This document shows, one piece after another, positions 1 through 20,859 of a stretch of 20,859 nt of DNA. Under the pieces are notes generated by a model that saw only the letters and a list, made by a program, of their open reading frames with translations, had not been told where the DNA came from and made no database searches. Location of the stretch: positions 1-20,859 of the IMG/VR virus record IMGVR_UViG_3300008267_001076, one strand, 5' to 3'. The DNA is from a virus. Every line of letters begins with the position of its first letter. The first letter of the stretch is position 1. A program made the position numbers and the translations under genes.

Positions 1-332
1 GTGATTGTGGTTATGATTACTACAAGGTAGCACAGTTTGCTGATGAGTTGGAAGTAGAAATCCAAAACAACAACAAAAAACTGGATGAATATGAGTATGC
101 TCCCAATTTTTCACCAGAAACTATCAAGTATTTGAGGAAGCAACTTCGCCAGATGCGAAAGGTAGCAGAGATCATGAGGCATATTGATTATCTGTATTCT
201 GGTGATCATGGTGAAGATAGTTTTATGGTGCGTGTGAAAGAAGTAGAGAAACACCACGAAGAGATTGAAGAGATAGTTACACGCATGGATAATCATCCAG
301 ATGGATGGCAAGAAACTGGTGATGGAGTGTGA
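1..332 (+). CDS. Hypothetical protein, 5' end outside window
   Basis: The reading frame is open from the first complete codon (3-5) to the TGA at 330-332, so the gene begins upstream of the window; the TTG at 48 is only an internal codon. The visible 109 residues are charged and mostly helical by eye, with a Lys/Arg-rich helix (YLRKQLRQMRK) and a Glu-rich stretch near the end. The stop overlaps the next start by 4 nt (GTGTGA), which fits translational coupling. I do not recognise the family. Confidence 0.7.
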   Translation, partial: DCGYDYYKVAQFADELEVEIQNNNKKLDEYEYAPNFSPETIKYLRKQLRQMRKVAEIMRHIDYLYSGDHGEDSFMVRVKEVEKHHEEIEEIVTRMDNHPDGWQETGDGV

Positions 333-514
333 GTGTGGAAAAAGTAAAATTTACACAAGTCACAAGAACCATTTGCCCTAAAACTGGGGTACATTATCTT
401 GATGCCATTGATACGAATAATCAGCATTGGATGGCAGAAATGCGAAGTGATGTGGAGAAATGGTTAGTATTCACCCGAGTATGGCACAAAGACGCACAAC
501 ACCCTTATGACTGA
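329..514 (+). CDS. Hypothetical small protein (61 aa)
   Basis: It starts with GTG at 329 overlapping the previous stop by 4 nt; a second in-frame GTG at 335 is possible. It is a compact, probably beta-rich polypeptide (KVKFTQVTRTICPKTG, then HWMAEM and WLVFTRVW). It ends 8 nt inside the next gene. No family recognised. The tight junctions on both sides are the main support. Confidence 0.6.
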   Translation: MSVEKVKFTQVTRTICPKTGVHYLDAIDTNNQHWMAEMRSDVEKWLVFTRVWHKDAQHPYD

Positions 515-722
515 CATCAAACTCTGTAAGGATTGTAAGCACTACAAGAAAGATTGGTATGCTCGTATCACTGGATATGGGGATACATTTGATATTTGTG
601 TCAATCCTCATTTGGTTGCTGTAAATCCTGTAAGTGGAAAGACCAAAGGTGGTTTTTGTGATACGATGAGAAAGTTTCACGGATGTGGTATGGAAGGTAA
701 GTATTGGGAGGCACGGAAATGA
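507..722 (+). CDS. Cys-rich small protein, possible zinc ribbon
   Basis: 71 aa with a CKDC knuckle at residues 7-10 and further cysteines at 31, 51 and 60, and a closing GKYWE. Four or more spaced cysteines suggest metal binding, which is inference. The start ATGACTGA overlaps the upstream stop by 8 nt and the TGA overlaps the next ATG. It resembles small Cys-containing phage proteins of unknown role. Confidence 0.7.
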   Translation: MTDIKLCKDCKHYKKDWYARITGYGDTFDICVNPHLVAVNPVSGKTKGGFCDTMRKFHGCGMEGKYWEARK

Positions 723-898
723 TTGAAATGAGAATTGTTTTAATTGGTGACGGTTGCCGTCCAGAGTTTCAGTATCGGTATCACCGACTTCAATATGACT
801 GGTATCAAGGTAAAGTAAATCCACCATTTCGTGGTGAAGATTGGAGTGAATGGAAAACTGCTCCTTATGTAAGTTTGATGGAAACTGAAAATGACTGA
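719..898 (+). CDS. Hypothetical small protein (59 aa)
   Basis: I chose ATG 719 (ATGA overlap with the preceding stop) over an upstream TTG at 704, because a GGGAGG Shine-Dalgarno-like run lies about 8 nt before the ATG. The protein is Tyr/Trp-rich (QYRYHRLQYDWYQGK). It ends 8 nt into the next gene. Function unknown. Confidence 0.65.
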   Translation: MIEMRIVLIGDGCRPEFQYRYHRLQYDWYQGKVNPPFRGEDWSEWKTAPYVSLMETEND

Positions 899-1082
899 AC
901 CTGATTATAAAATTGAAGAGTGTTTTGAACCAAAAAATATGAAGGTATATTTCCTTGTTTATTCTTTGAAACCAACTCCAAAACTTATTGGTCCTCAATT
1001 TGATACACTTGAAGAAGCAAAGGAATGTGTTAGACTGTGTAGGAAACATAGAAAAAGAATTTTCCATTATGTTGAGGATTGA
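891..1082 (+). CDS. Hypothetical small protein (63 aa)
   Basis: It starts ATGACTGA, overlapping the upstream stop by 8 nt. The N-terminus MTEPDYKIEECF is close to that of the gene at 1591 (MTDPDYKLQELF), suggesting a shared origin for the start region. The middle (KVYFLVYSL...FDTLEEAKECVRLCRKH) reads as a beta strand followed by a helix, as in small alpha/beta proteins. No function assigned. Confidence 0.65.
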   Translation: MTEPDYKIEECFEPKNMKVYFLVYSLKPTPKLIGPQFDTLEEAKECVRLCRKHRKRIFHYVED

Positions 1083-1087
1083 AGAAA

Positions 1088-1261
1088 ATGTTTAAACCAA
1101 CTATCCCAGAACTGATTGGTGAAGTGATGGGTTTTCTTTTTATTGTCGCACTACTTGGATGGGCAATTGTATCGTTCTTTCCAGTTACTTGGGGACAAGC
1201 ACTTGTAATCTCTTGGGCATTCACCAAACTATTAGATGTTTTGAGGAGTATTGGACGATGA
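1088..1261 (+). CDS. Small membrane protein (57 aa)
   Basis: ATG 1088 is preferred to the TTG at 1079 and lies 5 nt after the previous stop. A hydrophobic segment at about residues 13-33 (GFLFIVALLGWAIVSFF) is a clear membrane span, and VTWGQALVISWAFTKLLDVL may form a second, amphipathic one. Small phage proteins with a VTWGQALVISWAFTKLL segment are, from memory, widespread in T4-like phages without a known role. It probably sits in the cytoplasmic membrane. Confidence 0.7.
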   Translation: MFKPTIPELIGEVMGFLFIVALLGWAIVSFFPVTWGQALVISWAFTKLLDVLRSIGR

Positions 1262-1431
1262 TTGAAACTAAACCAATTACGAACCGAAGACCAACAAAAG
1301 AAGATGCTAATGGATTTGGATTGGTTCAGTATTATCGTAATGATTTTGGTGTATGGGGATATGATTACTGGTATAATGTAAAAACGGATGGTTGGGCACA
1401 CACATCAAATTGGAGACCTCAAAATGATTGA
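1258..1431 (+). CDS. Conserved phage small protein (57 aa)
   Basis: The ATG overlaps the previous TGA (ATGA), with GAGGAG about 10 nt upstream as ribosome site. The opening ITNRRPTKEDANGFGLVQYY and the repeated aromatic residues (WGYDYWYNV, GWAHTSNWRP) match a small family that recurs in phages and prophages, as I recall it; its function is unknown. It ends 8 nt inside the next gene. Confidence 0.7.
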   Translation: MIETKPITNRRPTKEDANGFGLVQYYRNDFGVWGYDYWYNVKTDGWAHTSNWRPQND

Positions 1432-1594
1432 AATTGAAAAGCAGTATAAACTCACACTCACAGAAGACCAAGCACGACAACTCCTTTTTATGCTAAAAGC
1501 TAATAAGGAACTATTGGATATTGGGTCTGGGTATGACGAACTGCGACCACTTTATCGGGAACTAAAAGAACTCTTTGATACTGGAGTACGATGA
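1424..1594 (+). CDS. Helical small protein, LTxxE family (56 aa)
   Basis: I chose ATG 1424, which overlaps the upstream stop by 8 nt. The pattern YKLTLTEDQARQLLFMLKANKE...LYRELKELFD is two helices with LT at the cap and LYxxLxxL at the end. The same layout occurs at 13965, 14202 and 18062, so this is probably one of several diverged paralogs. Role unknown. Confidence 0.65.
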   Translation: MIEIEKQYKLTLTEDQARQLLFMLKANKELLDIGSGYDELRPLYRELKELFDTGVR

Positions 1595-1740
1595 TGACTG
1601 ACCCTGATTATAAACTTCAAGAACTTTTTGTAGAGTTTGATAATGTTTATGGAGGTAGCACCTCTTACTCTTTGGACTATTTCCCTGTGATTTATGATAA
1701 TGTGTTAGAATTGTGTGAGAAACTTGAAAATTATGACTGA
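1591..1740 (+). CDS. Hypothetical small protein (49 aa)
   Basis: ATG 1591 (or ATG 1594) overlaps the previous stop, and the TGA at 1738-1740 overlaps the next gene by 8 nt. The sequence begins MMTDPDYKLQELFVEFDNVYGG, resembling the start of the gene at 891, and ends in a helix (VLELCEKLENYD). It falls exactly between its neighbours with coupled junctions, which is the main support. Confidence 0.6.
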   Translation: MMTDPDYKLQELFVEFDNVYGGSTSYSLDYFPVIYDNVLELCEKLENYD

Positions 1741-2407
1741 TTGGAAACCAACAGAACAAAACATAGGACAACCAGTATTGGATACTTACTCAGCAAGCAT
1801 TCAAAACAACACTTATATTAAACCACAAGGAACTTTATACATCGGAACTAAATTTTATGATGTAGATACCACTAAACTAACTTCTGTGAAATACATAGCA
1901 GCATTATTTGATGCTATGGGATTGAAAGTATCTGAAACTAATGAAAACTTTGATAAAGTCAAACATCTCCTTATTATCCCAGAGAAACCCAAAACTCTGG
2001 ATGAAATTCAACAAGAGTTTGATGAGAAGATTGATGAACTGATTGAGAATACTAAAAACAAGTTTTATCAATCCAAATATCTTTCAGAAAAGTTATATAA
2101 CATAAAGTTTGATAGGATTATTGAGGACTTTGAGTATGCTCGTGAGCACGGGCAGTTTATGCCAAATATTACCATTGGAACTCTTTCTGGTTCTTATTTG
2201 GTTTCTAATGGTGGTGGAACTGGTTTGAGTGTTGGTTCTTATGAAACCTCTTTTGTAATCAAACAGGGAAACAAACACGAAGGTTATTATACTTTTGGTA
2301 ATGGACGATATATCAAGTATTATATGCCTGATAAACCTAATCGTTTGGTGAGGTTTTTTATGAAAACTTGTCTTGGTTTTTATTGGGTTGATGAGAAGAA
2401 TGGATGA
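1733..2407 (+). CDS. Hypothetical protein (224 aa)
   Basis: One of the longest products in the first 9 kb. ATG 1733 begins the ATGACTGA junction. A charged helical middle (about residues 80-140, with DEIQQEFDEKIDELIENTKNK) is followed by a Gly-rich beta-type segment (GTLSGSYLVSNGGGTGLSVGS) and an aromatic C-terminus. No enzyme motif is visible. I do not recognise the family. Confidence 0.7.
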   Translation: MTDWKPTEQNIGQPVLDTYSASIQNNTYIKPQGTLYIGTKFYDVDTTKLTSVKYIAALFDAMGLKVSETNENFDKVKHLLIIPEKPKTLDEIQQEFDEKIDELIENTKNKFYQSKYLSEKLYNIKFDRIIEDFEYAREHGQFMPNITIGTLSGSYLVSNGGGTGLSVGSYETSFVIKQGNKHEGYYTFGNGRYIKYYMPDKPNRLVRFFMKTCLGFYWVDEKNG

Positions 2408-2558
2408 GGACTACACACCAAGAAATCGTGAGAAATCCAAACAGGCAAAGTATGGAATGGTGTGGTGTGGATACTGCGACAGAGATATGGTAGGAGATAC
2501 TGGTAAATGTCCTGTATGCGGTAAAAGAAACAATCCAAAGAAGATTAGGTATGAGTGA
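2400..2558 (+). CDS. Zinc-ribbon small protein (52 aa)
   Basis: The start at ATG 2400 overlaps the previous stop by 8 nt, with GAGAAG just upstream. Two CxxC knuckles (CGYC near residue 24, CPVC near 38) separated by 10 residues form a standard rubredoxin-type zinc ribbon, followed by a basic tail (GKRNNPKKIRYE). Such ribbons bind nucleic acid or protein partners. It is the last gene before a hairpin/promoter module. Confidence 0.7.
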   Translation: MDEDYTPRNREKSKQAKYGMVWCGYCDRDMVGDTGKCPVCGKRNNPKKIRYE

Positions 2559-2575
2559 GACACTTGAAGAACTGG

Positions 2576-2615
2576 CACACTTCTCCTTGTGGTGGGGTGT
2601 GTTTGGTCGTATAAT
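2576..2615 (+). promoter_or_regulatory. Hairpin with -35 in loop and sigma70-like -10
   Basis: An 11-position imperfect stem (2576-2586 with 2591-2601) has loop TTGT. TTGTGG at 2587-2592 lies exactly 17 bp before TATAAT at 2610-2615, giving a standard sigma70 spacing. The upstream context ACTTGAAGAACTGGCAC recurs before other modules. The next ATG is 21 nt after the -10. It may end upstream transcription and start the next unit. Confidence 0.65.
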
Positions 2616-2636
2616 AACCTCATAAGCAACCAACCG

Positions 2637-2822
2637 ATGACCTACACAATCACCAAAGAAATCAAAATCCACCACGATGAATATGGTTGGTGTTTTGAGT
2701 TCTCACCTGATGAGTATGGGACTGTTTCTGTAAAGGACAGTGCTAGCCCAAACATTCAATTCCTTCACATTCCCAAAGATTGTATTCAACACTTTATTGA
2801 TGTTCTTGAGCAATTCAAATGA
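2637..2822 (+). CDS. Hypothetical protein (61 aa)
   Basis: First gene after the module at 2576-2615. ATG 2637 follows the recurrent leader ending CAACCGATG, which decides the start over an upstream TTG at 2589. The protein looks beta-rich (TYTITKEIKIHHDEYGWCFEFSP) with a terminal helix (IQHFIDVLEQF). It overlaps the next start by 4 nt. No family recognised. Confidence 0.65.
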   Translation: MTYTITKEIKIHHDEYGWCFEFSPDEYGTVSVKDSASPNIQFLHIPKDCIQHFIDVLEQFK

Positions 2823-2965
2823 CCAACAAAGAAATCCTTGAACTTGCTAAATCCTGTGGGTTTGATAGTTTTACTGGTGAAAAAGGTGATTACTGGGAGT
2901 GTTGGGAAGAACAACTCTTGGAGTTTGCTTGGGAAATCTATAGAAACTTTTGCGATGAAAAATGA
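2819..2965 (+). CDS. Hypothetical small protein (48 aa)
   Basis: Runs from ATG 2819 to TGA 2963-2965, with ATGA overlaps at both ends. The product is acidic and Trp/Cys-containing (SCGFDSFTGEKGDYWECWEEQLLEFAWEIYR). It is supported by exact filling of the gap between coupled neighbours. Function unknown. Confidence 0.6.
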   Translation: MTNKEILELAKSCGFDSFTGEKGDYWECWEEQLLEFAWEIYRNFCDEK

Positions 2966-3186
2966 CTGACGAACAAAAACTCACACATCTCATCAAAGTT
3001 CTCAAAAATTACGCAGAACAACCAACTTGTTATAATCTAAATCCTGATTATACATATCCAGACCATAGTTGGGATATTTTTGAAGATGGTTCTGATTATG
3101 GTGAGATTATGTTTGCTCGCACACTTTTAGAAAGTATTGAGGAAGATTATTATTATCCTTGGAGTGATGAATTGGAGAACCTATGA
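2962..3186 (+). CDS. Hypothetical protein, paralog of 5198 gene (74 aa)
   Basis: It starts ATGACTGACGAACAAAAAC. The N-terminus MTDEQKLTHLIKVLKNYAE and the later FEDG...FARTLLES align with the product at 5198-5368 (MTDEQKLTCLLTELKLLAKE, FEDG...FARSILES), so the two genes are diverged duplicates 2.2 kb apart. This copy has an extra Tyr/Asp-rich insertion in the middle. The role is unknown. Confidence 0.7.
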   Translation: MTDEQKLTHLIKVLKNYAEQPTCYNLNPDYTYPDHSWDIFEDGSDYGEIMFARTLLESIEEDYYYPWSDELENL

Positions 3187-3905
3187 CTGCTTGTAAATAT
3201 TGGGATGCGGGTTGGTGTTATGCTCCTGATGATGTAGAAACATCTGCCAGTTCTCAAAGTGCTTGTTTTGATTATGATTTTTGTCCTTATTTGAAATCAC
3301 AGCAACCAGTAAAATACGAAACTCCTATGACTGAACTTGAAGAACTGAAAGCACAAATCAAAGTGCTTGAAAAAAAACTCTCATTCCTGGAAGAACTGGA
3401 AAAAACAAAAACTCCTTGCGAAGAAGCATACAAAGATTATTGGGGAGAGTATCCTGAAACTGAAAACCGAGCATGTGGTGGTCCAAGGTGGGAAGGTTTC
3501 CAAGCAGGTTACAATGCTGCTTATGAAGAAAAGGTAAGTGAAACCGCACAAGAACGAGGAGAACGAGTTCATAATGAAATGGAAGAAACTATCAAAATCC
3601 ACGATGGTTATGGTGTAGTTGATTACCAACCAACTCCACAAACACCAGAACAAGTTGCTGATGGATTGAAAGAAGCATTTAGAGAAGCAGTCAAACAAGG
3701 TGTAGTTTCATCTTCTACCAAACAAAAATCTCTTTATGATGTGATTGATGATTGGTGGAATGATATTTTCACAACTGGTTGGGATGATAGAACTTGTATT
3801 AATACGTTGGTAGATGAAATTAGTTTGTGGTTGCCGACAGAACACGAAACTAACAGTTATAAGTGGAATGAGTGTATCCGAATGATTAGGGAGAAACTAC
3901 GATGA
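3183..3905 (+). CDS. Three-part protein: Cys-rich head, coiled coil, DWW tail (240 aa)
   Basis: Residues 1-48 hold four cysteines (4, 12, 28, 34) as in a small metal-binding unit; from Met49 (nt 3327) comes a heptad-like coiled coil (MTELEELKAQIKVLEKKLSF); the last 60 residues (SLYDVIDDWWNDIF...LVDEISLWL) resemble the whole 60-aa protein at 4837. The codon context at Met49 is ATGACTGA, the same sequence that opens neighbouring genes, so this may be a fusion of formerly separate small genes or may have an internal start. Confidence 0.7.
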   Translation: MTACKYWDAGWCYAPDDVETSASSQSACFDYDFCPYLKSQQPVKYETPMTELEELKAQIKVLEKKLSFLEELEKTKTPCEEAYKDYWGEYPETENRACGGPRWEGFQAGYNAAYEEKVSETAQERGERVHNEMEETIKIHDGYGVVDYQPTPQTPEQVADGLKEAFREAVKQGVVSSSTKQKSLYDVIDDWWNDIFTTGWDDRTCINTLVDEISLWLPTEHETNSYKWNECIRMIREKLR

Positions 3906-4084
3906 CTGAAAGAAACTTCAAACAAGAGCTCGTTCACTCCTGTTACTACGACATGGAGAATGGATACGACAGCGAAACAATTGATTATGATTGTCTGATT
4001 GGTGTTATCACTGAATTGTGTGATAGAATAGAGCAGTTGGAAAAGGACAACGAGCTCCTGAAATCTTATGCTTGGGAACAATGA
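3902..4084 (+). CDS. Small helical protein (60 aa)
   Basis: Starts ATGACTGA, overlapping the previous stop by 4 nt, and ends with a 4-nt overlap. The second half (LIGVITELCDRIEQLEKDNELLKSYAW) is a short coiled-coil-like helix, which suggests oligomerisation; this is inference. Function unknown. Confidence 0.65.
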   Translation: MTERNFKQELVHSCYYDMENGYDSETIDYDCLIGVITELCDRIEQLEKDNELLKSYAWEQ

Positions 4085-4380
4085 CTGAATACAATCTACC
4101 AGAAAAGGATGATGCTCCTTGGTTGGATACGACCTATGATGGTTTTATGACTCACGAAGAAATGATTGAAATTGCTGCTCAAAGAGAAGCAGCAAATGAA
4201 GTGATTGTTGCTAAGGTATCTGAGGAAGATTACCAGAAAGTTATGAATGTGGCAGAACGACAAGAACTCATCAACGAAGCACTTGAAGAACTAAACGCAA
4301 TTGTATTGGGAGGACAAGACACCAGAGAGTTTTATCTTTCAGTATCTCATATTCGTAATGTATTAGAAAGATTGAAGTGA
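4081..4380 (+). CDS. Hypothetical acidic helical protein (99 aa)
   Basis: ATG 4081 (ATGACTGA, 4-nt overlap) is preferred to a TTG three codons earlier. The sequence is strongly helical: HEEMIEIAAQREAANEV, then VSEEDYQKVMNVAERQELINEALEEL and a final HIRNVLERLK. It ends GTGA, overlapping the next GTG start. No family recognised. Confidence 0.65.
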   Translation: MTEYNLPEKDDAPWLDTTYDGFMTHEEMIEIAAQREAANEVIVAKVSEEDYQKVMNVAERQELINEALEELNAIVLGGQDTREFYLSVSHIRNVLERLK

Positions 4381-4547
4381 CTTATAAAGTTAGATATACT
4401 GGTTTCGGTCCATACAAAGATAAGTTTGAACCAAACCAAATCTTTACAGTGAAAGAGATGTTGCCTTATGCCTGGCACGAAAACTTCACCTTTGAAGAAG
4501 TAGAAGGTGAGTATCATACAATTTTCTTTGAGGATGTAAAAGAATGA
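4377..4547 (+). CDS. Hypothetical small protein (56 aa)
   Basis: Begins with GTG 4377 inside GTGA at the previous stop and ends in ATGA with the next gene. It looks like a small beta-rich domain (YKVRYTGFGPYKDKFEPNQIFTVKEM...HTIFFEDV). Exact fit between neighbours and 4-nt overlaps on both sides support it. Unknown function. Confidence 0.65.
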   Translation: MTYKVRYTGFGPYKDKFEPNQIFTVKEMLPYAWHENFTFEEVEGEYHTIFFEDVKE

Positions 4548-4840
4548 CTTATTCACTCAATCAAGAAGCAAAAGCATTTTCATATACTCGTGAAGAACTC
4601 TTTGAGTGTATCACCAAAATTGTGGCACATCCACATACCGCAATCACAAAACACGATCAATCCCGTGCTCTTGCGATTATGGTAGTGTTTGAGGATTATT
4701 TCTCAAACTTTTTGGAGAGTGATAATAATGGATCTCACTATGTTTATGAGCGAGATGAACTAGATTTTGAGGATTTTGTAAGACACAAACTTGGTCCTGA
4801 ATACTGTCACCGTATTGATGCTGATGAGGTATTGAAGTGA
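4544..4840 (+). CDS. Hypothetical protein (98 aa)
   Basis: ATG 4544 overlaps the previous stop (ATGA); the end overlaps the GTG of the next gene. It is mostly helical with a His-rich stretch (KIVAHPHTAITKHDQSRALAIM) followed by an acidic Asp/Glu segment (YERDELDFEDFVRHKLG). No catalytic motif identified. Confidence 0.65.
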   Translation: MTYSLNQEAKAFSYTREELFECITKIVAHPHTAITKHDQSRALAIMVVFEDYFSNFLESDNNGSHYVYERDELDFEDFVRHKLGPEYCHRIDADEVLK

Positions 4841-5019
4841 CTGACTTTATCTATTCTACTGGTGATGAATACGAACAGGTTCTATTTGATCTCCTCTATG
4901 ATTGGTGGGATGTGATCTTTGATATCAATCCACCACCAGTAGATCGTAATGGTGAATATCTTGATAAGACTCGTATGATTATGGATCTTGTAAAATCTAT
5001 CAGTGAGATTAAAAAATGA
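4837..5019 (+). CDS. DWW-motif small protein (60 aa)
   Basis: GTG start within GTGACTGA. The core LFDLLYDWWDVIF, followed by DR and LVKSISEI, matches the C-terminal region of the 240-aa product at 3183-3905 (LYDVIDDWWNDIF, DR, LVDEIS). Here the unit stands alone, which supports the idea that it is a movable module. Function unknown. Confidence 0.65.
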   Translation: MTDFIYSTGDEYEQVLFDLLYDWWDVIFDINPPPVDRNGEYLDKTRMIMDLVKSISEIKK

Positions 5020-5201
5020 GCCGTTTTACTGAAAACCCAGATGAAATCGTACTTCAAGACATTCAAATGTTTCATCTTGAAAGTATGAATGAACGCACAC
5101 TTTGGATTGGTGTATATACCGAAGACGATAAAATCTATCACTTGAATATTTCTGCTGATGGTGATAAACTAAGGTACTATTGGAGTAATGAAACACCGTG
5201 A
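5016..5201 (+). CDS. Hypothetical small protein (61 aa)
   Basis: ATG 5016 overlaps the previous stop by 4 nt and the end overlaps the next GTG start. Strand-forming segments (RTLWIGVYTEDDKIYHLNIS, LRYYW) suggest a small beta-sheet protein. No family recognised. Confidence 0.65.
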   Translation: MSRFTENPDEIVLQDIQMFHLESMNERTLWIGVYTEDDKIYHLNISADGDKLRYYWSNETP

Positions 5202-5368
5202 CTGACGAACAAAAACTTACATGTTTGCTTACAGAACTTAAACTTCTGGCAAAAGAAACTCACTGTTATGATGATAATAGCAGTGGGAGAACCTTTGAAG
5301 ATGGTGAAAAGTATGCTTTGGTTTCTTTTGCCCGCAGTATTCTAGAAAGTATGGGTGAAACGCCGTGA
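5198..5368 (+). CDS. Hypothetical protein, paralog of 2962 gene (56 aa)
   Basis: GTG 5198 in GTGACTGACGAACAAAAAC; the first 21 nt are nearly identical to those at 2962. MTDEQKLTCLLTELKLLAKE, FEDG and FARSILES align with the 74-aa product there. It is a shorter copy lacking that protein's Tyr/Asp-rich insertion. Coupled by 4-nt overlaps on both sides. Confidence 0.65.
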   Translation: MTDEQKLTCLLTELKLLAKETHCYDDNSSGRTFEDGEKYALVSFARSILESMGETP

Positions 5369-5703
5369 GGTTTGAAAATCCAACAAAATGGGAGATCTTC
5401 ATTGATGGATTCCATAACTTCTGGAACTGTCTGGATTGTTATAATGATGGTGATACTTGGGGATATGATGAGTTTTGGGAGGGATTATCTTTGGGATGGT
5501 ATATGGAATATATCTATCCTTATGATGATGCTTTTAATCCTACCATTTCACCAGAACGCAAGTTGAGGTTAGATCAAAAACCACCAGTCATTTATGTTTC
5601 AGAAGAAGCATATGATGAACTGGTAGAAGCAATCAACAAACCACCAGAGTATAATGAAAATATTGCTAAATTATTGAGTCTTAAAGCACCTTGGAATGAT
5701 TGA
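5365..5703 (+). CDS. Protein with TacA/DUF1778-like C-terminal tail (112 aa)
   Basis: GTG start overlapping the previous stop. Residues 1-60 are aromatic and acidic with no known motif. Residues 73-112 (PPVIYVSEEAYDELVEAINKPPEYNENIAKLL...APW) follow the pattern of the toxin-neutralising tail of TacA-type antitoxins: a strand, SEE, a helix, PPxxN, a second helix and a late W. The usual ribbon-helix-helix DNA-binding head is absent. If correct it could neutralise a host GNAT toxin; this is inference from pattern only. Confidence 0.65.
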   Translation: MRFENPTKWEIFIDGFHNFWNCLDCYNDGDTWGYDEFWEGLSLGWYMEYIYPYDDAFNPTISPERKLRLDQKPPVIYVSEEAYDELVEAINKPPEYNENIAKLLSLKAPWND

Positions 5704-5863
5704 AATGTTTGAAACTAAAACATCTTGGTGGTTTGAAAAACAAGACCGTAAAACTTGGTTAAATCGTGCTCAATCCAAACTAGAAGAAGTTGTAGAACGG
5801 CACGATGATGATATTGAACAGATTAATCGAAGACTTCGTTATTTGGAGGATGAACTACCGTGA
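5696..5863 (+). CDS. Small coiled-coil protein (55 aa)
   Basis: ATG 5696 overlaps the previous stop by 8 nt; ATG 5705 is an alternative. After an aromatic head (FETKTSWWFEKQDRKTW) comes a charged heptad-like helix (RAQSKLEEVVERHDDDIEQI) to the end. It ends GTGA with the next gene. Function unknown. Confidence 0.6.
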   Translation: MIEMFETKTSWWFEKQDRKTWLNRAQSKLEEVVERHDDDIEQINRRLRYLEDELP

Positions 5864-6075
5864 CTACTGAACTACCTGAACTCTTTCAACAAACCTGCAA
5901 CAAACCATACGATCGCCACCACTATAAGTTGGTGTATAGTAATGATCAATCCATCATTCTAGATGATTATATGGATGTGCAAGCCCATTGGTTTCAAACA
6001 CCAGCACAGTTTTTAAGTCACGTTGAAGTTCTTGACATTCCCCAAAAGAAAAAGAAAAGGAAGGGATTCCAATGA
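5860..6075 (+). CDS. Conserved cyanophage protein of unknown function (71 aa)
   Basis: GTG 5860 (GTGA overlap). FQQTCNKPYDRHHYKLVYSN followed by DDYMDVQAHWFQTP and HVEVLD matches a small protein I recall from T4-like cyanophages; no role is known. A strongly basic tail (PQKKKKRKGFQ) could bind nucleic acid. The stop overlaps the next ATG by 4 nt. Confidence 0.7.
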   Translation: MTTELPELFQQTCNKPYDRHHYKLVYSNDQSIILDDYMDVQAHWFQTPAQFLSHVEVLDIPQKKKKRKGFQ

Positions 6076-6266
6076 TTTCTATCTACGATATTATGCACGA
6101 TGAGCAACGTTATGGTTGGGTTGTAGACAAACGCTATGACTGGATTAATATGCTCACTAAAATGCAAAGGAACAATCCTCTTCGTTTCAAAGAGTTTAAG
6201 TATTCGCAAGAAACTATCTATCATTACTTAGATAGACTACAACAAGAACAAAATCTCTATGACTGA
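6072..6266 (+). CDS. Hypothetical protein (64 aa)
   Basis: ATG 6072 overlaps the previous stop. The sequence is Tyr/Trp-rich with an amphipathic helix (DWINMLTKMQRNNPLRFKEF) and ends in HYLDRLQQEQNLYD. It overlaps the next gene by 8 nt. Not recognised. Confidence 0.6.
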   Translation: MISIYDIMHDEQRYGWVVDKRYDWINMLTKMQRNNPLRFKEFKYSQETIYHYLDRLQQEQNLYD

Positions 6267-6447
6267 CACTGGATTTGAAAGTTGGTTTGATGAACTAGAA
6301 GGATACTCTTTTCGTTCTGAAAGATTTTATGATGACTTTGACTATGCAGCGAAGACAGGAGATTATAAAAAGATTGTCAAGTGGTTGCAGACTGCATATG
6401 ATGTGGGATATAATGATGGACAACGACTTTATGGAGGAACAGAATGA
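6259..6447 (+). CDS. Hypothetical protein (62 aa)
   Basis: Starts ATGACTGA inside the end of the previous gene (8-nt overlap). The product is acidic and aromatic: FESWFDELEGYSFRSERFYD, then a helix KKIVKWLQTAYDVGYNDGQR. The ending AYDVGYNDGQRLYGG resembles the helical tail of several phage small proteins. Function unknown. Confidence 0.65.
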   Translation: MTDTGFESWFDELEGYSFRSERFYDDFDYAAKTGDYKKIVKWLQTAYDVGYNDGQRLYGGTE

Positions 6448-6605
6448 ACTTTACCCCTGAACAATATAAACTAATCTTTACTGCTGTTCGTCGATATCAG
6501 TTTGAAAAGACTATTCTAGATAGTAAAGAATATCATGAATGTGGTGAAATACTTGACGAACTATTTGATGTAGTATACACACAAAAACAAGAACAAGTGA
6601 CTTAA
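6444..6605 (+). CDS. Conserved helical small protein (53 aa)
   Basis: ATG 6444 overlaps the previous stop, with GGAGG about 8 nt upstream as ribosome site. FTPEQYKLIFTAVRRYQFEK and EYHECGEILDELFD match a small cyanophage family known to me only as hypothetical. The next gene (6607) has the same layout, so the two are likely tandem duplicates. Confidence 0.65.
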   Translation: MNFTPEQYKLIFTAVRRYQFEKTILDSKEYHECGEILDELFDVVYTQKQEQVT

Positions 6606-6606
6606 A

Positions 6607-6768
6607 ATGCAATTTTCAAACGAAGAGATTGAACTTCTCATTGATGCCTCTTGGAGGCGGCAGAGGTGCTTTATTGCAGGGGATAGACGTTTCAAGGAGT
6701 ATGGTGCTATACTGGATAAGTTACGGGCAATGATCCCGTACAACTACGTAATTGATGAGTTTAAGTGA
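6607..6768 (+). CDS. Tandem paralog of the 6444 gene (53 aa)
   Basis: ATG 6607 begins one base after the preceding TAA. FSNEEIELLIDASWRRQR and FKEYGAILDKLRAM line up with FTPEQYKLIFTAVRRYQ and YHECGEILDELFD of the upstream product; both are 53 aa. The stop overlaps the next start by one base (TGATG). Function unknown. Confidence 0.65.
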   Translation: MQFSNEEIELLIDASWRRQRCFIAGDRRFKEYGAILDKLRAMIPYNYVIDEFK

Positions 6769-6941
6769 TGGATTACACCGAAGAATTTCCTTTTGATCAG
6801 TTTCCCTGGAAGTTGATCCATAAAGATGGAAAAGAAACACGCAAATGTTACTTTCAAACTGAAGAACATCGCAAGAAACACATTGAACGCTACAACCTTA
6901 AAAAGAAAGACATTCAATTGAGTTATAAGTATGACAACTAG
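6768..6941 (+). CDS. Conserved cyanophage small basic protein (57 aa)
   Basis: Start in TGATG. WKLIHKDGKETRKCYFQTEE followed by HRKKHIERYNLKKKDIQLSY is rich in Lys and His. It resembles a small conserved cyanophage protein of unknown role. The basic surface makes nucleic-acid binding possible, though nothing proves it. It overlaps the next gene by 11 nt. Confidence 0.65.
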   Translation: MDYTEEFPFDQFPWKLIHKDGKETRKCYFQTEEHRKKHIERYNLKKKDIQLSYKYDN

Positions 6942-7062
6942 AACTTTTATCGACAAGAATGGAAATTCCTGGGAATGGGAAGAAACTCCTGAAACTATTG
7001 AGGCACTGAAACAACTTCATGAAACTGTAAAGCAAGTAAATGAGCGAAAAGAAACTAATTGA
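6931..7062 (+). CDS. Hypothetical small protein (43 aa)
   Basis: ATG 6931 lies 11 nt inside the previous gene and the TGA at 7060-7062 lies 23 nt inside the next. FIDKNGNSWEWEETPETIEALKQLHETV suggests a beta hairpin followed by a helix. The length and unusual overlaps lower certainty. Confidence 0.55.
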   Translation: MTTRTFIDKNGNSWEWEETPETIEALKQLHETVKQVNERKETN

Positions 7063-7270
7063 CGAATGCTTCTATGTGGAGCAAAAAAGATATGGTCTTT
7101 GGGATTCAACCGATCTTGAAGGTAAAGGACTGATCACATCTTTGACCGAAGAGGAATGTGTGAGAGCAACACGATTTTACTTAAAAGGACTCCAAGAGGG
7201 TTGGCCTGAAACTAAAACTTATGAAGGTCAAGTATCAACCAAAGTGGCAAAGATATGCTGCTTATCGTAA
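7040..7270 (+). CDS. Hypothetical protein (76 aa)
   Basis: ATG 7040 (MSEKKLIDECFYVEQKRYGL) overlaps the previous gene by 23 nt. Acidic middle (TDLEGKGLITSLTEEECVRATRFYLKGLQEG). Its last 50 nt overlap a tiny frame at 7221 that itself couples to the next gene. Not recognised. Confidence 0.6.
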   Translation: MSEKKLIDECFYVEQKRYGLWDSTDLEGKGLITSLTEEECVRATRFYLKGLQEGWPETKTYEGQVSTKVAKICCLS

Positions 7271-7298
7271 CTATTTGAAAGAAGTCGGTGTTTTATGA
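7221..7298 (+). CDS. Possible 25-aa basic microprotein
   Basis: ATG 7221 to TGA 7296-7298 encodes a basic aromatic peptide starting MKVKYQPKWQRYAAYRN. Its stop overlaps the next ATG (7295) in the same ATGA style as real junctions here. It overlaps the upstream gene by 50 nt in another frame. Without it there would be a 24-nt gap, so it may be only a coupling frame. Confidence 0.35.
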   Translation: MKVKYQPKWQRYAAYRNYLKEVGVL

Positions 7299-7510
7299 AA
7301 AAATTCATTGAATGGTTTCTTTCTCCATCAATCGAACCAATCCTAGAAATTGATGATGTATACTCTAAACTTATTGAACTAGAAAATCGTATCATTAAGT
7401 TAGAAGAGGAAAATGTAGAAACTACAAACGAACTCTATCGTATGGAAAATTCTCTTGATGCTCGCATAGATATTCTTGCCGAGCATTGTAGGATTGATTA
7501 CGATGTATGA
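7295..7510 (+). CDS. Coiled-coil small protein (71 aa)
   Basis: ATG 7295. A short hydrophobic N-terminal helix (MKKFIEWFLSPSIEPIL) is followed by an uninterrupted heptad pattern (VYSKLIELENRIIKLEEENV and on to LDARIDILAEH), typical of a parallel coiled coil. It may be membrane-associated at the N-terminus. Overlaps the next gene by 8 nt. Confidence 0.65.
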   Translation: MKKFIEWFLSPSIEPILEIDDVYSKLIELENRIIKLEEENVETTNELYRMENSLDARIDILAEHCRIDYDV

Positions 7511-7682
7511 ACTAGATGACTTTGAAAAAGCACTTGCACATTTTGGAACAAGAGTAGATGTTATCATAGCAATGGAAATGGGGGGAAAGTTTGATGCTGA
7601 AACTGCTTACAAAAATATTAAGATGGAACTCAAAGAACTCAAAAGAATTCGAAAGTCCATCAAAAAAGACAAGGATTTGTGA
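7503..7682 (+). CDS. Small helical basic-tailed protein (59 aa)
   Basis: ATG 7503 overlaps the previous stop by 8 nt. MYELDDFEKALAHFGTRVDV is followed by a Lys-rich helix (KMELKELKRIRKSIKKDKDL). The last 89 nt also encode the start of the next product in another frame, an unusually long overlap for this region; see findings. Confidence 0.6.
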   Translation: MYELDDFEKALAHFGTRVDVIIAMEMGGKFDAETAYKNIKMELKELKRIRKSIKKDKDL

Positions 7683-7797
7683 TAAGTGTGGTGTAGAAAA
7701 ACCACTTGATAAAGATCATTATGATGTTGTAAAGTATTTTCGTGATGGATATTCGTATTACTGTCACGATTGTTCTAAACCAAAACCAAGAGATTGA
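7594..7797 (+). CDS. Zinc-finger protein with two Cys pairs (67 aa)
   Basis: The C-terminal half carries ICDKCGVEKPL at residues 28-38 and YYCHDC at 55-60. This CxxCG-KPL-GYxxxCxxC layout is the four-Cys zinc finger often attached to phage HNH nucleases, here with no HNH catalytic part. The only ATG in frame is 7594, deep inside the previous gene; the N-terminal 27 residues may be an artefact if translation enters by frameshifting. Confidence 0.6.
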   Translation: MLKLLTKILRWNSKNSKEFESPSKKTRICDKCGVEKPLDKDHYDVVKYFRDGYSYYCHDCSKPKPRD

Positions 7798-7955
7798 TGG
7801 AAGACACGCTTAAAATAACACAGAATGAGGATGGATCGTTCACGATGGACTGGGATCCAAAAGACCCAAAGTGGGAATGGTTAAATGGGTTGACTTCCAA
7901 AGAAATCCAGGTTATTATGGAGGACGCAATCAAAGACTACATCAATGACCTTTGA
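7797..7955 (+). CDS. Conserved cyanophage small protein (52 aa)
   Basis: The start shares one base with the previous stop (TGATG). ITQNEDGSFTMDWDPKDPKW followed by LTSKEIQVIMEDAIKDYI matches a small acidic family I recall from many T4-like cyanophages: an N-terminal beta hairpin and a helical tail. Function is not known. Overlaps the next gene by 11 nt. Confidence 0.7.
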   Translation: MEDTLKITQNEDGSFTMDWDPKDPKWEWLNGLTSKEIQVIMEDAIKDYINDL

Positions 7956-8493
7956 CTATAAAAAGTATTCTCTTGAAAACTTGAAAACTTGGATGCAAGA
8001 TGCTGTTTCTACTAGCGAGGCATCCCCACAAGAAATCTTTGATGTTCTTAAAGAAGTAGTTCAAGAAGAATATTACACTTTCAAACATCATACATCGCGT
8101 TGTTATGAACTTCTTGCTCTTCTGAATGGAAATGGTCAATCCTATGAAGATGTTATGAAAGAAAGGGAATACTATGAACCATCTATGCCACCTTGGGGTC
8201 ACAGTGATTTGGAAGCACTTCGTTATACCGAAGAAGAACTGAATGCGATGTGCGACAAAGCAGCATCGGACGAAGAAAAGCAGCAGTGTCAAGAATATAA
8301 TCTGCGTGAGGCAGAATATTATGACAACAAAAAGAAATGGGTTCTTCCTGTTGAACTTGATGGTCCAAGTGGTGAGTATTTTATAACCTTTCCAGATGAT
8401 TTGCAGCAAATTTCTGGAATCCATGAAGGTGATGAAGTGCAATGGATTGACAATAAAGATGGATCATATACACTACGCAAAGTTACCAAATAA
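7945..8493 (+). CDS. AbrB/MazE-like domain protein (182 aa)
   Basis: Residues 1-62 form a helical domain (YSLENLKTWMQDAVSTSEAS...YELLALLNG) seen in cyanophage proteins of unknown function. Residues 131-182 (KWVLPVELD...YFITFPDDLQQISGIHEGDEV...DGSYTLRKV) follow the swapped-hairpin AbrB/MazE pattern, which usually dimerises and binds DNA. The combination suggests a phage transcriptional regulator or antitoxin-like DNA binder; the DNA target is not visible. Confidence 0.75.
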   Translation: MTFDYKKYSLENLKTWMQDAVSTSEASPQEIFDVLKEVVQEEYYTFKHHTSRCYELLALLNGNGQSYEDVMKEREYYEPSMPPWGHSDLEALRYTEEELNAMCDKAASDEEKQQCQEYNLREAEYYDNKKKWVLPVELDGPSGEYFITFPDDLQQISGIHEGDEVQWIDNKDGSYTLRKVTK

Positions 8494-8663
8494 TGGTAGA
8501 AACTCTTATCTGTGGTTATAATATATTCTGTCACATAAAAAATGTGATAGAATATCCAAGAATACAAACGCCTGTGATAAGATATTATGAACCAGGCAAA
8601 TCCTGTTATGTAAACGGAACTTTTTATACTAAATGTGAGGACAGATTAAATGGCATTAAGTGA
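8493..8663 (+). CDS. Hypothetical small Cys-containing protein (56 aa)
   Basis: ATG 8493 shares a base with the previous TAA (TAATG). Four cysteines (CGYNIFC, SCYVNG, YTKCED) suggest a small disulfide- or metal-stabilised fold. The stop lies 14 nt inside the next, well-supported gene. More A/T-rich and Ile/Tyr-rich than its neighbours. Not recognised. Confidence 0.55.
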   Translation: MVETLICGYNIFCHIKNVIEYPRIQTPVIRYYEPGKSCYVNGTFYTKCEDRLNGIK

Positions 8664-8880
8664 ATCAGTTGAACAAAGTTTGAAAGAAGCAGAAGCAAGT
8701 TTGCGTAACGCACTTGCATATGCCGCACGTCAAGAACGACCAATGGTTTGTAGTGTTGTTGCCGATATGATTTCTCGTATCGATACTCTGATGTCAACAG
8801 ATGCACTTCTAGATAAACTAGAAAATCGTAAACCTGGCGACTCTGGTATGTTTGGAAACTTTTTTCAAGATATGGGTTGA
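8650..8880 (+). CDS. Conserved cyanophage helical protein (76 aa)
   Basis: MALSESVEQSLKEAEASLRN, then ALAYAARQERPMVCSVVADMISRID and TDALLDKLEN, matches a helical family conserved in T4-like cyanophages (recall, no function known). GTGAGGAC about 10 nt before ATG 8650 serves as ribosome site. The stop shares a base with the next start. Confidence 0.7.
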   Translation: MALSESVEQSLKEAEASLRNALAYAARQERPMVCSVVADMISRIDTLMSTDALLDKLENRKPGDSGMFGNFFQDMG

Positions 8881-9131
8881 TGGCAACACCAAAAGACTTT
8901 GATGGTAAGTTTACTTTAAAAAAAAGTAACGGACTTGACTTTCTACCAGAAGATGAAAGTGATGTATTCACTGTTTGGTTTTTTAGGAGAGAAAAAGAAA
9001 CTAAATCTCTTAAAGAGTTTCTAAATGCTTTGGATCCAGAAAACATTGGATATGATAAACCATCAAATCAATTGTTTTATAGATCTCCATCTTCTAAACT
9101 GTATCGCATAGATTTTACAGAAGTTAAATGA
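8880..9131 (+). CDS. Hypothetical protein (83 aa)
   Basis: ATG 8880 in TGATG; an in-frame TTG at 8877 is less likely. DFDGKFTLKKSNGLDFLPED, VFTVWFFRREKETKSLKEFL and QLFYRSPSSKLYRIDF alternate strands and helices as in a small alpha/beta domain. Overlaps the next gene by 4 nt. No family recognised. Confidence 0.65.
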   Translation: MATPKDFDGKFTLKKSNGLDFLPEDESDVFTVWFFRREKETKSLKEFLNALDPENIGYDKPSNQLFYRSPSSKLYRIDFTEVK

Positions 9132-9490
9132 CTGAACAACAACCTAATGATTTTGGTAAATCACTAAAAGACTGGTGGGACTCTGATGCTTTCAAAGAAC
9201 TTCAAAAGGCAAATCAAGAAGCAAAGGAACGAGCAATCGGAAAATACTTTATGCTATCTGAACAAGATAGGATTGACATGGTAGAGGCAATCACTCATAT
9301 TATGTGCAAAGCAGAAAGTGAGGGAACTTCTCATCGTGGACTGCAATCTGCATTAGGAATTTATCCTGCTGGTTTTTGGGTTGATCACTTGATGGATGTT
9401 CACAATGCTTTGTGGTCTTATTATAATGATCAAAAGAAAGAACAAGAACTCAAAGATGATTTAGATGCTCTTGATGATTTTGTTAAGTAG
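9128..9490 (+). CDS. Conserved cyanophage protein (120 aa)
   Basis: Starts ATGACTGA. The core KYFMLSEQDRIDMVEAITHIMCKAESEG followed by TSHRGLQSALGIYPAGFW and VDHLMDVHNALWSYYND matches, from memory, a protein shared by many T4-like cyanophages. It is mostly helical, with a conserved SHRGLQ...YPxGFW segment. The function is unknown. It is the last gene of the first long train; an 84-nt gap follows. Confidence 0.75.
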   Translation: MTEQQPNDFGKSLKDWWDSDAFKELQKANQEAKERAIGKYFMLSEQDRIDMVEAITHIMCKAESEGTSHRGLQSALGIYPAGFWVDHLMDVHNALWSYYNDQKKEQELKDDLDALDDFVK

Positions 9491-9574
9491 TGTAACGTGA
9501 TCCCGAAGAAAACATTAAGTTTCTAGATAGTAGTATATTGAAATGCTAACATTGGGACACATCGCAAAAAACAA

Positions 9575-9781
9575 ATGACTTTGCCGAAAACAAGCACCGA
9601 AACTCTTACGGAAGAAGAGTGGAATGAACTTGTAGCACTAAAAGATGCGATTAGTTACGCTCCACAAACAGTTTCTGCTGAAAAAATGGAAAAGTTTGCA
9701 GAATTAATGGTTCGTACACTTGAAGGTAAATGTGATCCACCGCCACCTAAAAATTGGCGTGGTAATCCTTTGAGTGAATGA
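9575..9781 (+). CDS. Conserved cyanophage small protein (68 aa)
   Basis: TEEEWNELVALKDAISYAPQ and TVSAEKMEKFAELMVRTLEG match a helical small family seen in cyanophages, often near cp12-type genes as I recall. ATG 9575 is preceded by a gap (9491-9574) holding only a weak -10-like TATATT. The C-terminus is Pro-rich (DPPPPKNW). Function unknown. Confidence 0.65.
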   Translation: MTLPKTSTETLTEEEWNELVALKDAISYAPQTVSAEKMEKFAELMVRTLEGKCDPPPPKNWRGNPLSE

Positions 9782-9785
9782 AAAA

Positions 9786-9793
9786 AATAAATA
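9786..9793 (+). promoter_or_regulatory. T4-type late promoter box before cp12
   Basis: AATAAATA matches the T4-like late consensus NATAAATA read by the phage sigma factor gp55 in this phage group. It lies 20 nt before ATG 9814, so transcription would start about 13 nt before the gene. This placement is the main reason for choosing ATG 9814 rather than ATG 9778, whose first codons would be the promoter itself. Confidence 0.65.
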
Positions 9794-9813
9794 TATCATC
9801 ACGCTACAAAACT

Positions 9814-10026
9814 ATGGATAACATCGACCAACATATTCAGAAGGATGAGGATCTTCTGAGTGATCCTTTGATTTCTCCACAGTCAAGAAGACATACTGAG
9901 GAAGAATTGGAGGCGTTGAAAGCATACAAAGCAAATCACCCAGAAGATACTCACGATCCCACAGCATTGGAATTGTACTGTGATGCAAACCCAAATGCAC
10001 TAGAATGTAGAGTTTACGAAGACTGA
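9814..10026 (+). CDS. cp12: CP12 Calvin-cycle regulatory protein
   Basis: CP12 is a small disordered protein that under oxidising conditions bridges phosphoribulokinase and GAPDH and shuts down carbon fixation. This 70-aa product has the diagnostic C-terminal cysteine pair (Cys56, Cys65, spaced CxxxxxxxxC) within LELYCDANPNALECRVYED, preceded by a Glu-rich helix (RRHTEEELEALKAYKANHPE). The N-terminal cysteine pair of many plant CP12s is absent. Cyanophages are known to carry cp12, and it is thought to divert NADPH to nucleotide synthesis. The protein acts in the host cytoplasm. Confidence 0.9.
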   Translation: MDNIDQHIQKDEDLLSDPLISPQSRRHTEEELEALKAYKANHPEDTHDPTALELYCDANPNALECRVYED

Positions 10027-10028
10027 AA

Positions 10029-10036
10029 AATAAATA
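10029..10036 (+). promoter_or_regulatory. T4-type late promoter box
   Basis: AATAAATA, identical to the box before cp12, begins just after the cp12 stop and lies 22 nt before ATG 10059. The pair suggests that both genes are transcribed late in infection. Confidence 0.6.
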
Positions 10037-10058
10037 ATTTTAGTTATTACAAATAAAG

Positions 10059-10199
10059 ATGTCTAGATTTACTGATCTTTTTCAGGAACCAACACCAGAA
10101 CCAACACCAGCACCAGAACCTGCAAAGGTTGATAATGTTGTAGAGTTCAAACCAAGATCTGAGATTAAAACTGAAAAGAAAAAGTTCACAATGGATTGA
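10059..10199 (+). CDS. Pro-rich small protein (46 aa)
   Basis: MSRFTDLFQEPTPEPTPAPE opens with a short helix followed by a Pro/Glu repeat (EPTPEPTPAPEP) and a basic end (IKTEKKKFTMD). Similar MSRF-xDLF Pro-rich proteins are, from memory, found in cyanophages. The extended Pro stretch suggests a linker or envelope-spanning peptide; the function is unknown. Follows its own late-promoter box. Confidence 0.65.
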   Translation: MSRFTDLFQEPTPEPTPAPEPAKVDNVVEFKPRSEIKTEKKKFTMD

Positions 10200-10221
10200 G
10201 TGACAGTTTAAAAAGTGGCAC

Positions 10222-10258
10222 AAGGGGCATCCTGGTTCGCTGGGATGCCCCTTATAAT
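10222..10258 (+). promoter_or_regulatory. Perfect 11-bp hairpin fused to TATAAT
   Basis: AAGGGGCATCC (10222-10232) pairs perfectly with GGATGCCCCTT (10243-10253); the last T is the first base of TATAAT (10253-10258). The upstream context is AAAGTGGCACA as at other modules. No convincing -35 lies 16-18 bp upstream. The leader to ATG 10284 is 25 nt. Likely both ends the late unit and starts the next. Confidence 0.65.
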
Positions 10259-10283
10259 ATATGGGTAATCAACAAACGCCCCA

Positions 10284-10709
10284 ATGGCAACCCGAGCACG
10301 AATCGGCATCCAACTTAAAGATGGTTCTATTCTCTCTGTGTATCACCACTGGGATGGTTATCCCGAATGGTTGGGTCGCATTCTGAATACTCACTACAAC
10401 TCACGTTCTCTTGCTGCTGAACTGATTGATGGTGGCGATATGAGTTCTTGCTGGACTGATTCACGTTGGGATGATACTGCTGTAAAGGGTGTTTATGGAC
10501 CTGAGTATTACTCTCAGCGTGGTGAAGATTGCCCTCCTCGCCTTGATGCTGATTTGTGTGAGTATCTTCTCGCTAATGGTGCAGAAGAGTATCATTATCT
10601 TTACACAGGTCTTTATAGTGAACCTAAGTGGGTGTGCTATAATATGAACTGCTATGAACAAAAACTTCCTGAAGTTGTTGAAATCCCCTCTGCTGCTCTT
10701 GCTGTTTGA
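10284..10709 (+). CDS. Conserved phage protein of unknown function (141 aa)
   Basis: MATRARIGIQLKDGSILSVY, then HHWDGYPEWLGRIL, DGGDMSSCW and a final Tyr-rich part form a well-defined family that I recall from many T4-like and other phages; it is only known as hypothetical. It is first in its transcription unit, after the hairpin/-10 module, in a leader ending CCCCAATG. Probably a cytoplasmic alpha/beta protein. Confidence 0.75.
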   Translation: MATRARIGIQLKDGSILSVYHHWDGYPEWLGRILNTHYNSRSLAAELIDGGDMSSCWTDSRWDDTAVKGVYGPEYYSQRGEDCPPRLDADLCEYLLANGAEEYHYLYTGLYSEPKWVCYNMNCYEQKLPEVVEIPSAALAV

Positions 10710-10712
10710 CCT

Positions 10713-10904
10713 ATGAAAACTTCTACTGCTCTTGGTGTTGCTTTTGGTGTCATTGTTCTTGCTACGGCAGGACTCTTCTTCCAAGCGTGGATTCTTGGAA
10801 TCATTCTGTCTTGGTTTAGTGTATCGCTGACATTCTGGCAGAATTTTTTGATTGTTCTACTTGCTAATATGATTACTTACAACTCTGGAGGTTCTTCAAA
10901 ATGA
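10713..10904 (+). CDS. Small double-span membrane protein (63 aa)
   Basis: ATG 10713, three bases after the previous stop. Two hydrophobic stretches (about 7-32: LGVAFGVIVLATAGLFFQAW; and 33-56) form two membrane spans. It overlaps by 4 nt the SPFH-tail membrane protein, with GGAGG at 10887-10891 inside it as the latter's ribosome site, so the two are probably partners. Confidence 0.7.
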   Translation: MKTSTALGVAFGVIVLATAGLFFQAWILGIILSWFSVSLTFWQNFLIVLLANMITYNSGGSSK

Positions 10905-11308
10905 AACAACAAAACGGATTTGCTGACCCCGCAGTGGTCGCTATTGCTGTCGGTGTGGTTGTGATTGGTGGTCTCATCTTCATTGGTGGACCTCAATACA
11001 ATGTGTGGCAACAATCTCTTGCTGGTAAGGCAGAACTACAAAAGGCAGAATACACTCGCCAAGTAGCAGTGCTTGAAGCACAAGCAAAGAAAGATTCTGC
11101 TCAACAACTTGCTGATGCCGAAATCATCCGTGCTACTGGTGTCGCTAAGGCAAACCAAATCATTGGTGATTCGCTGAAAGATAACCGTGAGTATCTGCAA
11201 TATCTTTACATTACTGGTCTGGAAGATGGTAGCAAGAATGGTAACGTGACGATCTATGTTCCTACCGAAGGTGGGATGCCTGTTCCCACACTTCAAATGA
11301 ATAAGTGA
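10901..11308 (+). CDS. SPFH/prohibitin-tail membrane protein (135 aa)
   Basis: A single membrane span at about residues 10-29 is followed by an Ala/Glu/Lys coiled coil (KAELQKAEYTRQVAVLEAQA), then AKANQIIGDSLKDNREYLQY and NVTIYVPTEGGMPVP. The last part is the typical end of SPFH/prohibitin/HflK-type proteins, while the band-7 domain itself is missing, as in short T4-like phage versions. In bacteria such proteins control FtsH or membrane microdomains; a phage role in membrane protease control is inference. Confidence 0.75.
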   Translation: MKQQNGFADPAVVAIAVGVVVIGGLIFIGGPQYNVWQQSLAGKAELQKAEYTRQVAVLEAQAKKDSAQQLADAEIIRATGVAKANQIIGDSLKDNREYLQYLYITGLEDGSKNGNVTIYVPTEGGMPVPTLQMNK

Positions 11309-11329
11309 CACTTGAATAACTGGCACACG

Positions 11330-11354
11330 ACCCGCCCCACAAGGCGGGTTTTTT
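11330..11354 (+). terminator. Rho-independent terminator
   Basis: ACCCGCC (11330-11336) pairs with GGCGGGT (11343-11349) around a 6-nt loop, followed by six Ts (11349-11354). This is the clearest intrinsic terminator in the window and ends the 10284-11308 unit. Confidence 0.85.
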
Positions 11355-11356
11355 GC

Positions 11357-11362
11357 TATAAT
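11357..11362 (+). promoter_or_regulatory. -10 element, extended TGC-TATAAT
   Basis: TATAAT with TG one base upstream (TTGCTATAAT) is an extended -10, directly behind the terminator T-run. The following leader AACAAGGTAGTTGAGGAAC resembles those after 12641 and 14171. GAGG about 11 nt before ATG 11387 acts as ribosome site. Confidence 0.65.
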
Positions 11363-11386
11363 AACAAGGTAGTTGAGGAACTTCTC

Positions 11387-11512
11387 ATGGATCTATCTGA
11401 ACTGATTGAAGAACTGCGGGAAATTGAAATCTACGGATCTGAACCGTCAGATTGGATGGGTTACCTTGGTTCTGATGACTACTGGGTGCCAGATGAGGAA
11501 CTGGCATACTGA
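11387..11512 (+). CDS. Acidic 41-aa protein
   Basis: MDLSELIEELREIEIYGSEP followed by DWMGYLGSDDYWVPDEELAY is very acidic, with one helix and an aromatic tail. ATG 11387 is chosen because the promoter and ribosome site lie directly upstream; an in-frame extension would run through the terminator. It forms a one-gene unit between two hairpins. Confidence 0.65.
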   Translation: MDLSELIEELREIEIYGSEPSDWMGYLGSDDYWVPDEELAY

Positions 11513-11519
11513 TCACCTC

Positions 11520-11544
11520 AGGGGCACTTCTGTGCCCCTATAAT
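11520..11544 (+). promoter_or_regulatory. Perfect 8-bp hairpin abutting TATAAT
   Basis: AGGGGCAC (11520-11527) and GTGCCCCT (11532-11539) pair perfectly around TTCT; TATAAT (11539-11544) begins with the last base of the stem. There is no T-run. The leader of 21 nt ends CAACCGATG, identical in its last 9 nt to that at 2637. Confidence 0.65.
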
Positions 11545-11565
11545 ACGTTCATACGCAATCAACCG

Positions 11566-12021
11566 ATGAGCACCACCTTCGCTGATTACACTGCCCAAGC
11601 AGAGGCACGGAAGAACATCGCAGAGGCAGTTCTGGGGCACACCTATGCTCTTTGTGAGGCACTTCGTCAGAACTTCATTGAGTACAGCATCAAAATGCAC
11701 GAAAGTGCTCTGAACCGCCTGGAAGGTAATACTGAAACTGGTATTGCATACCATAAGGCATCTATTGCTGACCTAAAAAATGGTAACTGTGGTTATGAGT
11801 TCTACCCCGAAACTGGTCGCAAGTATCACAAAATCATCATGGTTGCCAATGGTTCTCGCTCTGTCCACGCTTTTGTGGATAAGAAGACTGGTGAAGTTTA
11901 CAAGTCTGCATCTTGGAAGTCTCCTGCCAAAGGTGTTCGCTACGACCTTCGTATTATTTCGCAACGTGAATGGTTGCTTGAAAATGCAGACTGGGCAGGT
12001 GCTTATCTTTACGCAAAGTGA
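11566..12021 (+). CDS. Conserved cyanophage protein (151 aa)
   Basis: An N-terminal helical part (about 1-60) is followed by a conserved segment: GRKYHKIIMVANGSRSVHAF, VDKKTGEVYKSASWKSPAKG and a final DWAGAYLYAK. This second half matches a family I recall from T4-like cyanophages with unknown function, looking like a small beta-sheet domain. It opens its unit behind the 11520-11544 module. Confidence 0.7.
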   Translation: MSTTFADYTAQAEARKNIAEAVLGHTYALCEALRQNFIEYSIKMHESALNRLEGNTETGIAYHKASIADLKNGNCGYEFYPETGRKYHKIIMVANGSRSVHAFVDKKTGEVYKSASWKSPAKGVRYDLRIISQREWLLENADWAGAYLYAK

Positions 12022-12024
12022 ATT

Positions 12025-12120
12025 ATGTTGATGATCTTCTTCTGGTGGTTTGTTGCCATGCTTGGTGCAGTCGCCTTTAATTATGTTCTGATGCAGTTTA
12101 CTGATGATGACGACGACTGA
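12025..12120 (+). CDS. 31-aa single-span membrane peptide
   Basis: ATG 12025 starts 3 nt after the previous stop. One hydrophobic span (MIFFWWFVAMLGAVAFNYVL) ends in a run of five aspartates, so the acidic tail probably faces the cytoplasm. Too short for a family call, but the composition is unlike random sequence. Confidence 0.55.
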   Translation: MLMIFFWWFVAMLGAVAFNYVLMQFTDDDDD

Positions 12121-12168
12121 CAAACTCATCTTCATTTCTTCGTTCATTTGGTTTCTACACTGGGGGCA

Positions 12169-12645
12169 ATGTCTTACTTCACGCATTCTGGATATGGTTA
12201 TCGCAAACGGGTCTGTGAGGATGTTACCTCTTGGTTTCTGAATAAGTTCTTTCCACGCCACAAGATTACGATTGATATTGTTCATCGTGGTATGAATCGT
12301 GAGTGTGTTTATGGATATTGTGATGTTGTGGGTGAAACCTATCGCCCCCGTCACTTTCTGATTGAACTGAATACTCATATGGATGAGGAGTTGTATATAA
12401 AAACTCTTTTACATGAACTGACGCACCTGCGGCAGTGGGTGGTCGGTTCACTGCGGTTGCGAAGCGGAAAAATGTATTATGATAAAGAACCAGTCGAATT
12501 TTATGACTATTGGCATCAACCACACGAAATAGAGGCACGTGAGCAAGAAGAAACCCTATATGTTGAGTATTTGTATGATGAATTGAATATGCCAGTTCAA
12601 GAAGTGGCACAGTTCTTCCCGAACCGCCTGATGCAGGCAGTATAA
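12169..12645 (+). CDS. SprT-like zinc metallopeptidase (158 aa)
   Basis: HELTH at residues 82-86 is the HExxH zinc site, and PHEIEAREQE (118-127) supplies a plausible third ligand (Glu), the layout of SprT-like peptidases such as SPRTN, which degrade DNA-bound proteins. The length fits the compact phage form. ATG 12169 is preferred to TTG 12148, with GGGGG just upstream. The stop TAA is part of the downstream TATAAT. Confidence 0.75.
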   Translation: MSYFTHSGYGYRKRVCEDVTSWFLNKFFPRHKITIDIVHRGMNRECVYGYCDVVGETYRPRHFLIELNTHMDEELYIKTLLHELTHLRQWVVGSLRLRSGKMYYDKEPVEFYDYWHQPHEIEAREQEETLYVEYLYDELNMPVQEVAQFFPNRLMQAV

Positions 12646-12646
12646 T
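12641..12646 (+). promoter_or_regulatory. -10 element overlapping the SprT stop codon
   Basis: TATAAT contains the TAA stop of the peptidase gene. It is followed by the leader ACAAAGGTAATCGAGGCAC, nearly the same as that after 14171. No clear -35 sits 16-18 bp upstream. GAGG before ATG 12673 serves as ribosome site. Confidence 0.55.
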
Positions 12647-12672
12647 ACAAAGGTAATCGAGGCACATCACTG

Positions 12673-12840
12673 ATGAAGACCTACCGAATGCTGATTGAGT
12701 ATTGGGTTCCTGATGAGGATGAGAATCTCTTTGAAGAGAAGATCATTCAGTCCCGATCCTCTTGTGGTAAGATTGCAGATGATTATCTGGCACAAGATCG
12801 TACTAATCTCATTCGCTCTGTTGAAGTCACTCCTGTTTGA
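12673..12840 (+). CDS. Hypothetical small protein (55 aa)
   Basis: MKTYRMLIEYWVPDEDENLF resembles the start of the product at 14911 (MKSLYIVDYWVPFPSSEYGG): a strand ending YWVP, then a helix (SCGKIADDYLAQD) and a last strand. This is the beta-alpha-beta look of a small family. Opens a unit behind the -10 at 12641. Confidence 0.65.
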   Translation: MKTYRMLIEYWVPDEDENLFEEKIIQSRSSCGKIADDYLAQDRTNLIRSVEVTPV

Positions 12841-12843
12841 ATC

Positions 12844-13047
12844 ATGCAACTCTCCACACAATCTGTTTCTAAAATTGCAGATGCACTCAAACCAGTAGTA
12901 ATTGATTACATTCATGAAGATGAAGGTTATGTTGAGTATATGCAAACGGCAGTAATTGAAGGTATTCGTAATACAATGGGTGATATGGATGAAGATTTAC
13001 TTTTTGAACTGGGTATGCTAATCTTTGATAGGATCGAACTGAAATGA
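12844..13047 (+). CDS. Helical acidic protein (67 aa)
   Basis: ATG 12844 lies 3 nt after the previous stop. SVSKIADALKPVVIDYIHED, then YVEYMQTAVIEGIRNTMGDM and DEDLLFELGMLIFDRI form three helices. Function unknown. The TGA overlaps the next ATG. Confidence 0.65.
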   Translation: MQLSTQSVSKIADALKPVVIDYIHEDEGYVEYMQTAVIEGIRNTMGDMDEDLLFELGMLIFDRIELK

Positions 13048-13280
13048 TGACTGAAAAGCAAAACAAAATCATTAAGTACGCTCTGGTCGGTGGTGTTGTT
13101 ATCAATACGTTAATGTGTCTGAATCTTTACCGACAGATGCTCTCACTTCAATATCAAGTTACACAACTTGAAAGCGATTCGATGAGTGCCATTCAATCAT
13201 TGAGTCGTTATGTTTGGGAGATGAAGAATCCCCATCTGAATAATTCAAATAACTATCCTGCTGCTGGTGACTTTGAATGA
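13044..13280 (+). CDS. N-terminal membrane anchor with coiled coil (78 aa)
   Basis: ATG 13044 or 13047. A membrane span at about residues 10-28 (IIKYALVGGVVINTLMCLNL) is followed by a heptad-like stretch (LYRQMLSLQYQVTQLESDSM) and a Pro/Asn-rich tail. The type II topology would place the coil in the periplasm. Coupled by 4 nt to the RlpA-like gene, so it may act with it at the envelope; an inner-membrane spanin-like role is possible but unproven. Confidence 0.65.
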   Translation: MMTEKQNKIIKYALVGGVVINTLMCLNLYRQMLSLQYQVTQLESDSMSAIQSLSRYVWEMKNPHLNNSNNYPAAGDFE

Positions 13281-13591
13281 TTGAAACTGTAATTGCTGGT
13301 CTTGCATGTGGTGTTGCTACATATTACGGAATTGGTGACGGATTTCATGGACAAGTTACGGCAAATGGTGAGCGGTTTGATGCTTATCGTTGGACTGCAG
13401 CTCACCCTTATCTACCTATGGGTTCACGCATACGGGTAACCAATCAAGATAATGGAAAACAAGTAATTGTCAGAGTCAATGATCGTGGTCCATATTCACA
13501 TGCCGACCTAGATCTTTCTTATGCAGCATTTGCTCATATTTCTTCTACGTCAAAAGGTAATGCAACTGTTTGTTGGAGGGTGATTGGATGA
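13277..13591 (+). CDS. RlpA-like double-psi beta-barrel protein (104 aa)
   Basis: GVATYYG (12-18), TANGERFD (28-35), AAHPYLPMGSRIRV (41-54), VRVNDRGPY (65-73) and DLDLSYAAF (78-86) are the hallmark blocks of RlpA/double-psi barrel proteins, which bind or cleave septal peptidoglycan in bacteria. The C-terminal SPOR domain is missing. A short hydrophobic N-terminus (ETVIAGLACGVA) could export it but is a weak signal. Next to an anchored coiled coil and a secreted protein, it fits cell-wall remodelling. Confidence 0.85.
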   Translation: MIETVIAGLACGVATYYGIGDGFHGQVTANGERFDAYRWTAAHPYLPMGSRIRVTNQDNGKQVIVRVNDRGPYSHADLDLSYAAFAHISSTSKGNATVCWRVIG

Positions 13592-13959
13592 AAAAACTGA
13601 TTGTTCTTGCTGCACTTCTTCTGTCTTCTCCTGTCTATGCACAGACAGAATCTTCTTACCAACCATTTCGTTATGAAACCTCTTGTGCATTGATGAATGA
13701 TGGTGAACCAATGACTGATCTGTGTGTGGTGATTGAAACTCGCAACAAGGGTGGATTTCTTCGCAGTCGCAATATCTTCTCTAATCGATTTGGTCTGACG
13801 ATTAAATCACGTTTTGATAAGGAGAAAGGATTTGTGACTTGGGATAGTCATAATAAGTTTGAATACAAGTGGTACTATAAACTTGGAAGTGTAGGTGAAC
13901 TGGGTAACTGGTCGAATGTAATGCCAGGATTTTTTGTACAAAATGTAAGTTGGGACTGA
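13588..13959 (+). CDS. Secreted protein with signal peptide (123 aa)
   Basis: ATG 13588 with GGAGGG about 6 nt upstream. MKKLIVLAALLLSSPVYA followed by QTES is a textbook Sec signal peptide with an AxA-type cleavage site (VYA). The mature part of about 105 residues is beta-rich and has two cysteines (SCALM, LCVVIE) that could form a disulfide. It is coupled to the RlpA-like gene, so it is probably periplasmic. No family recognised. Confidence 0.7.
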   Translation: MKKLIVLAALLLSSPVYAQTESSYQPFRYETSCALMNDGEPMTDLCVVIETRNKGGFLRSRNIFSNRFGLTIKSRFDKEKGFVTWDSHNKFEYKWYYKLGSVGELGNWSNVMPGFFVQNVSWD

Positions 13960-13964
13960 AACAA

Positions 13965-14168
13965 ATGAAAGATGTTAATGTAAATCTAAACGTTCATGAA
14001 ATCGGTGTGATTCTATCCGCACTGCAAGAACTGAATCTACGTGAGGAAAATAGAATCGCACGTGAATATGGAAGTGTACCTGCACTGTATGCAAAACTTT
14101 ACGATCTCTGGGAGCAGATGGACAGATCAGAAACTGGTCTACGGAACGACGTGGTGCCCTCCTTCTGA
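13965..14168 (+). CDS. Conserved helical small protein, LTxxE-type family (67 aa)
   Basis: ATG 13965 is preferred over an upstream TTG. VNLNVHEIGVILSALQELNL, then EENRIAREYGSVPALYAKL and YDLWEQM match a small cyanophage family (helix, SVPALYxKL, helix). The same layout recurs at 14202 and 18062 (SALYDKL), suggesting paralogs. Function unknown. Confidence 0.7.
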   Translation: MKDVNVNLNVHEIGVILSALQELNLREENRIAREYGSVPALYAKLYDLWEQMDRSETGLRNDVVPSF

Positions 14169-14170
14169 CC

Positions 14171-14176
14171 TATACT
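14171..14176 (+). promoter_or_regulatory. -10 element TATACT
   Basis: TATACT two bases after the previous stop, followed by ACAAAGGTAGTCAAGGGAAC, a leader nearly identical to that after 12641. Upstream GGTGCC and no good -35. AAGGGA before ATG 14202 is the ribosome site. Confidence 0.55.
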
Positions 14177-14201
14177 ACAAAGGTAGTCAAGGGAACACCT
14201 G

Positions 14202-14405
14202 ATGAAACCCATTTCATTCACCTCTGGGCAACTGTTGGATCTGATTGCTCTTCTTGAAGAAAAAGAGGATGCTCTCTATGATGCAGAAGACAAGGCACTT
14301 TCTATCTACTACATGCAAATGGGAGTGCAGTTTCAGAGAATGTATGATCGCCTGCAAAGTCTTCCTGGTGAGAAGCGTGTCGTCGAACTTGTAGCACAAC
14401 AATGA
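14202..14405 (+). CDS. Helical small protein, LTxxE-like family (67 aa)
   Basis: ISFTSGQLLDLIALLEEKED, then a helix and FQRMYDRLQSLPG follow the helix-turn-helix layout of the 13965 product. It starts its own unit behind TATACT. It overlaps the next gene by 4 nt. Role unknown. Confidence 0.65.
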   Translation: MKPISFTSGQLLDLIALLEEKEDALYDAEDKALSIYYMQMGVQFQRMYDRLQSLPGEKRVVELVAQQ

Positions 14406-14551
14406 AAACATCCTATTGGTTTCTGGGTATCATTGCCATTCTAATGTGGAATGGAATGCTTGCTCGCCGTGATGCCGAAATGTTCAAGGCATATGATAAA
14501 GTCTGTGCCGAACTTCCACAACCACATCCTGATTGCCGTTACGCTCAATGA
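14402..14551 (+). CDS. Small membrane-anchored protein (49 aa)
   Basis: MKTSYWFLGIIAILMWNGML is a membrane span or uncleaved signal anchor; the remainder (RRDAEMFKAYDKVCAELPQP...DCRY) is soluble, with two cysteines. Coupled on both sides by ATGA junctions. Probably at the cytoplasmic membrane, facing the periplasm. Confidence 0.6.
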   Translation: MKTSYWFLGIIAILMWNGMLARRDAEMFKAYDKVCAELPQPHPDCRYAQ

Positions 14552-14730
14552 ACGACGAAGACATTAGACAGTTTATGAATGCTTTTGAAGACTTCACCAA
14601 ACATGCAGAGGTTGAACAGTTCAATCATTCTGCCTGGACTGCTGCCCGACAGTACACTGATCATTTCTATGAGCAGAAAGCAGCAGAGTTAGAGGTGACG
14701 GTTGATTATTATATGCAGGAGTTTCTGTGA
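14548..14730 (+). CDS. Helical small protein (60 aa)
   Basis: ATG 14548 overlaps the previous stop (ATGA). MNDEDIRQFMNAFEDFTKHA followed by HSAWTAARQYTDHFYEQKAA and a final helix gives an all-helical acidic protein. The TGA overlaps the next GTG. Not recognised. Confidence 0.65.
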   Translation: MNDEDIRQFMNAFEDFTKHAEVEQFNHSAWTAARQYTDHFYEQKAAELEVTVDYYMQEFL

Positions 14731-14897
14731 ACGATCAGACCAAATTGATTCTTGCATTAATGCAGATTGAGAATCTGACCAATCTGATTGAAGGAAATGA
14801 GTATCAAAAGTTTCTTTATGGACATCTCATTTCAGTGCAGGTTGAACTACAAAGACAGTTGACAAACCTAACTCATTCATCTAAAATTAAGGAGTAA
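14727..14897 (+). CDS. Conserved cyanophage small protein (56 aa)
   Basis: GTG 14727 (GTGA overlap). MNDQTKLILALMQIENLTNL, NEYQKFLYGHLISVQ and VELQRQLTNL match a helical small family I recall from T4-like cyanophages; its function is unknown. AAGGAG near its end is the ribosome site for the next gene. Confidence 0.7.
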   Translation: MNDQTKLILALMQIENLTNLIEGNEYQKFLYGHLISVQVELQRQLTNLTHSSKIKE

Positions 14898-14910
14898 TTT
14901 ACCAAAAGAA

Positions 14911-15141
14911 ATGAAATCACTTTACATCGTTGACTACTGGGTGCCGTTTCCTTCTTCTGAATACGGTGGTGTAGTTTCTCTGATTGCCGAGAATGATACA
15001 GAGGCATTTGAATTGCTTTCACAAGAGCAAGGATTCGATGATCGTTATACGAATCTGATTATGCCCAATGTCGTCAAGGCACAAAAGTTTTCACTTGTGG
15101 ACGATTACGAATCTGGTATTATTGACGCATTTACGACCTGA
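14911..15141 (+). CDS. Hypothetical protein, YWVP family (76 aa)
   Basis: ATG 14911 with AAGGAG about 16 nt upstream (rather far). MKSLYIVDYWVPFPSSEYGG followed by LIAENDTEAFELLSQEQGFD is a strand-helix fold like the products at 12673 and 19539 (MQLYILKEVLYDYTDG, helix AESMPQCEQIF). Probably a small diverged family; function unknown. Confidence 0.65.
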   Translation: MKSLYIVDYWVPFPSSEYGGVVSLIAENDTEAFELLSQEQGFDDRYTNLIMPNVVKAQKFSLVDDYESGIIDAFTT

Positions 15142-15142
15142 T

Positions 15143-15334
15143 ATGGAAAGACTCTATCGCATTGAAGAACTGTGTACAACTGGTTGGGAACTGGTTGATG
15201 AGAAGTATGTTGATATGACAAAGGAAAGAACAAAAGAAGTTCTTGACCAACTGATTGCAGACGGTTATAATCCGAATACACTGAGAGCAGTTCCGAATCC
15301 CCAACCACAAAACTTCATTCCCAGTGACAATTGA
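15143..15334 (+). CDS. Conserved cyanophage small protein (63 aa)
   Basis: MERLYRIEELCTTGWELVDE, then TKERTKEVLDQLIADGYNPN and LRAVPNP match a distinctive small protein found in many T4-like cyanophages (recall). The TGW core and NPxxLRAVP ending are the fingerprint. The function is unknown. ATG 15143 follows the previous stop by one base and decides against an upstream ATG. Confidence 0.75.
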   Translation: MERLYRIEELCTTGWELVDEKYVDMTKERTKEVLDQLIADGYNPNTLRAVPNPQPQNFIPSDN

Positions 15335-15605
15335 ATTCCCACACACTGCACCAAAAGGTTACTCTTATGAATTCGTTCAGTTCAAGACTCATGTTGTTGC
15401 AGTGTGGATTCATAATCATTACAGGTTTGTTTACAATGGTGGTGGGAGTGCTCGTAGTATCTGGGGATTCTACAACACAAAGACAAAGTGCTACCACTCT
15501 CCTGTCAACGCCAAAACAGTCGGTGATCAAGTAAGCATTGAACAGACGACTCCTTATTCTGCAATGATTCTCAAACGTACACCATTAGAACTTGCGTATG
15601 TATAA
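15324..15605 (+). CDS. Conserved cyanophage protein (93 aa)
   Basis: GTG 15324 sits 11 nt inside the previous gene. PKGYSYEFVQFKTHVVAVWI, RSIWGFYNTKTKCYHSPVNA and TTPYSAMILKR match a beta-rich cyanophage family that usually follows the LYRIEELCTTGW gene, as I recall. It ends 8 nt inside the next gene. Function unknown. Confidence 0.75.
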   Translation: MTIEFPHTAPKGYSYEFVQFKTHVVAVWIHNHYRFVYNGGGSARSIWGFYNTKTKCYHSPVNAKTVGDQVSIEQTTPYSAMILKRTPLELAYV

Positions 15606-15852
15606 ACCAAGACTGAATGATTATGTCAAGTGGACAAAGGGTGTTGAGGGTTGGGTTTACTTTGTGGATCAAGAGTATATTACGATTGAGACGATGGTAG
15701 TGCCCAAAGATCCAATTAACATCGAACATTGTTCATTACACAAGAATCATCGTCTTCTGGTTATTTGTTATCAGGAACAATGGAATGAATTGAATCAGAT
15801 TGGGTATCGTACCGATAAATATTCTGAAACAATCATTTCCAAAGCAGAGTGA
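15598..15852 (+). CDS. Conserved cyanophage protein (84 aa)
   Basis: MYKPRLNDYVKWTKGVEGWV followed by YITIETMVVPKD and HKNHRLLVICYQEQWNELNQ matches a beta-barrel-like small family that is syntenic with the two preceding genes in cyanophages. ATG 15598 overlaps the previous stop by 8 nt. No biochemical role is known. Confidence 0.75.
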   Translation: MYKPRLNDYVKWTKGVEGWVYFVDQEYITIETMVVPKDPINIEHCSLHKNHRLLVICYQEQWNELNQIGYRTDKYSETIISKAE

Positions 15853-15995
15853 AGACTTTCAATCAGTTTATATCTGAGATCACCGAACCCACCGAAGCAA
15901 TCCGCCGCCTGTTAAGAATACGTGATAAGAAACTTCATCAACAATACAAACAACAACAAAACCCGCCAGAACAGGATCCACTCAAACCAGTATGA
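15849..15995 (+). CDS. Protein with capsid-targeting-like N-terminus (48 aa)
   Basis: GTG 15849 overlaps the previous stop (GTGA). MKTFNQFISEITEP is very close to the T4 capsid-targeting peptide MKTYQEFIAEA that delivers internal proteins into the prohead, and ISE fits the gp21 protease rule (L/I)xE. The remainder is a basic helix (IRRLLRIRDKKLHQQYKQQQ) and a Pro-rich end, as expected for a packaged DNA-binding peptide. The packaging role is inference. Confidence 0.65.
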   Translation: MKTFNQFISEITEPTEAIRRLLRIRDKKLHQQYKQQQNPPEQDPLKPV

Positions 15996-16234
15996 AGAAG
16001 AAGACATTGTGGCGGTTATGGGCAAAGGCAATTGGTGAGAAAGCATCTAAGTGTGACAAAGAATCAGATCACATTGCTCATATACGCACTGTTATATTTC
16101 TCACTTATCTCATTACTAATCTATTCATTGTTGCAGGTGTAATTCGTCATTGGAACAAAAATGAAATACCAGGTTGTATACTACAAATTGAAGAAGGACA
16201 ACAAGAAAGCGAAACAAGAAGCAATTTTCTATAA
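15992..16234 (+). CDS. Conserved cyanophage membrane protein (80 aa)
   Basis: MKKKTLWRLWAKAIGEKASK, then HIRTVIFLTYLITNLFIVAG and VIRHWN match a conserved cyanophage single-span membrane protein (span about 31-50). The part after RHWN (last 25 residues) overlaps another gene at 16161 in a different frame and shows no conservation I know, so it may be a read-out tail. Confidence 0.7.
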   Translation: MKKKTLWRLWAKAIGEKASKCDKESDHIAHIRTVIFLTYLITNLFIVAGVIRHWNKNEIPGCILQIEEGQQESETRSNFL

Positions 16235-16316
16235 CATTGAGGATGCTACATTATGGGAACAACACGTGAAGAAACAAGGTTACCTGAACTCAGAGATCGT
16301 ACCACTGTTTCAGTAA
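16161..16316 (+). CDS. Conserved small protein nested in two overlaps (51 aa)
   Basis: ATG 16161 to TAA 16314-16316. MKYQVVYYKLKKDNKKAKQE, AIFYNIEDATLWEQHVKKQG and YLNSEIVPLF match a small cyanophage family (strand, helix, strand) that I recall as directly following the RLWAKAIGEKAS protein. It overlaps the upstream gene by 74 nt and the downstream one by 64 nt, each in another frame. Confidence 0.75.
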   Translation: MKYQVVYYKLKKDNKKAKQEAIFYNIEDATLWEQHVKKQGYLNSEIVPLFQ

Positions 16317-16534
16317 GAAATAAGGTTATCTACTATCCTTCATTAATCCTAATCAGTATTGTATCGTTTGCGTTAGGATCAAATGTATATAAAGAGTCAA
16401 TCATTAATGATACTTTGAAACTGTGTAATCAAAAGCAATTAGAGTGTAAGTTCAAGTATGATATGGTGATGTATCAAGAGACAGGTAGAGTACCCTATAC
16501 AGAGGTTAAAACACTCGAAAAAGGTAAAAAATAG
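16253..16534 (+). CDS. Membrane protein (up to 93 aa)
   Basis: Encodes a membrane span (about residues 28-45, YYPSLILISIVSFALGSNV) followed by a soluble tail with two cysteines (LCNQKQLECKFKYD) and VPYTEVKTLEK. The first 21 residues overlap the 51-aa gene out of frame; the only ATG is 16253, though a later non-ATG start near 16317 would give a shorter, more typical membrane protein. Last gene before the 474-nt non-coding stretch. Confidence 0.6.
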   Translation: MGTTREETRLPELRDRTTVSVRNKVIYYPSLILISIVSFALGSNVYKESIINDTLKLCNQKQLECKFKYDMVMYQETGRVPYTEVKTLEKGKK

Positions 16535-16597
16535 GGTAAAAAAGGTTAAATTTAATTAAAAAATATAATAAAAAATATATTTGTGTGTTTTGTTACG

Positions 16598-16650
16598 TTC
16601 TCAATAAGTATGAATTAATTGAGAATCAATAAGGAATAATAGTTGAGAAT
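16598..16650. repeat. TTCTCAAT / ATTGAGAA inverted repeats
   Basis: TTCTCAATAAG at 16598-16608 pairs with ATTGAGAA at 16618-16625 (8-bp perfect arms), and a third copy TTGAGAAT is at 16643-16650. The same element occurs again as a 12-bp palindrome at 17379-17408, on the other side of the array. It looks like a protein-binding site; it recalls the cyanobacterial FurA iron-box core, an uncertain comparison. Confidence 0.55.
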
Positions 16651-16680
16651 AGGTGTGTGTATTGTATCTTATAAGTGTGT

Positions 16681-16731
16681 TAAATGCTTATAAATGCCCG
16701 ATCTTATACTCTCTAAATGCTTATAAATGCC
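16681..16731. repeat. Two 18-bp direct repeats
   Basis: TAAATGCTTATAAATGCC occurs perfectly at 16681-16698 and 16714-16731, a 33-bp period. Each unit itself contains AAATGC twice, and a related CTTATAAGTG lies at 16668-16677. The spacing is close to that of the CTCGACGAG array that follows. Confidence 0.75.
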
Positions 16732-16822
16732 TCTGGGTCTTGTGACCTAAGCGAGCGTAGCATAAGACACGCAGTTTGTCAAGTCCACCGCCCGCGAAAA
16801 TGCCACGAGACCCACACAAAAA

Positions 16823-17107
16823 CTCGACGAGATCCACACTAGACTTATGAGATCTCGACGAGACCTTATGTTACGAGATGCACATAATTCTCGACGAGAG
16901 TACATATATATTGGTATGATTCTCGACGAGACACACATCTAGACTAGATTGTATCTTGTCGAGTTTTATGGTATAATACGAAAGCGTTCACACAATCTCG
17001 ACGAGCTTATGTACGACGATTACGATCTCGACTATACGTATAGTAACGATTATGTAGATCTCGACGAGGACACATACCACGAGTATGGTATAACGGATCT
17101 CGACGAG
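16823..17107. repeat. CTCGACGAG array (7 copies plus variants)
   Basis: Perfect copies start at 16823, 16854, 16890, 16922, 16997, 17060 and 17099. A reverse-orientation variant CTTGTCGAG lies at 16955 and truncated CTCGAC at 17027 and 17171. Steps are 31-42 bp, roughly three to four helical turns. The array crosses non-coding DNA, a promoter spacer and the coding region 17009-17164. Shorter ACGAG copies lie between units. Confidence 0.8.
16949..16977 (+). promoter_or_regulatory. Sigma70 promoter TTGTAT-17-TATAAT with motif in spacer
   Basis: TTGTAT (16949-16954) and TATAAT (16972-16977) are separated by exactly 17 bp. The spacer holds CTTGTCGAG, a reverse variant of the array motif, and a perfect copy lies 20 bp downstream, so array occupancy would directly affect this promoter. 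It drives the gene at 17009. Confidence 0.75.
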
Positions 17108-17164
17108 GATTATGCACGAGATACACAAGATTATAACGATCTTGCGTATCGTCATTATGCATGA
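17009..17164 (+). CDS. Extremely acidic Asp/Tyr-rich protein (51 aa)
   Basis: From ATG 17009: MYDDYDLDYTYSNDYVDLDE and on, with 14 Asp, 3 Glu and 11 Tyr but no Lys. The array motif, in frame, encodes Leu-Asp-Glu (DLDED twice). A TTG at 16949 in the same frame is the -35 box, not a start. Such charge recalls DNA-mimic or anti-restriction proteins, or a repeat-derived peptide; neither is proven. The gene lies between two sigma70 promoters. Confidence 0.6.
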   Translation: MYDDYDLDYTYSNDYVDLDEDTYHEYGITDLDEDYARDTQDYNDLAYRHYA

Positions 17165-17170
17165 TATAAT
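17142..17170 (+). promoter_or_regulatory. Sigma70 promoter TTGCGT-17-TATAAT
   Basis: TTGCGT (17142-17147) and TATAAT (17165-17170) are 17 bp apart and overlap the end of the acidic gene. The -10 is followed immediately by CTCGAC, a truncated array motif. It drives the gene at 17195. Confidence 0.7.
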
Positions 17171-17194
17171 CTCGACACATCGCACTAGACACGT

Positions 17195-17347
17195 ATGTTA
17201 GCACAGAAGCGCCTAGTCACAGTCACACTCGACATCATGTGTTATGATGACCTGGATCTAGACAATATTAACTGGCGAGATGTATTAGATCTCGAACCCA
17301 ATGAGGATGTCCATTGTAAGATCCAGGAGCACGATATCGATTGGTAG
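17195..17347 (+). CDS. Small acidic protein, VTLDI...LDLEPNE type (50 aa)
   Basis: ATG 17195, 24 nt after a good -10. MLAQKRLVTVTLDIMCYDDL, then NINWRDVLDLEPNEDVHCKI and QEHDIDW have the layout of small cyanophage proteins with a strand, an INWRDxLDL helix, PNE and a last strand (recall). The function is unknown. Encoded just after the CTCGACGAG array, of which CTCGAC traces persist in its codons. Confidence 0.65.
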   Translation: MLAQKRLVTVTLDIMCYDDLDLDNINWRDVLDLEPNEDVHCKIQEHDIDW

Positions 17348-17378
17348 TGTGCTAGTTTAAATATTGGCACAGTACTTC

Positions 17379-17408
17379 ATTCTCAATAAGCAACTCCTTA
17401 TTGAGAAT
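17379..17408. repeat. Perfect 12-bp inverted repeat ATTCTCAATAAG
   Basis: ATTCTCAATAAG (17379-17390) and CTTATTGAGAAT (17397-17408) flank the 6-nt loop CAACTC. Followed by TAATATTTCA twice in tandem (17411-17430). No T-run, so it is either a weak terminator of the 17195 gene or a dimer-binding site; the same core occurs at 16598-16650. Confidence 0.7.
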
Positions 17409-17410
17409 TC

Positions 17411-17430
17411 TAATATTTCATAATATTTCA
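17411..17430. repeat. Tandem 10-bp repeat TAATATTTCA x2
   Basis: Two perfect adjacent copies directly after the 12-bp inverted repeat. Purely AT-rich; role unknown. Confidence 0.6.
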
Positions 17431-17511
17431 AGGCAGGGGGAGTGGCGATGTATTTTCGTCGGCAGGGATACCCTTCCCCTCATTTGATTTCTTATAAGAT
17501 AGCAGGCGGCC

Positions 17512-17557
17512 GACCCCAATTGCAAGGGGTCTTGTGCCAGTTCTTCTAGTGGCACAA
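17512..17557 (+). promoter_or_regulatory. Twin hairpins covering the start of the 17557 gene
   Basis: GACCCC/GGGGTC (17512-17517 with 17526-17531) is followed at once by TTGTGCCA/TGGCACAA (17532-17539 with 17550-17557), a perfect 8-bp stem whose last base is the A of the ATG. The block read backwards resembles the TGGCACAAG-G-run module of later junctions. It could hide the start codon; no clear promoter is visible between here and 17431. Confidence 0.6.
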
Positions 17558-17820
17558 TGTTGCCCCAAGACCACCTGATCGGGGTTTATGTTGGTTTCGT
17601 TCAACACAAAACCCCGATGATTTTCATCACTTACCCCGATCACGGTTGTGTATACACTCTGTCGCAGGAAGATGGGGATGAGTTGTATTATGCTCCAATC
17701 TACCAGAATGGTAGTGTTAACTTAGAAGAATTCGCTCCTGTTGATTTAGATTCTGCTGATCTAGATCAGATGGAATTGTTTGACATTCGTAACCGCCTGG
17801 CGGAGATGTGCCAGATCTAG
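17557..17820 (+). CDS. Hypothetical protein (87 aa)
   Basis: ATG 17557 lies at the end of a perfect hairpin. MLPQDHLIGVYVGFVQHKTP, MIFITYPDHGCVYTLSQEDG and a last acidic part (DLDSADLDQMELFDIRNRLA) indicate a small beta-rich domain with a helical tail. An internal ATG at 17617 is an alternative start. Ends directly before a hairpin-loop promoter. Not recognised. Confidence 0.65.
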   Translation: MLPQDHLIGVYVGFVQHKTPMIFITYPDHGCVYTLSQEDGDELYYAPIYQNGSVNLEEFAPVDLDSADLDQMELFDIRNRLAEMCQI

Positions 17821-17831
17821 AAGTGGCATAA

Positions 17832-17866
17832 GGGGGGTTGCGGTTCCCCCCGATCCGTTCTACATT
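17832..17866 (+). promoter_or_regulatory. Hairpin-loop promoter TTGCGG-17-TACATT
   Basis: GGGGGG (17832-17837) and CCCCCC (17846-17851) form the stem; TTGCGG (17838-17843) begins the loop and lies 17 bp before TACATT (17861-17866). Preceded by AAGTGGCATAA. No T-run after the hairpin. Leader ends TTCACCAATG. Confidence 0.65.
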
Positions 17867-17891
17867 ACATTCGTTCCTGAGGGATTCACCA

Positions 17892-18014
17892 ATGTTTGAT
17901 GAGATGTGGCAGGAGATTCAAGATGCTCCTGGTGAGATCTTTGACATTCCCGAACTTCGTGATGAAGAAGATTTCAACATGAATGAGTACCTGAACGGTA
18001 ACTATGACTATTGA
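17892..18014 (+). CDS. Acidic 40-aa protein
   Basis: ATG 17892, 25 nt after TACATT. MFDEMWQEIQDAPGEIFDIP followed by ELRDEEDFNMNEYLNGNYDY is strongly acidic. It opens a three- or four-gene unit running to 18401. Not recognised. Confidence 0.6.
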   Translation: MFDEMWQEIQDAPGEIFDIPELRDEEDFNMNEYLNGNYDY

Positions 18015-18060
18015 TTTGATCGCTTCAATCGTTGTTCGTTTCTATCTCCTCCATCACTGA
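18004..18060 (+). CDS. Possible 18-aa peptide
   Basis: ATG 18004 (MTIDLIASIVVRFYLLHH) overlaps the preceding gene by 11 nt and stops one base before ATG 18062. It is hydrophobic and may be only a coupling frame that carries ribosomes to the next gene. Confidence 0.25.
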   Translation: MTIDLIASIVVRFYLLHH

Positions 18061-18061
18061 A

Positions 18062-18214
18062 ATGACTCTGACTTCGTTGACTTTTGAAGAACTGGATGCC
18101 ATTCTGGCATTGATTGAGTTTCACGATGATTGGGATGAAGTGAGTGAAATCGTGGGGACAGATGTTTCTGCTCTCTATGATAAACTGTCCGAAATGCGTG
18201 ATGAGGTTGCTTGA
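18062..18214 (+). CDS. Helical small protein, LTxxE family (50 aa)
   Basis: MTLTSLTFEELDAILALIEF followed by DWDEVSEIVGTDVSALYDKL and a short tail has the same layout as the product at 13965 (SVPALYAKL) and as those at 1424 and 14202. ATG 18062 is preferred to an upstream in-frame TTG at 18032. Function unknown. Confidence 0.65.
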   Translation: MTLTSLTFEELDAILALIEFHDDWDEVSEIVGTDVSALYDKLSEMRDEVA

Positions 18215-18215
18215 C

Positions 18216-18401
18216 ATGAACCGCACCGAACTTCAAGATCAACTGGTCCAGCAGATGATTGATGACATGGACCTCAAAACAATGACCTGCTTGACTTATG
18301 ATTATCTGATGGAGGGTTATGATAAGTATTCGGACGAAGAATTGACCGAAGAAGTAGAACAATACTACCCTGAACTGCTGGAAGATGTGACAGTCGATTA
18401 A
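18216..18401 (+). CDS. Conserved cyanophage small protein (61 aa)
   Basis: MNRTELQDQLVQQMIDDMDL, then YDYLMEGYDKYSDEELTEEV and EQYYPELL matches a widespread small family (QLxxxLVxxQI...GYxxYSxEEL) from phages, with no known role. ATG 18216 begins one base after the previous stop. It ends the unit before the next module. Confidence 0.7.
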   Translation: MNRTELQDQLVQQMIDDMDLKTMTCLTYDYLMEGYDKYSDEELTEEVEQYYPELLEDVTVD

Positions 18402-18410
18402 GTGGCACAA

Positions 18411-18445
18411 GGGGGGTTGCAATGCCCCCTGATCTGGTCCATACT
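18411..18445 (+). promoter_or_regulatory. Hairpin-loop promoter TTGCAA-17-CATACT
   Basis: GGGGGG (18411-18416) pairs with CCCCC (18425-18429). TTGCAA (18417-18422) is in the loop, exactly 17 bp before CATACT (18440-18445). AAGTGGCACAA precedes it directly after the stop codon; the leader ends GACACCAATG. Confidence 0.7.
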
Positions 18446-18470
18446 ACTCAAGTCAACGCAACCGACACCA

Positions 18471-18818
18471 ATGCGTAAGATCGAACAGCAGATGAATGCC
18501 GCCATTCGTGACTCCCGTAACTGGAAGTCTGGCAACACCGAAGTTACTTTTGACTCTGAAACCAATGAGTCGAAAGTGTTTCTGCACGGCAACCACATTG
18601 CTACCATCGGTGATGACTTCGTGCAAATCTTTGATGGTGGTTGGCAGTCTAATACCACCAAATCCCGCCTGAACGCTATTCTTCAAGATCACGGAATCAA
18701 GGGCGAATGTGTATTCCAGCGCAACTGGAATTGGTTCGTTCATAAGTTCATCGGGCAGGCAGGAACCTCTCCTGTGTTCAACGAACTCGAGTTCACCAAC
18801 GGATTCGTGTTCGCCTGA
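18471..18818 (+). CDS. Conserved phage protein (115 aa)
   Basis: MRKIEQQMNAAIRDSRNWKS, VFLHGNHIATIGDDFVQIFD and GGWQSNTTKSRLNAILQDHG belong to a well-populated phage and cyanophage family of unknown function, recognisable by LHGNxIA and GGWxSxTTKSRLNA. The one-gene unit is flanked by two hairpin-loop modules. Codon choice is visibly more C-ending than in the first 9 kb. Confidence 0.8.
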   Translation: MRKIEQQMNAAIRDSRNWKSGNTEVTFDSETNESKVFLHGNHIATIGDDFVQIFDGGWQSNTTKSRLNAILQDHGIKGECVFQRNWNWFVHKFIGQAGTSPVFNELEFTNGFVFA

Positions 18819-18831
18819 CGAACTGGCACAA

Positions 18832-18867
18832 GGGGGGTTGCAAAACCCCCACCCCACCCCATACACT
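18832..18867 (+). promoter_or_regulatory. Hairpin-loop promoter TTGCAA with TACACT
   Basis: The stem GGGGGTT (18833-18839) with AACCCCC (18844-18850) closes a GCAA tetraloop of the stable GNRA class. TTGCAA (18838-18843) lies 18 bp before TACACT (18862-18867). AACTGGCACAA precedes; the leader ends AACACCAATG. Confidence 0.65.
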
Positions 18868-18890
18868 ACATTCGTTCACACAAAACACCA

Positions 18891-19457
18891 ATGGAAACCT
18901 TCCTCGAGACTTCCTTCCAGAACGTTCGTTCTTCCAAGCGTACTGATGAGTTTCATAAAGTTCTGCTGGATGAGATTCTGAACGCAAATCCTTCGTGGGC
19001 AGAGTATGATTGGAAGTTTGAGTATCAACTTCCCGTAGATGGTTTTGGTGGCACCTTTGACATTGACATTGCTGGGTTTGATAATGGTGAACTTAAAGTT
19101 GCGATTCTTGGTAAAGCACTCAACAGCAACATTAACAAAAACATCAAAAACTACGCTAACACTAGTGTAGGTGAAGCAGCACGTTTGATGTTCGCTCCTG
19201 ACATTGAGATGGAAAAAGTGCTGTTCGTGAGTGTTCTTCCCCGTGTGGCACCACGTTTCAACAAAGCGGGTGAAGTTCAGGGTTTCGATGATGTCGTGAG
19301 TGCCAAAGAGCGTACCAAGATTAACCACGTTCTGCAAGCACAATACGATGGTATTGTTGAGGCAATCGACCTGTACTTTGACATCGAAGGTGTAAAGACT
19401 CTGCAAGAGTTCAATACTATTAACGTCACCAATCTTGACACTCTGACTCTGGTGTGA
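18891..19457 (+). CDS. Hypothetical protein, possible degenerate nuclease fold (188 aa)
   Basis: FEYQLPVDGFGGTFDIDIAG, then LKVAILGKALNSNINKNIKN and YANTSVGEAARL have the strand order of a PD-(D/E)xK nuclease (FDIDI, then a strand ending in xxK, then a basic helix), but the expected acidic residue before Lys75 reads as Leu-Gly (ILGK), so catalysis is doubtful. The later strand LFVSVLPRVAPR fits the same fold. It forms a one-gene unit between two modules. The function is not known. Confidence 0.65.
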   Translation: METFLETSFQNVRSSKRTDEFHKVLLDEILNANPSWAEYDWKFEYQLPVDGFGGTFDIDIAGFDNGELKVAILGKALNSNINKNIKNYANTSVGEAARLMFAPDIEMEKVLFVSVLPRVAPRFNKAGEVQGFDDVVSAKERTKINHVLQAQYDGIVEAIDLYFDIEGVKTLQEFNTINVTNLDTLTLV

Positions 19458-19477
19458 CAGTCTGACAAGTGGAACAC

Positions 19478-19512
19478 GGGGGGTTGAGTTCCCCCCTTCT
19501 TCGTGCCATACT
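19478..19512 (+). promoter_or_regulatory. Hairpin-loop promoter TTGAGT-17-CATACT
   Basis: GGGGGG (19478-19483) pairs with CCCCCC (19491-19496); TTGAGT (19484-19489) is the loop and lies 17 bp before CATACT (19507-19512). Leader ends CGACCAATG. Confidence 0.7.
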
Positions 19513-19538
19513 ACGTTCATCAGCAAACAACCCGACCA

Positions 19539-19787
19539 ATGCAACTCTACATCCTCAAAGAAGTTCTTTACGATTACACTGACGGAATGGCAGTTATCGC
19601 TGCTGAATCTATGCCTCAGTGTGAACAGATCTTTATGGAAGAGTTTGGGTATTTTACTGATCGTAATGGTGAACGGGTGAAGGATGAAAAAGTACAAAAA
19701 GAGTTCAACAATGCTAAGGTTACTATCATCGAAAGCGTAGGACTTGATGAGGCAGGTATTGTAGAATACGTTTACGGCGGGGGGTGA
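19539..19787 (+). CDS. Hypothetical protein (82 aa)
   Basis: ATG 19539 follows the module leader and is preferred to an ATG 12 codons earlier that lies in the promoter. MQLYILKEVLYDYTDGMAVI followed by AAESMPQCEQIFMEEFGYF and a last VTIIESVG strand is a beta-alpha-beta design similar to the product at 14911. The closing Gly codons supply the G-run of the next junction. Confidence 0.65.
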   Translation: MQLYILKEVLYDYTDGMAVIAAESMPQCEQIFMEEFGYFTDRNGERVKDEKVQKEFNNAKVTIIESVGLDEAGIVEYVYGGG

Positions 19788-19813
19788 CACCCTGACAACT
19801 GGCACACACCCCC

Positions 19814-19842
19814 TTGTGCTGCCTCCCCATTCGTGCCATACT
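19814..19842 (+). promoter_or_regulatory. Promoter TTGTGC-17-CATACT
   Basis: TTGTGC (19814-19819) is 17 bp before CATACT (19837-19842). The hairpin differs: GGGGGTG at the end of the previous gene can pair with CACCCCC just before the -35 across a loop of about 20 nt. AACTGGCACAC is upstream; the leader ends AGACCGATG. Confidence 0.65.
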
Positions 19843-19863
19843 GATTCCATCAACACAAGACCG

Positions 19864-20763
19864 ATGAAGAACCTCCACCAAGAGCACCCCGAAGATACCA
19901 TCCTCACGGGTGATTTGACCGTGCTCGACTGGTTCGTGACACCTGGCACCCTGAGCGTTAAGATCGACGGAGCACCCGCAATCGTGTGGGGGATTGATCC
20001 TGCGACTGATACGTTCTTCGTGGGTACAAAAGCAGTTTTTAACAAAAAGAAACTGCGTATTGCACACTCTCACGATGAGATTGACCAACACTATGAAGGA
20101 AACGTTGCAGACATTCTGCACACTTGCTTTGACATTCTGCCCCGTACTGAGACAATCTATCAGGCAGAGTTTATCGGGTTCGGTGGATCTGATGAGTACA
20201 CTTCCAACCTGATTACGTATCAGTTCCCTGAGATTGTCACTCAAACTATTATCATCGCTCCGCACACTTGCTATTATGCTGAGAGCGATCTGCGTGAGGC
20301 AGTAGCGTATCCTGATCGTGCAACTTGGAATGATACTGAAACGGTCAAGTTTGTGAAACCTGATGCCTACATTCTGCACGGTCAAGAATCGTTCGCTGAT
20401 GTAGAAGAAGTGTGCAACTTTGCCCGTCAGATGGCAACCACCTGCCAGTTCGTTTCTAACACCGAAGCGGCAAAGATTAAAGTTGCCATTAACGCTTGCA
20501 TCCGTGAGCAACGTGAGATCGAAGATGATGCGTTTGGATGTGATCCTAACCTGATTCGTTTGTGGAAACTGGTTAAATCTATCAAAGAGGATTGCCTATT
20601 CCTGTGCCGCAACAATGGTCCTGCCGCTTACATCAAACAGGATCGGATTGATGCGGAAGGTTACACAATGACCAATGAGTTTGGTATGTTCAAACTGGTG
20701 AATCGTGAAGTGTTCTCCTACCATAATTTCACCAGCGGACGCTTTCAGTGTGCCAGTGCCTGA
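19864..20763 (+). CDS. Ligase/nucleotidyltransferase-like protein (299 aa)
   Basis: KIDG at residues 33-36 (SVKIDGAPAIVWG) resembles motif I (KxDG) of ATP-dependent DNA and RNA ligases, with Lys33 as the candidate nucleotide-binding lysine, followed by VGTKAVFNKK (53-62) and a later YQAEFIGFG strand. It matches, from memory, a cyanophage family beginning HPEDxxLTGDL. The residues beyond motif I are too diverged to claim activity. It is a one-gene unit and the longest product in the window. Confidence 0.75.
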   Translation: MKNLHQEHPEDTILTGDLTVLDWFVTPGTLSVKIDGAPAIVWGIDPATDTFFVGTKAVFNKKKLRIAHSHDEIDQHYEGNVADILHTCFDILPRTETIYQAEFIGFGGSDEYTSNLITYQFPEIVTQTIIIAPHTCYYAESDLREAVAYPDRATWNDTETVKFVKPDAYILHGQESFADVEEVCNFARQMATTCQFVSNTEAAKIKVAINACIREQREIEDDAFGCDPNLIRLWKLVKSIKEDCLFLCRNNGPAAYIKQDRIDAEGYTMTNEFGMFKLVNREVFSYHNFTSGRFQCASA

Positions 20764-20783
20764 ACCGTCCACCTGAACCCGCA

Positions 20784-20808
20784 GGGGGGCACTGCTGCCC
20801 CCTATACT
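20784..20808 (+). promoter_or_regulatory. Hairpin abutting TATACT
   Basis: GGGGGCA (20785-20791) pairs with TGCCCCC (20796-20802) around CTGC; TATACT (20803-20808) begins right after the stem, as at 11520-11544. No -35 at the expected distance. Leader ends AACCGCGATG. Confidence 0.6.
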
Positions 20809-20832
20809 GATCTCAGTTCACAAGCAACCGCG

Positions 20833-20859
20833 ATGACCCGCGAGCAACTCCTGCAGACT
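20833..20859 (+). CDS. Start of a gene cut by the window end
   Basis: ATG 20833 lies 24 nt after TATACT in a leader ending GCAACCGCGATG like other module-driven genes. Nine codons are visible (MTREQLLQT). Nothing can be said about the product. Confidence 0.55.

Follow-up and report, generated by a model that had tools for sequence, protein, structure and literature searches.

The window analyzed here, meaning the whole stretch of 20,859 bases, is a 20.9-kb IMG/VR fragment from an uncultured cyanobacterial phage. Its DNA matches Kyanoviridae, specifically the Synechococcus myophages S-PM2, S-SRM01 and S-SZBM1, and one of its proteins has a Pfam match to Kyano_Gp96. No tRNA or Rfam RNA was found in the 20.9-kb window, and none of its genes was recognised as coding for a prohead protease, a scaffold or a capsid protein; the head machinery is thus presumed from kinship with S-PM2 and S-SRM01. 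The features at the locus, with the N-terminal peptide referred to below as the label and the remainder as the cargo, are:

15592..15852, + strand, upstream conserved gene, PHROG 522 (E 1.4e-16)
15814..15821, + strand, GATAAATA, T4-late-promoter-like, inside the upstream gene at codons GAT AAA TAt (DKY)
15849..15995, + strand, ORF of the proposed internal head protein, 48 aa, GTG start, TGA stop at 15993-15995
15849..15878, + strand, capsid-targeting-like peptide MKTFNQFISE, residues 1-10, proposed cleavage after E10, profile score 22.9
15879..15992, + strand, cargo, residues 11-48, basic and Gln/Pro-rich, varies between alleles
15992..16234, + strand, downstream conserved gene, PHROG 1679 (E 1.3e-27)

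The list of ORFs for the window places the 48-residue frame exactly at 15849-15995 on the plus strand, where its GTG overlaps the TGA of the upstream ORF at 15850-15852 (GTGA) and its stop at 15993-15995 overlaps the ATG of the downstream ORF at 15992 (ATGA). Such overlaps are expected for a tightly packed phage operon, and the frame thus looks like a real gene. It is surrounded by tiny ORFs of the early-gene type and does not adjoin head genes. The full product, MKTFNQFISEITEPTEAIRRLLRIRDKKLHQQYKQQQNPPEQDPLKPV, is composed of MKTFNQFISE followed by ITEPTEAIRRLLRIRDKKLHQQYKQQQNPPEQDPLKPV, with residue 1 read as M or V at the GTG start. An initial reading made from the sequence only had described the remainder as basic and Gln/Pro-rich, which agrees with a net charge of +3 over its 38 residues and with Gln and Pro at the C-terminus. 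The cargo belongs to no known family, as PHROG, Pfam and PADLOC gave no match at the thresholds used, and among 50,697 phage records including T4, tblastn with the 48-aa protein as query found no match at E 10. A PHROG 3966 match to the first 28 residues (E 0.12) was rejected as not significant. Elsewhere in the window, the small proteins encoded at 12673-12840 and 14911-15141 have a common N-terminal pattern (MKTYRMLIEYWVPDEDE, MKSLYIVDYWVPFPSS) and are possibly paralogues.

The PHROG 522 and PHROG 1679 genes are usually joined directly in relatives. We distinguished 40 haplotypes at this junction, 36 without an insert and four with one, the latter being the window type (L128, L126), L129, L141 and L157. 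L126 has a near-identical copy of the 48-aa ORF (98%), and the three other alleles are divergent. All four insert alleles have a GTG start and VKTFxQF, while the label, the GTG and GATAAATA are absent from the 36 haplotypes lacking an insert. The cargoes of the insert products, which total 48, 47, 84 and 88 aa, differ from one another, with nothing shared beyond stretches rich in Gln and Pro and a short basic segment at the C-terminus of three. Homologue searches with two other insert alleles recovered near-identical copies only, indicating that the insert cargo is a fast-evolving accessory. L129 (3348-3551) and L141 (2485-2661) also have a second small ORF after the downstream gene, with a weaker label-like N-terminus, MKTF[SA]QLMEQ.

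The late-promoter-like GATAAATA ends 27 nt before the GTG and is the sole [TG]ATAAATA in the window, both strands considered, where 2.0 are expected by chance. It occurs about 25-30 nt upstream, within DKY codons, in 4/4 insert alleles and in 0/36 haplotypes without an insert. Note that two relatives without an insert also encode DKY and lack the element because their Lys codon is AAG, and that the position is not alignable in most of the other relatives without an insert, so the association between element and insert is suggestive rather than a strong test.

An N-terminal label of the T4 capsid-targeting type

The likeness of MKTFNQFISE to the T4 label MKTYQEFIAE (IPII/IPIII), first seen in the sequence-only reading, is well borne out. 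Substitutions at residues 4 and 7 of the T4 label affect targeting and those at residues 8 and 10 affect processing (PMC9026906). The 48-aa protein has both targeting residues, F4 and F7, as well as I8 and E10. A degenerate DNA pattern for the motif gave one match in 20,859 bases and none in 100 shuffles. We also built a position-specific label profile with BLOSUM smoothing, trained on the IMG/VR N-termini described below together with T4 IPI-III, which scored the start of the 48-aa ORF at 22.9 and the next best start in the window at 7.5. When run over every possible T4 start codon, this profile gave 23.3 for gp61.1, 19.8 for IPIII and IPII, 16.5 for IPI and 8.9 for the best unrelated start; since IPI-III are part of the training set their rank in T4 is not independent, and the useful part of these scores is the gap to background. 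For the proposed gp21-type cleavage at ISE, the I-x-E part of the rule is present (I8-S9-E10), and Ile stands directly after the proposed cut in place of the usual Ala found there in T4 IPII/III.

T4 IPI-III resemble the 48-aa protein in having a ten-residue N-terminal label with an aromatic residue at positions 4 and 7 and Ile at 8 (Thr in IPI), with Glu at 10 in IPII and IPIII, and in having a small, basic and non-conserved cargo. However, the similarity is confined to the label, and the 48-aa protein is not a homologue by sequence. It also differs in its length (48 aa versus 95-193), its cyanobacterial host, its location in an early-type gene cluster and in being known here from sequence alone. 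A second T4 protein, gp61.1, is similarly very small (54 aa) and has a near-identical label (MKTFKEFIKED), but its remainder is unrelated. With the top label score in the T4 genome, above IPI-III, this protein (MKTFKEFIKEDM..., L212:18966-19130, minus strand) is annotated only as hypothetical and may be a further packaged T4 protein.

The label is not tied to one cargo. In a scan of IMG/VR that left position 6 of the motif free, at least 120 loci had an ORF beginning with the motif, these ORFs being 27 to about 600 residues long. At least about 130 IMG/VR ORFs carry the label N-terminus, and in all but a few of these the upstream extension of the frame is short. BLAST of the cargoes from residue 13 onward, with the first twelve residues removed, gave at least 68 unrelated clusters, 57 of them single sequences. 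The free position 6 is Gln or Glu in 80% of the labelled IMG/VR set, and Ala is the commonest residue at position 11 (55/128, 43%). Pfam domains among the labelled proteins listed include SAM lyase (8) and cytidylyltransferase-like (5), as well as DUF6267, P-loop kinases, zeta-like domains, GNAT, ADP-ribosyltransferase, HicA, HD, adenylate kinase, Cpn10, HNH and a DPBB domain. PADLOC recognised no known defence family among the labelled proteins listed. The DPBB protein, in L082, starts VKTFKEFINEA, and a related RlpA-like DPBB protein without the label is encoded in the window at 13277-13591.

DUF6267 proteins exist both with and without the label. Specifically, two IMG/VR members (L050, L051) have MKTF..FI.E as an add-on that is directly followed by a KNxHxxHxED start, and the DUF6267 proteins of S-SZBM1, S-CRM01 and the window (19816-20763) have the KNxHxxHxED start without it. 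The label-less S-SZBM1 protein is absent from the virion list of that phage (PMC9146016).

The looser promoter-like sequence NATAAATA is present within 60 nt upstream of 26% of the labelled IMG/VR genes listed as compared to 11% of other ORFs (p = 2.6e-6), and TATAAATA alone shows no enrichment before the same genes.

Labelled proteins in cyanophage virions

We addressed the association of the label with particles in three cyanophages that have published virion proteomes, namely S-CREM2, S-SZBM1 and S-SCSM1. The S-CREM2 virion proteome covers 52 of 219 genes (PMC10665884) and includes all five (5/5) of the best-scoring annotated starts in that genome, an outcome with a chance probability of 6.5e-4, or 4.4e-5 when 24 known structural proteins are set aside. 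These are:

gp154, cytidylyltransferase, MKNFSSFLTE, in virion
gp136, unknown, MQTFSMFFSE, in virion
gp14, APH-like kinase, VKRFDAFLTE, in virion
gp6, SAM hydrolase, MKDFDSFLEE, in virion
gp13, unknown, MKDLHSFLTE, in virion

The motif pattern for S-CREM2 was widened after its virion N-termini were known; as an independent check on the widened motif, the label profile described above, which was trained without S-CREM2, ranks the same five first among annotated genes. In this phage [TG]ATAAATA is commoner before virion genes (10/52) than before the others (9/167, p = 0.004), and it lies upstream of four of the five labelled virion genes, in the form of TATAAATA or GATAAATA. The five proteins have the same label type as the 48-aa protein and come from the same phage family. 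They differ in being mostly enzymes or larger proteins and in having been seen by mass spectrometry, where the 48-aa protein is so far a translated reading frame. Homologues of five S-CREM2 virion proteins make up 26 of the 128 labelled IMG/VR proteins listed.

The other two phages gave fewer detections. In S-SCSM1, for which detected proteins are marked in the record, one of two labelled proteins is in the virion, NMNAT (MKSFLQFLKE) being present and gp30 (MKTFKQFMSE) undetected. In S-SZBM1, where 30 virion proteins were detected (PMC9146016), the count is one of four: the cytidylyltransferase (MRFRQFIIEA) is in the virion, gp191 and gp192 are undetected, and a CP12 protein lacking F4 and F7, though scoring above the threshold, is absent. 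When the three phages are pooled, 7/11 labelled proteins are in virions as against 127/719 (p about 8e-4). This indicates that the label is a strong but not exceptionless enrichment for virion proteins. Shallow proteomes and small protein size may be a partial cause of the misses.

The authors of two of the virion studies warn that such enzymes are possibly contaminants left after CsCl purification (PMC10665884, PMC9602691); the label that these enzymes have in common argues against this. It also bears on an objection raised in the sequence-only reading, namely that the same N-terminus on plainly cytoplasmic enzymes would speak against packaging. Many enzymes do bear the label, but the objection applies in form only, as three labelled S-CREM2 enzymes (the SAM hydrolase, the APH-like kinase and the cytidylyltransferase) were detected in virions.

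Two further observations concern these genomes. A family of labelled proteins about 105 aa long (...VNISGDFNGNLYVN...) is encoded beside virion genes in S-SZBM1 (L210:22311-22628) and S-SCSM1 (L222:44215-44535) and is in neither proteome. The S-CREM2 virion protein gp12 (L122:7704-10313) is named Cas9 in its annotation, matched nothing in Pfam and contains a label-like (L)RFASFMAEAA shortly after its annotated start, which suggests a misplaced start and a doubtful name.

Proposed packaging and injection, and alternative readings

The explanation that we favour, at a probability of roughly three in four, is that the 48-aa protein is a T4-type internal head protein that is expressed late, packaged, cleaved and injected by a Kyanoviridae-like cyanomyovirus. 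Directly supported are the label, its T4 functional residues, its portability, its association with virions in other phages and the variation of the cargo at this locus. The internal head protein proposed in the sequence-only reading thus stands as regards capsid targeting, for which the functional residues, the many cargoes and the over-representation in virions are good support. Packaging and injection of the 48-aa protein itself are probable by analogy, since the label is found on dozens of unrelated proteins and labelled enzymes are present in purified cyanophage particles. Speaking against the favoured explanation are the early-type surroundings of the gene, the Ile after the proposed cut, the three well-labelled proteins undetected in S-SZBM1 and S-SCSM1, the missing enrichment of TATAAATA before labelled IMG/VR genes and the warning about contaminating enzymes.

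The protein would be transcribed late from its own GATAAATA promoter in the last part of the upstream gene. Residues 1-10 would bind the prohead core and bring the protein into the assembling head, where a gp21-type prohead protease would cut after ISE. The basic 38-residue remainder would then stay with the DNA and enter the host with it, where its most likely target would be an early host function or a defence. By analogy with IPI and IPIII, which enter the host by injection and are required against some hosts (PMC9026906, PMC9391042), a counter-defence role is plausible. The kind of protein is a known one, that of T4 internal proteins with a capsid-targeting sequence; what is new is this 48-aa member, together with its locus and cargo.

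The main alternative, which we consider unlikely at perhaps one chance in eight, is that the label sends the protein to the prohead core and that its role there is that of a minor scaffold or assembly helper instead of an injected effector. T4 IPIII mutants show slower head assembly and more polyheads (PMC9026906), and the cargo is a short basic stretch of low complexity, without enzyme-like features, both of which are congruent with a role in assembly. However, the locus is an optional and fast-changing insert, which would be more fitting for an accessory factor than for a part needed in assembly, and the T4 internal proteins of known role act in the host (PMC9391042).

It is less probable still that the label resembles that of T4 by descent or chance and that the protein is a small cytoplasmic early protein that is never packaged. 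The neighbourhood of tiny early-type ORFs and the labelled but undetected S-SZBM1 gp191 and gp192 and S-SCSM1 gp30 are in line with such a protein, as is T4 thymidylate synthase (MKQYQDLIKD), a cytoplasmic enzyme that passes a loose version of the motif. Weighing against it are the score of 22.9, compared to at most 8.9 for unrelated T4 starts, the presence of the labelled S-CREM2 genes in virions far above background, and the retention of the label at this locus while the cargo changes. Finally, a pure RNA or translation-start element without peptide signal, as might be thought from the constant position of the stretch at the start codon, is very improbable and was rejected given that synonymous variation occurs at the Lys, Thr, Phe, Ile and Glu codons alike among the 128 labelled members listed, indicating that the peptide is what is conserved and under selection, and that the importance of the peptide is evident from mutants of T4 (PMC9026906).

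Of more interest than the 48-aa protein itself is how widely aquatic phages use the label. A review has suggested that T4-like phages in general may package diverse proteins by means of the label (PMC9026906). Our literature search, which covered open-licence articles, found none in which enzymes of cyanophage virions are connected with the T4 label or in which its broad use on enzymes of aquatic T4-like phages is described. We lean toward the view that in aquatic T4-like phages one label serves to load the head with a large and exchangeable set of proteins destined for injection, and that there are sites at which cargo is swapped. This set would include SAM lyases, NMNAT-like and other cytidylyltransferases, kinases, ADP-ribosyltransferases, acetyltransferases, HicA-like proteins and many unknowns, and 15849-15995 would be one such site, where the label, the start and the late promoter stay and the payload changes.

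Injected proteins help decide whether a phage survives its first minutes in the host, and few are known outside T4. If the view above is correct, the label would be a sequence rule that predicts injected proteins from metagenomes, and the injected sets of many marine and freshwater phages would become readable and testable. Such a rule would also explain the recurrent cytidylyltransferase (NMNAT) and SAM hydrolase in cyanophage virion proteomes as addressed proteins, not contaminants. Among the labelled loci, one 14-kb contig has four genes near one another at L057:6505-9422 that bear the label (MKTFKQFI[TSL]E) and differ in their cargo, a possible packaged-protein cluster.
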